Assembly: GCF_002927635.1 (NCBI RefSeq)
Contig: NZ_PRDS01000006.1
Span: 1 to 64,000 of the forward strand
Reading direction: 5' to 3'
From: Albidovulum inexpectatum
Lineage (GTDB): Bacteria > Pseudomonadota > Alphaproteobacteria > Rhodobacterales > Rhodobacteraceae
Length of the DNA: 64,000 nt
Below, in pieces: positions 1 through 64,000 of this stretch; positions within the stretch are counted from its first letter, which is position 1; every line of letters begins with the position of its first letter. The notes beneath the pieces were generated by a model. It did no database searches. It had not been told where the DNA came from and worked only from the letters and a program-made list of their open reading frames with translations. A program made the translations under genes and the position numbers.

Positions 1-1
1 C

Positions 2-145
2 CGCAAAGGTGGCAGCGAGAACCGCTGGCTGGCCGCGCTTGTGGCGCGAAAACCGAAGATGGTCGCCGCCGTTGCGCTGGCGAACAAGATGGCGCGCATG
101 ATCTGGGCCGTGACGACAAAGCAGGAAGATTATCGGATGGCGTGA
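2..145 (+). CDS. IS110-family transposase, C-terminal fragment (cut by window edge)
   Basis: An open frame enters from the left edge and ends at TGA 143-145. Its 47 residues include RWLAALVARKPKMVAAVALA followed by NKMARMIWAV. This matches the end of the C-terminal (Transposase_20 side) domain of IS110-family DEDD transposases, where an 'ARKP..VAAVALANK.AR..WA' pattern is typical. The N-terminal DEDD RNase H-like domain and the catalytic serine lie outside the window, so activity cannot be judged. The recognition is from memory of the family pattern. Confidence 0.75.
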   Translation, partial: RKGGSENRWLAALVARKPKMVAAVALANKMARMIWAVTTKQEDYRMA

Positions 146-535
146 CCTGAGCCCCGACGAAGGGACGAAGACACGACATGGCCGCAAGGCCAGGGCGAGC
201 GATCGACGAGGAGTAGGCGACACGGACTTCGAAGTTCAAGGCAGGGACAATCAGACCCGGGGCTCGAGCGCTTGCAGCTCTCTGAACCGATGTGATCCCA
301 GCCTTCCGAACAGCATACCGGCCCGTGGCGTCAAAAGAAGGCCACGCTCAGAGGCCTGACACACGTCCGATCGAAGACCCTGCCGAGACCTCAAGAAACG
401 CTTGCCAAACAGGAGGCATCCACACACGTCATGGCATACAAGATGCCGTTGGTGGGGGCATCCACCGCATCGGTTCACCGGTTCAGACCGGAAGGTATCT
501 CGAATCCACTACTTGACGTTTGCGGTCGACTTGAC
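146..535 (+). other. Non-coding tail of the IS110 element; possible guide-RNA region
   Basis: About 390 bases follow the transposase stop without a believable gene; the short open frames here have no recognisable product. Local hairpins (for example GGCAT-N5-ATGCC near 440-456 and GGTGG-N6-CCACC near 450-470) suggest a structured RNA. In the IS1111 group of IS110 elements the guide RNA is encoded 3' of the transposase, so this stretch is a candidate. The assignment is inferred from position and local structure only. Confidence 0.35.
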
Positions 536-552
536 TAGCTAGGGCGCGTATT

Positions 553-626
553 GCGGGCGTTGTGTAGTGGTAAGACCTCAGCCTTCCAAGCTGATGACGC
601 GGGTTCGATTCCCGCCGCCCGCTCCA
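553..626 (+). tRNA. tRNA-Gly (anticodon TCC)
   Basis: A full cloverleaf can be drawn. The acceptor stem GCGGGCG (553-559) pairs with CGCCCGC (616-622). The anticodon arm TCAGC/GCTGA encloses the loop CTTCCAA, giving anticodon TCC. The T-arm GCGGG-TTCGATT-CCCGC is perfect. A 3' CCA is encoded at 624-626. The molecule reads glycine codons GGA/GGG. It lies directly downstream of the IS110 tail. Confidence 0.95.
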
Positions 627-662
627 ACCCCCTGAATGTCCTCTCATGGGGTTGCGTCGGTC

Positions 663-1658
663 TCAGTACTCGACGCGGTAATCGGGTCTGCGATTTCGCG
701 CTGCCGTCACGTTGCGCGGCAGGATGAACTTTTCGGCCTGGTTGTCGGTGACAATGATCGTGCCCGAGCAGTTCGTGACACGTATCTTTGGGTCCTTGCC
801 GGGTTTTCTGTCGATATGGCGTACGCGATTTCCAACGATCTCGACATCCGTCACGGCATTGACGCGAATTCCATTCGGGCTGGAACAGGCAACCGAATTG
901 TCCCGTATGACCACATTGGCATAGGGCCCATCGTGCAGGCTGATGCCCTGCAGCCGGGTCCGCAGGGGGTTTACCGGCCGTACCGTCCACTCCAGGATTG
1001 TGTTGTCCTTCACGACCAACCCGTTCAGCAGCCCGCTGGTCTTGAAAGATTGAAATCCATCAGGGTGATTGCCATCAATCTGTACGGCATCGGTAACCCG
1101 GTTGCCGATGACAACGCAGTTGTCTGCCGAGACGCGCAATCCATCGCCGGAAAATCCGAAAACGCGGTTTGCAAACAGTTCCGAGCTGGCCCCTATCACG
1201 TTGAATCCGAAATTCACGCCGATTGCCACATTGTTGCGTATCACGCCATGAGGGCCTCGCAGGAACGCGCCGCCGATCTTTGCCGCGTTCCAGTCTTCCT
1301 TGCTCCAGTAGGCAAACCGGTCGCTGTCCTCGCGGCCGCGGAACAGGCAGCCCTCGACCTCGATGTTCGAACTGCGCGCGTCCGCGGTGATGAGGTAAAG
1401 TTTTGCACGGCTCCTTTCCACGGGAGCGCCTGGCCACAAGTGAAGACCCGAAAGGGTCAGCCGCGAACAGCGGCTGATTTCGATACGCTCGAAATGGGCC
1501 GATCCCGGCTCGGCCGCGGCAAGGGTCACGCCGCCTGGAACATTGATGTTCCTGAGCCGGACCGAGCCGAAACGACCCGAGAGCAGAAGCGTCTGGCCCG
1601 CGCGCGCATCGGCCAGGCGCTCGAGGAGCTCGGTTCGCGTGGTAACGACTTCGGTCAT
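663..1658 (-). CDS. Right-handed parallel beta-helix repeat protein
   Basis: The 331-residue protein consists of repeated short strand-turn units rich in Asn and Gly (patterns such as GVIRNNVAIG, NCVVIGNRVTD, GLVVKDNTILE, NVVIRDNSVAC, DVEIVGNRV). This is the signature of pectate-lyase/PbH1-type right-handed beta-helices. No signal peptide or membrane segment is visible at the N-terminus, so export by the Sec route is not indicated. Proteins with this fold are often polysaccharide lyases, epimerases or surface proteins, but no catalytic set is recognisable. The start ATG at 1656-1658 is preceded by AAAGG. It diverges from the ABC exporter gene, and the 142-base gap between them presumably holds both promoters. 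Confidence 0.75.
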   Translation of the reverse strand: MTEVVTTRTELLERLADARAGQTLLLSGRFGSVRLRNINVPGGVTLAAAEPGSAHFERIEISRCSRLTLSGLHLWPGAPVERSRAKLYLITADARSSNIEVEGCLFRGREDSDRFAYWSKEDWNAAKIGGAFLRGPHGVIRNNVAIGVNFGFNVIGASSELFANRVFGFSGDGLRVSADNCVVIGNRVTDAVQIDGNHPDGFQSFKTSGLLNGLVVKDNTILEWTVRPVNPLRTRLQGISLHDGPYANVVIRDNSVACSSPNGIRVNAVTDVEIVGNRVRHIDRKPGKDPKIRVTNCSGTIIVTDNQAEKFILPRNVTAARNRRPDYRVEY

Positions 1659-1800
1659 GGGTTGCCTTTTCGCTGCTTGGTACCAGCCTAGGGCATGGCG
1701 TCGATTTGACCAAGCGTGTCCATTTCGGGCCCGTGACCTCTTGCCGCTTGCCCAGTGTCGTGCGCGGGCCTAAACGAAAGCCCGAGACAACGGAGGCAAG

Positions 1801-3588
1801 ATGGCACGTCAGACACAGACCGTCGAGGATCGCGCGGCATCCAAACGCATTGGCGCACTGGCTGGATTGTGGCCGTTCATTGCCCCCTATCGCGGGTTGG
1901 TTGCGCTCTCGCTTCTCGCGCTTGTGCTTACCGCGTCGATTTCGCTCATCCTGCCGATCGCGGTGCGGCGTGTCGTGGACGGTTTCTCGGCCGGGGCAGA
2001 GCTGTTGGACAGCTATTTCGCCGGCGCTCTTGCCATCGCGGCGCTTCTCGCGCTTGGAACGGGCGCGCGTTATTATCTTGTAACCCGGCTTGGCGAACGC
2101 GTCGTCGCCGATATCCGCCGCGCCGTCTTTGATCGTGTCATCGGCATGAGCCCGGCCTTCTATGAACGTCTGATGACGGGCGAGGTCGTCAGCCGGATCA
2201 CGACCGATACGACGCTGATTCTGTCGGTCATCGGCTCGTCGATTTCGGTCGCATTGCGGAACGTGCTGATCATGATCGGCGGGCTGGCCCTGATGCTGCT
2301 GACATCGCCCAAGCTTACCGGCCTGGTCCTGTTGATCGTGCCGCTGGTGCTTGTGCCGATCATCACGCAGGGGCGGCGCCTGCGTCGCCTGTCGCGCGAA
2401 AACCAGGACTGGATCGCGGCTTCCTCTCATGCCGCGGCCGAGGCGCTCCAGTCGGTCCAGATTGTTCAGGCATTCACGCATGAGGACCGCAGCAGGGCCG
2501 AATTCGGCCGGGTCACCGAACAGGCGTTCCTGTCGGCCAAGGCCCGGATCCTGACGCGCGCGATCATGACCGTGGCCGTCATCTTTCTTGTCTTCGCGGG
2601 CGTCGTGGGTGTCTTGTGGATCGGCGCTCATGACGTGCGGGCGGGCGCGATGACCCCAGGCGAGCTGGTTCAGTTCGTCATCTACGCGATCATGGTCGCG
2701 GGGTCGGTCGCAGCCCTGTCCGAGATCTGGGGCGAGTTGCAGCGTGCGGCCGGCGCGGCCGAGCGGCTGATCGAACTCTTGCACATCGCAGACACGGTGC
2801 GCGATCCTGAAAGACCGCGGCATCTGCCCCAGCCGGTTCAGGGTGACATCCTTTTCGAGGGCGTCAGTTTCCACTATCCCAGCCGGCCCGAGCAATCGGC
2901 TCTGGACGGGGTTGATCTGCATGTCTCGCCCGGCGAGACGGTTGCCCTGGTGGGGCCGTCCGGGGCGGGCAAGACGACGATCCTGCAACTGCTTCTGCGC
3001 TTCTATGATCCCGAGAAGGGGCGCATCCTGCTGGACGGCGTGAACATCGCCGAAGTCCCCCGATCAGAGCTGCGTCGCCATATGGCGCTGGTGCCGCAGG
3101 ACCCGGTGATCTTTGCTGCCAGTGCGCGGGAAAACATCCGCTTTGGCCGTCCTGACGCAACGGACGAGGAAATCGAGGCCGCGGCCCGCGCTGCTGCGGC
3201 GCATGACTTCATCACGGCCCTTCCCGAAGGGTATGACACTTACCTGGGTGAGCGGGGCGTGATGCTTTCGGGCGGACAGAAGCAGCGCATCGCGATTGCG
3301 CGCGCCATCCTGCGCGATGCGCCCGTCCTGCTGCTGGACGAAGCGACCTCGGCCTTGGACGCAGAAAGCGAGCGCGCCGTTCAGCAGGCGATCGAGACCG
3401 TCTCGGAAGGCCGCACGACCCTGGTGATTGCGCATCGGCTTGCAACCGTGAAGCGCGCCGACAGGATCGTTGTCCTGGATCACGGCCGGATCGTGGCCAG
3501 CGGAACACATGACGCCCTGGTTGCGGAGGGCGGTCTGTATGCACGCCTTGCGCGTCTTCAATTCACCGAAGGCATGGCCGCGGAATAG
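1801..3588 (+). CDS. ABC exporter, fused membrane and ATPase domains (MsbA-like)
   Basis: This 595-residue half-transporter exporter would act as a homodimer in the inner membrane, using ATP hydrolysis to flip or export lipids, drugs or peptides. An N-terminal six-helix ABC_membrane domain spans roughly residues 25-315. The ATPase follows, with Walker A GPSGAGKTT (~384-392), signature LSGGQKQR (~488-495), Walker B VLLLDEA (~508-514) and the switch His in VIAHRLAT. Order and length fit the MsbA/LmrA/BmrA class. The start ATG follows an ACGGAGG ribosome site. The substrate cannot be deduced. The next gene, an acyl-CoA synthetase, starts 149 bases later on the same strand. Confidence 0.9.
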   Translation: MARQTQTVEDRAASKRIGALAGLWPFIAPYRGLVALSLLALVLTASISLILPIAVRRVVDGFSAGAELLDSYFAGALAIAALLALGTGARYYLVTRLGERVVADIRRAVFDRVIGMSPAFYERLMTGEVVSRITTDTTLILSVIGSSISVALRNVLIMIGGLALMLLTSPKLTGLVLLIVPLVLVPIITQGRRLRRLSRENQDWIAASSHAAAEALQSVQIVQAFTHEDRSRAEFGRVTEQAFLSAKARILTRAIMTVAVIFLVFAGVVGVLWIGAHDVRAGAMTPGELVQFVIYAIMVAGSVAALSEIWGELQRAAGAAERLIELLHIADTVRDPERPRHLPQPVQGDILFEGVSFHYPSRPEQSALDGVDLHVSPGETVALVGPSGAGKTTILQLLLRFYDPEKGRILLDGVNIAEVPRSELRRHMALVPQDPVIFAASARENIRFGRPDATDEEIEAAARAAAAHDFITALPEGYDTYLGERGVMLSGGQKQRIAIARAILRDAPVLLLDEATSALDAESERAVQQAIETVSEGRTTLVIAHRLATVKRADRIVVLDHGRIVASGTHDALVAEGGLYARLARLQFTEGMAAE

Positions 3589-3737
3589 ATGCCGGCCCGG
3601 TTGGCCATTCTTACGCTTCTTACGCTGCGTCCGAATGTCGCCGATCGTCTTGCCCCTTTCCGGCGTTCCCAGCATCTTGGTTCCAGGGAAGAATTGCTGG
3701 CCGACAATGCGCGGCCCGTCCGTCTGGGGAGGACATC

Positions 3738-5633
3738 ATGGGAAGATTCGAAGGCGTCGCGGATCGTGACGCGATCGAGAGGGAAATGCCGTACGAGCAG
3801 CGCGATCTGCCCGTCACGCTGTATCAGTTCATCAAGCGCACTGTCGATCGGGTGCCCGATCGTCCGGCCGTAAGCTTTCAGATCCTGTCCGATCCGAAGT
3901 CGAAGGCCGAGACCCTGACTTGGGCGCAGCTGATGGGCCGCGTGACTCAGGCGGCCAACCTTTTCCGTTCGCTGGGCATCGGAGAGAAGGACGTCGTCGC
4001 CTATCTGTTGCCAAACAGCAATGAAACCGTCGTCACCCTGCTTGGAGGGGCGATCGCGGGCATCGTCAACCCGATCAACCCGCTGCTGGAGCCCGAGCAG
4101 ATCGCGGCGATCCTGCGCGAGACCGGCGCCAAGGTCCTGGTCACGCTCAAGCCGTTTCCTAAGACGGATGTGCCGCAGAAGGCGCATGAGGCCGTCAAGC
4201 TTGCGCCAAACGTCAAGACGATCCTCGAGGTCGATCTGAACCACTATCTGAGCCCGCCGAAAAGCTGGATCGTGCCGCTGATCCGGCCCAAGGTCAAAAT
4301 CGAACATGGCGCGAAGATCCTGGACTTCAACGCGGAATGCGCGCGCCAGCCGGCCGACCACCTGACCTTCGAGGATAGCAAGGGCGACCGCGTCGCGGCC
4401 TATTTCCACACCGGCGGGACGACCGGTATGCCCAAGGTTGCCCAGCACAAGTATTCGGGCATGATCTACAACGGCTGGCTGGGTGGACGTCTGCTGTTCG
4501 ACGAAAACGACGTTCTGCTGTGCCCGCTGCCGCTGTTCCACGTCTTCGCGGCCTATCCGGTTCTGATGTCGGTGATCGCCAGCGGTGCGCACATGGTCAT
4601 GCCGACGCCCGCGGGCTATCGCGGAGAGGGCGTCTTCGACAATTTCTGGAAGCTGATCGAACGCTGGCGCGTGACATTCCTGATCACCGTGCCGACCGCC
4701 ATCGCGGCACTGATGCAGCGCCCGGTCGATGCGGATGTGTCCTCGCTGAAGATCGCGCTGTCGGGCTCGGCGCCGCTGCCTCTGGAGCTCTACAAGCGGT
4801 TCGAGGATGCAACGGGCGTCCAGATCGCCGAGGGCTATGGCCTGACCGAGGCGACCTGCCTTGTCTCGTGCAATCCCGTGGACGGGCACAAGAAGGTCGG
4901 TTCGGTGGGCATCCCGCTGCCCTATTGCCATGTGCGCATCCTGCACCATGACGATGCGGGCAATGTGGTGCGCGAATGCGGCGTGGACGAGGTGGGCGAG
5001 ATCTGCGTCTCCAATCCCGGCGTGTTCGAGGGCTCGACCTATACCGAGGAAGACAAGAACCACAACCTGTTCTCGGAAGGGCGGTACCTGCGCACGGGCG
5101 ATCTGGGCCGGATCGACTCGGACGGCTATCTGTGGATCACCGGCCGTGCGAAGGACCTGATCATCCGGGGTGGCCACAACATCGATCCCGCGATCATCGA
5201 AGAGGCGCTGATGGCGCATCCGGCGGTGGCCTTTGTCGGCGCGATCGGACAGCCGGATTCCTTTGCCGGCGAGCTGCCCTGCGCCTATGTCGAACTGGTC
5301 GAAGGGGCCAAGGTCACTGCGGAAGAGCTGATGGACTTCGCGCGCGAACATATCCACGAACGCGCCGCGATCCCCAAGCATATCGAGATCCTGCCCGAAC
5401 TGCCGAAGACCGCCGTGGGCAAGGTCTTCAAGCCCGATCTGAGAAAACTGGCGATCAAGCGTGTCTATGACGAGGTGCTGAAGGCCGCGGGCTTCAATGT
5501 CGAGGTGGCCGAGGTCATCGACGACAAGAAGCGGGGCCTGACCGCGCGGCTGTGCCGCACCGGCGAGGTCGATGAAGAGGCGCTTGCCCACAAGCTGGGC
5601 GAATTCACGCGGCCATGGGAATGGGCTGACTGA
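3738..5633 (+). CDS. Acyl-CoA synthetase (AMP-dependent ligase)
   Basis: This member of the adenylate-forming ANL superfamily activates a carboxylic acid to acyl-AMP and then to acyl-CoA in the cytoplasm. The 631 residues carry the phosphate-binding motif HTGGTTGMPK (~224-233), the A5 motif YGLTEAT (~367), RTGDLG (~450), GRAKDLIIRGG (~468) and the late lysine motif PKTAVGKVFK (~556-565). The length and a roughly 60-residue C-terminal extension fit a medium/long-chain or fatty-acid-type synthetase rather than acetyl-CoA synthetase. The start follows GGGGAGGACATC. The exact chain-length preference cannot be read from the sequence. Confidence 0.85.
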   Translation: MGRFEGVADRDAIEREMPYEQRDLPVTLYQFIKRTVDRVPDRPAVSFQILSDPKSKAETLTWAQLMGRVTQAANLFRSLGIGEKDVVAYLLPNSNETVVTLLGGAIAGIVNPINPLLEPEQIAAILRETGAKVLVTLKPFPKTDVPQKAHEAVKLAPNVKTILEVDLNHYLSPPKSWIVPLIRPKVKIEHGAKILDFNAECARQPADHLTFEDSKGDRVAAYFHTGGTTGMPKVAQHKYSGMIYNGWLGGRLLFDENDVLLCPLPLFHVFAAYPVLMSVIASGAHMVMPTPAGYRGEGVFDNFWKLIERWRVTFLITVPTAIAALMQRPVDADVSSLKIALSGSAPLPLELYKRFEDATGVQIAEGYGLTEATCLVSCNPVDGHKKVGSVGIPLPYCHVRILHHDDAGNVVRECGVDEVGEICVSNPGVFEGSTYTEEDKNHNLFSEGRYLRTGDLGRIDSDGYLWITGRAKDLIIRGGHNIDPAIIEEALMAHPAVAFVGAIGQPDSFAGELPCAYVELVEGAKVTAEELMDFAREHIHERAAIPKHIEILPELPKTAVGKVFKPDLRKLAIKRVYDEVLKAAGFNVEVAEVIDDKKRGLTARLCRTGEVDEEALAHKLGEFTRPWEWAD

Positions 5634-5780
5634 GCAGACCCGAGATGGATCGGAGGCGCGCCGAGGCTCTGCCCGGCGCGTCTTCCTGTTCATGTGGCGC
5701 GGCGTCAATCCGGGCGCCCGTGCGACCTTTCCGATGCTTTCTTACTTGCCGCGGTACGCCCGAGGCACGATATTCGGCCG

Positions 5781-7760
5781 ATGAGTCTGCCGCCCGGATT
5801 TCTGGAAGAATTGCGCGCCCGCACCACGCTTAGCCAGATCGTGGGGCGCAAGGTCATTTGGGACATGCGCAAGTCCAACCAGGCCAAGGGTGACTGGTGG
5901 GCGCCATGTCCGTTCCATCAGGAAAAGACGGCATCGTTCCACGTCGATGACCGCAAGGGCTTCTATTACTGCTTTGGCTGCCATGCGAAGGGCGATGCGA
6001 TCGGATTCCTGAAGGACGCCGAGAACATGTCCTTCATGGAGGCGGTCGAGACCCTGGCGCGCGAAGCCGGCATGACGATGCCCGCACAGGACCCGAAGGC
6101 TGCCGAGCGGGCCGACCGGCGCAGCGAACTTGCGCGCGTGATGGACGAAGCCGTACGATGGTTCCGCTTGCAGTTGTCCACCGGCGCGGGCGCCGAGGCG
6201 CGCGATTATCTGTCCCGGCGCGGGTTGAGCCAGTCGATGCAGGATCGCTTCGAGATCGGTTTCGCCCCCGATGGCCGTCAGGCCCTGTTCCAGGCGCTCA
6301 CCGGACGCGGCATTCCGGCGGATCACCTTGTCGCCGCGGGTCTCTGCGCCCGGCCGGACGATGGTGGTCAGCCCTATGACCGGTTTCGCAATCGCATCGT
6401 CTTTCCCATTCGCGATGCGCGCGGGCGCTGCATTGCCTTTGGCGGCCGCGCGATGGATCCGAATGCGCGCGCCAAGTATCTGAATTCGCCCGAGACAGAG
6501 CTGTTCGACAAGGGGCGCAGCCTGTTCAACCACGGCCCAGCGCGAGAGGCCGCGGGCCGAGGACAGCAACTGATCGTGGTCGAAGGCTATATGGATGTCA
6601 TTGCGCTGGTCGGCGCGGGCTTCGAAGCCGCCGTGGCGCCCCTTGGCACCGCGATCACCGAAGACCAGCTGCGCATGATCTGGCGTATCCATCCCGAGCC
6701 GGTGGTCATGCTGGACGGTGACACTGCCGGCCAGCGTGCCGCGCATCGTCTGATCGACCTTGCGTTGCCCATGCTCGAAGCCGGGCTGAGCCTGCGTTTC
6801 GTCATGTTGCCCGAAGGAATGGATCCCGATGACCTGATCCGCGCACAGGGGCGTGAGGCGATGGCCCGGCTGCTGGCCGAGGCGCGGCCCATGATCGATC
6901 TGTTGTGGCAGCGCGAGACCGAAGGGCGGGTTCTCGACAGTCCCGAACGCCGCGCCGCGCTGGACAAGTCCCTGCGCGAGCTTTTGCGCCGAATCAAGGA
7001 TCCGTCGATCCGAACCCATTACGGTGAAGAGTTCAAACGCCTGCGCCAGGAACTCTTTGGTGTGGCGCGATCGGGCGGACCGGGCCGCGCCGGCAGGGCC
7101 GGGGGCTGGCAACCGGCGCAGCCCGGCGAGCGTCGGGCAGGGCGGGCGCCGTTCATTCCGGTTGCCCCCCTGCCGGAAACCCGGAATTCGCTACTGGCAA
7201 GGGCCTCGGACCAGCCGATCGAGGATTACCTGCGCGAAGCCATGATCCTTGCCATCGCGTTGACGCATCCATCCTGTGTCGAGCGTTTCGAGACCGAGCT
7301 TGCGGATGTCGAACTGCGCGCAGCCGGGCATGACAGGCTGCGGAATGCGCTTCTTGCTGCGGTGCGGGCCGGAGTGGGGGGCGAAGATCTTCGTGACAGG
7401 CTGATGAAGGAGGTCGGCGCCGATCTTGAAAAGCTGATGAGCCTTCCCTACATCCGCACCGCCCCACCCGTGCGCAAGGCCTGGGACGATGAACTGGCCG
7501 CGATGTGCCTTGCCGAGGAACTGGCCAAGCTGGAGGCGCGCAGGGGGGCAGAGGAGGAGCTTGCTGAAGCGGTCGAGGATATCGAGTCGCTGGCGAACGA
7601 GGGTCTGACCTGGAGATTGTCGCAGGCCGTGGATGCGCGCAACCGCGCGGGGCGCACTCGGCTGGATGATGACAGCGATCTGGGGGAAGACCGCGCCGCG
7701 ATGTCGAACTGGCTGCAGGAACTGGTCGAAAAGGCCTCGGAGATCAAGAAGAAACGCTGA
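5781..7760 (+). CDS. dnaG: DNA primase DnaG
   Basis: DnaG synthesises the RNA primers for DNA replication. The 659 residues contain the N-terminal CHCC zinc ribbon (C43, H46, C64, C67), the RNA-polymerase core, and a TOPRIM domain with the acidic EGYMDV motif (~267) and the LDGDTAG Asp pair (~311/313). A C-terminal helical DnaB-interaction domain follows an Arg/Gly/Pro-rich linker near residue 440. The start chosen is ATG 5781 (MSLPPGF), the usual primase N-terminus; a longer frame from 5694 would add an atypical extension. It is followed by rpoD 142 bases downstream, the classic macromolecular-synthesis pairing, here without rpsU. Confidence 0.97.
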   Translation: MSLPPGFLEELRARTTLSQIVGRKVIWDMRKSNQAKGDWWAPCPFHQEKTASFHVDDRKGFYYCFGCHAKGDAIGFLKDAENMSFMEAVETLAREAGMTMPAQDPKAAERADRRSELARVMDEAVRWFRLQLSTGAGAEARDYLSRRGLSQSMQDRFEIGFAPDGRQALFQALTGRGIPADHLVAAGLCARPDDGGQPYDRFRNRIVFPIRDARGRCIAFGGRAMDPNARAKYLNSPETELFDKGRSLFNHGPAREAAGRGQQLIVVEGYMDVIALVGAGFEAAVAPLGTAITEDQLRMIWRIHPEPVVMLDGDTAGQRAAHRLIDLALPMLEAGLSLRFVMLPEGMDPDDLIRAQGREAMARLLAEARPMIDLLWQRETEGRVLDSPERRAALDKSLRELLRRIKDPSIRTHYGEEFKRLRQELFGVARSGGPGRAGRAGGWQPAQPGERRAGRAPFIPVAPLPETRNSLLARASDQPIEDYLREAMILAIALTHPSCVERFETELADVELRAAGHDRLRNALLAAVRAGVGGEDLRDRLMKEVGADLEKLMSLPYIRTAPPVRKAWDDELAAMCLAEELAKLEARRGAEEELAEAVEDIESLANEGLTWRLSQAVDARNRAGRTRLDDDSDLGEDRAAMSNWLQELVEKASEIKKKR

Positions 7761-7824
7761 ATTCGCGCGGCGGTCGGCGCCGCGATACGGGATCGTCCGA
7801 ATCGGGTCAGATTGCAGGGCCTGT

Positions 7825-7881
7825 GATTCGGTTTCGTGATTCGATAATACATTTGAAACGATTCGCACTGCGCAGCGATTC
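7825..7881. promoter_or_regulatory. Cluster of four GATTC (GANTC-type) sites upstream of rpoD
   Basis: GATTC occurs at 7825, 7838, 7860 and 7877, within 57 bases and just upstream of the rpoD start at 7903. GANTC is the target of the CcrM adenine methyltransferase, which links promoter activity to the replication cycle in many alphaproteobacteria. The motifs are seen directly; a role in rpoD expression is inferred. Confidence 0.45.
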
Positions 7882-7902
7882 GCCCAGACGGAAGGAACGC
7901 CC

Positions 7903-9894
<1,992 letters not shown>

Positions 9895-9915
9895 CGCCGG
9901 GATCGCGCAAAGAAA

Positions 9916-9946
9916 AACGCCGCCGCGGGGCTTCCGTGGCGGCGTT
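9916..9946 (-). terminator. Terminator hairpin between rpoD and the slyD-like gene
   Basis: A 13-base-pair stem (9916-9928 with 9934-9946, one G-T position, loop GGCTT) lies between the two convergent genes. Read on the minus strand it is followed by TTTTTCTTT, so it is a good intrinsic terminator for the prolyl-isomerase gene. On the plus strand the T-run is weak, although the hairpin sits only 21 bases after rpoD and may serve both. Confidence 0.8.
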
Positions 9947-9991
9947 CGTCATTTCGGGACTTCCCGCGAAGGGATAGCCAACAGGTCGGAC

Positions 9992-10420
9992 TCAGGCGAT
10001 TTCCACCAGCTCGATATCGAAATTCAGGTTCTGTCCGGCCAGCGGATGGTTGGCGTCCAGCGTCACGGTGTCGTCGGTGATCTCGACCACGGTCACGGGA
10101 ACCGCGCGCCCGTCGGGGGTGCGCATCTGCAGGGCAAGCCCGACTTCCAGGGGAATGTCGGCCGGAATGTGTTCGCGCGGGATCGCCTGACGTGCCGCCG
10201 GGTTGTGCGGGCCATAGGCGTCCTCGGGGGCGACGGAAACGGTCTTCTTCTCGCCAACGGTCATGCCAGGCAGCGCCTGATCCAGACCGGGGATGATCTG
10301 CCCCGACCCGACCGTGAACTCCAGCGGCTCGCGTCCCTCGGAGCTGTCGAATTGGGTGCCGTCGTCCAGCGTGCCGCGATAGTGAATGCGCACGGTGTCG
10401 CCCGTCTTGACTTGGGTCAT
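9992..10420 (-). CDS. FKBP-type peptidyl-prolyl cis-trans isomerase, SlyD-like
   Basis: This 142-residue cytoplasmic protein catalyses proline isomerisation and probably acts as a folding chaperone. The FKBP core is visible (GDTVRIHYRGTLDDG, the SGQIIPGLDQAL motif, PEDAYG), with an inserted IF/flap domain (~70-125) as in SlyD/FkpB proteins. The His/Cys-rich metal-binding tail of E. coli SlyD is absent. It has no signal peptide. It converges on rpoD and diverges from murD. Confidence 0.88.
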   Translation of the reverse strand: MTQVKTGDTVRIHYRGTLDDGTQFDSSEGREPLEFTVGSGQIIPGLDQALPGMTVGEKKTVSVAPEDAYGPHNPAARQAIPREHIPADIPLEVGLALQMRTPDGRAVPVTVVEITDDTVTLDANHPLAGQNLNFDIELVEIA

Positions 10421-10597
10421 GTTATCCTTTCGGTGATGTCTTGGGTGGATTTCGAGGCCGCGCGTCCTTCACGTCACGGGTGCTCACGTCTTTCCAGTCT
10501 AGCCTTTTTGGCTGTTGCGGTAAAGTCCGCGATCTTGCGCCCGGACGGCCCGCGCGGCATTGTCGCGCGCGATCCGGCCTAACAGGGGGACGACGGC

Positions 10598-12001
10598 ATG
10601 ATTCCGGTGCGTGGATATGAAGGGCGCAAGGTGGGTGTTCTGGGGCTTGGACGGTCGGGCTTGGCGACTGCCCGCGCCCTTGCCGCCGGCGGGGCCATTC
10701 CCCGCCTTTGGGACGACAGCCCCGAATCGCGCGCACGGGCCGAGTCGCAGGGTTTCGACATGACGGACCTGACGCGCGCCGATGTCTGGCACGACATGGC
10801 GGCCCTGATCGTGTCGCCCGGAATTCCACACCTCTATCCCGAACCTCATCGCCTGATCGCCCGTGCGATGGCGGCGGGCGTGCCGATCGACAACGATATC
10901 GGCCTGTTCTTCCGGTCATGGTCGACCGAGGCCTGGGACGACATGGACCCGACGCCGCGCGTCGTGGCCGTCACCGGTTCGAATGGCAAGTCCACCACGA
11001 CGGCGCTGATCCATCACATCCTGAAAGAGGCCGGCCGGCCGACGCAGATGGCCGGGAATATCGGGCGCGGCGTGCTGGATCTCGACCCCGCCCGCGAGGG
11101 CGAAGTAGTCGTTCTCGAGCTTTCCTCATATCAGACCGAACTTGCCCGCGCCCTGACGCCCGACATAGCCGTGTTCACGAACCTGTCGCCCGACCATCTT
11201 GACCGTCACGCGGGGCTGGGCGGCTATTTCGCGGCAAAGCGCCGCCTCTTTTCCGAAGGGGGCCCGGATCGCGCGATCATCGGCGTGGATGAGGTCGAGG
11301 GCCAGTTCCTGGCCAATCAATTGTCGCAGGGGCCGGGCGATGACCGCGTGATCCGCGTATCGGCCGTGCAGAAGCTCGACGGCGCCGGGTGGACCGTTTT
11401 TGCGCGGCGCGGATTTCTGTCGGAATGGCGAAAGGGCCGCCAGGTCGCCTCGATCGACCTGCGCGGGATCCGTGGCTTGCCGGGGGCGCACAACCATCAG
11501 AACGCCTGCGCGGCCTATGCTGCGGCGCGCTGTCTGGGCCTTGCGCCGCGCCTGATCGAACGGGCGCTGCACAGCTTTGCGGGGCTGCCGCACCGCAGCC
11601 AGCTGATCGGCGAACGCGACGGCGTACTGTTCATCAATGATTCGAAGGCCACCAATGTGGACAGCGCGGCACGGGCCTTGCAGGCGTTCCCAAGGATCCG
11701 CTGGATCGCCGGGGGGCTGGGCAAGGAAGGTGGCATCGGCGCCCTGCGCCCCCATCTTGGGTCGGTCGTGAAGGCCTATCTGATTGGCCATTCCGCGCGC
11801 GATTTCGCGCTCGAGATTGGCGAGACGCCGCACGAGATCTGCGAGACCATGGAGCGCGCCGTCGCCCGGGCCGCCGCCGATGCCCAGCCCGGAGAGGTCG
11901 TGCTGCTTGCGCCCGCAGCGGCGTCATTCGACCAGTATCCGAACTTCGAGAAGCGTGGCGAGGACTTCACGCGGCTGGTGCAGAAGCTTCTGGATGGCTG
12001 A
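10598..12001 (+). CDS. murD: UDP-N-acetylmuramoyl-L-alanine--D-glutamate ligase MurD
   Basis: MurD adds D-glutamate to UDP-MurNAc-L-Ala in cytoplasmic peptidoglycan synthesis. The 467 residues comprise the N-terminal UDP-binding domain (GLGRSG, ~17-21), the central ATPase with P-loop [10 protein letters not shown] (126-135), and the C-terminal ligase domain (INDSKATN and GGLGKEG motifs). This is the first gene of the local dcw block. The gene immediately upstream is the divergent slyD-like gene rather than mraY, which usually precedes murD in relatives. Confidence 0.96.
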
Positions 12002-12117
12002 ACGCCGCCGGCAGACGCGGCGCATCGGGCAATTCTCTGGCATTGTTGTCCCATCTTCGCTAGACTCGTACCCAGACCCGGAAAACGGGCAGGCTGAGGC
12101 AGTGAAGGCAGTATCCC

Positions 12118-13284
12118 ATGACTGAAATGGTCTATGGCTCGGTTCCCGTCCGGGCCGCAGAGCCGGTTCTACCGAAATGGTGGCGTACGCTCGACAAATG
12201 GACGCTGGCCGCCGTGCTTGCGCTTTTCGCTATCGGAATGCTGCTGGGGCTCGCAGCCTCGGTCCCTCTGGCCGAGCGCAATGGTCTGGAGCCCTTTTAC
12301 TATGTCAAGCGCCAGGGCCTGTTTGGCGGGGTGGCGTTGTGCGTGATGCTGTGGCTGTCGATGCAGTCGCCTGCGACGATCCGGCGGATCGGCGTGATCG
12401 GCTTTCTGGGCGCCTTCGTCGCGCTGACCCTTCTGCCTGTCTTTGGCACCGACTTTGGCAAGGGGGCGGTGCGCTGGTATTCTCTGGGATTTGGCAGCTT
12501 CCAGCCGTCAGAATTCCTCAAGCCCGGTTTCGTCATCATGACGGCCTGGCTGATGGCTGCGGCGATGGAGATCAATGGCCCGCCCGGACGGCTATATTCG
12601 TTTGTCATGACGGGTATCATCGCGCTTCTTCTGGCGCTGCAACCCGATTTCGGACAGGCCTGCCTGATCCTGTTTGCCTGGGGCGTGATGTATTTCGTCG
12701 GCGGTGCGCCGATCGCGCTTCTGACGATGATCGGCGGCATGGTGGTGGCCGCAGGCATCTTCGCCTATGAAAGCTCGGAACATTTCGCCCGTCGCATCGA
12801 CGGGTTCCTGAGTGCCGAAATCGACCCTCGTACACAGATCGGGTTTGCAACCAACGCCATCCGTGAGGGCGGATTTTTCGGTGTCGGGGTGGGTGAGGGC
12901 ACGGTGAAATGGTCGCTCCCCGATGCTCATACCGACTTCATCATCGCGGTTGCGGCCGAGGAATACGGCCTGATCCTGGTTCTTCTTGTCATTGCGCTGT
13001 TCGCCCTGATCGCGGTGCGCTCGCTGTGGCGTCTTGTGAAAGAGCGTGACCCCTTCATCCGGCTGGCCGGCACCGGCCTTGCCTGCATCTTTTGCGTTCA
13101 GGCGCTGATCAATATGGGCGTCGCGGTGCGACTTCTTCCGGCCAAGGGGATGACGCTACCCTTTGTCAGCTATGGCGGCTCTTCGGTGATCGCCTCGGGC
13201 ATCACGCTTGGCATGCTGCTGGCGCTGACGCGGACCCGGCCCCAAGGGCTGATCGGGGACCACCTGATCAAGCGGGGGCGCTGA
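12118..13284 (+). CDS. ftsW: Peptidoglycan glycosyltransferase FtsW (SEDS family)
   Basis: FtsW polymerises lipid II at the division septum together with FtsI. The 388-residue polytopic membrane protein has about ten hydrophobic segments and SEDS hallmarks such as QPSEFLKP (~120) and [18 protein letters not shown] near the C-terminus. Its TGA overlaps the ATG of murG by one base, which implies translational coupling. It follows murD after 116 bases. Confidence 0.95.
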
Positions 13285-14381
13285 TGAAGGCGCCGCTGCT
13301 TCTGATCGCGGCCGGGGGAACGGGCGGGCACATGTTCCCCGCCCAGGCTCTGGCCGAGGAGATGATCCGGCGCGGATGGCGCGTGCGGCTGTCCACCGAT
13401 GCACGGGGCGCGCGTTTTGTCGGCAATTTCCCCGCCGAGGTCGAATTGCAGCGGGTCTCTGCCGCAACCTTCGCGCGCGGAGGAGTGGCGCAGCGCCTTC
13501 TTGTGCCTTTGCGCATCGCCGGTGGGGTGATCGGTGCGGCATGGGGCATGTTGCGCGACCGGCCCGATGCCGTGATCGGCTTTGGCGGGTACCCAACGAT
13601 ACCCGCGCTCGCGGCGGCGACGATCCTGCGCGTGCCGCGAATGATCCATGAACAGAACGGCATCCTGGGGCGCGTCAACCGCATGTTTGCCCGCCATGTG
13701 CGCTGGATTGCCTGCGGAACCTGGCCCACGGACATTCCCGAAGGCGTCGAGGCGCACCATACCGGCAATCCGGTGCGCAAGGCCGTGCGCGACCGGGCGG
13801 CGGCGCCCTATATCCCGCCCGGGGACTATCCGATGAGCATTCTGGTCATGGGCGGCAGCCAGGGCGCGCGCATCCTGTCGGACCAGGTTCCGGCGGCCTT
13901 GGCCCTGTTGCCCGACCATCACCGCCGCAACATTCGCGTCGCCCATCAGGCCCGCCCCGAGGATGTCGAGCGCGTCGATGCCGCCTATGCCGAGGCGGGC
14001 ATCCGCGCCGAGGTCCGCCCCTTCTTCGACGATGTGGCGGCGCGTCTGGCCGATGCGCAGCTTGTGATCTCGCGTTCGGGGGCAAGTTCGGTTGCCGACA
14101 TCTCGGTGATCGGGCGGCCTTCGATCCTGGTCCCCTTTGCGGCGGCCGCGGGCGATCACCAGACCGCCAATGCCCATGGCCTGGTCGAGGCCGAGGCCGC
14201 CATCCTGATCCCCGAATCGCTGCTTGACGCGGAAACCCTGTCGCGGCATGTCGGCACGATCCTTGACAATCCCCAAGCCGCGACGCGCATGGCGCATGCC
14301 GCGCTGAGCTATGGGATACCCGATGCAACCGAACGCCTGGCCGCGATGGTCGAGGCGCTGACGACGAAAGACACCGCATGA
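13284..14381 (+). CDS. murG: UDP-N-acetylglucosamine--undecaprenyl-PP-MurNAc-pentapeptide transferase MurG
   Basis: MurG makes lipid II from lipid I at the inner face of the membrane. The 365-residue GT-B glycosyltransferase has the donor/acceptor loop [12 protein letters not shown] (~8-19), the lipid-linked acceptor motif [12 protein letters not shown] (~124-135) and the C-terminal UDP-GlcNAc site around [11 protein letters not shown]. The start is ATG 13284, which overlaps the ftsW stop; a longer upstream frame would run inside ftsW. The stop overlaps murC by four bases (ATGA). Confidence 0.96.
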
Positions 14382-15802
14382 ACGCCGCCGCAACCAAGCT
14401 GCCCGGAGAGCTGGGCCCAATCCACTTTGTCGGGATCGGGGGTATCGGCATGTCCGGTATCGCCGAGGTGCTGTTGACGCTGGGCTACCGTGTGCAGGGG
14501 TCGGACGCCAAGGCGTCAAGGATCACGGACCGGCTGCAATCCCTGGGCGCGACCATATTCGAAGGCCAGCGCGCCGAGAACATCACCGATGACGTGTCGG
14601 TGGTGGTGATCTCGTCGGCCATCAAGAAGGACAATCCCGAACTGATCGAGGCGCGTCGGCGGGGCTTGCCCGTGGTGCGGCGCGCCGAGATGCTGGCCGA
14701 GCTGATGCGGATGCGTTCGAACGTTGCGATCGCGGGCACGCATGGCAAGACCACGACGACGACCCTGGTCGCCACGATGCTGGACAAGGGCGGCTTTGAC
14801 CCGACTGTCATCAATGGCGGCATCATCCATGCCTATGGATCGAATGCACGGGCCGGGGCGGGGGAATGGATGGTGGTCGAGGCTGACGAATCCGATGGCT
14901 CGTTCAACCGTCTGCCGGCCACGATCGCGATCGTGACCAATATCGATCCCGAGCATCTGGAACACTGGGGCAGCTTCCATGCGCTACGCAAGGGGTTCCA
15001 CGACTTCGTGTCGAACATCCCGTTCTATGGCGTGGCGGTCTGCTGCACCGACCACCCCGAGGTTCAGTCGCTGGTCGGGCAGATCACGGACCGGCGCGTC
15101 ATCACCTATGGTTTCAATGCCCAGGCGGATGTACGCGCGGTCAACCTGCGCTATGAAAACGGTGTGGCGCATTTCGACGTCGCGCTTCAGGGTGAGGGCA
15201 AGGGGGCGTTGATCGAAGGCTGCACCCTTCCGATGCCCGGCGATCACAACGTCTCGAATGCGCTTGCCGCGGTCGCGGTTGCGCGTCATCTGGGCATGAA
15301 GCAGGACGAGATTCGCGAGGCTCTTGCGAGCTTTTCGGGGGTCAATCGCCGGTTTACCCGCGTCGGCGAGGTTCTGGGCGGGGTCACGATCATCGACGAT
15401 TACGGTCATCACCCGGTCGAGATCGCGGCCGTTCTGAAAGCGGCGCGTCAGGCAACCGGCGGCCGTGTGATCGCGGTGCACCAGCCCCACCGCTATACGC
15501 GCCTCTCCAGTCTGTTCGAGGATTTCTGCACCTGTTTCAACGAGGCCGATGTGGTCGGCATCGCCGATGTCTATTCGGCGGGCGAAGACCCGATTCCCGG
15601 CGCCAGCCGCGACGATCTGGTGGCCGGCCTGCGCGCCCACGGGCATCGAAACGTCCATCCGATTGCCAGCGAGGATGACCTGGCCCGCCTGGTGCGCGAG
15701 CATGCCAGGCCGGGCGACATGGTCGTCTGTCTGGGCGCCGGCACGATCTCGGTCTGGGCGAATGCGCTGCCGCAGCGGCTGGCCGACCAGCAGGTGGCAT
15801 AG
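14378..15802 (+). CDS. murC: UDP-N-acetylmuramate--L-alanine ligase MurC
   Basis: MurC attaches L-alanine to UDP-MurNAc, the first amino-acid step of the stem peptide. The 474 residues show the N-terminal Rossmann motif [12 protein letters not shown] (~16-27), the P-loop GTHGKTTTT (120-128), EADESDGSF, and the C-terminal domain with DDYGHHP. Length is normal. Translation is coupled to murG. The expected next dcw gene, murB, is displaced by a cytochrome c gene and ctaD. Confidence 0.97.
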
Positions 15803-16012
15803 GCAGGCGTCTTCCACCACGGTGTCCGATGCGCCCATCTTGCAGCGAACATTCGGCAGGGCGGCGCATGCCTCGGTCGCGCCCCGTTCATGCGTCTGCG
15901 TTGATCCGCGCGATTTCTGCGCCCATTTGACCTATCGCAAGGCGGACGCATCATGCATAGCTTAGCCAAGCTTGGCAGTGGGCCAGGCCGAACGCAGAGG
16001 GAGAGAGCATTC

Positions 16013-16435
16013 ATGAATGCCGCAAGACTTCTTTCGATGGCAGTCGTCACAGGGCTGACGCTGGTATCGCCCGCCCTTGCTGCCGGCGATGCCGCAAAGG
16101 GTGAAAAGGACTTCAAGAAGTGCAAAGCCTGCCATGCGATCGTGGCCGATGATGGAACGGCGATCGTCAAGGGCGGCAAGACGGGTCCGAACCTGTACGG
16201 GGTCATCGGGCGTCAGGTCGCCTCGACCGACTTCAATTACGGCGATTCGATCAAGGCCGTGGGGGAAACGGGCCTGGTCTGGGACGAGGCCGAGCTGGCT
16301 GCCTATATCACCGACCCCAAGGCATGGCTGGTGGAAAAGACCGGCGATGCCGGCGTCAAGTCGAAGATGTCGTTCAAGCTGAACAAGGGGCAGGAGGACA
16401 TTGCGGCCTATCTCGCCTCGGTGAGCGCGCAGTAA
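16013..16435 (+). CDS. cycA: Periplasmic cytochrome c550 (class I)
   Basis: This small soluble electron carrier would pass electrons from the bc1 complex to the aa3 oxidase. The 140 residues begin with a Sec signal peptide ending near AALA/GDAAKG. The haem motif is CKACH (C37, C40, H41) and the axial methionine is probably M119 (SKMSFKL). Motifs such as GGKTGPNLYGV and WLVEKTGD match P. denitrificans cytochrome c550. The start ATG 16013 follows GAGGGAGAGAG; an in-frame ATG at 15953 would give an unusual leader. It lies just upstream of ctaD, as cycA does in P. denitrificans. Confidence 0.92.
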   Translation: MNAARLLSMAVVTGLTLVSPALAAGDAAKGEKDFKKCKACHAIVADDGTAIVKGGKTGPNLYGVIGRQVASTDFNYGDSIKAVGETGLVWDEAELAAYITDPKAWLVEKTGDAGVKSKMSFKLNKGQEDIAAYLASVSAQ

Positions 16436-16510
16436 TCCATGGAGGCCCGGGCCATGTCGTCCGGGCCGCCTTGCTGCGTCAATTTTTCCCCTTTCCATCG
16501 GCATGACGGA

Positions 16511-16539
16511 TTGCCCTAACTGAATGCGGTCAGTATTAC
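16511..16539 (+). promoter_or_regulatory. Candidate ctaD promoter with an embedded dyad
   Basis: In the 165-base gap between cycA and ctaD, TTGCCC (16511-16516) and TATTAC (16534-16539) are separated by 17 bases, resembling sigma-70 -35 and -10 boxes. The spacer holds the perfect dyad ACTGA-N6-TCAGT (16519-16534). Its geometry, five-base arms with a six-base gap, is that of Crp/Fnr-family sites, although the bases differ from the TTGA-N6-TCAA Fnr consensus. Promoter function is inferred. Confidence 0.45.
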
Positions 16540-16601
16540 GGGGGCAATCGCGGTGCGGGCCGATCCGGTCGGCACCTCCGTGCTTGGAATGGGAGAAAAA
16601 C

Positions 16602-18272
16602 ATGGCCGACGCAGCCATTCATGGTCATGGTGAACATGCCAGACCCGGGTTCTTTACCCGCTGGTTCATGTCCACCAACCACAAGGACATCGGTATTCTC
16701 TATCTGGTCACGTCCGCCATCGCGGGCCTGATCTCGGTTCTGTTCACCGTGTACATGCGGCTCGAGCTGATGGAGCCGGGTGTGCAGTACATGTGCCTGG
16801 AAGGCGCGCGCTTCATCGCATCCGACGCGCCGTGCACGCCGAACGGGCATCTGTGGAACGTGATGATCACCTATCACGGCGTCCTGATGATGTTCTTCGT
16901 CGTGATCCCGGCGCTCTTCGGCGGCTTCGGCAACTACTTTATGCCGCTGCATATCGGCGCCCCGGACATGGCGTTCCCGCGGATGAACAACCTGTCCTAC
17001 TGGCTGTATGTTGCGGGTCTGGCGCTGGGCGTGGCGTCCATGCTGGCGCCGGGCGGCAATGACCAGCTCGGTTCGGGTGTGGGCTGGGTCCTCTATCCGC
17101 CCCTGTCCACGAACGAGGCGGGGTGGTCGATGGACCTTGCCATCTTTGCCGTTCACGTCTCGGGCGCCTCGTCGATCCTGGGCGCGATCAACATGATCAC
17201 GACCTTCCTGAACATGCGCGCGCCGGGCATGACCCTGCACAAGGTGCCCCTGTTCGCCTGGTCGATCTTCGTGACCTCGTGGCTGATCCTGCTTTCGCTG
17301 CCCGTTCTGGCCGGCGCGATCACGATGCTGCTGACCGACCGGAATTTCGGCACCACCTTCTTCCAGCCCTCGGGCGGTGGTGACCCGATCCTGTACCAGC
17401 ACATCCTGTGGTTCTTCGGGCATCCCGAGGTCTATATCATCATCCTGCCGGGCTTTGGCATCATCAGCCACGTTATCGCGACCTTCTCGCGCAAGCCGAT
17501 CTTCGGCTACCTGCCGATGGTCTATGCGATGGTGGCGATCGGTGTTCTGGGCTTCGTCGTCTGGGCGCACCATATGTACACCGTCGGCATGAGCCTGACG
17601 CAGCAGAGCTATTTCATGCTGGCGACCATGGTGATTGCCGTGCCCACGGGCATCAAGGTGTTCAGCTGGATCGCCACGATGTGGGGCGGGTCGATCGAGT
17701 TCAAGACGCCCATGCTGTGGGCCTTCGGCTTCCTGTTCCTGTTCACCATCGGCGGCGTGACCGGCGTGGTGCTCAGCCAGGCGCCGGTGGACCGTGTCTA
17801 CCATGACACCTACTATGTCGTGGCGCACTTCCATTATGTGATGTCGCTGGGCGCGGTCTTCGCGATCTTTGCCGGTATCTATTACTGGATGGGCAAGATG
17901 TCGGGCCGTCAGTATCCGGAATGGGCCGGCAAGCTGCACTTCTGGATGATGTTCATCGGCGCCAACCTGACCTTCTTCCCGCAGCACTTCCTGGGTCGTC
18001 AGGGCATGCCGCGTCGCTACATCGACTATCCCGAAGCCTTTGCCTTCTGGAACTACATCTCGTCGTGGGGCGCGTTCCTGTCCTTCGCTTCCTTCGTGTT
18101 CTTCTTTGGCGTGGTTGCCTACACCCTGATGTATGGCCGTCGCGTGACCGAGAAGAACTACTGGAACGAATGGGCCGATACGCTGGAATGGACGCTGCCC
18201 TCGCCGCCGCCCGAGCATACGTTCGAAACGCTGCCCAAGCCTTCGGACTGGGATCGCAGCCACGCGCACTGA
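16602..18272 (+). CDS. ctaD: Cytochrome c oxidase (aa3) subunit I
   Basis: This catalytic subunit of the terminal oxidase reduces O2 and pumps protons. The 556 residues form about 12 transmembrane helices and include the CuB/Tyr motif WFFGHPEVY, the histidine pair in VWAHHMYT, the K-channel lysine motif PTGIKVFSW, the haem ligands in VAHFHYVMS, and PRRYIDYP. The C-terminus ([20 protein letters not shown]) is nearly identical to P. denitrificans CtaD as recalled. The start ATG 16602 follows GGGAGAAAAAC. Subunits II and III are not nearby, as is usual for the separately located Paracoccus ctaD genes. Confidence 0.97.
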
Positions 18273-18294
18273 TCCTGATGGCAGGATGAACCCG

Positions 18295-18328
18295 CAGCCC
18301 CGGCTTTCTGGCCGGGGCTGTTTTCGTT
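18295..18328 (+). terminator. Intrinsic terminator after ctaD
   Basis: A perfect 10-base-pair stem (18295-18304 with 18311-18320, six-base loop) is followed by TTTTCGTT, 22 bases after the ctaD stop. This should separate respiratory transcription from murB. Confidence 0.88.
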
Positions 18329-18370
18329 CAGGCCCTTGCGACGATGCCTGCGTCGGTCTAACCAGCGGCC

Positions 18371-19357
18371 ATGAATGACAGGATTCCATCCGTTCGCGGT
18401 GTCTTGACGCCCAGCCGGCCGCTGGCCGATCTGACCTGGCTGCGCGTAGGCGGGCCGGCGGACTGGCTGTTTCAGCCCGCCGATCTGCAGGACTTGCGCG
18501 ACTTTCTTGCCAATCTGCCCCCGGACATTCCGGTCTTTCCCATCGGGGTCGGATCGAACCTGATCGTCCGTGACGGCGGCATTCGCGGCGTCGTCATCCG
18601 GCTAGGCCGCGGCTTCAATGCAATTTCGATCGAGGGCAACCGCGTGCGGGCGGGCGCCGCGGCGCTGGATGCCCATGTCGCCCGCAAGGCTGCCGAGGCT
18701 GGCCTGGATCTGTCCTTCCTGCGCACGATTCCGGGCGCGATCGGCGGCGCGGTTCGGATGAATGCCGGCTGCTATGGCACCTATGTCGCCGACCGGCTGA
18801 TCGAGGCGACCGTCGTGCACAGGGATGGTTCGCAATCCGTGATCGACGCGCGGGACTTGGGCCTTGCCTATCGATCGTCCGATCTTCCGCCGGACTCGAT
18901 CATCATCGAGGCACTTTTCGAGGCCCCGGGCGACGATCCGGATGCAATTCGCAATCGCATGGAAGAGCAGCTTGCCCGCCGCGATGCGACCCAGCCGGTG
19001 CGCGACCGCTCGGCGGGTTCCACGTTCCGCAATCCTGCCGGATATTCCTCGACCGGGCGTGCGGACGATACGCACGATCTGAAGGCGTGGAAGCTGATCG
19101 ACGAAGCCGGTTTGCGCGGTGCGCGTCTTGGCGGTGCGCAGATGAGCGAAAAGCATCCGAACTTTCTGATCAATACCGGCACCGCGACTGCCGCCGATCT
19201 GGAAGCTCTGGGAGAGGCCGTGCGAAAAAGGGTTTTCCAAAACAGCGGTCTGACGCTAGAGTGGGAAATCATGCGGGTGGGCGATTTCGGCCCCCTGTAT
19301 GACAGAACAAAAGATCTGGAACCGGTTCTGAAGCCGGACACGGACAACCAAGGATAA
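18371..19357 (+). CDS. murB: UDP-N-acetylenolpyruvoylglucosamine reductase MurB
   Basis: MurB reduces UDP-GlcNAc-enolpyruvate to UDP-MurNAc using FAD and NADPH. The 328 residues show the FAD_binding_4 fold ([17 protein letters not shown], ~57-73), [16 protein letters not shown] (~121-136), and the C-terminal MurB domain with the catalytic serine in SAGSTFRNP (~215-223) and [10 protein letters not shown]. It resumes the dcw order after the ctaD terminator and runs toward ddl with a 32-base gap. Confidence 0.96.
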
Positions 19358-19389
19358 GGTCCCGCCAAAGGGGCCGGGCAGAGGCAGAA

Positions 19390-20310
19390 TTGGCAGGCGA
19401 GTCGAGCAGACAAGCCTCCAGAGTCGCGGTGCTGTTGGGTGGCCTTTCCGCCGAGCGGGAAGTGTCACTGTCCAGCGGGCGTGAATGCGCGCGCGCTCTG
19501 CGGGAGGCAGGGTACGAGGTGGTCGAGGTCGATGCCGGCCGCGACCTTGCCCATCGGCTTGCCGAGATCCGGCCCGATGTCTGTTTCAACGCATTGCATG
19601 GCCGCTGGGGCGAAGATGGCTGCGTTCAGGGCATGCTGGAATGGCTGGGCATCCCCTATACGCATTCGGGCGTTCTTGCCTCGGCCCTGGCCATCGACAA
19701 GGCGCGCGCCAAGCAGGCCTTTGCCGCAGCCGGAATTCCGGTGCCGCATAGCCTGCTTGCCCATCGCGATGAAATCGAGGCGCGCCACATCATGCCGCCG
19801 CCCTACGTGGTCAAGCCCAACGACGAAGGGTCCTCGGTCGGGATCCATATCGTGCATGAGGGCAGCGCGCCTCCGGTGCTTGGCCCGGACATGCCGCAGA
19901 CCCTGATGGTCGAACAATATGTTCCCGGGCGCGAGCTGACCGTGTCCGTGCTGGGCGACCGCGCGACCTGCGTGACCGAGATCCACACGGAAGGCTGGTA
20001 CGATTACCATGCGAAATACGCGCCGGGCGGTTCGCGCCATACATGCCCCGCCCGGATCCCTGATGAGATCGCCGAGGCAGCCCGGGACTATGCCCTGCGG
20101 GCGCACATGGCGCTGGGATGTCGCGGCCTGTCACGCTCCGATTTTCGCTGGGACGACAGCCGTGGCGTGGACGGGCTGTACATACTGGAGATCAACACCC
20201 AGCCCGGAATGACGCCGACCTCGCTGAGCCCTGAACAGGCGGCGGTCGAGGGGATGAGCTTTGCCGACCTCTGCGCCTGGCTTGTGGAGGATGCGTCATG
20301 CGGGCGCTGA
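19390..20310 (+). CDS. ddl: D-alanine--D-alanine ligase
   Basis: This ATP-grasp enzyme makes the D-Ala-D-Ala dipeptide of the stem peptide. The 306 residues contain the N-terminal motif [25 protein letters not shown] (~70-77), the ATP-binding [12 protein letters not shown] (~140-151) and the metal/substrate motif [13 protein letters not shown] (~268-280). The start is a TTG at 19390 preceded by CAGAGGCAGAA. No suitable ATG lies near the conserved N-terminus. Its end overlaps ftsQ by 13 bases. Confidence 0.93.
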
Positions 20311-21194
20311 AGTCCCTGGTGTCGATGCTGTCGGCGCCGCGAGTACCGCGCGACCCCGCGCCGTCGCGTTTGGCCTACCGCATGGAGCGCCTGTGGCTGA
20401 CCCCGGCTTTTCGTCATGCCGTCCGGGTCGGGATGCCGGTCATGGCCGTTCTCATGGCCGGTATTGTCTGGCTGTCCGACGCCGATCGCCGCGAGGCGAT
20501 GAGCGCACGCCTGTCCGAACTGCGTGAGAGCTTCGAGAATAGGCCGGAATTCATGGTCGGCCTGATCGCGGTCGAGGGCGCTTCGCCCGCCGTCGATTCT
20601 GCGATCCGGCAAATGGTTCCGTTCCAGCTTCCGGTGTCCTCGTTCCGGCTGGACCTTGATGCCCTGCGTGCCCGGATCGAACGGATCGATGCCGTGGCCC
20701 GCGCCGAGCTGGCCATCCGCAAGGGCGGCGTCCTGCAGGTTCAGATCACCGAGCGCCAGCCCGTGATCCTGTGGCGCACGGCAGGTGGGCTCGAGATGCT
20801 GGACGAAACCGGCCACAGGGTTGCGACCTTGCTTGATCGCACGGCAAGGCCCGACCTTCCGGTCATCACAGGCGAAGGGGCCGATGCCCATGTGCCCGAA
20901 GCGCTGGCGATCCTGCGTGCGGCCCGCCCCATCGCCGCGCGGATCCGTGGCCTTGTCCGCGTGGGCGAGCGTCGCTGGGATATCGTCCTGGATGGCGATC
21001 GCCGCATCCTGCTGCCACAGGACGGCGCTATCGAGGCCGTGCGCCGCGTCGTGGCGATCGACCGTGCCGAAGATCTGCTGGGGCGCGCGATTTCGGTTGT
21101 CGACCTGCGCAATCCCGGGCGCCCCACGCTGCGCCTGGCCCCCGAAAGGGTGGCCCAATTCACCAGTTCTGATGTCGAGGTGACAGGACAATGA
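20298..21194 (+). CDS. ftsQ: Cell division protein FtsQ
   Basis: This bitopic divisome protein links early and late division proteins. The 298 residues have a cytoplasmic N-terminal tail, one membrane helix (~43-64), a POTRA domain beginning [13 protein letters not shown], and an FtsQ/DivIB beta domain ([11 protein letters not shown] onward). It overlaps ddl by 13 bases and ftsA by four, so translation is coupled through ddl-ftsQ-ftsA. Confidence 0.93.
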
Positions 21195-22522
21195 TCGATC
21201 TGTACCAGTCGCAAAGGGCAATGCGAAACATGCGGCGCGCGGCCTTGCAGCGCGGCGTCATTGCAATTCTCGATGTCGGCACGTCGAAGATTGCCTGTCT
21301 TGTGCTGCAATTCGATGGGCCCGAAGAGCCTCGCGAGGACGGCCTTGGTTCGCTGGCCGGCCAGTCGCAGTTCCGGGTCATCGGTGCCGCCACGACCCGG
21401 TCGCGCGGTGTACGCTTCGGCGAGATCGAGACGATCGGCGAAACCGAACGGGCGATCCGCACCGCCGTGCAGGCGGCACAGAAGATGGCACAGACGCGCG
21501 TCGATCACGTCATCGCGACCTTTTCGGGGGCGCGGCCGCGCAGCTATGGTCTGGCCGGCGAGGTGGAGCTGACCGACGGTCAGGTCACCGAGCATGACAT
21601 CGCGCGCGCGCTTGCTGCCTGTGAACTTCCTGATTTCGGTGCGGGACGCGAAGTCTTGCATGCCCAGCCCGTAAATTTTGCCATCGATCATCGGACCGGC
21701 CTGAACGATCCGCGTGGCCATGTGGGCAATCGCCTGGCGGTGGACATGCACCTGCTGACGATCGATGCGCGGGTGGTGCAAAACCTTCTCTACTGCATCA
21801 ACCGCTGCGACCTCGAGATCGCGGGCCTGGCCTCGTCGGCCTATGTGTCGGGGCTGTCCTCGCTGGTCGAGGACGAACAGGAACTGGGCGCGGCCTGCAT
21901 CGATCTGGGCGGAGGATCGACGGGCATTTCGATCTTCTACAAGAAGCACATGATCTTTGCAGACAGCGTGCGGCTGGGCGGCGATCATGTGACGTCGGAC
22001 ATTTCCAAGGGACTTCAGATCTCGATGGCAATGGCCGAGCGTATAAAGACCATCCATGGCGGCGTTCACGCAACCGGCATGGACGATCGAGAGATGATCG
22101 AGATTGGCGCCGATTCGGGCGACTGGGAAAAGGACCGCCGCCAGATCAGCCGGACCGAGCTGATCGGCATCATGCGCCCCCGGGTCGAGGAGATCCTGGA
22201 AGAAGCCCGTGCGATGCTGGATGCGGCCGGATTTGACCAGCTTCCCAGCCAGCAGATCGTGCTGACTGGCGGGGCAAGCCAGGTCCCGGGGCTGGACATG
22301 CTGGCCACGCGTATCCTGGGCCAGAACGTGCGTTTCGGCAGACCGCTTCGCGTGCGGGGCCTGCCGCAGGCGGCCACGGGGCCTGCCTTTTCCTCGGCCG
22401 TCGGGCTGTGCCTGTTCGCGGCGAACCCGCAGGACGAATGGTGGGATTTCGAGATACCCGCCGAGCGCTACCCGGTTCGTTCGTTGCGTCGGGCGATGAA
22501 ATGGTTCCGCGATAACTGGTAG
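21191..22522 (+). CDS. ftsA: Cell division protein FtsA
   Basis: FtsA is an actin-like ATPase that anchors FtsZ to the membrane. The 443 residues show the SHS2 (1C) domain, the phosphate-binding motif ACIDLGGGSTGIS (~235-247), the adenosine motif LTGGASQVPGL (~357-367), and a C-terminal amphipathic membrane-targeting helix (RRAMKWFRDNW). The N-terminal 20 residues before the first strand (VIAILDVGTSKIAC) are typical for alphaproteobacteria. It is translationally coupled to ftsQ. Confidence 0.95.
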   Translation: MIDLYQSQRAMRNMRRAALQRGVIAILDVGTSKIACLVLQFDGPEEPREDGLGSLAGQSQFRVIGAATTRSRGVRFGEIETIGETERAIRTAVQAAQKMAQTRVDHVIATFSGARPRSYGLAGEVELTDGQVTEHDIARALAACELPDFGAGREVLHAQPVNFAIDHRTGLNDPRGHVGNRLAVDMHLLTIDARVVQNLLYCINRCDLEIAGLASSAYVSGLSSLVEDEQELGAACIDLGGGSTGISIFYKKHMIFADSVRLGGDHVTSDISKGLQISMAMAERIKTIHGGVHATGMDDREMIEIGADSGDWEKDRRQISRTELIGIMRPRVEEILEEARAMLDAAGFDQLPSQQIVLTGGASQVPGLDMLATRILGQNVRFGRPLRVRGLPQAATGPAFSSAVGLCLFAANPQDEWWDFEIPAERYPVRSLRRAMKWFRDNW

Positions 22523-22623
22523 CCGCATCATCTTGCGCTTTCGGCGAAATGCCGCTTAACGGGGCGCAATGCGGCCCAGATTTTGTGGCAGGGGCGCGTT
22601 TTTTTAGTGACCTCAGGGCGATC

Positions 22624-22639
22624 TGTGACTAGAATCACA
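22624..22639. promoter_or_regulatory. Perfect Crp-type dyad upstream of ftsZ
   Basis: The sequence TGTGA-CTAGAA-TCACA lies between ftsA and ftsZ, ending 53 bases before the ftsZ start. It matches the Crp consensus TGTGA-N6-TCACA exactly. A GAATC (GANTC-type) site at 22632-22636 is embedded in it. Binding by a Crp/Fnr-family regulator or by CcrM is inferred, not shown. Confidence 0.45.
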
Positions 22640-22692
22640 CGTAATTGAAAATTTTGGTCAGGCAGGCCACGGACAGAACAGGCGGACGAGCA

Positions 22693-24306
22693 ATGGCATT
22701 GAATCTTACCATCCATGAACGCGAAGAGCTGAAGCCGCGCATTACGGTTTTCGGCGTCGGTGGGGCCGGCGGCAATGCGGTCAACAACATGATCGAAAAG
22801 CAGCTGGAGGGTGTGGAGTTCGTCGTTGCGAATACCGACGCCCAGGCGCTGCAGCAAAGCCGTGCCAAGACCCGCATCCAGATCGGCGTGAAAGTCACCG
22901 AAGGGCTGGGCGCCGGCGCGCGCCCGGCGATCGGCGCCGCTGCGGCCGAAGAGACGATCGAGGAGATCGTGGACCATCTGGCCGGCGCGCATATGTGCTT
23001 CATCACGGCCGGGATGGGCGGCGGAACCGGTACCGGTGCTGCGCCGATCATCGCGCAGGCCGCGCGCGAACTGGGCGTGCTGACCGTCGGGGTGGTGACC
23101 AAACCCTTCCATTTTGAAGGCTCGCGCCGGATGCGTCAGGCCGAAGAGGGGATCGAGGCGCTGCAGAAGGTGGTCGATACCCTGATCATCATCCCCAACC
23201 AGAACCTGTTCCGTCTGGCCAACGAAAAGACGACCTTCACCGAAGCCTTCGCCATGGCCGACGATGTTCTCTACCAGGGCGTCAAGGGAGTGACCGACCT
23301 GATGGTCCGGCCTGGCCTGATCAACCTCGACTTTGCCGATGTCCGTTCGGTGATGGACGAAATGGGCAAGGCGATGATGGGCACGGGCGAGGCCAGCGGC
23401 GAAGATCGTGCGATCCAGGCCGCCGAGAAGGCGATCGCCAACCCGCTGTTGGACGAGATCAGCCTGAAGGGCGCCAAGGGCGTCCTGATCAACATCACCG
23501 GCGGCCCGGATCTGACGCTGTTCGAGCTGGACGAGGCTGCAAACCGTATCCGCGAAGAGGTCGATCCGGACGCCAACATCATCGTCGGCTCGACGCTGGA
23601 CGAGACGATGGAAGGCATGATGCGCGTGTCGGTCGTCGCGACGGGCATCGACGCTGCGGTTGCGCAATCCGAAGTTCCCGCGCCGCGTCGTCGTCTGGCC
23701 GAGCCGCTGCCGGCCTCGGCGGTTTCGTCCCGCAGCCAGCCGGAGGTTCGCACCGAACAGGCGACGCCGAAGGCCGAGCCGCAGCCGGCGCCTGCCGCGC
23801 AAGCCGCGCCGCAGACGGCCCCGCAGACGGTGCACCAGCCGCGGGCCGAAGAACCGCGTCGCACCCTGTTCGACGCGAATGCGAGCGCTGATGATGATCT
23901 TCCGCCCCCTGCCTATCGTCCGCAGGAAGATCGTGCGCCCGAGCCACTGCATGTCGAGGATGAGGCGCAGGGGCTTGTCGCGCCCAGGCCCCGGACTCCC
24001 GGTCAGCCCACGCCCGAGGCACTTGCGCGTCTTCAGGCAGCAGTCAACAAGGTTCCTCAGCAGCGCCCTATGGCAGCGCAGACGCGGGCACCGCAGCCTG
24101 TCTCGCGGCCGGCCGAAAAGCCGCGCTTTGGCATCAATACCCTGTTGAACCGAATGACGGGGCACGCGGCCGAACCGTCGCATCGCAATGTGCCACCAAT
24201 GCGTCATCAGGCGCAGCCTCAGACCTCTTACGAGGACGAGAACACGCCCGATCCCGATCAGGAGCGGATCGAGATCCCGGCTTTCCTGCGTCGCCAGGCA
24301 AACTGA
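22693..24306 (+). CDS. ftsZ: Cell division GTPase FtsZ
   Basis: This tubulin homologue forms the Z-ring. The 537 residues start with MALNLTIHE, then the GTPase domain with [12 protein letters not shown] (~20) and the tubulin signature [10 protein letters not shown] (~110-119), and a regular C-terminal core to about residue 320. A Pro/Gln/Ala-rich linker of about 200 residues follows, ending in the conserved peptide [10 protein letters not shown] that binds FtsA. The long linker is typical of alphaproteobacteria. ATG 22693 is used rather than an upstream TTG (22645), because it matches the family N-terminus. Confidence 0.97.
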
Positions 24307-24323
24307 ACGGTTCACATTTTCAG

Positions 24324-24356
24324 GAAAACGGTCGGCGCAAGCCGGCCGTTTTCTTG
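24324..24356 (+). terminator. Intrinsic terminator after ftsZ
   Basis: A 13-base-pair stem with one G-T pair (24324-24336 with 24341-24353, loop GCAA) ends in the T-rich TTTTCTTGTT and starts 18 bases after the ftsZ stop. It separates the mur/fts block from lpxC. Confidence 0.87.
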
Positions 24357-24518
24357 TTGGGGAACAAGGGGATGCATGGTGACCGCGCCGGGCCGGCAAG
24401 CCTTCGCCGTCAATTTCGGCGAATGTTACAGACAGTTGCAAAGAGTGAGTTGGCTTTACGCCACCGTCTGATTACCTCAAGCCAGCAACAAGCCCGCAAG
24501 TGGCGGAAAGAGGTAATC

Positions 24519-25442
24519 GTGCAGACGACCATCAGAACTTCGGTGAGCTTCTCCGGCATCGGCCTGCACACGGGCGAGCCTGTCCGGATGACGATTCACC
24601 CGGCCTCGGCCGAATACGGTATCTGGTTCCGTCGCACCGATGTGGTCGGCGTCGATCCGATGGTGCCTGCGCATTGGAATGCCGTGACCGACGCGACCTT
24701 GTGCACGCTGGTCTCGAATGCCTCGGGCGTGTCGGTATCGACGATCGAACATCTGATGGCTGCGCTGGCCGGCTGCGGCGTGCACAATGCCCTGGTCGAA
24801 CTCGACGGTCCGGAAGTTCCGATTCTCGACGGTTCCGCGGCGCCCTTCGCGGCCGCAATCCTGTCGCGCGGCCTGCGGCGTCTGGACGCGCCCCTGCGCT
24901 GCTTCGAAATCCTCAAGCCGGTTGAAGTCCGGCAGGGCGAAGCGGTGGCCCGGCTCGAGCCTTCAGAGATGCCCGAGATCGATTTCACCATTGATTTCGC
25001 CGATGCGGCAATCGGCCGCCAGCAGCGGCGGCTTTCCGTCGCGAACGGGGCGTTCCTGCGTGAACTTTCCGATTGCCGGACCTTCTGCCGTCAGTCCGAC
25101 GTGCAGGCGATGCTGGCGCGCGGCTTGGCACGTGGCGGGCGTCCCGGGGAAAACGCGGTGGTTTTCGACGGTGATCGTATCGTGAGCCCGGGCGGGCTGC
25201 GTCGCATTGATGAGCCGGTGCGTCACAAGATGCTGGATGCGCTGGGCGATCTTGCCCTGGCGGGTGCGCCGATCATCGGTCGCTATGTTGGCGTCCGTTC
25301 GGGCCATGCCATGACGAACAGGCTGTTGCGCGCGGTGTTCGCCGATCCCACGGCCTATAGGCTGCGTGACTGCGATGCGGCGCTTCTCAGCCGTCTGCCC
25401 GGCACGAATGTCGCACCGTCCGACATCCCGGCAGTTGCCTGA
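24519..25442 (+). CDS. lpxC: UDP-3-O-acyl-N-acetylglucosamine deacetylase LpxC
   Basis: LpxC catalyses the committed, zinc-dependent step of lipid A synthesis. The 307 residues begin VQTTIRTSVSFSGIGLHTG. They carry the zinc ligands in STIEHLMAAL (His ~79) and DEPVRHKMLDALGDLAL (His and Asp), and the catalytic His in SGHAMTN (~265). The start is taken as GTG 24519 behind GGAAAGAGG, which gives the usual family length; a frame from 24354 would add 55 atypical residues. A 7-base-pair hairpin (24403-24423) lies in the leader. Confidence 0.93.
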   Translation: MQTTIRTSVSFSGIGLHTGEPVRMTIHPASAEYGIWFRRTDVVGVDPMVPAHWNAVTDATLCTLVSNASGVSVSTIEHLMAALAGCGVHNALVELDGPEVPILDGSAAPFAAAILSRGLRRLDAPLRCFEILKPVEVRQGEAVARLEPSEMPEIDFTIDFADAAIGRQQRRLSVANGAFLRELSDCRTFCRQSDVQAMLARGLARGGRPGENAVVFDGDRIVSPGGLRRIDEPVRHKMLDALGDLALAGAPIIGRYVGVRSGHAMTNRLLRAVFADPTAYRLRDCDAALLSRLPGTNVAPSDIPAVA

Positions 25443-25568
25443 ACTTCGTGGTCTTTCCTGGACAAAGGCGTTTTGCGCGCCCAAATCTTCTGTGCTAGAC
25501 GGGGCGATGCGGGCTGGTCGGAATGTCAGCCGCGCGGGCAAGTGGAACAACAGGTCAGGGTAACGCGC

Positions 25569-26408
25569 ATGGGTCGGGGCGTCAGAGCGGCAAACCTTGT
25601 CGGTGGCCTTGTGTTGGCCGTTCTGGTCGCGGGCTGTGGGGGCGGTCCGCAAGAGGTCGATCTCGAGACTCTCGACGCCGCCACCATCTACCAGATGGGT
25701 GAGCGTGAACTGGAAACCAGTCGCAGATCGCAAGACGCCGTTCGTTACTTCGCCGAAGTCGAGCGGTTGTACCCATATTCCGAATGGGCCAAGCGCGCGC
25801 TGATCATGCAGGCCTATGCGCATCACAAGAACCGCGAATACGAAGAGGCCCGCGCCGCCGCACAGCGCTTCATCGACACCTATCCCGCCGATGAGGATGC
25901 GGCCTATGCGAAGTATCTTCTGGCGCTTTCCTATTATGACCAGATCGACGAGGTCGGCCGGGACCAGGGCCTGACCTTTCAGGCCTTGCAGGCGCTGCGC
26001 GCGGTGATCGAGGAATATCCCGACAGCGATTATGCGCGCTCGGCCATACTGAAGTTCGATCTGGCCTTCGACCATCTTGCCGCCAAGGAGATGGAGATCG
26101 GGCGCTATTACCTGAAGCGCAAGCATTACACGGCCGCAATCAACCGCTTCCGTGTCGTGGTCGAAAATTTCCAGACGACCACCCAGGTTCCCGAGGCCTT
26201 GCATCGGCTGGTCGAAGCCTATCTGGCTCTTGGTCTGACCGACGAGGCGCAGACCGCTGCCGCGATCCTCGGCCACAATTTCCGTGCGTCCGAGTGGTAT
26301 CAGGACAGCTATGCGTTGCTGACCGGGCAGGGATTGAAACCCGAAGCCAAGGGTGACAGTTGGCTGGCACGAATCTATCGCCAGACGATCCGGGGCGAAT
26401 GGCTGTAA
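25569..26408 (+). CDS. bamD: Outer-membrane assembly lipoprotein BamD
   Basis: BamD is the essential lipoprotein of the BAM complex that inserts beta-barrel proteins. The 279 residues have a lipoprotein signal with lipobox LVAGC (C23) and then tandem TPR-like helices. The conserved pieces include MGERELETSRRSQDAVRYF, EVERLYPYSEWAKRA and YYLKRKHYTAAINRF. It sits between lpxC and recN, the usual alphaproteobacterial order. ATG 25569 is selected because it places the signal peptide at the N-terminus. Confidence 0.93.
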   Translation: MGRGVRAANLVGGLVLAVLVAGCGGGPQEVDLETLDAATIYQMGERELETSRRSQDAVRYFAEVERLYPYSEWAKRALIMQAYAHHKNREYEEARAAAQRFIDTYPADEDAAYAKYLLALSYYDQIDEVGRDQGLTFQALQALRAVIEEYPDSDYARSAILKFDLAFDHLAAKEMEIGRYYLKRKHYTAAINRFRVVVENFQTTTQVPEALHRLVEAYLALGLTDEAQTAAAILGHNFRASEWYQDSYALLTGQGLKPEAKGDSWLARIYRQTIRGEWL

Positions 26409-26447
26409 GGGGGCCGGGCGTGGCAAGGGGCGGCCCGGGGGGCGGAC

Positions 26448-28091
26448 ATGCTGCGCGCGCTTGAAATCCGTGACATGCTGATCGTCGACCGGCTGGAGCT
26501 GGAGTTCCAGCCGGGTCTGAACGTCCTGACGGGCGAGACGGGTGCGGGGAAATCGATACTGCTGGACTGCCTGGGTTTTGTCTTGGGATGGCGCGGACGG
26601 GCGGAACTTGTGCGTTCCGGGGCATCGCAGGGCGAAGTGACGGCAGTGTTCGACCTGCCTGCCGATCACCCCGCGCGATCGATCCTGGCAGAGGCGGGGC
26701 TGGATGCGGCGGACGAGCTGATCCTGCGCCGGGTCAACACGGCAGATGGGCGCAAGACCGCCTGGATCAACGATCGCCGCAGTTCCGGCGAAGTCTTGCG
26801 GGCGCTGTCCGAAACGCTTGTCGAATTGCATGGACAGCATGATGACCGCGGGCTTCTGAATCCGCGCGGGCACAGGCAGCTGCTGGATGCCTTCGGCGGG
26901 CTCGACACCGCGCCGGTTCGGGCCGCATGGAACGCCCGCGCCCAGGCCCGCAAGGCGCTGGAGGAGGCCGAAGCGGCCATCGCTGCACTACGCGCCGAAG
27001 AGGATTTTCTGCGCCATGCGGTGCAGGAGCTGGACCGCCTTGCCCCTCAGCCGGGCGAAGAGGCAGAACTCGACTCCCGTCGCCGTGCGATGCAGGCGGG
27101 CCAGCGCATCCGTGAGGATATCGCCCGCGCCGCCCAGGCGATGGGAGAGGAGGGGGCGGAACGGTTGCTGACCGATGCGGTCCGGTGGCTGGAGGGCGTG
27201 GCCGACCGCGCCGAGGGTGCCCTGAACGAACCCCTGGCCGCGCTGGACCGTGCCATCACCGAACTGGGCGAGGCGCTGTCCGGGGTCGAGCATTGTCTGC
27301 GCGATTTGACATTCGATCCTCGCGAGATGGAGGCCGTCGAAGAGCGTCTGTTCGCCATTCGCGGTCTTGCGCGCAAGCATGGAGTCCTGCCCGACGATCT
27401 GGCGGCCCATGCCGACACGTTGCGCGCGCGTCTTGCCGTGATCGACAGCGGGGAAGAGCGGCTGGGCGACCTCTCGCGCGCGCTGGTCGAGGCCGAAGCC
27501 TCATATGACGCCGCCGCACGGGAGCTGTCCCGCGCCCGCAAGGACGCGGCCGCCCGCCTTGATGCGGCCATCGCCGAGGAGCTGGCGCCGCTGAAGCTGG
27601 ACCGGGCGCATTTCACGACGCGGATCACCGAGACCGATCCGGGGCCGGATGGGATGGATCAGGTGGAATTCACCGTGGCGACCAATCCGGGCGCGCCCTC
27701 GGGGCCGCTCAGCCGTATCGCGTCGGGTGGGGAATTGTCGCGCTTCCTGCTGGCATTGAAGGTCGTTCTGGCACGCGGCGGCGACACGCTGACCATGATC
27801 TTTGACGAAATCGACCGGGGCGTCGGCGGGGCTACCGCGGATGCCGTGGGTCGTCGGCTGGAACGACTGGCCGAGAATGCGCAGATTCTGGTCGTTACCC
27901 ACAGCCCGCAGGTCGCGGCGCGGGGCGCCCATCACTGGCGCGTGGAAAAGCGTGTGACCGATGGCATGACGACCTCGACGGTCGTTGCCCTTGATTCGCA
28001 GGCGCGGATCGATGAACTTGCGCGCATGCTGTCGGGCGACACGATCACCGAAGCCGCCAGACAGGCCGCACGGGCATTGCTGAACGCCTAG
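26448..28091 (+). CDS. recN: DNA repair protein RecN
   Basis: This SMC-like ATPase acts in double-strand break repair. The 547 residues carry the N-terminal [17 protein letters not shown], Walker [11 protein letters not shown] (~27-36), a central coiled coil (~155-370), the signature [13 protein letters not shown] (~425-437) and Walker [13 protein letters not shown] (~448-459). It starts 39 bases after bamD, likely in the same transcript. Confidence 0.95.
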
Positions 28092-28165
28092 GGCGCGGCT
28101 TGCCTGCCGACAGTCTTTCGCATAAGCCGAAGCACAAGCAATCCACCCAAAGGACCAAGAGCCAG

Positions 28166-29518
28166 ATGCGTCTGTCCCGTTATTTCCTTCCCGTCCTCAA
28201 GGAAACGCCCGCCGAGGCGCAGATCGTCAGCCACCGCTACATGCTGCGCGCGGGCATGATCAAGCAGCAGGCCGCGGGCATCTATTCGTGGCTGCCGCTG
28301 GGCTACAAGGTGCTGAAGCGGATCGAAGAGATCGTGCACGAGGAACAGATCCGCGCGGGCCATATCCCGATGCTGATGCCGACGCTGCAGCCGGCCGATC
28401 TTTGGCGGGAATCGGGGCGCTACGACGCCTACGGCCCCGAGATGCTGCGCTTCAAGGATCGCCATGACCGCGAGATGCTCTATGGTCCGACGAATGAGGA
28501 GATGATCACCGACATCTTCCGGACCTATGTGCAGTCCTACAAGGATCTGCCTCTGACGCTGTATCACATCCAGTGGAAGTTCCGCGACGAGATGCGGCCA
28601 CGCTTCGGCGTGATGCGCGGGCGGGAATTCTACATGAAGGACGGCTACAACTTCGACCTGACGAAGGAGGACGCCCTGCACGCCTATAACCGCCATCTGG
28701 TCAGCTATCTGCGCACCTATGAACGCATGGGGCTTCAGGCGATCCCGATGCGGGCCGATGGCGGACCAATCGGCGGGGATTACACCCATGAATTCCTTGT
28801 GCTGGCCGAGACCGGAGAATCCGAGGTCTTCTATGACTCGGCGATCACCGAGCTGCGCTTTGGCAATCGCGACATCGATTACGACGATGTCGCGCAATGC
28901 CAGGCGATTCTCGAGGAATTCACCTCGCGCTATGCCCGCACGGACGAAACGCATGACGAGACGCTGTTCCATCAGCAGGTGCCGGAAGAGCGCCGCCGCC
29001 GCGCCCGTGGCATCGAGGTCGGCCAGATCTTCTATTTCGGCACCAAGTATTCCGAGCCCATGGGGGCGATGGTCGTCAATGACAAGGGCGAGCGCGTGCC
29101 GGTTCACATGGGCAGCCATGGCATCGGGGTCAGCCGCCTGGTCGGCGCGATCATCGAGGCCAGCCATGACGACAAGGGCATCATCTGGCCGGAAGGCGTG
29201 ACTCCGTTCCATTGCGGGATCGTGAACCTCAAGACTGGCGATGCCGAGGCCGACGCCGCTTGTGACGCCATCCATGACAGCCTTGTGGCGCTCGGGCTCG
29301 ACCCGCTCTATGACGACCGTGACGAACGGGCCGGTGCGAAATTCGCGACGATGGATCTGATCGGCCTGCCGTGGCGCATCACGGTTGGCCCGCGCGGCCT
29401 GAAGAACGGCGTGGTCGAACTGACCTGCCGCCGCACGGGCGAGTCGCAGGAGCTGCCGCCCGAAAAGGCCGTCGAGCGCATCGCGCAGATCTACGGCAAG
29501 GCGCTGGCCGAAGCCTGA
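28166..29518 (+). CDS. proS: Prolyl-tRNA synthetase (short alphaproteobacterial type)
   Basis: ProS charges tRNA-Pro. The 450 residues form a class II catalytic core with [35 protein letters not shown] and [15 protein letters not shown], followed by the anticodon-binding domain. The ~180-residue editing (INS) insertion found in E. coli ProS is missing, as is usual for the ~450-residue proS of alphaproteobacteria. ATG 28166 ([10 protein letters not shown]) matches the family N-terminus. Confidence 0.95.
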
Positions 29519-29534
29519 GGCGCAGGGAGGGATC

Positions 29535-30815
29535 TTGGCCAGCTTGCCGTTCGCGCGTTTCGAGTTCCTGATCGCCTGGCGATATCTGCGTGCGCGCAGA
29601 TCCGAAGGCGGCGTCAGTGTGATGACCTGGATCAGCCTGATCGGGATCGCGCTGGGCGTGATGGCACTGGTCGCGACCCTGGCCGTGCGGGCGGGTTTCC
29701 GCGCCGAGTTCGTTGACACGATCGTCGGCTCGAACGCCCATGTGTCGGTCAGCCGCGCGACATGGGTGGGCGAGGATGGCGTGGCCAGCCGCGCCATCCC
29801 CGACGCCCCCGCCATTGCCGAGCGCATCCGCCAGATCCCCGGGGTGACCCGCGCGGCCCCGGTCATCCGCGGCCAGGCGATGGTCACGGCGAATGACCGG
29901 TCCTCGGTGGCCGAGGTCTATGGCATCACGCTGAGCGATCTGAAGGCGATCCCGCGCATTGCCAATTCCGAACAGGCATTCGGCGATATCGACCGGTTCG
30001 ATCAGGGCATGGCGATCGGAATCGGCATTGCGCGCGACCTGGGGCTGAAGCTGGGCGACCGCGTCAAGCTGATCCAGCCCAATGGAGCGCGCACGGCATT
30101 CGGCGTCAGCCCGCGCGTCAATGCCTACGAGGTCGTCTATATCTTCTCGGCCGGGCGGTGGGATATTGATCGGACGCGGATCTATCTGCCCTATGCCGAG
30201 GCGGAGTCGTTCTTCAACCGCGAACGCGGGGCGGACGAGATCGAGATTTTCGTCGAAGACCCCGAACGGATCGAGGATTATACGGCCGCGATCTATGCCG
30301 CGGCCGGGCAGGGTGCATTGCTATGGACCTGGAAGGACGCATCAAGCGCCTTTCTGAACGCCCTTTCGATCGAAGATGACGTGATGTTCGTCATCCTGTC
30401 GCTGATCGTCCTGATTGCCGCTTTGAACATCACGTCGGGTCTGGTCATGCTGGTCAAGAACAAGGGCCGCGACATCGGGATTCTCAGAACGATGGGGCTG
30501 ACAGAAGGCTCGATCCTGCGCATCTTCTTTCTTTGCGGCGCTTTCGTGGGCGTGATCGGCACGCTGGCGGGGGTGGTGCTGGGATGTCTGCTGGCGCTAA
30601 ACATCGATCCGATCATGTCGGCCATCAACTACTGGACCGGCGGCGGCGCATGGGATCCGGCCGTCCGGGGAATTTATCGTCTGCCGGCGGAACTGAGGGC
30701 ATGGGATGTCGGGCGCGCCGTGATCCTGTCGCTTGGCCTGTCCTTTGTCGTGACGATCTTCCCGGCGCGGCGCGCGGCGCGCATGAACCCGGTCGAGGCG
30801 CTGCGATATGAGTGA
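29535..30815 (+). CDS. lolC: Lipoprotein-releasing ABC transporter permease (LolC/LolE)
   Basis: This inner-membrane subunit of the Lol system releases outer-membrane lipoproteins to LolA. The 426 residues begin [14 protein letters not shown], followed by a first membrane helix (~30-50), a large periplasmic MacB-like domain (~50-280) and three C-terminal helices. Cytoplasmic motifs include [13 protein letters not shown], and the end reads [12 protein letters not shown]. The start is TTG 29535 behind AGGGAGGGA. It overlaps lolD by eight bases. A single permease may serve as a homodimer, as in other alphaproteobacteria. Confidence 0.93.
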
Positions 30816-31485
30816 TCCGGTTCTCAGCCTGCGCGGCATCGAGAAGACCTATCTGAAGGGCACGCCGGGCGAGGTGCGCGTGTTGTCCGGGCTGGATCTT
30901 GACGTCCGCCGGGGCGAGGTGGTCGCGCTTGTCGCGCCGTCGGGGGCCGGGAAATCGACCCTGTTGCACGTCGCGGGCCTGCTGGACACCGCGGATGCCG
31001 GAGAGGTCAGGATCGGTGGGCGCGAGGTCACGACCCTGTCGGACCGCGCGCGCACGGCGGTGCGGCGGCGCGAGATCGGCTTTGTCTATCAGTTCCATCA
31101 CCTGCTGCCGGAATTTTCGGCCGAAGAGAACGTGGCCCTGCCGCAACTGGCGGATGGCAGGGATCGCCGCGCAGCTTTCGACCGTGCGCGGGACCTTCTG
31201 GAACGGGTCGGCGTCGGGCACCGTGCCACACACCGCCCCGCCGAGCTATCCGGGGGCGAGCAGCAGCGCGTGGCCTTCTGCAGGGCCCTGGCCAATGGTC
31301 CGGCACTTCTTCTGGCCGATGAGCCGACGGGAAACCTGGACCCTGTGACGGCGGATCGCGTCTTCGACATCCTGATGCAGGTCGTGCGCGAAACCGGGCT
31401 TGCCGCGCTGATCGCGACCCATAACATGGAACTGGCGGCCAGGATGGACCGCACGGTCCGGTTGTCGGATGGTCGAATTGCATGA
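30808..31485 (+). CDS. lolD: Lipoprotein-releasing ABC transporter ATPase LolD
   Basis: This is the ATPase partner of the overlapping permease gene. The 225 residues carry Walker [10 protein letters not shown] (~46-54), the Q-loop in [14 protein letters not shown], signature LSGGEQQRV (~146-154), Walker [13 protein letters not shown] and the switch His in IATHNME. HHLLPEF after the Q-loop is typical of LolD within the MacB/LolD group. Confidence 0.94.
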
Positions 31486-31552
31486 CGTCGATCAAGGCAG
31501 TGTCGGATCTGCGCGTCATAATGTCCGCACCAAGAACAGGGGAGGGGCCGAC

Positions 31553-31963
31553 ATGACGTCCAGATTCGTGATTGCCGCGGGGCTGCTGGTGACAGCCGCC
31601 GCGATCATTGCCTGCGCTCCGCAGCATCAGGTTTCGGGGCGGGCGCTTTACATGGAGTACTGCGCGTCCTGCCACGGGGCCGATGGCCGCGGTGACCCCG
31701 AGGCCGCGCAAGCCCTGGGCAAGATGCCGGCCGATCTGACACGGATATCCGCCCGCAACGGCGGCACGTTCCCGATGGTCCGCGTGATGTCGGTCATCGA
31801 CGGGTACACCCGGCGAGGCGACCGCAGTTCGGTCATGCCAGAGCTGGGTCCGATTCTGCAGGAGGGGCCGCTTGTCATGCTCGAGCTGGATGACGGGACT
31901 GTGACGCCCACCCCTGCCAATCTGGTGGCCTTGGCCGAATATCTGCGCGGCCTGCAGCGCTAG
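31553..31963 (+). CDS. Lipoprotein cytochrome c (class I, mono-haem)
   Basis: This is a 136-residue membrane-anchored c-type cytochrome. A signal with lipobox IIAC (C21) is followed by a haem motif CASCH (C37, C40, H41) and a methionine candidate in the later part (MPELGP). It would face the periplasm, anchored by lipid, and act as an electron carrier or small oxidase subunit; no partner oxidoreductase is adjacent. ATG 31553 follows GGGGAGGGG. It is downstream of lolD by 67 bases and converges on thyX. Confidence 0.82.
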   Translation: MTSRFVIAAGLLVTAAAIIACAPQHQVSGRALYMEYCASCHGADGRGDPEAAQALGKMPADLTRISARNGGTFPMVRVMSVIDGYTRRGDRSSVMPELGPILQEGPLVMLELDDGTVTPTPANLVALAEYLRGLQR

Positions 31964-31978
31964 GCCGCGCATCGCGCC

Positions 31979-32899
31979 CTATGACTGGAACGCGTCGCCC
32001 CACAGGGCGACGAATTCGCGCCATTCGCCCTTGGACATGCCCGAATTCTCCTGCGTGATCGCTTCGCCTGCAAGGCGGCGGCGGATCAGCTCGACCCCCT
32101 TGGCCGACAGGGTAGCGCCACCCAGTCGGTAATCCTCGAATGCCTTGTAGGCCAGTGGGACCCAGTCGCGAACGATGTCGCAGATCACGTCGGCATAGGC
32201 GCGGATCTCGTATTGCGCATGGGCATCGGCGCGCAGACGCAGGAAATGGAACAGGTTGTGCAGGTCGATCTTCCAGTACCATTGGGTGTAGATGTTCGCC
32301 GGCAGGTTCATGCGCGCCAGTTCGCGCGCAAGGCCCTTCTTGCCGTCCTGGCTCAGCATTTCCTCGTAGTGGTCGTAGGACCGCATCGCATCCTCGCGCA
32401 GGATCTGCAGAACCCGCGCGGCTTCGTCGCCCTCCAGAACCTCTCCTCGGCCCTGGTTGTTGGTGGTCGACTGGGCGGCCAGATGCTCGGGTGCGGGAAT
32501 GTAGAATTCGCGGTCCAGAATCGAATAGCGCGCGGAATATTCGTTCACATTCGCCGTGCGGTGGCGGATCCACTGGCGCGCGACGAAGACGGGCAGCTTG
32601 ACGTGAAACTTGACCTCGCACATCTCGAACGGAGTCGAATGCCAATGCCGCATCAGATAGCGGATGAGACCCTCGTCATTCGAGACCGATTTGGTGCCCC
32701 GGCCATAACTGACCCGCGCCGCCTGACAGATCGCCGCATCATTGCCCATGTAGTCGATGACGCGGACAAAACCATGATCCAGAACCGGATGGGCCGTGTA
32801 GAGCCGCTTTTCCATCCCTTCCGAGATCGCGCGAAGCGTTGGACGGGGTTCGGCACGTTCGGCGTCGATCTCGGCCTTCTGTTCCGGTGTCAATGTCAT
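31979..32899 (-). CDS. thyX: Flavin-dependent thymidylate synthase ThyX
   Basis: ThyX makes dTMP from dUMP using FAD, NADPH and methylene-THF, replacing ThyA. The 306 residues contain the diagnostic ThyX motif [13 protein letters not shown] (RHR-X7-S-X-R), plus ARQWIRHRT and [11 protein letters not shown]. Compared with minimal ThyX proteins it has an N-terminal extension of about 35 residues, common in alphaproteobacteria. The start ATG (32897-32899) follows a GGAGGACCG ribosome site. Confidence 0.95.
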
Positions 32900-33027
32900 C
32901 GGCGGTCCTCCATTACTCGAATCGCTGTTAGCATATCGCGCGGCACAATTGACAGCGTGCGGCTGCGACCTTGAAGGCGCGGGAGCCGCTGTTACCTTGG
33001 ACCGGTAACAACGCACAGGAGAATGCA

Positions 33028-33456
33028 ATGGGGCTGCGATACCTTCATACAATGGTCCGCGTGCTGGATCTTGAAAAATCCATGGCCTTCTACAGGCTGC
33101 TGGGGCTCGAGGAAACGCGCAGATATGACAGCGAAGAGGGGCGTTTCACGCTGGTTTTCATGGCGCCGCCCGGGCAGCCCGAATGCCCGATCGAGCTGAC
33201 CTACAACTGGGACGGTGATCCGGGCCTGCCATCGGACAGTCGGCATTTCGGCCATATCGCCTATGAGGTGGACGACATCTATGAGCTTTGCGCCCATCTT
33301 CAGGCCAATGGCGTGACCATCAACCGTCCGCCGCGCGACGGGCGCATGGCATTTGTCCGCTCACCGGACAATATCTCGATCGAATTGCTGCAAAAGGGTG
33401 ACCCGCTGCCTCCGGCAGAGCCCTGGGTGAGCATGCCGAATACGGGGCATTGGTAA
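33028..33456 (+). CDS. gloA: Lactoylglutathione lyase (glyoxalase I)
   Basis: This metalloenzyme of the VOC superfamily converts the methylglyoxal-glutathione hemithioacetal to S-lactoylglutathione. The 142 residues show two beta-alpha-beta-beta-beta modules: [20 protein letters not shown], with the first metal His, then ELTYNWD with its Glu, and [10 protein letters not shown] with the second His. The final IELLQKG contributes a Glu. The start ATG 33028 follows CAGGAGAATGCA. Its stop overlaps the next gene by seven bases. Confidence 0.9.
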
Positions 33457-34139
33457 GGGTCTGGACCCTCTGGGCGGCGCTTGTCGCCGCCTTGCTAGGC
33501 GCCACTGGTGCGGGCGCGCAGTGTCGGCTTGCGCTGCTACTGGCGCTGGACGTGTCCGCCTCGGTCGATGAGCTCGAGGACAACCTGCAACGGCAGGGCT
33601 TGGCGAACGCCCTGCTTGCGCCCGACGTGGTCGATGCCTTTCTGGCATTCCCGGACCATCCCGTAGCACTGGCCGCATTCGAGTGGAGCGGTCGCTGGCA
33701 GCAGGATCTGATGCTGGACTGGACCCTTGTGAGGGGGGCAGAGGATCTGCTGCAAGCCGCCAGAACCATACAGGCAAGCCAGCGTCAGAGATCGGATCTG
33801 CCGACGGCTCTGGGCTACGCCTTGGGTCACGCGGCCGGAGTTTTCGCCCGCGGACCGAAATGCGATGCGGCCAAGCTCGACGTGTCGGGTGACGGCATCA
33901 ACAACGACGGCTTTCCGCCCACATCGGCCTATCGGGCGTTCGATCTTGGCAGCGTCATCGTGAACGGCCTTGCCATTTCGACCGATGGACAACCCATCGC
34001 CGATTATTATCGGAACAGCGTGATCCGAGGTCGAGGCGCCTTTGTGATCGAGGCGCACGGATTCGAGGATTTCGAAGACGCGATGCGGCGCAAGCTGTTG
34101 CGCGAACTGCGAGGCCCGGTGATCGGTCGCGTTCAGTAG
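33450..34139 (+). CDS. DUF1194 family secreted protein (VWA-like)
   Basis: The 229-residue protein has an N-terminal Sec signal (~1-23, ending GAGAQ) and a von Willebrand A-like domain. This domain has a MIDAS-type start, LALDVSASVDE (D-x-S-x-S), plus a later VSGDGINNDG segment. These match the DUF1194 family of alphaproteobacteria, whose function is unknown. The start is TTG 33450, overlapping gloA by seven bases, which suggests coupled translation. Its end overlaps the convergent MarR gene by seven bases. Confidence 0.8.
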   Translation: MVRVWTLWAALVAALLGATGAGAQCRLALLLALDVSASVDELEDNLQRQGLANALLAPDVVDAFLAFPDHPVALAAFEWSGRWQQDLMLDWTLVRGAEDLLQAARTIQASQRQRSDLPTALGYALGHAAGVFARGPKCDAAKLDVSGDGINNDGFPPTSAYRAFDLGSVIVNGLAISTDGQPIADYYRNSVIRGRGAFVIEAHGFEDFEDAMRRKLLRELRGPVIGRVQ

Positions 34140-34645
34140 ATATAACGGATCTGGTCGGTCCAGAAACGCTCCATCCTGCGCAGCATCGCGTTCATCTCGG
34201 CGGTGGTGGAAAACCCGATGACATTGCGCGCCTGCATCAACTCGGCATGGCGGCGGAAAAGGTCGGCCACCTTCCGATGGATGGCGCGTCCCTTTTCCGT
34301 CAACCGCACCCGCACGGCACGTCGATCGACCTGGCAGCGTTCGTGGTGCATGTAGCCGCCTTCAACCAGCTTCTTCAGGTTGTAGCTGACATTCGATCCC
34401 TGATAATAGCCCCGCGATTTCAGCTCGCCTGCCGTGACTTCGTTTTCACCGACATTGAACAGCAACAGGGCCTGAACCGGGTTGATCTCCAGTTCGCCGA
34501 GACGTTCGAATTCATCCTTTATGACGTCAAGCAGCAGCCGATGCAGACGTTCGATCAGGCCCAGCGTTTCCACGTAGGAGTCGAACAGGCCCCGCTCGGT
34601 CCCGTTTTCGAGCACTGAATGCACGCTCATCACCCTCTCCGCCAT
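34133..34645 (-). CDS. MarR-family transcriptional regulator (LdtR-like)
   Basis: This 170-residue winged-helix DNA-binding protein presumably acts as a dimer. The core includes EINPVQALLLFNVG, ELKSRGYYQGSNVSYNLKKL (recognition helix ~78-97) and the wing QVDRRAVRVRLTEKGR. The run RGYYQGSNVSYNLKKL closely resembles LdtR of Liberibacter and rhizobia, recalled as a regulator of an L,D-transpeptidase; the resemblance is from memory. No target gene is adjacent. sdhE and an XRE gene lie upstream on the same strand. Confidence 0.83.
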   Translation of the reverse strand: MAERVMSVHSVLENGTERGLFDSYVETLGLIERLHRLLLDVIKDEFERLGELEINPVQALLLFNVGENEVTAGELKSRGYYQGSNVSYNLKKLVEGGYMHHERCQVDRRAVRVRLTEKGRAIHRKVADLFRRHAELMQARNVIGFSTTAEMNAMLRRMERFWTDQIRYIY

Positions 34646-34720
34646 TTCATCATCTGGGGTCAGATTCGGGGCAAAGAGCGAAATTTTCGTTAAAACCTGT
34701 CAAAGCCGAAGCGGCGGTCC

Positions 34721-34993
34721 TCAGGATGTGCCGTGGCGTGTCCCGGCAAAGTCCGAAAGTCGCGCGATCAGGGCTGCGAAACGCGCCGGCGCCCGATCGA
34801 CCCCCGAAACCCAGCGATACAGGTCCTGGTCGTTTTCGTTCAGCAGATCGTCCAGCAGGTCCAGCTCTTCGTCGTTCATGCCGGCAAGATGTGCATCCGC
34901 ATAGGGGCCAAGGATCATGTCCATTTCCTTGGTGCCGCGACGCCAGCAGCGCATCCGCATCCTGCGAAGCCGCGTTTCCCGATCTTCCGTCAT
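34721..34993 (-). CDS. sdhE: Succinate dehydrogenase assembly factor 2 (SdhE)
   Basis: SdhE promotes covalent attachment of FAD to succinate dehydrogenase flavoprotein. The 90 residues form the small all-helical Sdh5/DUF339 fold, with the essential R-G-x-x-E motif in RRGTKEMD (~18-25), plus DEELDLLDDLLNENDQDLYRWV. Length is normal. Its ATG overlaps the stop of the upstream XRE regulator gene by one base, so the two are probably co-transcribed. Confidence 0.9.
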   Translation of the reverse strand: MTEDRETRLRRMRMRCWRRGTKEMDMILGPYADAHLAGMNDEELDLLDDLLNENDQDLYRWVSGVDRAPARFAALIARLSDFAGTRHGTS

Positions 34994-35400
34994 CAGGCCA
35001 GATCCTTGTCCGTTGTTTCCCGCAGGCGCTTTTCAAGCTGGCCAAGGCGGGTTGCGATCGTGCCCAGCGCTGTCCGCAGCTCGCGGATTTCGGCAATCAC
35101 GCCGGCAGCATCCCGCCGCAGGGGTTGGCCGTCCTCGTCCAACTCGATTCCCTCGCCCTCGCCGGTCAGCAGCCAGCGAATCGAAACGCCCAGCATCCCG
35201 GCCAGCATCTGGAGGCGGTTGGCGCGCGGCTCGGTCCGGTCCGTTTCCCACTGGATCAGCGTCTTCTTGCGGATCCCAAGCCGCTGGGCGAGATCGCTCT
35301 GGCTGAGTCCCGCGGCCTCTCGCGCCGCGGCCAGGCGGTCGCCAAAGGTCGCAGCGTCGTCGCTGAACCAGTTCGTGTCGGTCGTATCCCTGTCCTGCAT
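34993..35400 (-). CDS. XRE-family transcriptional regulator
   Basis: The 135-residue protein has an N-terminal helix-turn-helix (FGDRLAAAREAAGLSQSDLA, ~19-38, then LGIRKKTLIQWE) and a C-terminal predicted coiled coil (~100-130, EIRELRTALGTIATRLGQLE). The middle WLLTGEGEGIE is typical of small Cro/CI-type regulators with 'RWLLTG' after the HTH. It diverges from the aminotransferase gene and is coupled to sdhE. The target is unknown. Confidence 0.85.
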   Translation of the reverse strand: MQDRDTTDTNWFSDDAATFGDRLAAAREAAGLSQSDLAQRLGIRKKTLIQWETDRTEPRANRLQMLAGMLGVSIRWLLTGEGEGIELDEDGQPLRRDAAGVIAEIRELRTALGTIATRLGQLEKRLRETTDKDLA

Positions 35401-35451
35401 GTTTTCGCCCCGGATGGTGAAAAGCTTGTCGCGTGTTCGGGGGCACCTTAA

Positions 35452-36692
<1,241 letters not shown>

Positions 36693-36693
<1 letters not shown>

Positions 36694-37118
36694 TGCCGGG
36701 CTCCATCGTGCCGCGCCTGCATTTCCGGGTGCGCGAGAATGGCGCCCAGGTTTTTCGCCTGGGGTGTGACAATCGTCAGAACCGGCTGGACATGCAGCCG
36801 ATCGCGGTCATCAACCTGCGCAAGGCAGAGATCCGGCCGCACGGCGATCAGGACCTGTCCGAGGAAGAGCTGACCGCGATGCGCGAATGGATCGCCGCCC
36901 GCCGCCAGATCCTGGCCCGGCGCGAGATCGAGGACCTGTGGCGTCTGGTCGATCAGCTGCACATGGTCACGAACTGGGTTCAGTCGCGCGCCAGCGACGA
37001 AGATCTGGCCGCGCTTGACGATGCGCTGTTGATCGCGATGCATGACCTGCGGGCCGCGCTTGTCCGGCGGCGGGCCGAGCGGGCCACCGGGGACGATGCG
37101 GATCAGGAACCGTCCTGA
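36693..37118 (+). CDS. Conserved hypothetical protein, coupled to the aminotransferase
   Basis: I do not recognise this 141-residue protein. It is soluble and charged. The N-terminal part has predicted strands (FRVRENGAQVFRLGCD, MQPIAVINLRKAEI). The rest is a helical, Arg/Glu/Ala-rich stretch (LTAMREWIAARRQILARREI, LWRLVDQLHMVTNW). Its ATG overlaps the aminotransferase stop (TGATG), so the pair is translated together. It ends six bases from the convergent MATE gene. Confidence 0.7.
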
Positions 37119-37124
37119 CCCTGC

Positions 37125-38486
37125 TCAGGCGGGAAGCGGCCCGCGCAGTGCCGTGCGAAACCGCGCGACGAGAAGGACGGCCGCGACCGCAAGCCCGATC
37201 GTCAGCCCCAGCCACAGGCCCACGCCGCCAAGACCGATGGGAAAGGCCAGCAGATAGCTGGCCGGGATGCCGATCAGCCAGTAGCTGACCACCGTGATCC
37301 ACAGGGGGCCCGCCGTGTCCTGCAGACCCCGGAGAAGACCCAGCGCCATGACCTGGGCCGCATCGAACAGCTGGAACAACGCAGCCACCGCCAGAAGCAT
37401 GGCGCCAAAGGCCACGATCTGTCCCGCGCGCGGATTGGCCCTGTCCAGGAACAGGCCGATCAGCGGTTCTGGCCTGGTCAGGAACAGGACCACGACAACA
37501 AGCCCGAAGAGAAAGGACAGGCCCATCGCCGCGATCGCGCCATCACGCAGCCCCGCCAGATCGCCGCGCCCCGCCGCGTGGCCCGCGCGCACGGTCGCCG
37601 CGTTCGACAGCCCCAGATGCACCATGAAGGCCAGGGCCGTGATCTCGATCGCGATGCCATGAGCGGCAAGCTGTATCGTCCCGACCCAGCCCATCATCAG
37701 GGCCGAGGCATTGAACAATCCGCCCTCGGCCAGCCCGGTCAGCCCCACCGGCCAGCCAAGCCGCCACAGCCGGACGAATGCTTCGGGGTCGGGGCGCCAA
37801 AGCCGCAGGAACAGGGCATAGGGACGCAAAGCAGGTAGCCAGGCGGCATACAGGCCCAGAAAGGCCGCGCCAACGATCTGGGTTGCCAGCGTGGCAACCG
37901 CCGCGCCGCGCAGTCCCAGCTCGGGGGCTCCCCAGTTGCCAAAGATCAGCGCCCAGTTCAGCGCGACGTTGACCGCCAGCGAAACCAGCGTGGCGATCAG
38001 GACGACACGGGTGCGTTCGATGGCCGACAGGAAGCTTTGCAGCGTCTTGATGATCAGGGCAGGGGCCATGCCAAGCCCCGCGATGCGCAGATAATCCTGC
38101 GCCAGAGCGGCAAGATGGGGATCCTGGCCCAGCAGGCGCAGGATCGGCCCGGACCACCACATGATCGGCATGACCGCTGCCGCATACAGCACCGACAGCC
38201 ACAGTGCCATGCGCGTGGCCCGCCGCGCCTGGGTCTGGTCTCCCGCGCCGATCGAGGCCGCCACGAGTCCCGTCGTGGCGATCGGAAAGCCCGCCCCCAG
38301 GATGAACAGGATGAAGAACGTCGATGCCCCAAGGATGACCGCGGCCAGCGCCTCGACGCCGTACCAACCCAGCATCACGGTGTCGGCGACATGCAGCGCC
38401 ATCTGCGCAAGGTTCGACCCGATCAGGGGCAAACCCAGGATGAGCAGGGCGCGCGCATGGGCAAGGCAGGATTGAAACCGCGTCAT
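37125..38486 (-). CDS. MATE-family multidrug efflux transporter
   Basis: This 453-residue inner-membrane protein has about 12 hydrophobic segments in two similar halves. MATE-like elements include PLIGSNLAQMALHVADTVML near the N-terminus, and GWPVGLTGLAEGGLFNASAL opening the second half. Such pumps expel cationic drugs by Na+ or H+ antiport. The most similar class I recall is NorM-like. The substrate cannot be deduced. It is monocistronic. Confidence 0.9.
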   Translation of the reverse strand: MTRFQSCLAHARALLILGLPLIGSNLAQMALHVADTVMLGWYGVEALAAVILGASTFFILFILGAGFPIATTGLVAASIGAGDQTQARRATRMALWLSVLYAAAVMPIMWWSGPILRLLGQDPHLAALAQDYLRIAGLGMAPALIIKTLQSFLSAIERTRVVLIATLVSLAVNVALNWALIFGNWGAPELGLRGAAVATLATQIVGAAFLGLYAAWLPALRPYALFLRLWRPDPEAFVRLWRLGWPVGLTGLAEGGLFNASALMMGWVGTIQLAAHGIAIEITALAFMVHLGLSNAATVRAGHAAGRGDLAGLRDGAIAAMGLSFLFGLVVVVLFLTRPEPLIGLFLDRANPRAGQIVAFGAMLLAVAALFQLFDAAQVMALGLLRGLQDTAGPLWITVVSYWLIGIPASYLLAFPIGLGGVGLWLGLTIGLAVAAVLLVARFRTALRGPLPA

Positions 38487-38527
38487 CCGGTCGCATTAGC
38501 CCCGGGCGCCTGAAAGGTCCAGACGGT

Positions 38528-39040
38528 CTATTCCCGCGTCCGGGGCGATCGCGGCAGGTCGATCAGATGGGCGGTCACACAATCCGGATCGGCGTCGGGC
38601 ACCTGTACGAAACCTGACCGCTCGGCGATCCGCCGCATGGCCTGGTTGCCGCGCAGATAGACGACCCACAGATCGTCGATGCCGCGCCTGCGACATTCCT
38701 CCAGCGCTTTTTCGAACAGGCGGTGACCAATGCCGTGATTGCGCCACTCGGTGTCGACCGAGACTGCAATCTCGGCCGAACGATCCAGCGTGGCATGCGG
38801 GTGCACCTCGGCCACGCCGATCAGCCGTCCGCCCGATCCGGCTGTGATCAGAAACAGCGGCTGGGCGCGATCTGCATAGGCGCGAATTGCCTCGTCCCTT
38901 GCGGGCGACAAGAAGCGGTTGATCCGCGCCGGCAGATCGAGACGCGCAAGATGCCGCGCAAGGGCGGCACGCCAGCCGCCCGAACTGTCATTCGGTTGTG
39001 CGAGTGCAAAGCGAACCGAAGCCGGACTGGCGGCGGACAT
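38528..39040 (-). CDS. GNAT-family N-acetyltransferase
   Basis: The 170-residue protein has an acetyltransferase core. IGVAEVHPHATLDRSAEIAV provides the central beta-strands, RNHGIGHRLFEKALEECRRR the acetyl-CoA-binding P-loop and helix, and AMRRIAERSGF the closing helix. The acceptor substrate is not evident. ATG (39038-39040) is chosen over a longer frame reaching 39289, because upstream residues are low-quality and overlap the promoter of the divergent GST gene. Confidence 0.82.
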   Translation of the reverse strand: MSAASPASVRFALAQPNDSSGGWRAALARHLARLDLPARINRFLSPARDEAIRAYADRAQPLFLITAGSGGRLIGVAEVHPHATLDRSAEIAVSVDTEWRNHGIGHRLFEKALEECRRRGIDDLWVVYLRGNQAMRRIAERSGFVQVPDADPDCVTAHLIDLPRSPRTRE

Positions 39041-39205
39041 GACATTCACCCCTTGCTGCGCTGCGGCGAAAATAGGGGCTTTGGTGGCAAGGGTGAAATG
39101 GCAAGCGCTCAAACCCGATATGACCCATGCGCATGATATTCGGGGGCTTGCGGGCGCCGTCGCCCGGAGCCACCATGAGCGCAGGCGGGAAACGGAGGGG
39201 GAAGA

Positions 39206-39865
39206 ATGCTGACACTTTATGGCGTCTATCGCAGCCGCGCGTCGCGCAATTTCTGGCTGCTCGAGGAGCTGGGCCTGGAATTCGAACATGTCCCCGTCAT
39301 CCAGGCCTATCGCCTGCCGGACCCCGAGGCGGAAGATGCGCCGTTCAACACGCTGTCGCCCGGATTCCTGCAGATCAGCCCGGCCGGTGCGGTGCCTGTG
39401 TTGCGGGATGGCGACTTCGTGCTGACCGAGTCATTGGCGATCAATCATTACATCGCCCGCAAGGCTGGCGGCCCGCTGGCGCCGAACGATGAGCGTGAGA
39501 ACGCGCTGATGGAGCAATGGGCCCTGTATGGCGTCAGCGCGATTGAACCGCATGCCTTGGCAATCATGTTCGCCCATGCCGAGAACCGCGCGAAAACGCC
39601 CGACGGTCAGGCCGAGATCGCCCGGGAAACCGCCCGCTTGCGGCGGCCGCTGAAGGTTCTGGACAGCCATCTGCGCGAAAATGGCCACATGGTGGGCGGG
39701 CGCTTTACCGTCGCCGATATCAACATGGCCGAGATCATACGGTATGCCCAGGCCGAGCCGGGCTTGATCGATGCCTATCCCGCGGTGGCCAACTGGCTGG
39801 CCGATTGTCATGCCCGCCCCGCTTTCAAGGCGATGTGGGCGCGACGCCTGGCCGAACCGGCCTGA
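39206..39865 (+). CDS. Glutathione S-transferase family protein
   Basis: The 219-residue protein has an N-terminal thioredoxin-like domain (LTLYGVYRSRASRNFWLLEE, the glutathione-side SPAGAVPVL and TESLAINHYI) and an all-helical C-terminal domain with GGRFTVADINMAEI. Substrates of this class range from xenobiotics to dehalogenation reactions, and none is indicated here. It lies upstream of parE by 90 bases. Confidence 0.87.
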   Translation: MLTLYGVYRSRASRNFWLLEELGLEFEHVPVIQAYRLPDPEAEDAPFNTLSPGFLQISPAGAVPVLRDGDFVLTESLAINHYIARKAGGPLAPNDERENALMEQWALYGVSAIEPHALAIMFAHAENRAKTPDGQAEIARETARLRRPLKVLDSHLRENGHMVGGRFTVADINMAEIIRYAQAEPGLIDAYPAVANWLADCHARPAFKAMWARRLAEPA

Positions 39866-39955
39866 TCCGCGCGCCGAAGCGGGCCCGCGATGCCTTGCCC
39901 CTGCCGCCCGCGCGTGGTGTAATCGGCAGCCAAAACAAACGACAGAGCAGTCTTC

Positions 39956-41911
39956 ATGGCAGACGATCTCCTCTCCTCGCGGGCGGACGACTACAACGCC
40001 TCCGCGATCGAAGTTCTCGAAGGTCTGGAGCCGGTGCGAAAGCGCCCCGGCATGTATATCGGCGGCACCGACGAGCGTGCCCTGCACCACATGGTGGCCG
40101 AGATCCTGGACAATGCGATGGACGAGGCCGTCGCGGGCCACGCCAACCGCATCGAGGTCGAACTGCACGCGGACTATTCGATCACGATCCGCGACAATGG
40201 CCGCGGCATTCCCATCGATCCGCACCCGAAATTTCCCGACAAGTCGGCGCTGGAAGTCATCCTGTGCACGCTGCATGCGGGGGGCAAGTTCTCGGGCAAG
40301 GCCTATCAGACCTCGGGCGGTCTGCACGGGGTCGGGGCCTCTGTCGTCAATGCGCTGTCGGATTCGATGGTCGTCGAGGTTGCGCGCAACCGTGAATTGT
40401 TCGAACAGCGTTTTTCCCGCGGCGTGCCGCTGGGCCCCGTCCGCAAGGTCGGGCCGGCGCCAAACCGGCGGGGCACATCGGTCACCTTTCATCCCGATGC
40501 CGAAATCTTTGGCCATCACCGCTTCAAGCCGGCGCGGCTGCTGCGCATGGTGCGATCGAAGGCCTATCTGTTTTCCGGCGTCGAGATCCGCTGGAAGAGC
40601 GAGATCGACGATGGCGAGACTCCCACCGAGGCGACCTTTCACTTCCCTGGTGGTCTGGCGGACTACCTGAACGAACAACTGTCCGGCGTGACGACCTATT
40701 CCGAAAAGCCCTTTGCCGGAAAGGTCAGCTTCCAGGACAAGTATGGCGAGCCGGGATCGGTCGAATGGGCAATCAACTGGACCCCCGCGCGCGATGGCTT
40801 CATTCAATCCTACTGCAATACGGTCCCCACGCCCGAGGGCGGCACGCATGAATCAGGATTCTGGTCAGCGATCCTGAAAGGCATCCGCGCTTATGGTGAG
40901 CTTGCCGGCAATCGCAAGGCGGCGCAGATCACGCGGGATGACCTGACCGGAGGCGCATGCGCCCTGGTCTCGTGCTTCATCCGCGAGCCGCAATTCGTTG
41001 GCCAGACAAAGGACCGTCTGGCGACCGAGGCCGCGGCGCGCATGACCGAAGGCGCGGTGCGCGACCATTTCGACAACTGGCTGGCGTCCGACCCGAAATC
41101 GGCCGGGGCGATCCTGGATTTTCTTGTGCTGCGGGCCGAGGAGCGCCTGCGCCGCCGGCAAGAGAAGGAAACCGCGCGCAAATCCGCCACCAAGAAGCTG
41201 CGGCTGCCTGGCAAGCTGGTCGATTGCAGCGCCCAGACCCGCGAGGGAACCGAGCTGTTCATCGTCGAGGGCGACTCGGCAGGCGGGTCGGCCAAGATGG
41301 CGCGCGATCGCAAGACCCAGGCATTGTTGCCTCTGCGGGGCAAGATCCTGAACGTTCTGGGGGCCGCGAGCTCGAGACTGGGATCGAACCAGGAAATCGC
41401 CGATCTGACCCAGGCGCTGGGCGTGGGGTTGGGGACAAGGTTCAGGCTGGATGATCTGCGTTACGAAAAGATCATCATCATGACCGATGCCGATGTTGAT
41501 GGCGCGCATATCGCATCGCTGCTGATGACCTTCTTCTTTACCCAGATGCGTCCGCTGATCGACCACGGGCATCTGTACCTTGCCTGCCCGCCGCTTTACC
41601 GGCTGACCCAGGGGGCCAGGCGCGTCTATGTCTCGGACGATGCCGAGAAGGAGGAATGGTTGAAGAAGGGTCTGGGCGGCAAGGGCCGGATCGACGTCCA
41701 GCGCTTCAAGGGCCTGGGCGAAATGGACGCCAAAGACCTGCGCGAAACCACGATGGACCCCGCGACCCGCCGCCTGATCCGTGTCACGATCGACGAGGAT
41801 GCCCCGGGTGAGACAAGCGATCTGGTCGAGCGCCTGATGGGCAAGAAGCCCGAGCTTCGCTTTCAATATATTCAGGAAAATGCGCGTTTCGTCGAAGAGC
41901 TCGATCTGTGA
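39956..41911 (+). CDS. parE: DNA topoisomerase IV subunit B
   Basis: ParE is the ATPase subunit of topoisomerase IV, which unlinks sister chromosomes. The 651 residues show the GHKL ATPase (EILDNAMDEAV, DNGRGIPIDPH, TSGGLHGVGASVVNALS), a transducer domain, the TOPRIM part with EGDSAGGSAKMARDR (~440-454) and MTDADVDGAHI, and the C-terminal LRFQYIQENA. The length (~650) and lack of the large GyrB insert favour ParE over GyrB. Confidence 0.95.
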   Translation: MADDLLSSRADDYNASAIEVLEGLEPVRKRPGMYIGGTDERALHHMVAEILDNAMDEAVAGHANRIEVELHADYSITIRDNGRGIPIDPHPKFPDKSALEVILCTLHAGGKFSGKAYQTSGGLHGVGASVVNALSDSMVVEVARNRELFEQRFSRGVPLGPVRKVGPAPNRRGTSVTFHPDAEIFGHHRFKPARLLRMVRSKAYLFSGVEIRWKSEIDDGETPTEATFHFPGGLADYLNEQLSGVTTYSEKPFAGKVSFQDKYGEPGSVEWAINWTPARDGFIQSYCNTVPTPEGGTHESGFWSAILKGIRAYGELAGNRKAAQITRDDLTGGACALVSCFIREPQFVGQTKDRLATEAAARMTEGAVRDHFDNWLASDPKSAGAILDFLVLRAEERLRRRQEKETARKSATKKLRLPGKLVDCSAQTREGTELFIVEGDSAGGSAKMARDRKTQALLPLRGKILNVLGAASSRLGSNQEIADLTQALGVGLGTRFRLDDLRYEKIIIMTDADVDGAHIASLLMTFFFTQMRPLIDHGHLYLACPPLYRLTQGARRVYVSDDAEKEEWLKKGLGGKGRIDVQRFKGLGEMDAKDLRETTMDPATRRLIRVTIDEDAPGETSDLVERLMGKKPELRFQYIQENARFVEELDL

Positions 41912-41962
41912 CTATGTGCAGCCACGCGGCCGGGGGTGGCCCTCCGGCCCCGGGGCGGGCAA

Positions 41963-42244
41963 TCACGCAGCCAGCAGGGCCAGCCGCAGACGCTCGCGCA
42001 GCGATCTGCGCCGCATCGTGATCGAGACGATATACGCATCTGGCCCGATCCGTTCGTACAGGTCGCCCAGGGTCGGCGTGGTGTCGAACATCTCTTCGGC
42101 CCGTGTCTGCCCGTCTCGGGTATAGGTCACACAGATGCGGGAGATCTGTGCAAGCGCCTTGATGCGGCCGCGGCGCGCGCGTGCCGTCAGACGCCGACCG
42201 GCCTCGGTGGACAACCGGTCAATGAGATCTGCGCTGATCGTCAT
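41963..42244 (-). CDS. Small basic hypothetical protein
   Basis: I do not recognise this 93-residue protein. It is Arg-rich at both ends (RRLTARARRGRIKAL, MRRRSLRERLRL). The middle (ICVTYTRDGQTRAEEMFDTTP) looks like beta-strands. The start ATG 42244 is well supported by an AAGGAGGAG ribosome site. It converges on parE with a 51-base gap. No signal or membrane segment is visible. Confidence 0.6.
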   Translation of the reverse strand: MTISADLIDRLSTEAGRRLTARARRGRIKALAQISRICVTYTRDGQTRAEEMFDTTPTLGDLYERIGPDAYIVSITMRRRSLRERLRLALLAA

Positions 42245-42491
42245 GTCTCCTCCTTGCAGACCGGCACGTGCCGGTCCGTTCAATTTCGGATCCTGAGATG
42301 CAATACGACGGCGCAAGTGGGGCGCGTCGTGTCATTCGTTGCTAGATGCGAGATGCGGCCCGATCAAGCGGGCGTATTGGTGCTGTAACGGAAACGACAT
42401 GATGTTGCCGATGGCGGTCGGAAATCCGCCGATGGCGGTTGCATTTCAACGCCGCTCCGGCATCCATGTCTCGCAGCATGAGGAGAAACCG

Positions 42492-42818
42492 ATGATTTTG
42501 TATGGCGTGAAGACCTGCGATACCTGCCGCAAGGCCATGAAGGCCCTTGGCGCGGCTGGGCATGACGTGACCTTCCGCGATGTCCGGGCCGAGCCGCTGG
42601 GGCCCGAAGATATCGATCGCTTTCTGTCGGCCTTTGGCGACAGGCTGGTGAACCGAAGCTCGACGACCTGGCGCGGACTGGACGAATCCGAACGCCAGCG
42701 CCCGGCTGCCGAGTTGCTTGCGAAATACCCGACGCTGATGAAGCGCCCGCTGATCGACGCAGGCGGCACCCTTCATCTGGGATGGACGAAGGACGTGCAG
42801 GCAGCCCTGTTGGGGTGA
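42492..42818 (+). CDS. ArsC/Spx-family thioredoxin-fold protein (YffB-like)
   Basis: The 108-residue protein starts MILYGVKTCDTCRKAM with a CDTC active site (C9, C12), and has the ArsC-family segments DVRAEPLGPEDI and LMKRPLIDAGG. This fits the YffB/ArsC-like glutathione-dependent reductases. The arsenate-specific Arg triad is not fully evident, so arsenate reduction is not assured. It ends 15 bases before a strong bidirectional terminator shared with the cold-shock gene. Confidence 0.82.
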   Translation: MILYGVKTCDTCRKAMKALGAAGHDVTFRDVRAEPLGPEDIDRFLSAFGDRLVNRSSTTWRGLDESERQRPAAELLAKYPTLMKRPLIDAGGTLHLGWTKDVQAALLG

Positions 42819-42833
42819 TTGGCGTGGAATCAA

Positions 42834-42862
42834 AAAGGCCCGCGTTTTACGCGGGCCTTTCC
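42834..42862. terminator. Bidirectional intrinsic terminator
   Basis: A perfect 11-base-pair stem (42834-42844 with 42850-42860, loop TTTTA) has A-tract and T-tract on both sides. It can therefore end both the ArsC-like gene and the convergent cold-shock gene. Confidence 0.9.
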
Positions 42863-42881
42863 ATGCAATTTTGTCTGCAGA

Positions 42882-43088
42882 TCAGAGCAGTTTCAGATCG
42901 CCCGCCGAGCTGCGGCCATCGCGGCCCGACTGAAGCTCGTAGGAAACCTTCTGGTTGTCGTTCAGCGTCGTCAGGCCGGCGCGCTCGACAGCCGAGATGT
43001 GCACGAACACGTCCTTGCCGCCATCATCCGGCGCGATGAAGCCGAAGCCCTTCGTCGAGTTGAACCATTTCACGGTGCCAGTAGCCAT
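42882..43088 (-). CDS. Cold-shock protein (CspA family)
   Basis: This 68-residue single cold-shock domain acts as a nucleic-acid chaperone. RNP1-like KGFGFIAPDD (~13-22) and RNP2-like VFVHISAVE (~27-35) are present, with the start MATGTVKWFNSTKGFGFI. It lies on the opposite strand to the ArsC-like gene and shares its terminator. The 163-base upstream region may contain a long leader, but no distinct cold-box motif was identified. Confidence 0.95.
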   Translation of the reverse strand: MATGTVKWFNSTKGFGFIAPDDGGKDVFVHISAVERAGLTTLNDNQKVSYELQSGRDGRSSAGDLKLL

Positions 43089-43251
43089 CCGCTTTCTCCT
43101 TCGTCAATTTACCCGGGCACCATTGCCCGAGGCCGTGCAGCCAAGTCTTCCAGATAGTCCGGCTGCCCGATTGATCGAGGGAGGCGGTAGGGAATCTTAG
43201 GTCACGTGGGCCTTATCATCGACGTTCGCGCGGGTTTTGCAAGGGCTATTT

Positions 43252-43803
43252 TCAAAAGCGTCGGTCGTCCTTGCGCCGGGTCAGAACCCGATCCAGCGAC
43301 AGCCAGCCACCGCCATGCATTACAAGGATCATGAACAGAAGCATCCAGAAGGCGCGCTGATCCAGGATCAGGGCGTCAGAGGCGCGATCGAACCACTGGC
43401 CCAGATCGGCGCCGGCGACACCATGGCCCCAAATGTCAGTCAGGCTTTGAACGGTCACAAAGCCGATCATGCCCAATGCCGCAAGGCGTGTCAGCAGACC
43501 CAGGACGATCAGCGCGGGAAGGATCAGCTCGGCCCATGTTCCGGCAAGAACGATCAGGCGGTGAAGCAGGCCGAGCTGCGAGAAATCATACCCGACGGAT
43601 TCGACGACCTTTGGCAGCACCTGGATATAGGCTCCGTCCGAAGGCGTCCAAAGCCCGGGGACACCGGGCCCCAGCTTGGTCACGGCCGAGCCCCAGAAAT
43701 AGAACAGAAGGACACCGGCAAAAACGATCCGGGCGGCCAGGGGCAGGGCGCGTGGCGCAATCTGATCCAGAAGACCTGCTGCGCGGCGATACAGGGCAAT
43801 CAT
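43252..43803 (-). CDS. DoxX-family membrane protein (bufferin-operon BufD position)
   Basis: The 183-residue protein has about four hydrophobic helices (ALPLAARIVFAGVLLFYF, LILPALIVLGLLTRLAALGM, and two near the ends) and the DoxX-like WAELILPALIVLGL. In published gold/copper-induced (gig-type) bufferin operons, a DoxX protein is the fourth gene and is thought to act in the membrane. Its ATG overlaps the DUF2063 stop by four bases. It is the last gene of the operon. Confidence 0.85.
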   Translation of the reverse strand: MIALYRRAAGLLDQIAPRALPLAARIVFAGVLLFYFWGSAVTKLGPGVPGLWTPSDGAYIQVLPKVVESVGYDFSQLGLLHRLIVLAGTWAELILPALIVLGLLTRLAALGMIGFVTVQSLTDIWGHGVAGADLGQWFDRASDALILDQRAFWMLLFMILVMHGGGWLSLDRVLTRRKDDRRF

Positions 43804-44543
43804 GCGGAAGTCTCCGTGGCAATGTCGATTATCGCGCCGCCGGACACGAGAAGCGCAAAGGTCGCGTTCAGGTCGAAGTCCCCCGCTGCGTCAAGCGCGG
43901 TGCCGATCGTCTTGCCTTCCGCCAGGGCGGCGATGAACGGCGCGGCGCCCTGTGGCAGAAGATGGGGCTCGGGATCGAATTCCGGCCGCAGGATCAGAAT
44001 GTCCTGCGCTGTCACCGTCCTGGGCGGCGGGGCCTCTTTCATGTTTGCCACCCAGATCGCGTGGATCGGCCAGTCGGAGCGAACCAGTCGTAGCGCCGGC
44101 GCAAGGCGCAGCCGGATATTCGCAAGATCCTGGGGCGGGATGGCGGCAAGACGATCCGGCGCGACGGGTGTGGCGTCGGCTGCATGATAGGATTCGCGCA
44201 GCGCCAGCTCGAGGCGGGCTATGTCGGGCAGATAGGGCAGGTGGGAGACCGGGGGGAAGCGGGCCAGAAAGTCTGGCATGTCGGTTCCGTACAGCATCAG
44301 CAGGGGCGAGCGCGGGGGATGCGCGCGAACATGCTCCAAGGCCATCGCGGCGAAGAATTCTTCTCCGACCAGTTTGCGCAGCACGGGGAATGCAGTCTTC
44401 AAGGCCTCGACCAGCGAAACGGTCACGTTGTTGCGATAGACATTGAAGCGCCTGCCTGCGGGACGTCCCTGCGGGTCGGTCAGGCCCGGCGGGTGGGGGC
44501 GCGAGGGATCCAGCAGGGCGGCGCGGAAATCGGCCTGTCTCAT
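43800..44543 (-). CDS. DUF2063 protein, bufferin-maturation partner (BufC-like)
   Basis: The 247-residue protein begins [20 protein letters not shown] and has the DUF2063 N-terminal helical domain ([20 protein letters not shown]), [21 protein letters not shown], and a C-terminal domain. In bufferin and related systems this protein binds the peptide substrate and works with the DUF692 enzyme. Overlaps of four bases with both neighbours indicate translational coupling. Confidence 0.87.
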
Positions 44544-45394
44544 GCGGTAACCCGGTCCAGAATGCGCGCGGCCCTTTCGGCCTCGTCGGCCAGGACCGGC
44601 CAGTCGGGCACGTCATTGTCCCATTCGATTAGGGTCGCCAGGGGTCCGGCGCGGGAAATCGTGCGTTCGTAAAGCTGCCAGACCGGATCGACGACCGGAT
44701 GGGCATGGGAATCGATCAGCAGCGGCGCGCCGGCATCGTCGACGTCTTCGTCGTGGCCACCAAGATGGATTTCCCCGACGAGATCGATCGGGAATCGATC
44801 GATGTAATCCCGGGCATCCGTCTGGCGGTTCGTGCATGAGACATGAACGTTGTTGACGTCCAGAAGCAGACCGCATCCGGTGCGCGACGCGATTTCGCTC
44901 AGGAATTCGATCTCGCCCAGATTGCTTTCGGCAAAGTCGAGATACACGGACGGGTTTTCCAGCAGCATCTTGCGGCCAAGCCGTGTCTGCACCTCGTCGA
45001 CATGGGCGCAGACCCGGGCAAGCGTCTCCTCGGTATAGGGTAGAGGCAGAAGGTCGTTCAGGAACTCGGCGTCATGCGTCGACCAGGCAAGATGTTCGGA
45101 AAAGCTGGCGGGTTGCAGCCAGTCGCAAAGCCGCCGCAGGCGGTCCAGATGGTCGCGGTCCAGTGGCCCTTCGCCCCCGATGGACAGGCCGACGCCGTGA
45201 ACCGAGATCGGGAACCGTTCGGCCAGGTGACGCAGTTGGGCGATGGGGCGGCCGCCTTCCCCCATGTAGTTTTCAGCGTGGATCTCGAGCCAGCGCACGG
45301 GCCCCGGGTCCTGCATCAGCGCGGTGAAATGTTGGGGCTTGTAGCCAACACCCGGGGCAGGGGGCAGGCCGGGCTCGGTTTGTCTGTCCAGCAT
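44540..45394 (-). CDS. DUF692 multinuclear iron enzyme (MNIO), BufB-like
   Basis: The 284-residue TIM-barrel protein belongs to the DUF692/MbnB family, whose multinuclear non-haem iron oxygen-dependent enzymes convert cysteine residues of peptides to thiooxazole-type groups. Metal-ligand-bearing motifs are visible: [55 protein letters not shown] and DSHAHPV. It lies 60 bases after the DUF2282 gene and is coupled to the DUF2063 gene. The reaction is taken from family knowledge, not demonstrated here. Confidence 0.92.
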
Positions 45395-45454
45395 GTCGTG
45401 TTCTCCTGCAGGCGGATGGTGTCGGGGCGCCCTGCGAAAGGGCGCCCCGGTTCT

Positions 45455-45754
45455 TCAGCCCCGCGGCAGATCGCGGTCCAGCGGCTCCAGCGATCCGGTG
45501 CGGCCGTCAGGCAGTTCCATCGTGGTGCATGTGCCGGCTGGTACGAGTTTCCAGGCGTTGCCCTGATAGTCCACCTTCGAGGTACCGGCACAGGTCGTGC
45601 CCGGCCCGGCCGCGCAATCGTTCTGGCCGGCGAGCGCCACGCCATAGCACTTTTCCTTGGCTTCTTGCGCGGCAGCGGGCGTTGCGCCATGCGCTGAAAG
45701 GGCGGCTGCAAGCGAACCGGCAACGGCGAGCGTCTTGATCGAATTGGACATCAT
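45455..45754 (-). CDS. DUF2282 peptide precursor (bufferin, BufA1-like)
   Basis: The 99-residue precursor starts with a Sec-type signal (~1-30, ...GATPAAAQ). The mature part holds four cysteines (C36, C47, C55, C76) in the pattern [25 protein letters not shown], which matches the DUF2282 bufferin precursor. Bufferins are periplasmic RiPPs whose cysteines are modified by the DUF692 enzyme and which bind copper. The first in-frame ATG (45754) and the next (45751) are both possible, behind AAGGA. It is the first gene of the operon. Confidence 0.93.
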
Positions 45755-45794
45755 GTGTTCCTTCGGTTGGTTGTAAGCGAAATTGATCTGGATC

Positions 45795-45806
45795 GTGTCG
45801 CGACAC
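45795..45806. promoter_or_regulatory. 12-base perfect palindrome in the bufferin-operon promoter region
   Basis: GTGTCG-CGACAC lies 41 bases upstream of the DUF2282 start, between it and the thrS terminator. It is a plausible operator, but no matching regulator was identified. A search for the GTAACC-type SigF motif reported for Caulobacter bufferin operons gave no clear match by eye. Confidence 0.35.
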
Positions 45807-45890
45807 AGGCAAGCTAACCTGCGGCGTGATGACGCGCCACTCACGAAGGCGTGCCCCACGGCCCTGTGACGGGTTGTAACATCTTGCACG

Positions 45891-45925
45891 AAACAGGGCG
45901 CGCCCGCTGCCGAGCGCGCCCCTGT
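45891..45925 (-). terminator. Terminator after thrS
   Basis: On the minus strand a GC-rich stem (ACAGG-GGCGCGC paired with GCGCGCCCTGT, one bulge, ~45893-45925) is followed by TTTC. It begins about 20 bases after the thrS stop and separates thrS from the bufferin operon. Confidence 0.7.
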
Positions 45926-45945
45926 CGTGGTCATGCGATCCGTCG

Positions 45946-47898
45946 TCAGACCGCGCGCAGGTCCGGCGGCGTGGCCTCGGCCTTGAAGCCGGCGATCGCC
46001 TCTTCCAGCGGTACGGTCTGGGTGCGGTTCTCGCCCAGACGGCGGATCGAGACGGTGCGCTCGGCCACCTCCTTCATGCCGATGGCAAGGATCGCCGGGA
46101 CCTTGCCGACGGAATGTTCCCGCACCTTGTAGTTGATCTTTTCGTTGCGCGTGTCGGCTTCGGCGCGGATGCCGGCCTGGGTCAGTTTCTCGACGACCTC
46201 ATGCACATAGGGATCGGCGTCCGAGACGATCGAGGCCACGACGACCTGACGGGGGGCCAGCCAGAAGGGCAGCTTGCCCGCATAGTTCTCGATCAGGATG
46301 CCGATGAAGCGCTCGAACGACCCGAGGATCGCGCGGTGCAGCATGACGGGACGGTGCTTCGCGCCGTCTTCCCCCACATATTCCGCGCCCAGGCGAACCG
46401 GCAGGTTGAAGTCGCACTGGAACGTGCCGCACTGCCATTCGCGACCGATCGCATCGGTCAGGGTGAAGTCCAGCTTGGGGCCATAGAAGGCGCCGTCGCC
46501 CGGATTGATCGCATAGGGCAGGCCCAGCCCCTCGATCGCCTTCTGCAAGGCACCTTCGGCCTTGTCCCAGATCGCGTCCGAGCCCACGCGGACCTCGGGC
46601 CGGGTGGACAGGCGGATGTCGAATTTCGTGAAGCCCAGATCGGCATAGACCGAGGACAGAAGCGCGATGAAGTCGGCGCATTCCTTTTCGATCTGGTCCT
46701 CGGTGCAGAAGATATGCGCATCGTCCTGCACGAAACCGCGTACCCGCATCAGACCGTGCATCGAGCCCGAGCTTTCATAGCGGTGGCACGAACCGAACTC
46801 GGCCAGACGCAGCGGCAGATCGCGATAGGATTTCAGGCCCTGATTGTAGACCTGGACATGGCAGGGGCAGTTCATCGGCTTCAACGCATTGATGCGCTTT
46901 TCGCGCGCGCCTTCCTCGTCGACCTCGACGATGAACATGTTCTCGCGATAGGCTTCCCAATGGCCCGATCGTTCCCACAGGATGCGGTCGACGACCTGCG
47001 GGGTGCGGATTTCCTGGTATCCCGCGCGGCGCAGCCGGCGGCGCATGTAGTCTTCCAGCGTGCGGTAGATCGTCCAGCCATTGGGGTGCCAGAAAACCAT
47101 TCCCGGCGCTTCCTCCTGCAGATGGAACAGCTCCATCTCGCGTCCCAGACGCCGGTGGTCGCGCTTGGCGGCCTCTTCCAGCATGTGCAGATAGGCTTTC
47201 AGGTCGTCGCGGTTGCGGAAGGCCACGCCATAGATGCGCTGCAGCTGTTTGTTGCGGTGATCCCCGCGCCAATAGGCGCCCGCGACCGACATCAGCTTGA
47301 ACGCATCCGCCGGCAGCTGACCGGTATTCTGCAGGTGCGGGCCCCGGCACAGGTCCTGCCAGTTGCCGTGCCAGTACATGCGCACGGGTTCATCCTCGGG
47401 GATGGCCTCGATCAGTTCGACCTTGAAGGGTTCGTTCTTGCGGATGTAGTGCTCGATCGCGCGCGACCGGTCCCAGACTTCGGTGCGCACGGGTTCGCGC
47501 GCGGCGATGATGGCGCGCATCTCCTTTTCGATCAGCGCCAGATCCTCGGGCGTGAAGGGTTCGTCGCGGTCGAAGTCGTAGTACCAGCCGTTTTCCACGA
47601 CCGGGCCGATCGTGACCTTGACGTCGGGCCACAGTTTCTGAACCGCCGCCGCCATGACATGGGCAAAGTCGTGGCGGATCAGCTCCAGCGCCTGGGGCTC
47701 GTCCTTCATCGTGTGGATGGTGATCGTGCCGTCTTCGGTGATGGGCCATTGCAGGTCCCAGTGGCGGCCGTTGAACGTGGCCGAGATCGCGGCCTTGCCC
47801 AGCGAAGGCGCGATGGCGCGCGCGACTTCTGCGGCGGTCACGCCCCGCTCGAAACTGCGGCTGCTGCCATCGGGAAAGGTCAGGGTAATCTGGGTCAT
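45946..47898 (-). CDS. thrS: Threonyl-tRNA synthetase
   Basis: ThrS charges tRNA-Thr and edits serine mischarging. The 650 residues comprise the N-terminal TGS domain ([20 protein letters not shown]), the editing domain with [12 protein letters not shown], the class II core with the zinc motif [29 protein letters not shown] and DDAHIFC, and the C-terminal anticodon domain. Length is normal. It diverges from the alpha/beta hydrolase gene, with a 215-base intergenic region in which no T-box or other leader structure was recognised. Confidence 0.97.
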
Positions 47899-48113
47899 GG
47901 CCCATTCTCCTCGTCGGTTTGGCGCCCACGGAACGCCCGGTTGCGGGTGGTGGCCGCCTTTCTGGGCAATCGCGAGCGCGAAGTCAACGCGGGTGCCGGG
48001 TCAGCGTGGGCGCGCGCCTTTCGCCTTCGTTGCGTCAGCCTGTCGCCGCGGGGCTTTCGCGGTAGCCGCGCGGGCTGTATCCCTGTTCAGGAAACCGGAG
48101 AAGAGGGGGCAAG

Positions 48114-48875
48114 ATGCAGGCTTATCTGGAAACCGATCAGGGGCGCCGTATCGCCTATGACAAGATCGAGGGGGCGGGGCCGGGCGTCGTCTTTCTGGGT
48201 GGGTTCCGCTCGGACAAGGAGGGGACGAAGGCGCTGGCGCTGGAGGCCTGGGCGCGCGAGCACGGCCGGGCCTTCCTGCGTTTCGACTATTCCGGGCACG
48301 GCAAGTCATCGGGCGAATTCACCGAGGGCTGCATCGGCGACTGGTTCGAGGATGCGCGCGCCGCGATCATGCAGCTGACCGAGGGGCCTCAGATCCTGGT
48401 CGGTTCGTCGATGGGCGGGTGGATTTCGCTGCTGATGGCGCGCGCCCATCCCGACAAGGTCGCGGGCCTCGTGACGATTGCCGCCGCGCCCGACTTTACC
48501 GAGGACGGGATGTGGCAGGCCTTTACCGAGGCGCAACGCCGCGAGTTGATGGAAAAGGGGCAGATCGCGCTTCCGTCGGAATATTCCGACGAACCCTATG
48601 TCATCACCCGCCGCCTGATCGAGGACGGTCGCAATCACCTGGTGTTACGCGCGCCCTTGCACCTGCCCATGCCGGTGCGCATGTTGCAGGGAACGGCGGA
48701 TACCGATGTTCCCCTGTCGGTCGCGGTGCGCCTGATCGAACATGCCGAGGGTCCCGACATGCGCCTGACCGTGGTCAAGGGCGCCGACCACCGCTTTTCG
48801 ACGCCTGATTGTCTGAGGCTGGTAGAGACGAGCGTTCTGAAGGTTCTGCAGCGACTGGAGCGGACGGATGCTTAG
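48114..48875 (+). CDS. Alpha/beta-fold hydrolase (ABHD10-like)
   Basis: The 253-residue serine hydrolase has nucleophile elbow GSSMGG with S99, and begins with LETDQGRRIAYDKIEG followed by VVFLGGFRSDKEGTKA and FDYSGHGKSSGEF. The acid and His are in GTADTDVPL and GADHRFS. This pattern recalls the ABHD10/depalmitoylase or carboxylesterase group. The substrate is unknown. Its end overlaps the next hydrolase gene by eight bases. Confidence 0.85.
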   Translation: MQAYLETDQGRRIAYDKIEGAGPGVVFLGGFRSDKEGTKALALEAWAREHGRAFLRFDYSGHGKSSGEFTEGCIGDWFEDARAAIMQLTEGPQILVGSSMGGWISLLMARAHPDKVAGLVTIAAAPDFTEDGMWQAFTEAQRRELMEKGQIALPSEYSDEPYVITRRLIEDGRNHLVLRAPLHLPMPVRMLQGTADTDVPLSVAVRLIEHAEGPDMRLTVVKGADHRFSTPDCLRLVETSVLKVLQRLERTDA

Positions 48876-49848
48876 GGTGACTGCATGGGGCCTGGTCGTG
48901 CTGGCCGTCGCGATTGGCGTTCTTTTTGCCGTTGGTCCGCGCGAGCCGCTGGATCTGCACGTCGATTTCGATGACTCGGTTCTGCCCGACGATCCGGCCG
49001 CTCTGGATAGGTGGCTGGCTACACGCGAATCCGTCGTCGGCGGCATCGTGCCCGGCGCGGAAAAGCGCATCGTCTGGGATGGGGTGCCGGGCCAGGTGAC
49101 GGATTGGGCGGTCGTGTATCTGCACGGATTTTCCGCGACCGCACAGGAGATCCGACCGGTTCCCGACCTCGTGGCCCGGGCGCTGGGCGCCAATCTGTTC
49201 TTCACACGGTTCGCCGGACACGGCCTTGGGTCCGAGCGTTTCGCCGGGCCGACCGCGAATGACTGGATGATCGATGCGGCCGAGGCCCTGGCCATCGGCA
49301 AGCGGCTTGGAAAGCGCGTTCTGGTCATCGCGACATCGACGGGCGGCACGATCGCGGCCGAGGCGGCGTTGCAGCCGGAATTGCGGGCCAGGATGGACGC
49401 ACTCGTGTTCGTTTCGCCGAATTTCGGCATTCGGGCCGCGGCTTCGCGCATCCTGACATGGCCCTATGCGCGCAAATGGGTGCCCATCGTGGCCGGACGC
49501 GAACGGTGCTTCGAGCCTCAGAACGAAGATCATGCGCGGTTCTGGACGACATGCTATCCGACCGTCGCGCTTCTGCCCATGGCGGCATTGGCGGAACACG
49601 CGGCAAGCGCGGATTACGCGGGGGTCGATCTGCCCGCGCTGTTCGTGTTTTCGCCGAATGACATGGTCGTCTCACCGGATGCGACGCGCAAGGTCGCCGC
49701 GCGCTGGGGTGGGCCCGTGCGGGTCGAGGAGGTGACCGTCGGCCCGGACGACGATCCCTTTTCGCATGTCATTGCGGGCGATATTCTTAGCCCGGGCATG
49801 ACCGACACGGTGACGGATCTGATCCTGAGCTGGGTGCGCGGGCTGTAG
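48868..49848 (+). CDS. Alpha/beta-fold hydrolase with N-terminal hydrophobic anchor
   Basis: The 326-residue protein starts with an uncleaved-looking hydrophobic helix (~5-22, VTAWGLVVLAVAIGVLFAVG), suggesting membrane anchoring with the catalytic part outside. The hydrolase region has YLHGFSATAQE, TRFAGHGLGSERF and an elbow ATSTGG (S157), an AxSxG rather than GxSxG motif. A late FSPNDMVVS gives an acid candidate, and SHVIAGD a His. It overlaps the preceding hydrolase by eight bases and ends two bases from the convergent phaZ. Confidence 0.82.
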   Translation: MLRVTAWGLVVLAVAIGVLFAVGPREPLDLHVDFDDSVLPDDPAALDRWLATRESVVGGIVPGAEKRIVWDGVPGQVTDWAVVYLHGFSATAQEIRPVPDLVARALGANLFFTRFAGHGLGSERFAGPTANDWMIDAAEALAIGKRLGKRVLVIATSTGGTIAAEAALQPELRARMDALVFVSPNFGIRAAASRILTWPYARKWVPIVAGRERCFEPQNEDHARFWTTCYPTVALLPMAALAEHAASADYAGVDLPALFVFSPNDMVVSPDATRKVAARWGGPVRVEEVTVGPDDDPFSHVIAGDILSPGMTDTVTDLILSWVRGL

Positions 49849-49850
49849 CG

Positions 49851-51128
49851 TCAGCCCGCGCGCATTTCGGTCTTCGCGCCCCGGCGGCGGCGCGGGGCTT
49901 CGCTGTGGGCGTCGAAGAAGTCCAGCACCAACGGACGGATGTTGTTGCGCCAGGACTTGCCGGCGAAGATTCCGTAATGGCCCGCGCCGGGTTCAAGATG
50001 GCTGAACTTGCGGCTGTCGGGAACGCCGGGCGTCAGATCAAGCGCGGCAATGCACTGACCGGGGGCCGAGATGTCATCCTTCTCGCCCTCGATCACGAAG
50101 ATCGCCACATCGGTGATCTTGCCGATATCGACCTGGTGACCATCCACCACAAAGACGTTGCGCGCGATCTCGCGGTTCTTGAACACGCGCTCGACGGTGG
50201 ACAGGTAGAATTCGGCGGTCATGTCCATGACGGAAAGGTATTCGTCATAGAAGCGGTTATGCGCGTCGTTCTCGCTGTCCTTGCCCTGGGCGGCGGCAAG
50301 GATCTTGTCGCTGAATGCCTGTGCGTGGCGGTCGATATTCATCGAGATGAACGAGGCCAGCTGCAGCAGGCCCGGATAGACGAGCCGACCCGCACCGGCA
50401 TATTTGAAGCCCACGCGCTGGATCGCCAGATGCTCCAACTGCCCCATGGTCACGCGGCGGCCGAAATCGGTCACCTCGGTTGCCGCGGCATCGGGGTCGA
50501 TCGGGCCGCCGATCAACGTCAGCGTACGCGGCTGGGCCTTGGGGTCCCGTTCGGCCAGAAGGGCGGTGGCGGCAAGCGCCAGTGGCGCGGGCTGACACAC
50601 GGCCACGACATGCAGGTCCGGGCCCAGATGCCGCATGAAGTCGACCAGGTACTGCGTGTAATCCTCGATATCGAACTTGCCGCAGCTTACGGGGATGTCG
50701 CGCGCGTTCTTCCAGTCCGTCACATAGACGTCGCAATCGGGCAGCAGGCTGGTCACGGTGGACCGCAGCAGCGTTGCGTAATGGCCCGACATGGGCGCGA
50801 CCAGCAGGACCCGACGGGGCATCGGATCGCGGCCGATCACGTTGAAGTGGATCAGGTTTCCGAAGGGCCGCTCCAGAACGGTTTCGACTTCCACCAGGTG
50901 GTCGCGGTCATCGGTGCCCACGACGGTGCGGATGCCCCAGTCGGGCTTGATGACCATGCGTGCGAAACTGCGTTCGGTCACCCGGCCCCAGGCCGACATC
51001 AGCTTGAATATCGGGTTGGGTGCGAGCCCCCAAATCGGATACGAGGCATAGGCACGCGCCGACGCCCCCAACCATTCGTTGGTGTTTCGGACGCTTTCCA
51101 TCAGGTCGTAGGAAAATGTGCCCTTCAT
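49851..51128 (-). CDS. phaZ: Intracellular polyhydroxyalkanoate depolymerase PhaZ
   Basis: PhaZ breaks down stored PHA to hydroxy acids. The 425 residues lack a signal peptide and match the intracellular PhaZ family (DUF3141/PHB_depo_C), with the lipase-box-like VCQPAP (C178 candidate nucleophile), MSGHYATLLRSTV, LEHLAIQRV, IEGEKDDIS and EPGAGHYGIFAGK (late His). The start ATG (51126-51128) is used instead of a longer frame that overlaps phaC. It is transcribed away from phaC from a 129-base shared region. Confidence 0.92.
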   Translation of the reverse strand: MKGTFSYDLMESVRNTNEWLGASARAYASYPIWGLAPNPIFKLMSAWGRVTERSFARMVIKPDWGIRTVVGTDDRDHLVEVETVLERPFGNLIHFNVIGRDPMPRRVLLVAPMSGHYATLLRSTVTSLLPDCDVYVTDWKNARDIPVSCGKFDIEDYTQYLVDFMRHLGPDLHVVAVCQPAPLALAATALLAERDPKAQPRTLTLIGGPIDPDAAATEVTDFGRRVTMGQLEHLAIQRVGFKYAGAGRLVYPGLLQLASFISMNIDRHAQAFSDKILAAAQGKDSENDAHNRFYDEYLSVMDMTAEFYLSTVERVFKNREIARNVFVVDGHQVDIGKITDVAIFVIEGEKDDISAPGQCIAALDLTPGVPDSRKFSHLEPGAGHYGIFAGKSWRNNIRPLVLDFFDAHSEAPRRRRGAKTEMRAG

Positions 51129-51221
51129 GGTGATCGGACCTTCCTTTGCGCTTCCGTCTCTGCCCGACCCGATCGGCCGTGGTTCCGACTTGGGCCTTTG
51201 AGCATTGCCGGAATGCGGATA

Positions 51222-51233
51222 TGCTGCAGTGCA
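51222..51233. promoter_or_regulatory. TGC-rich candidate PhaR site between phaZ and phaC
   Basis: TGCTGCAGTGCA lies 25 bases before phaC, within the divergent phaZ/phaC region. PhaR of P. denitrificans recognises TGC-rich palindromes of the CTGC/GCAG type, so this is a candidate operator. Confidence 0.35.
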
Positions 51234-51257
51234 ACACAGTAGGGAGGAAAGGGCACC

Positions 51258-53051
51258 ATGGCAACCGACGCGACACCATCCCCCGAAAATCTGGAGAAGA
51301 TGAAGGCGAATCTGGCCAAAATCGAGGCTTTGACGCAACGCCTGATCCAGGCCATGGCGCAAAAGAGGTTGCCCAATCCCGCCGTCGAAGCGCCGGGAAT
51401 CGGGCTGTTTGCCCACGCCGTCGGTGCCTATTGGCGCGAAGCCATCGAAAATCCCGGCCGCCTGATCGAACAGCAGGCCACGCTGTGGGGCAAGGCGCTG
51501 AAGAACTATGTCGAGCTGCAGCAGGCATTGGCCAAGGGCAGGTTCGAACCGCCCGAGGATGACACGCCCGAGGATCGTCGCTTCTCGAATCCGCTGTGGA
51601 AGACCCACCCCTATTTCAATTTCGTCAAGCGACAGTATTTCCAGAATGTCGCGGCGATGGAGGAGGCGATCAACTCGATCGAAGGGTTGCAGCCGCACGA
51701 GCGCAAGCGCGTGCAGCATTTCGCGCGCCAGCTGATGGACATGATGGCGCCGACGAATTTTCTGGCCACCAACCCCGATGCGCTGGAGCGTGCGCTGGAA
51801 ACGGAAGGGGAAAGCCTTGTGCGTGGGCTGGAAAACCTTGTGCGCGATATCGAGGAAAACCGGGGCGATCTTCTGGTCCGGCTGGCCGACCCCGAGGCCT
51901 TCCGCGTCGGCGAGAACATCGCGACCACCGAAGGCGCCGTGGTCTATCGCAACCGGATGATGGAACTGATCCAGTATTCGCCCCGGACCGAACAGGTCCA
52001 CGAAACCCCGATCGTCCTGTTCCCACCGTGGATCAACAAGTTCTACATCCTGGATCTGAAGCCCGCCAATTCGCTGATCCGCTGGATCGTCGACCAGGGC
52101 TACACGCTGTTCGTCGTAAGTTGGAAGAATCCGGACAAGACCTATGCCGATGTCGGGCTCGACACCTATGTCGAGGAAGGTTTCCTGACCGCGATCGAGG
52201 AAGCGCGCAGGATCTGCAAGGTCGAGCAGGTCAATGCCGTGGGCTATTGCATCGCCGGAACGGTCCTGACCCTTGCGCTGGGCGTGCTGGCCAAGCGGGG
52301 CCAGAAGCCGGTCAGGTCCGCGACCTTCTTCACGACCCTGACGGATTTCTCCGATCCCGGCGATGTCGCGGTCTTTCTTGATGACGATTTCATCGACGGG
52401 ATCGAGGAACAGGTCCGGCGTGACGGCTATCTGGACAAGTATTTCATGGCGCGGACGTTTTCCTTCCTGCGGTCGAACGATCTGGTCTATCAGCCCGCGA
52501 TCCGCAACTACATGCTGGGAGAAAAGCCGCCGGCCTTCGATCTTCTGTTCTGGAACAGCGACGGCACGAACCTGCCTGCCCGCATGGCGGTCGAATATCT
52601 GCGCTGGATATGCCAGGACAATCAGCTGGCCGAAGGGCGCATCCGGATCTGTGGCGAGACGATCGGTCTCAAGGACGTGACCCTGCCGATGTTTGCCGTG
52701 GCATGTGAAAGCGACCACATCGCCCCATGGAAGGGGTGCTTCAAGGGCGCCCGCATGTACGGGTCACGGTCAAAGACCTTCGTCGTGTCCCAGTCGGGTC
52801 ATATCGCGGGCATCGTCAACCCTCCGAACAGAAACAAGTACGGCCACTACACCAATGATGGACCGATGCGCGACCCTGACGAATGGATGGCCAGCGCCAC
52901 GTTCAACGAGGGCAGCTGGTGGCCGCGCTGGGAGGCGTGGCTGAAACGCAGGTCGGGCAAGATGATCCCCGCGCGCGAAGTGGGTGATTCGGACCATCCC
53001 CCGCTGGCGCCCGCGCCAGGTACCTATGTGGTCGAGTCGCCAAGTTCTTGA
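51258..53051 (+). CDS. phaC: Class I polyhydroxyalkanoate synthase PhaC
   Basis: PhaC polymerises (R)-3-hydroxyacyl-CoA into PHA at the granule surface. The 597 residues have the PhaC N-terminal domain, then an alpha/beta catalytic domain with GYCIAGT (C331 nucleophile), Asp in CESDHIAPW (D486) and His in SQSGHIAGIVNPP (H515). The length and single-subunit architecture fit class I. The start follows AGGGAGGAAAGGGCACC. Confidence 0.96.
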   Translation: MATDATPSPENLEKMKANLAKIEALTQRLIQAMAQKRLPNPAVEAPGIGLFAHAVGAYWREAIENPGRLIEQQATLWGKALKNYVELQQALAKGRFEPPEDDTPEDRRFSNPLWKTHPYFNFVKRQYFQNVAAMEEAINSIEGLQPHERKRVQHFARQLMDMMAPTNFLATNPDALERALETEGESLVRGLENLVRDIEENRGDLLVRLADPEAFRVGENIATTEGAVVYRNRMMELIQYSPRTEQVHETPIVLFPPWINKFYILDLKPANSLIRWIVDQGYTLFVVSWKNPDKTYADVGLDTYVEEGFLTAIEEARRICKVEQVNAVGYCIAGTVLTLALGVLAKRGQKPVRSATFFTTLTDFSDPGDVAVFLDDDFIDGIEEQVRRDGYLDKYFMARTFSFLRSNDLVYQPAIRNYMLGEKPPAFDLLFWNSDGTNLPARMAVEYLRWICQDNQLAEGRIRICGETIGLKDVTLPMFAVACESDHIAPWKGCFKGARMYGSRSKTFVVSQSGHIAGIVNPPNRNKYGHYTNDGPMRDPDEWMASATFNEGSWWPRWEAWLKRRSGKMIPAREVGDSDHPPLAPAPGTYVVESPSS

Positions 53052-53102
53052 CCTTGCGTAAGGAAAACCGTCCATGCCGCGCTGCAGCAGAAAAAACTTG
53101 AA

Positions 53103-53119
53103 ATGCTGCGGCGCAGCAT
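53103..53119. promoter_or_regulatory. Candidate PhaR operator upstream of the phasin gene
   Basis: ATGCTGC-GGC-GCAGCAT is a perfect palindrome with seven-base arms, 48 bases before the phasin start. It contains CTGC-N3-GCAG, the core recalled for P. denitrificans PhaR. A further CTGCAGCAG lies at 53082-53090. Repression of the phasin gene by PhaR is inferred from family knowledge. Confidence 0.55.
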
Positions 53120-53166
53120 CTATCTTCACCTCAGACGCAACACCGCCCGCTTGCAGGAGATGAAAG

Positions 53167-53619
53167 ATGCAAAAGGCTCAGGACTTCACCAAGGTCATGC
53201 AGGACATGACCGCCGCCTTCCCGTTTGACGCGAAGGCCCTTCAGGACAGCTTCCGCAATTCGGCTGCCTATGGCGAGAAATTCGTCAAGGTCGCCCTGGA
53301 AGCCGCGGAAAAGAGCAACGAGATTTCGTTCAAGTGGACGAAAGACGCTCTGAACAAGGTGGCCGACCTGACCAAGGTCAAGGAAGAACCGGCCGAGTAT
53401 TCGAAAGCCGTGACCGACTTTGCTTCGGCCGCCGCCGAGATGACCGCCGAGACCCTGGCCGCTTTCGCCGAAGTGGCGAAGAAGGCCCAGATGGAAACGG
53501 TCGAGCTGATGCTGGCCGCCGGCAAGGAAATGTCGCAGGACGCGTCCGCCGCGGTCAAGAAGGCCCAGGCCGAAGTTACCGCCGCGGCGAAGAAGGCCAC
53601 GGCTGCGGCCTCCAAGTGA
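53167..53619 (+). CDS. phaP: Phasin (granule-associated protein)
   Basis: Phasins coat PHA granules and control their number and size. The 150-residue protein is almost entirely helical, with amphipathic repeats (FTKVMQDMTAAFPFDAKALQ, ETLAAFAEVAKKAQMETVE) and a Lys/Ala-rich tail (KKAQAEVTAAAKKATAAASK). This fits the phasin_2 family. It sits between phaC and phaR, behind the TGC-rich palindrome and before a terminator. Confidence 0.92.
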   Translation: MQKAQDFTKVMQDMTAAFPFDAKALQDSFRNSAAYGEKFVKVALEAAEKSNEISFKWTKDALNKVADLTKVKEEPAEYSKAVTDFASAAAEMTAETLAAFAEVAKKAQMETVELMLAAGKEMSQDASAAVKKAQAEVTAAAKKATAAASK

Positions 53620-53699
53620 TCCGAGACGATCCGGCCACTCCTCCCCGGTCGGATCCTCGATTGGTCTCCCTTTCCTCCCTGTCGGCGAGACCGAACCTT

Positions 53700-53725
53700 G
53701 GGCGGGCACGATGTGCCCGCCCTTT
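53700..53725 (+). terminator. Intrinsic terminator after the phasin gene
   Basis: A perfect 10-base-pair stem (53700-53709 with 53713-53722, loop GAT) is followed by TTTCTTTG. It would end phasin transcription before phaR, consistent with separate expression levels. Confidence 0.87.
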
Positions 53726-53802
53726 CTTTGTTGTCTTTTCCGCGACGTGGCATAAGCTTGCCGCAACGCAAAAGTGGCGAAAAGACAAGGGAGGCCATGC
53801 CG

Positions 53803-54372
53803 ATGGCAGGGGAAGCCAAGGATACAAAGCCGCTGCTGATCAAGCGGTATGCCAGCCGGCGCCTGTACAATACCGAAACCAGCGATTACGTGACGCTTGA
53901 AGACATTGCGGGGTTCATCCGCGATGGACGCAGGGTTCAGATCATCGATCTGAAGTCCGGCGATGATCTGACCCGCCAGTACCTCTTGCAGATCATCGCC
54001 GAGCACGAGAGTCGTGGCGAGAATGTCCTGCCGATCGACGTGCTGACCGATCTGGTCCGCAGCTATACGACCAGCGCGCAAAGCATCGTGCCGCAATTTC
54101 TGGCCGCGTCCTTCCAGATGCTGCGCGAAAGCCAGTCCAAGATGCTGGAAAACCTGTCGTCCTTTCCCAACCCGATGGCCGGCATGCCGGGCTTCGAGGC
54201 ATTGCAGCGCCAGCAGCAGGCTTTTCTGAAGACGCTGATGCCAGGTTTTGCCGGGTCGTCGGGTCCCGAAAGAGAAGAGGGTGACAGCAGCGCGGACAGC
54301 TCGAGCAAGGAAGAGCTGGAGGCCATCAAGAAACAACTGGCAGAGCTGCAGGCGAAACTGTCGAAACTCTAG
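53803..54372 (+). CDS. phaR: PHA synthesis repressor PhaR
   Basis: PhaR is a DNA- and PHA-binding regulator that represses phasin and its own gene until granules form. The 189 residues begin with the PHB/PHA accumulation DNA-binding domain (LLIKRYASRRLYNTETSDYV, ~9-28, then LEDIAGFIRDGRRVQIIDLK) and end with a predicted coiled coil (EELEAIKKQLAELQAKLSKL). ATG 53803 is preferred over 53797, because it leaves eight bases after AAGGGAGG. It closes the PHA locus and converges on the glutamine-synthetase-like gene. Confidence 0.94.
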   Translation: MAGEAKDTKPLLIKRYASRRLYNTETSDYVTLEDIAGFIRDGRRVQIIDLKSGDDLTRQYLLQIIAEHESRGENVLPIDVLTDLVRSYTTSAQSIVPQFLAASFQMLRESQSKMLENLSSFPNPMAGMPGFEALQRQQQAFLKTLMPGFAGSSGPEREEGDSSADSSSKEELEAIKKQLAELQAKLSKL

Positions 54373-54417
54373 GCGGCGGGAAGGAACCGCCGCCCTGATC
54401 CGCGCGTCGCAACCGGC

Positions 54418-55776
54418 CTACACGTTCAGCAGAAGGTGTTCGCGTTCCCAAGGGCTGATGACCTGCATGAACTCCTTGTATTCGGCGCGCTTCACGGCTT
54501 CGTAAATGTCGCAGAATTCCGGCGACAACAGCTCGCGGATCGGCGCGCATTCGGAAAACATGTCCAGCGCATCGCCCATCGTCATCGGGATTTCGTCAGA
54601 GGCGATATAGGCATTGCCACGCATCTCTGGCCTTGGCATGCGCTTTTCCTTCAGGCCCAGATACCCGCAGACCATCGTTGCAGCGATCCCCAGATAGGGA
54701 TTGCAGTCCATGCCCGGCAGCCGGTTTTCGACTCTCCGTGACTGCGGATCCGAAATCGGCACGCGCAGGCCCGTCGTGCGGTTGTCTCGGCCCCATTCCA
54801 GGTTGATCGGGGCAGCGAAATCGGGGACGTAGCGCCGATAGGAATTCACATAGGGCGCGATCAGCGCGACGACGGCGGGCAGATAGTTCTGCAGCCCGGC
54901 GATGAAGTGGAAGAATTCCGGCGTTTCCTGGCCCGTCTCGTCGGCAAAGAGGCTGCGCCCGGTCTTCATGTCGACGACCGATTGGTGAATGTGCATTGCA
55001 CTGCCAGGCTCATCCTCGATCGGCTTGGCCATGAAGGTGGCAAAGCTGTCATGGCGCAGGGCGGCTTCGCGGATCAGTCGCTTGAAATAGAAGACCTCGT
55101 CGGCCAGCACGACCGGGTCGCCATGGCGCAGGTTCAGCTCGACCTGGCCCGCCCCGCCTTCCTGGACGATACCGTCGATCTCCAGCCCCTGTGCCTCGGC
55201 AAAGTCATAGATGTCGTCGATGACGCGGCCATATTCATCCACGGCTGACATCGAATAGGCCTGCTTGGCCATGACGCGCCTGCCCGAACGCCCGACCGGC
55301 GGTATGATCGGCTGGTTTGGGTCGATGTTGCGCGCGACGATGTAGAATTCCATCTCGGGCGCGACGATCGGGCGCCAGCCTTCGCGCTCATACAGCTCGA
55401 CCAGCCGCTTGAGCACGTTGCGCGGCGCCATCTTTACCGGCTCACCCTCGCGATCGGAAATGTCATGGATCACCTGCAGGGTCACATCGGCCGTCCACGG
55501 CACCGCCTGGGCGGTTGAAAAGTCCGGCGTCAGGATCATGTCGGGTTCCGTGAACTCGCTGCCATCGGGCATGTCGGCATAGTCGCCCGTGATGGTCTGA
55601 GCGAAAATCGAGTTGGGCAGGTGGAAATGGGTCTGCTTGCCGAATTTCCATGCAGGCATCGCCTTGCCCTTGGCCACGCCCGCAAGGTCGGAAACGAGAC
55701 ATTCCACTTCGTCGACGCGACGGCCAGAGATGAAATCCTTGGCGGCCTGGGGAAGCTGTTCGGTCCAGTCGGACAT
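54418..55776 (-). CDS. Glutamine-synthetase-family gamma-glutamyl ligase (PuuA-like), second copy
   Basis: The 452-residue protein has the glutamine synthetase catalytic fold: the beta-grasp start, EMEFYIVARN, EGGAGQVELNLRHG, FMAKPIEDEPGSAMHIHQS, and INLEWGRDNRTTGLRVP. The typical adenylylation-site region of GlnA is not apparent. Within this family, short ~450-residue forms near amidotransferase genes make gamma-glutamyl amides (PuuA: glutamylputrescine). The same-strand neighbours are an amidotransferase and a second such ligase. Confidence 0.85.
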   Translation of the reverse strand: MSDWTEQLPQAAKDFISGRRVDEVECLVSDLAGVAKGKAMPAWKFGKQTHFHLPNSIFAQTITGDYADMPDGSEFTEPDMILTPDFSTAQAVPWTADVTLQVIHDISDREGEPVKMAPRNVLKRLVELYEREGWRPIVAPEMEFYIVARNIDPNQPIIPPVGRSGRRVMAKQAYSMSAVDEYGRVIDDIYDFAEAQGLEIDGIVQEGGAGQVELNLRHGDPVVLADEVFYFKRLIREAALRHDSFATFMAKPIEDEPGSAMHIHQSVVDMKTGRSLFADETGQETPEFFHFIAGLQNYLPAVVALIAPYVNSYRRYVPDFAAPINLEWGRDNRTTGLRVPISDPQSRRVENRLPGMDCNPYLGIAATMVCGYLGLKEKRMPRPEMRGNAYIASDEIPMTMGDALDMFSECAPIRELLSPEFCDIYEAVKRAEYKEFMQVISPWEREHLLLNV

Positions 55777-55780
55777 GAGA

Positions 55781-56473
55781 TCACACGTGTTCCTGTTTCT
55801 GGTGTGCAAGAAAGAATTCGGCGATCTGTTTCGCGATATCTGGCGCCGAGTTCGTTTCGGTAAAGCGCGCGCGCGCCTGTTCCATCAGCGCGTCGGGAAC
55901 GACGCCGCGCCCGCGCGTGTTCATCAGGTCTTCGATAAAGGCGTTGTCGTATTCGGGATGGGACTGAACCGTAAAGGCGCGATCACCATAGACAAGCGCC
56001 GCGTGACGGCAGAATTCATTGCTGGCAACCGTTTCCGCCATCGAGGGCTTTTCTATCACCTGGTCCTGGTGCCACGCATTCAGCACCACCCTGCGCCCGC
56101 CGAAATCGTAGACCTGGGGGCCAACTGCCCATCCGCCCGGGTATTTTTCGACCCGTCCGCCCAGAGCCTTGGCCACGATCTGGTGACCAAAGCAGATGCC
56201 GACAATGGGGATGCCCGCTTCGAAAGCCTTGCGGATGAAGTCCTCGAGCGGCGGGATGAAGGCGTGGTCCTCGTATACACCATGGCGCGATCCGGTGATC
56301 AGCCAGCCGTCGCAATCATGGATGTCGGTCGGGAACTGCATGTTCTCGACATCGTAGGTGACGAAATCGAAGCCATGCCCGCTCAGAAGGCGACGGAACA
56401 TGTCGGGGTAATCCCCCGTTCGGGGCCTGAGACTTTCGGGGGCCGAGCCGGTCTGAAGAATGCCGATGCGCAT
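55781..56473 (-). CDS. Class I glutamine amidotransferase-like protein
   Basis: The 230-residue single-domain amidotransferase/hydrolase starts MRIGILQTGSAPE. Its catalytic triad candidates are C94 (GICFGHQ), H172 and E174 (SHPEYD). This class includes enzymes that hydrolyse gamma-glutamyl bonds, but PuuD itself is usually longer, so the substrate is open. Its position between two PuuA-like ligases suggests hydrolysis of a gamma-glutamyl product. It starts 77 bases after the upstream ligase. Confidence 0.82.
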   Translation of the reverse strand: MRIGILQTGSAPESLRPRTGDYPDMFRRLLSGHGFDFVTYDVENMQFPTDIHDCDGWLITGSRHGVYEDHAFIPPLEDFIRKAFEAGIPIVGICFGHQIVAKALGGRVEKYPGGWAVGPQVYDFGGRRVVLNAWHQDQVIEKPSMAETVASNEFCRHAALVYGDRAFTVQSHPEYDNAFIEDLMNTRGRGVVPDALMEQARARFTETNSAPDIAKQIAEFFLAHQKQEHV

Positions 56474-56550
56474 TTGGGTGCTGCCTGTCCGTGCAATGTC
56501 CTGTGGTTCGGATCGTGCTGCGCAAGCCAAGCCGGCGCAAGTGGGTGCTG

Positions 56551-57885
56551 TCAAACCGTGTCGAGATACAGCTCGACCTTTTCCTCTGGCGTCAGTTCCT
56601 GCATGTAGTGCAGCTCCTGACGTTTGGTCATCACCATGTTCTGGATCAACTGGTCGGGGAACAGCCGGGGTATGATGCGGCTGGTTTCGAACGTGTCGAT
56701 CGCCTCTTGCCAGCTTTCGCACAGAAGCGGCAGGTCCAGGGCATAAGCATTGCCGCTGATGGGATCGGGCGGGGTCATCCGTTCCTCAATCCCGATCAGG
56801 GCCGCGCCCAGGATTGCGGCCAGCATCAGATAGGGGTTGACGTCACCGCCGGCGACCCGATGCTCAATCCTTCTTGCGGCAGGCGCACCCGAGGGGATGC
56901 GAATTGCGGCGGTTCGGTTTTCATAGGCCCAGCAGATGCCGTTCGGGGCATGTGCCTCGGGCACCAGACGCTCATAGCTGTTGTCATGGGGCGCAAAGAT
57001 CAGGGTGCAGTCTCGCATCGCCCATAGACAGCCAGCGACCGCGTTGCGCAGGGTCTCGGTTCCCTCGGGGCCGCCATTGTCAAAGATGTTGCGCCCATCG
57101 CGGTCAAGCACCGAGAAATGCGTATGCAGTCCGTTGCCCGAATATTCCGGGTATGGCTTGGCCATGAAGCTGGCCGCAAAGCCATGACGCCGCGCCAAGC
57201 CCTTGACCAGCATCTTGAACAGCCACGCATCGTCGGCTGCCTTCAGCGGGTCGTTGCCGTGAACCAGGTTGATCTCGAACTGGCCCAGACCTGCTTCGGA
57301 GATCGCCGTATCGGCGGGAATGTCCATCGCCTCGCAGGCCTCATAGAGGTCGGTGAAGAAGCGATCGAACGCATCCAGGGCTCGGACGGACATGATTTCG
57401 GCCGCCTTGCGGCGCTTGCCGGAACGCGGCGATGGCGGAACCTGCAACGTCTTGCCCGAATCGTCGATCAGGAAGAATTCCAGCTCCATGGCGCAGACGG
57501 GCGTCAGGCCACGCGCGCGATACCGCTCGACGACACGGGCCAGGGCATGGCGTGGATCACCCTCATAGGGCGTGCCATCCTCGTGGAACATCCAGATCGG
57601 CAGCAGCGCGGTTGGGGCGTCCAGCCACGGCATTGGCATGAAGCCGCGTTCGGTTGGCTTAAGCACCCCATCACGGTCTCCTGTCTCGAAGACCAGCGGG
57701 CTGTCCTCGATATCCTCTCCCCAGATGTCGAGATTGAGAACCGACATCGGAAAACGCGTGCCGTTCTCGATCACGGATGCCGCGTATCGGGCGGGGATGC
57801 GCTTGCCGCGTGCCTGTCCGTTTAGATCTGCCGCGGCGACACGGATCGTGCGCACCTCGGGATGTTCAAGCAGCCATTCCTTCAT
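56551..57885 (-). CDS. Glutamine-synthetase-family gamma-glutamyl ligase (PuuA-like), first copy
   Basis: The 444-residue protein begins MKEWLLEHPEVRTIRVAAAD. It has the same fold as the copy at 54418-55776: ISEAGLGQFEINLVHGND, FMAKPYPEYSGNGLHTHFSV and NGICWAYENRTAAIRIP. It is diverged from that copy and so may use a different amine acceptor. It is the first gene downstream of the ABC transporter, separated by 188 bases that hold three TTGATC motifs. Confidence 0.85.
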   Translation of the reverse strand: MKEWLLEHPEVRTIRVAAADLNGQARGKRIPARYAASVIENGTRFPMSVLNLDIWGEDIEDSPLVFETGDRDGVLKPTERGFMPMPWLDAPTALLPIWMFHEDGTPYEGDPRHALARVVERYRARGLTPVCAMELEFFLIDDSGKTLQVPPSPRSGKRRKAAEIMSVRALDAFDRFFTDLYEACEAMDIPADTAISEAGLGQFEINLVHGNDPLKAADDAWLFKMLVKGLARRHGFAASFMAKPYPEYSGNGLHTHFSVLDRDGRNIFDNGGPEGTETLRNAVAGCLWAMRDCTLIFAPHDNSYERLVPEAHAPNGICWAYENRTAAIRIPSGAPAARRIEHRVAGGDVNPYLMLAAILGAALIGIEERMTPPDPISGNAYALDLPLLCESWQEAIDTFETSRIIPRLFPDQLIQNMVMTKRQELHYMQELTPEEKVELYLDTV

Positions 57886-57982
57886 TTTCGCACCGGTTTG
57901 GGGGACCGGCCGGATGCCACCCCGGTTACGACGATACGTCCCCAGTGCTGCTCCGGCCCGGTTCCTGGGCCATCGCTTACAT

Positions 57983-58063
57983 GATCAAATCCAACGAATT
58001 CACGATCAATGCGGCACAACCCTATGAAATGTCGTGCTTCGGTAAGCGTCAGATTTTGATCAA
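57983..58063 (-). promoter_or_regulatory. Three TTGATC motifs upstream of the first gamma-glutamyl ligase
   Basis: On the minus strand TTGATC occurs at 57983-57988, 58004-58009 and 58058-58063. The first two are spaced 21 bases apart, about two helical turns. The 58056-58063 copy is part of the palindrome TTGATCAA. They lie in the AT-rich gap before the ligase and may be regulator-binding half-sites; the regulator is unknown. Confidence 0.35.
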
Positions 58064-58073
58064 ATAAGGGATA

Positions 58074-58880
58074 CTATCGAAGAAACTGGGGAAGCAAGCG
58101 AATTCTTGGCTGCTGAACCCGTGGCAGATGGCGGTTCAGCCGGGCATTGATCGCGCCGAAGATGCCGATGATCGTCAGGGTCAGGAGAATGAAATAGAAG
58201 GCGAGGATCGGGTAGGGAACGAACGGGTTGAATGTCTTGTCGGCGAAATAGTTCGCATAATACAGCGCGTCGCCCTTCTGATGGGTCGTGGGAAAGCCCG
58301 AGAAGAAGACCAGCGTCGTGGCATGGAACAGGAAGATCGCCTCGTTCGTGTAGGCGGGCCAGCCAAGGCGCATCATCGTTGGCCAGATGATCCGGCGGAA
58401 TCGCCGCCACCCGGTCAGGCCATAGGCGTCGGCGGCTTCGATGTCGCCCTTGGGCACGGACATCAGCGCGCCGTAGAAGATCTCGGCCGAATAGGCCGCC
58501 GTGTTCAGGACAAGGACGATCAGCGCGCCCAGCGACGCCGCCGTCAGCGGTGCAAGGAACGGATAGACGGACTTGAGCTGCAGGAACAGGAAGTAGGCAA
58601 AGAAGAACTGGATGAACAGCGGCGAGCCGCGAAAGACGAAGATGAACCATTCGGCCGGCTTGCGCAGCAACGGGTTGCGCGCCGCCTTGCCGAGCGCCAG
58701 CGCATTGGCCAGGAAAAAGCCGGTCAGCAGCGAAAGCGTGCCGAAATAGATGTTCCAGATCAGGCCCGAGCCGATCAGCGTGAATTGCTGGCACAGGGTA
58801 AAATCGCTGCGCGGCAGCAGTCGTTCGCCGATGCCCAGGCTGCGCAGACCATAATCCGCGATCGTTTCCCAGCAGCTCAT
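58074..58880 (-). CDS. Polar amino-acid ABC transporter permease (HisM type)
   Basis: The 268-residue inner-membrane protein has about five hydrophobic helices and the BPD_transp_1 coupling motif ending IEAADAYGLTGWRRFRRIIW. It pairs with the neighbouring HisQ-type permease, whose stop overlaps this ATG by four bases. It ends in RVQQPRIRLLPQFLR and is the last gene of the transporter operon. Confidence 0.9.
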   Translation of the reverse strand: MSCWETIADYGLRSLGIGERLLPRSDFTLCQQFTLIGSGLIWNIYFGTLSLLTGFFLANALALGKAARNPLLRKPAEWFIFVFRGSPLFIQFFFAYFLFLQLKSVYPFLAPLTAASLGALIVLVLNTAAYSAEIFYGALMSVPKGDIEAADAYGLTGWRRFRRIIWPTMMRLGWPAYTNEAIFLFHATTLVFFSGFPTTHQKGDALYYANYFADKTFNPFVPYPILAFYFILLTLTIIGIFGAINARLNRHLPRVQQPRIRLLPQFLR

Positions 58881-59776
58881 GCGGCAGCCTTTCGTTGCGC
58901 TTCGCCGGCCACGGTCGCCTGGCCGCGCGTCAGGCGACGCATGATCCGGTCAAGGACGATTTCGGATACCCGGGTGAACAGCAGATAGAAGATCAGAAGG
59001 GCCAGGAAATACCACATGCGCCAGTCGGGATGCGGGTAGTCCGAGAAACGCGCAGTCTTCGCCCCCCCCAGTTCGCGCGCCCAATAGACGATATCCTCAA
59101 TGCCCAGAAGGAACAGCAGCGGCGTTGCCTTGATCAGGACCATCCAGAGATTCGAAAGGCCGGGGAGGGCATAGACCCACATCTGCGGCACGATGATTCG
59201 CCAGAAGGCCTGGCGCTGGGTCATCCCATAGGCCTCGGCCGTTTCCACCTGTGCCCGCGGGACCGCGCGCATGGCTCCGAAAAGGACATTTGCCGCGAAA
59301 GCGCCAAAGACGATCGCAAAGGTCAGGACGGCCAGGAAGAATCCATAGGTTTCATGGACCCATTGCGGTGCGGTCCCCAGCGGCAGTTTGGCCTCGGGGC
59401 AGACGACGAAATCGTTGCCCTGCCAGATGTCCTGCGGCCAGTCGGGGCATTTCAGCTTGTGCCGGATCACCTCGAACAGCTGATCCAGAGCGATGACGAA
59501 GAACATGAAGAAGGCGATATCTGGCACGCCCCTGACGATCGCGATATAGGCCCGGCCGAACAGCGAAACCGGCAGGAAGCGGCTGCGCGCGGCCATGGCG
59601 CCGCCAAAACCGAAGGCCAGAGCGGTCGGCGCAGTGATTGCCAGAAGCAACAGCACCGTTCCCAGCGCCCAATACATCTCGATGTGCTTGCCCGTGGTCA
59701 GGTAGCACGACAGCCAAGCGAGGCCTTCAAGTGACGAGGGGTCCGAGCAGAAACTGAACATGTTCCACGATTCCAT
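58877..59776 (-). CDS. Polar amino-acid ABC transporter permease (HisQ type)
   Basis: The 299-residue permease has several membrane helices and the coupling loop VETAEAYGMTQRQAFWRIIVP. Like the glutamate/arginine permeases of Rhodobacteraceae, it carries an extra periplasmic/loop insertion (~95-140, KLKCPDWPQDIWQGNDFVVC). The assigned ATG (59776) directly abuts the hairpin at 59777-59803. ATG 59761 (MFSFCSDP) is an alternative start. Confidence 0.87.
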   Translation of the reverse strand: MESWNMFSFCSDPSSLEGLAWLSCYLTTGKHIEMYWALGTVLLLLAITAPTALAFGFGGAMAARSRFLPVSLFGRAYIAIVRGVPDIAFFMFFVIALDQLFEVIRHKLKCPDWPQDIWQGNDFVVCPEAKLPLGTAPQWVHETYGFFLAVLTFAIVFGAFAANVLFGAMRAVPRAQVETAEAYGMTQRQAFWRIIVPQMWVYALPGLSNLWMVLIKATPLLFLLGIEDIVYWARELGGAKTARFSDYPHPDWRMWYFLALLIFYLLFTRVSEIVLDRIMRRLTRGQATVAGEAQRKAAA

Positions 59777-59803
59777 GGGGCGGGGCCGATCCGGCCCCGC
59801 CCC
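59777..59803 (-). other. Strong hairpin between substrate-binding protein and permease genes
   Basis: A perfect 12-base-pair GC stem (59777-59788 with 59792-59803, loop of three) lies between the substrate-binding protein gene and the permease. One arm ends at the base next to the permease ATG. Such hairpins often stabilise the binding-protein transcript or limit translation of the permease, giving more binding protein than permease. Confidence 0.7.
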
Positions 59804-59810
59804 GGGGGCA

Positions 59811-60530
59811 TCAGAACAGGGTGGTGTCGTCGCCGAACCACTTCTTCAGAAGCTCGTTGAGCGAGCCGTCATCCTTCATCGACTGGATCGCGGCGTCGAA
59901 CTTCTCCTTCAGTTCGGTGTCCGATTCACGCAGGCCCATGCCGATGCCGCCGCCCAGCGGCACGTCGTCACCCACGAAGACCAGTTCGCCATTCGATTCC
60001 TCGACGATCGGCACAAGGAAGTCCTTGTCGGCCAGCACGGCGTCGGCCTCGCCGTTGCGGACTGCGTTGATCGTTTCGTCCGGCGTGGGGAATTCCAGCA
60101 GGGTCGCGCCGGTTTCGGCCACATGTGCCGCCTGGATCGTACCCGTCTGTGCCGCGATCACGCCCGTCAGGTCGGCGTCGGGCGATGTCGCCACATAGGC
60201 CGAAGCGGTCGGCGGGTAATAGGGCTGGGTGAAGTCGATGACTTCGTCACGCTCGGGCGTGATCGACATGCCGGCCATGATCGTGTCGTAGTTGCCCGAC
60301 AGCAGGTTCGGGATGATCGAGTCCCAGTCGTTGGTGACCCATTCGCAGGTCAGCTCGGCCCGGCGGCACAGTTCGTCGCCCAGCTCGCGCTCGAACCCGT
60401 CGACCTCGCCCTTGTCGTTGATGAAGTTGTACGGAGGATAGGCCCCTTCCGTGCCCATGCGCACCGTCTGGGCCGATGCCATTCCGGCGGTCAGGGCCAG
60501 CGCGGCGGCGGTCAGGACGATCTTTTTCAT
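59811..60530 (-). CDS. Polar amino-acid ABC transporter substrate-binding protein
   Basis: The 239-residue periplasmic protein has a Sec signal (~1-21, ending GMASA/QTVRMG) and the SBP_bac_3 fold (EGAYPPYNFINDKGEVDGFE, NLLSGNYDTIMAGMSITPER, NAVRNGEADAVLADKDFLV). GYDTIMAGM-type and ITPER residues fit the lysine/arginine/ornithine-polar amino-acid family. The ligand is not certain. It is followed by a strong hairpin, as is common for this subunit. Confidence 0.9.
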   Translation of the reverse strand: MKKIVLTAAALALTAGMASAQTVRMGTEGAYPPYNFINDKGEVDGFERELGDELCRRAELTCEWVTNDWDSIIPNLLSGNYDTIMAGMSITPERDEVIDFTQPYYPPTASAYVATSPDADLTGVIAAQTGTIQAAHVAETGATLLEFPTPDETINAVRNGEADAVLADKDFLVPIVEESNGELVFVGDDVPLGGGIGMGLRESDTELKEKFDAAIQSMKDDGSLNELLKKWFGDDTTLF

Positions 60531-60565
60531 GTTCTACTCTCCCGGTTGTTGATCTGTCTTCATCT

Positions 60566-61345
60566 TCAGGCGGCGCCAGACGCACTCAGGAACTGGCGCA
60601 GCCGTTCGGTTTGCGGGTTGCCGAAGACCTGGTCCGGCGGACCTTCCTCTTCGATCCTTCCCTGATGCAGGAATATCACGTGATCGGCAACATCTGCCGC
60701 AAGGCGCATGCCATGCGTGACGATGATCATCGTGCGATGTTCCTCGGCCAAGGCCTTGATGACGCGCACGACTTCCTGCTGCAGCTCTGGATCCAGTGCC
60801 GAGGTCGGTTCGTCGAAAAGGATGGCCATCGGCTCCATGCACAAGGCCCGCGCAATGGCGGCGCGCTGCTGCTGGCCGCCCGAGAGCTGCGCCGGATAGG
60901 CATCGGCCTTGTCGCCGATTCCCACCTTTTCCAGATAACGCCGCGCGGCCTGCTCGACCTCGGCCCGGTCGCGCTTCTGTACTGTGATCGGTGCTTCCAT
61001 GACGTTTTGCAGGATCGTCATGTGGGACCACAGGTTGAACTGCTGGAACACCATGCACAGATTCGTGCGTATCCGCACCAGCTGATCCCGGTCGGCGGGG
61101 TGGCGATTCGGGCCTTCACCCTTCCAGCGCACCTTTTCGCCCATGAAGATGATGTCGCCCTGCTGGCTGTCCTCGAGCAGGTTGCAGCAACGCAGCAACG
61201 TGGATTTGCCCGACCCCGACGACCCGATCAGCGCGATCGTATGGCCGCGCGGCGCGGCCAGCGAGACGCCTTTCAGGACCTCGAGACTGCCATAGGCCTT
61301 GTGCAGGTCTCGGACTTCGATGACTGGCGTGTTCTGGTCTTGCAA
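60566..61345 (-). CDS. Polar amino-acid ABC transporter ATPase
   Basis: The 259-residue ATPase has Walker [10 protein letters not shown] (~41-49), Q-loop VFQQFNLW, signature LSGGQQQRA (~161-169), Walker [13 protein letters not shown] and a switch His in VTHGMRLA. The HisP/GlnQ class motifs include [19 protein letters not shown]. The start is taken as TTG 61345 (after GGGGAAGATCAC); an upstream ATG-type frame begins at 61390 but is less typical. It is the first gene of the transporter operon. Confidence 0.9.
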
Positions 61346-61431
61346 GTGATCTTCCCCCCGGGGTCGAGAGTAGTGCGGATATTTCGGCAATTGACAATGT
61401 GCATTTTGTCAGGCGCTGACCCGATCTTTCG

Positions 61432-62202
61432 TCATGTTGGCATCATCGCCAGTTCATCCTGGGAAGGCAGCGGCGGTGTGGGCACGCTCAGATACGCTTC
61501 GGCTGCTATCGTGACGGTCGGTCCGATCCCAAGGCTGCGCCGGGTATCGGGCGGCAACGTGTCAACGGCCTCGTCAAAGGCGGCCCGCAGCGCCGCCCCA
61601 TCGTTGCCCAGAGCCGTGATCAATGGCAGGCCGGGCGTGGGGGCGGTAGCTTCGATGATGCGCAGGCGCGCCGCGATGTCGGGCATGAATCGCGTGATCA
61701 GTCGCCACGTGGTGGCGTCGATCGCTGCCGTATCGGCCACCCCCGCGGCCACGGCCTCGGCGCTGGCGCGGTGGGATCCGGTATGCAGCACCCGCCGGAA
61801 CATTGCCGGCCGGACATGGTTCTGCGCCGCCGCCCAGCCGGACTGGCTGTCCTGGCCATTATAGGCAAGGGTGCGGTCCAGAAAATCGCAGACACCGCCC
61901 TTTTCCGCCTGCCGCGTGACGAAGACCGAGTAATAGTATCCGGGCGGAGCATCGGGCAGCCCATAGTCCGGCGTGCCCACCAGTGTCACCCGGCCATGCA
62001 GGCGATCGCGATAGGGCAGGCCGCAAGTCAAAGCCAGCAACAGGTCCGGGCTTAGCCAGATTTTCCAAAGACTCGTGTCGCGGGTCAGACGTTCCGGCGC
62101 GGCGATGCCACGCCGGCCCAGTGCCGCGGCGATCCGGCTCCACAGACGGTCATGATCGGCTCGCATCTGGGGCCAGTCATACATTGCCAGGCTGGCGATC
62201 AT
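61432..62202 (-). CDS. PhnD-like substrate-binding fold protein, no signal peptide
   Basis: The 256-residue protein matches the phosphate/phosphite/phosphonate-binding PhnD family (PF12974): MIASLAMYDWPQ, LWLSPDLLLALTCGLPYRD, SVFVTRQAEKG, ATTWRLITRFMP. It has no visible signal peptide, and no transporter genes are adjacent, so a role in phosphonate import is unlikely in this context. Its start overlaps the TerB-like gene by four bases, which means the two are co-translated. Confidence 0.75.
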   Translation of the reverse strand: MIASLAMYDWPQMRADHDRLWSRIAAALGRRGIAAPERLTRDTSLWKIWLSPDLLLALTCGLPYRDRLHGRVTLVGTPDYGLPDAPPGYYYSVFVTRQAEKGGVCDFLDRTLAYNGQDSQSGWAAAQNHVRPAMFRRVLHTGSHRASAEAVAAGVADTAAIDATTWRLITRFMPDIAARLRIIEATAPTPGLPLITALGNDGAALRAAFDEAVDTLPPDTRRSLGIGPTVTIAAEAYLSVPTPPLPSQDELAMMPT

Positions 62203-62642
62203 TTCCGCGTATCCTCGACACGCTGGCGCGCGATCGCGCGTTCGACATCGTTGACGCCAAGAAGGTCGGCCACGACGCGAATCAACGCATCTTCGCGTCC
62301 GTCGCGCTGATCATCGGACAAAGCCACCTCCCACATCGCCTGAATGAGTTCGATGCGGTTTTCATGCGCCACGGCCTCTTTCAGCGCGCGCGTGAAACGA
62401 ACCGTGTCCGGGGCCTGCGCCTCCAGTTGCTCGGCCTCCTGGCGCAGACGGGCGGCATCTTCACTGGCCATGGCGTGGCGCGCCGAAAGGATGCGGTCGA
62501 TCCGGCCGCGTTCTTCGGGCGTGTAATGGTCATCGGCGCGGGCCAGCCGCACGAGAAGGGCGGCCAGGGCCAGTCGCGCATCCATCGGGTCCAATGGGGC
62601 GGGGGCGGGGCTCAAGAGCCTGTTCAGAAGACGTCCGATCAT
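62199..62642 (-). CDS. TerB-family (tellurite-resistance-like) protein
   Basis: The 147-residue helical protein has the TerB-like pattern LAALLVRLARADDHYTPEER near residue 30, followed by acidic metal-binding-type residues (DDHYTPEE, a DxDxxxxxE-like loop) and the C-terminal INDVERAIARQRVEDT. TerB-like proteins bind calcium or other metals and act at membranes. The gene overlaps the PhnD-like gene. Confidence 0.78.
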   Translation of the reverse strand: MIGRLLNRLLSPAPAPLDPMDARLALAALLVRLARADDHYTPEERGRIDRILSARHAMASEDAARLRQEAEQLEAQAPDTVRFTRALKEAVAHENRIELIQAMWEVALSDDQRDGREDALIRVVADLLGVNDVERAIARQRVEDTRK

Positions 62643-62692
62643 GCGGCCATATAGGCCGGATCAGACGCCGTTGCAAAGCATTGCCGGGCCAG

Positions 62693-62908
62693 TCAGCGGA
62701 CGAAATCCCTGCCGGTCGCCTCATCCGGTCGTGGCGTTGCGAAAGAAACGCGCAGCGCAAGGGCAACCAGCGGGATGCACGTGACAAGGCCGCCAAGGCC
62801 CGACCAGATCACCAGTCCCAGCCAGACGGGCAGCCCGAACCAGAAGACGGCAACCGCGCCGGCAACCAGTCCGACGAGGCTTCCGATGATCAGCATGCCA
62901 AGCATCAT
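62693..62908 (-). CDS. Small membrane protein, unknown
   Basis: The 71-residue protein is unrecognised. It has two predicted helices (~3-27, LIIGSLVGLVAGAVAVFWFG, and ~30-52, GLVIWSGLGGLVTCIPLVAL) and a short polar tail. The first ATG (62908) or the next (62905) may be the start. It lies between the TerB-like gene and pyrG on the same strand. Confidence 0.6.
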   Translation of the reverse strand: MMLGMLIIGSLVGLVAGAVAVFWFGLPVWLGLVIWSGLGGLVTCIPLVALALRVSFATPRPDEATGRDFVR

Positions 62909-63004
62909 TGCGCTGCATCCCGTTTACGCATTGGTTCATTTGACGCCACAAATGTGGCGCAAATGGGGAATGCGCACGGGCAAATGCACGCCTGAAGCGA
63001 AGCC

Positions 63005-64000
63005 TCAGACCAGCCGATCGACCTCCTTGGCAGCGCGAATGAAATCCGCGAACAGCGGGTGCGGTTCGAATGGCTTGGATTTCAGCTCGGGGTGGAACTG
63101 GACGCCGATGAACCAGGGATGGTCCTTCCACTCGACGATCTCGGGCAGTTTGCCGTCCGGGCTCATCCCCGAGAAGATCAGGCCGCATTTTTCCAGCTGG
63201 TCGCGGTATTTCACGTCCACCTCATAGCGGTGGCGGTGACGTTCCTCGATCACCGTGGTGCCGTAGATCTGCGCGACCTTCGAGCCTTCCTTCAGATGCG
63301 CGGTATAGGCGCCCAGCCGCATCGTGCCGCCCTTGTCGTCGTCAACGCGGCGCTCGACCGTCTGGTTGCCCTGCACCCATTCCTTCAGGTGATAAACGAC
63401 GGGCTCGAACCTCTTGGCGCCGGCTTCGTGGTCGAATTCCTCTGATCCTGCGCGTGTCAGGCCGGCGGCATTTCGCGCAGCCTCGATCACGGCCATCTGC
63501 ATTCCAAGACAGATGCCCAGATAGGGGATCTTCTTTTCCCGCGCGAATTGTGCGGCGCGGATCTTGCCCTCGGTTCCCCGTTCGCCAAAGCCGCCCGGCA
63601 CCAGAATGCCGTGGAAGTCCTCCAGATACGGGGTCGGGTCCTCGCGCTCGAAGATCTCGGCGTCGATCCATTCGGCCTTGACCTTGACCCGGTTGGCCAT
63701 GCCGCCATGGGTCAGCGCCTCGGCGATCGATTTGTAGGCGTCCTCCAGCTGGGTGTACTTGCCGACGATCGCGATGCGGACCTCGCCTTCGGCATTGGTG
63801 AGCCGGTCCATCACGTCTTCCCAGCGCGACAGGTTGGGCTTTGGCGCGGGCGCAATGCCAAAGGCATCCAGCACGGCCTGGTCCAGACCGGCGCGGTGAT
63901 AGGCCAGCGGCGCTTCGTAGATCGAGCTGAGGTCATAGGCCGGGATCACGGCTTCGGGCCGGACATTGCAGAACAGCGCGATCTTGGCGCGTTCCTTCTC
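63005..64000 (-). CDS. pyrG: CTP synthase PyrG, C-terminal part (cut by window edge)
   Basis: CTP synthase aminates UTP to CTP. The window holds about 331 codons of the 3' part. The first visible residues ([20 protein letters not shown]) belong to the synthase domain. Next comes the linker and then the glutaminase domain with the nucleophile in GICLGMQ and the catalytic pair in QFHPELKSK near the end. No in-window start exists; the true start lies beyond position 64000. Confidence 0.95.

Follow-up and report, generated by a model that had tools for sequence, protein, structure and literature searches.

On the reverse strand of the window (the whole 64,000-nt stretch of the Albidovulum inexpectatum contig NZ_PRDS01000006.1 analyzed here), we found four ORFs in the order bufA1, bufB, bufC and doxX (Table 1). 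The preliminary description of this DNA had read the same four genes, in order and on one strand, and all four products scored above Pfam cut-offs. The last three genes are joined by the 4-nt overlaps that it had reported (bufB/bufC at 44540-44543 and bufC/doxX at 43800-43803). The span it had given for the operon, 43252-45806, does contain the genes, but its end, some 50 nt before bufA1 begins, cuts the promoter region, and the putative control element at 45841-45868 falls outside. Besides the genes, the locus shows a hairpin between bufA1 and bufB, a predicted core promoter and, between bufA1 and thrS, a tandem palindromic element.

Table 1. Genes and features at the bufferin locus; positions are counted from the first letter of the window
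Feature	Position	Strand	Remarks
doxX (membrane protein of the DoxX family; closes the operon)	43252-43803	-	PF07681, 183 aa
bufC (DUF2063 partner protein)	43800-44543	-	PF09836, 247 aa
bufB (MNIO, formerly DUF692; bufferin maturase)	44540-45394	-	PF05114, 284 aa
Hairpin between bufA1 and bufB	45423-45449	-	perfect 11-bp stem with a TTCGC loop; not followed by a T-run
bufA1 (DUF2282 precursor peptide, predicted to be secreted)	45455-45754	-	PF10048, 99 aa, ATGATG start
Inferred core promoter	45811-45840	-	GTGG (-35 side), TAGCTT (-10), 18-bp spacer; from column conservation in 45 aligned sites
Tandem palindromic operator-like element	45841-45868	-	CACA-N4-CGTG-N3-CACG-N4-CGTGA, then GTGG
thrS (threonyl-tRNA synthetase)	45946-47898	-	ORF, named from sequence; outside the system

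Judged from the protein sequences, the gene cassette (peptide plus enzymes) is an ordinary member of the known Buf1 kind of bufferin. The small gene had been taken for a DUF2282 precursor, and the check proposed for it bore this out: BufA1 matched Pfam DUF2282 (PF10048) with 93 bits against a cut-off of 22.4. BufB matched PF05114 (MbnB_TglH_ChrH) with 351 bits (cut-off 25) and BufC matched PF09836 (DUF2063) with 97.7 bits (cut-off 27.2), while the margin for DoxX was thin (PF07681, 25.3 bits, cut-off 23.6). In Buf1 operons generally, the DUF2063 partner has an RRE-type domain, and a DoxX gene belongs to many of the clusters rather than to all. The earlier assignment to the bufferin-type family agrees with the scores of BufA1 and BufC and with the NCBIfam model MNIO_BufB, which BufB passed at 379.5 bits (cut-off 310). 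Scores stayed below the cut-offs of four other NCBIfam models: HvfB (227.7 bits vs. 360), HvfC for BufC (50.2 bits vs. 142), HvfX for DoxX (24.9 bits vs. 80) and Cu_RiPP_BufA2 (20.7 bits vs. 60). The genome search gave a single MNIO match and a single DUF2282 match. BufB could be aligned by sequence with the PDB chains 3bww, 8hci (TglH) and 7dz9 (MbnB), the sequences agreeing near several His, Asp, Glu and Asn residues, which presumably include the iron ligands; for BufC a PDB sequence search had no match up to E 0.1. BufA1 has four cysteines, spaced 10-7-20, and an N-terminus that looks Sec-like by eye. The same spacing of the last four cysteines was observed in all 83 bufA1 genes from the loci of named relatives.

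Among the loci of the 80 named relatives, tblastn detected bufC in 80 and doxX in 78 (presence only), so the operon set is not a product of chance; in the two loci lacking doxX (L056 and L078) the contig stops within about 900 nt of bufB. Judged by BufB, Defluviimonas and Frigidibacter are among the closest named relatives, in a list from which records very near the genome itself may have been left out. Across the 61 genomes searched around this one, DUF2282 was found in 40 and MNIO in 41; within the genus, 19 of 22 genomes, this one included, had DUF2282. The tblastn match to thrS ends less than 400 nt upstream of bufA1, on the same strand, in 57 of 86 related loci, and the position of the operon is therefore old in Rhodobacteraceae. 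An Rfam search of 42800-46000 gave four matches, all below the gathering score and all around the neighboring cold-shock gene.

The element in the thrS-bufA1 gap reads CACAGGGCCGTG GGG CACGCCTTCGTGA. It is made up of two CACR-N4-YGTG palindromes repeating every 15 bp and stands just upstream of the putative -35/-10. It was first spotted by eye in the loci of the genus and tested afterwards; the listings of these loci hold some genomes twice (e.g. L008 and L041). We found the exact pattern at a single place in this genome, and at one place each in 14 of the 22 genomes of the genus, in all cases upstream of bufA1 by coordinates. Read backwards, the pattern was absent from the 41 genomes searched, the 22 of the genus among them. 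One exact match to the undirected pattern occurred in a distant genome (G046), inside an unrelated ORF. The eight genus genomes without an exact match are three without a DUF2282 match, G020, which carries nrsF, and G001, G002, G005 and G010, in which near-variants of the element were seen. When one or two mismatches were allowed, this genome had ten further places. Nine of them overlap ORFs of at least 80 aa, some of which may be spurious in such GC-rich DNA, and the tenth (L131, two mismatches) is situated where the ends of two genes converge. A second target in this genome was rejected.

Family-wide, we used a directional pattern that was stricter and had RTRG at its end, applied to all 295 family genomes searched, with or without bufA1. 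Exact matches were found in 48 of the 295, once each, and the reversed control gave 0 of 295; as the sites come from related species, these counts, like the others for the element, are not independent. For 45 of the 48 matches bufA1 lies downstream, with 193-234 nt between the beginning of the match and the first Cys codon of the gene. In L167 the match falls in the gap separating bufA1 from bufB, the same gap as in L071, and those in L181 and L197 are inside ORFs with no bufA1 nearby.

For a held-out test, a weight matrix built from the 14 genus loci was used to score 71 of the 80 named loci; eight near loci and L116 were omitted, and the 71 were judged to be outside the genus. With both strands scored over loci of mean length 12,010 nt, 55 of 71 loci had their best match in the 260-nt stretch upstream of bufA1, compared to about 1.5 expected from the lengths alone. 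Some of these 55 matches score low, for example 4.8-6.4 bits in L069, L096 and L055. The matrix missed 16 loci, and every one of the five nrsF loci tested is among them. A relaxed pattern, applied to 86 loci (80 named and 6 plasmid loci), detected the element in 58, while linked nrsF was present in 10; the two occurred together in 0 of 86 loci and no nrsF locus (0 of 10) had the element, but this pattern is permissive and was run with no shuffled control, and the weight therefore rests on the other three tests. Among the 28 loci where the relaxed pattern found no element, nrsF is missing as well from 18, one of which lies at the edge of a contig, and several of the loci without the element show degenerate forms by eye.

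Where present, the element keeps a near-fixed place while its flanks have diverged; Ruegeria and Yoonia are examples of related carriers. Beyond the bases fixed by the pattern, the aligned sites share a T two bases before ACR (43 of 45), and in 34 of 45 the first YGTG is followed by an A. Twenty bases after RTGG a C[TA]A is conserved less strongly, with C in 31, T or A in 43 and the final A in 29 of the 45 sites. If RTGG marks the -35 side and the -10 starts at C[TA]A, the spacer is 18 bp, and the downstream palindrome would be centered near -43 from the predicted transcription start, a position expected for class II activators. A consensus scan of the thrS-bufA1 gap found no consensus sigma-70 promoter, which fits a promoter dependent on an activator. 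The gap has no T-run terminator either, so that read-through from thrS is possible.

Induction of the kind described for Caulobacter had been implied in the preliminary description. This did not hold up, since the genome has no NrsF match and its control region differs in architecture. A search with PF06532 found no match here and detected NrsF in the Caulobacter control; it was positive in 7 of the 61 genomes searched. Within the genus NrsF occurs in 1 of 22 genomes, namely G020, near its bufA1, and among the named loci nrsF lies within the stretch examined in 6 of 80. The pattern GTAAC[AC]-N15-17-CGAA is absent from the 260 nt before bufA1 at this locus (L002); as a simple SigF-like promoter pattern detected 4 of the 6 named nrsF loci, it does miss some. 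On the missing NrsF match and the missing SigF-like promoter, SigF/NrsF control of this operon was rejected.

Several other regulators were considered as candidates. CsoR was rejected, as PF02583 had no match in the genome. CueR is less likely but still a candidate: its best match in the genome reached 91 bits compared to a cut-off of 147.4, and the element does not look like a CueR site. For the OmpR-type C-terminal domain, eight proteins of this genome score above the cut-off, none of them tied to the element. Clustering of the neighboring ORFs of the 80 named loci, a rough procedure that included antisense ORFs, revealed no recurrent regulator next to the operon among the clusters listed. 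Matches to the element elsewhere in this genome led to no regulator gene. One ArsR-like fusion was seen among the neighboring ORFs in 11 loci. A plasmid-borne regulator was also rejected, because the operons of L215, L216, L217 and L219 have genes for a sigma factor and DUF1109 instead; on these four annotated plasmids the sigma factor and DUF1109 genes are the only regulator genes next to the operon, L215 having in addition a histidine kinase gene upstream. As for the plasmid records lacking annotation, L220 carries thrS and the element, and L218 carries neither.

The second feature of the operon is the hairpin after bufA1. We surveyed the bufA1-bufB gap in 79 of the 80 named loci, with bufB starts taken from tblastn; L116, whose contig begins within bufA1, was dropped. 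The median length of the longest perfect stem in the gap is 9 bp. Stems of at least nine perfect pairs were present in 48 of 79 loci, compared to 0 of 79 for a stretch of equal length upstream of bufA1, and in 31 of 79 the perfect stem was shorter than 9 bp. Shuffled gaps, preserving base composition only, average 4.5 pairs, with single shuffles reaching at least nine in some loci. The 48 stems of at least 9 bp have 45 distinct arms, and therefore the pairing has been kept while the sequence changes. All ten nrsF-linked loci have a perfect stem of 8-11 pairs in this gap, including the four annotated nrsF plasmid operons with stems of 8, 9, 11 and 9 bp (for L215, the 8 pairs were also attained by 8 of 200 shuffles). 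The presence of stems in the nrsF plasmid operons means that the hairpin is independent of promoter type. The hairpin probably favors the precursor over the enzyme message.

Taken together, we interpret the locus as a Buf1-type operon for a copper bufferin, free of SigF/NrsF, driven via the tandem palindrome and with a hairpin that favors the precursor, and we give this reading a probability of roughly 0.7. By analogy with Caulobacter Buf1, BufA1 would be made with a Sec signal, BufB (an iron enzyme) and BufC would convert its two middle cysteines to thiooxazoles, the peptide would be exported, with the outer cysteine pair going into a disulphide, and the modified peptide would buffer periplasmic copper. 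That the organism makes a modified copper-binding periplasmic peptide, as had been proposed before, can fairly be inferred from the work on Caulobacter Buf1. Transcription would proceed without the SigF/NrsF system known for Caulobacter. A candidate activator would bind the tandem palindrome at 45841-45868, against the -35 region, as a class II activator; the same regulator would switch on the bufferin operon as its main or sole target, and a metal signal would thereby reach the operon. The hairpin after bufA1 probably protects the message or partly ends it, which would leave more precursor than enzyme. A wider version of this reading is that bufferin control in Rhodobacteraceae is mostly SigF/NrsF-free, that an undescribed, unlinked and nearly dedicated regulator reads the tandem CACR-N4-YGTG, and that the hairpin sets the ratio of peptide to enzyme; to this we would give slightly less than even odds.

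The arrangement of the promoter region could be read in two other ways. Two adjacent palindromes abutting the putative -35 would also suit a repressor that covers the promoter, with two bound dimers blocking the -35 region until copper or another stress releases them. Such an operator is somewhat unlikely in our view, because a promoter with no consensus -35 and -10 suits activation better, and because the element stops just before RTGG, leaving the putative -10 uncovered. Still less expected, and in fact very improbable, is constitutive read-through from thrS with the element as a relic or in some other role. The proximity of thrS on the same strand in the 57 loci mentioned above and the lack of a T-run terminator in the gap would permit it. 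On the other hand, it would not account for an element near-fixed in place between diverging flanks, nor for the element in 14 loci where thrS was not detected within 400 nt (in these, thrS may be present all the same, as a tblastn match can stop short).

Activation via the tandem palindrome is our preferred reading of the promoter, and what is left to weigh is the role of the hairpin and of the product. Intergenic hairpins are common where neighboring genes need different dosage. The stem after bufA1 could therefore be an ordinary weak terminator or a protector of the mRNA end with no special role here, a view that we find credible, if a little less so than its opposite. It is opposed by the stem standing at the same place in most loci, changed in sequence but still paired, and by the three loci with tandem precursors, where the gap between the two precursors holds stems of only 3-5 pairs, whereas the stems downstream of the second one have 9 (L053), 5 (L055) and 10 pairs (L060). 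As to the product, it might serve another metal or oxidative stress rather than copper buffering. The control region is unlike that of Caulobacter, and the gig operon responds, according to the part of PMC5413113 covered here, to gold as well as copper. Yet the peptide family, the four cysteines and the enzyme set all match the copper-binding Buf1 of Caulobacter as presented in the passages of PMC12452194 available to us, and a role apart from copper is distinctly unlikely.

The preliminary description had guessed that the regulation was uncharacterized, and here it was right as far as the literature searches reach: they gave nothing on the element. Among the matches listed in searches of open-access full text there was no report of either the element or the hairpin. 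The passages on regulation in the part of PMC12452194 covered name sigma factors and NrsF only, neither 'stem' nor 'hairpin' occurs in that paper, and SigF/NrsF is the sole bufferin control system described in the passages that we could draw on. The new part therefore appears to be the switch, i.e. a tandem palindrome standing where some related operons carry a sigma-factor control of their own. Since the two promoter types never share a locus here, the same enzyme cassette seems to have been rewired. Bufferins are a very large and recently described family of copper-handling peptides, and an element sharply conserved across a large bacterial family, with nearly a single target, offers a handle for fishing out the bufferin sensor. 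If the wider version of our reading is true, the undescribed regulator would amount to a new system for sensing a metal or a stress. With the sensor in hand, the question of which metal or stress bufferins answer becomes testable.

One of the closest known systems is Buf1 of Caulobacter vibrioides/crescentus (CC3254-CC3257). The present operon shares with it the four gene families and their order (PMC3511200, in the part covered) as well as a DUF2282 precursor with four cysteines and a signal peptide, putative in the present case (PMC12452194, likewise in part). According to the same passages of PMC12452194, the core of a bufferin cluster consists of the genes for the precursor, the MNIO, DUF2063 and DoxX; in Buf1 the central cysteines are modified and the outer two form a disulphide, and the cysteine-derived thiooxazoles chelate both Cu(I) and Cu(II). 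Control is where the two differ. The Caulobacter DUF2282 operons are, in the portion of PMC3511200 covered, under SigF and its inhibitor NrsF via GTAACC-N16-CGAA, whereas here there is no NrsF match, the tandem palindrome takes the place of that promoter, and thrS is the neighbor. The gig operon had previously been placed in Caulobacter; in the part of PMC5413113 covered it is an operon of Cupriavidus metallidurans. Passages of PMC12452194 count the gig operons of Cupriavidus metallidurans and Legionella among the bufferin gene clusters. The oxazolin/captophorin systems (HvfABCX, FonABC) also combine an MNIO with a partner protein, and the portion of PMC12668002 covered groups copper-associated thiooxazole peptides, those from DUF2282 precursors included, as captophorins. 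Oxazolin/captophorin precursors are, however, of the EGKCG type, while here the precursor is DUF2282 and the HvfB, HvfC and HvfX scores are those given above. Also close are the nrsF-linked operons of Rhodobacteraceae (L046, L047, L059, L065, L068 and L098), to which the Paracoccus plasmids L215-L217 and the Shinella plasmid L219 can be added. These have an NrsF/DUF1109 gene nearby in place of a tandem palindrome, but they share with the operon studied here bufB, bufC, the DUF2282 precursor and the stem between bufA1 and bufB.

The operator-like element (a tandem palindrome of two CACR-N4-YGTG units, usually found before bufA1) is located in the bufA1-bufB gap in Actibacterium sp. 188UL27-1 (stretch L071; L167 is the same stretch), where it is preceded by a 9-bp hairpin. 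A degenerate form of the element is also present upstream of bufA1. The gap element may mark a separate promoter for bufBC-doxX in this strain.

Tandem bufA1 pairs ahead of a single bufB occurred in the Tropicimonas and Aliiruegeria loci L053, L055 and L060 (L026). The bufA1 proteins of stretches L030, L089 and L117 had 127, 123 and 114 aa, compared to the usual 95-102, with the extra length of about 15-30 residues located at the C-terminal end.

Family searches produced no DUF2282 or MNIO matches in the genus genomes G007, G008 and G014; the completeness of G007 is listed as 100%. The CsoR-type search included G007, G008, G011 and the A. inexpectatum genome, with G014 left out; a match was present in G007 and G008 and absent from A. 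inexpectatum; G011, where DUF2282 was present, had a match containing an internal stop.

In the operon on a Paracoccus liaowanqingii plasmid (L215), the DoxX-family gene (1167 nt) is followed by genes for a thioredoxin, a sigma factor and DUF1109. Upstream there is a gene for a histidine kinase, and IS-element genes are close by.

The sub-threshold Rfam match listed below falls at the cold-shock-type gene.

Features of the window next to the bufferin operon
Feature	Positions	Strand	Remark
Cold-shock-type gene	42882-43088		comes after the bufferin operon
cspA thermoregulator match (Rfam)	42831-43257	-	57.3 bits, below the gathering threshold of 78
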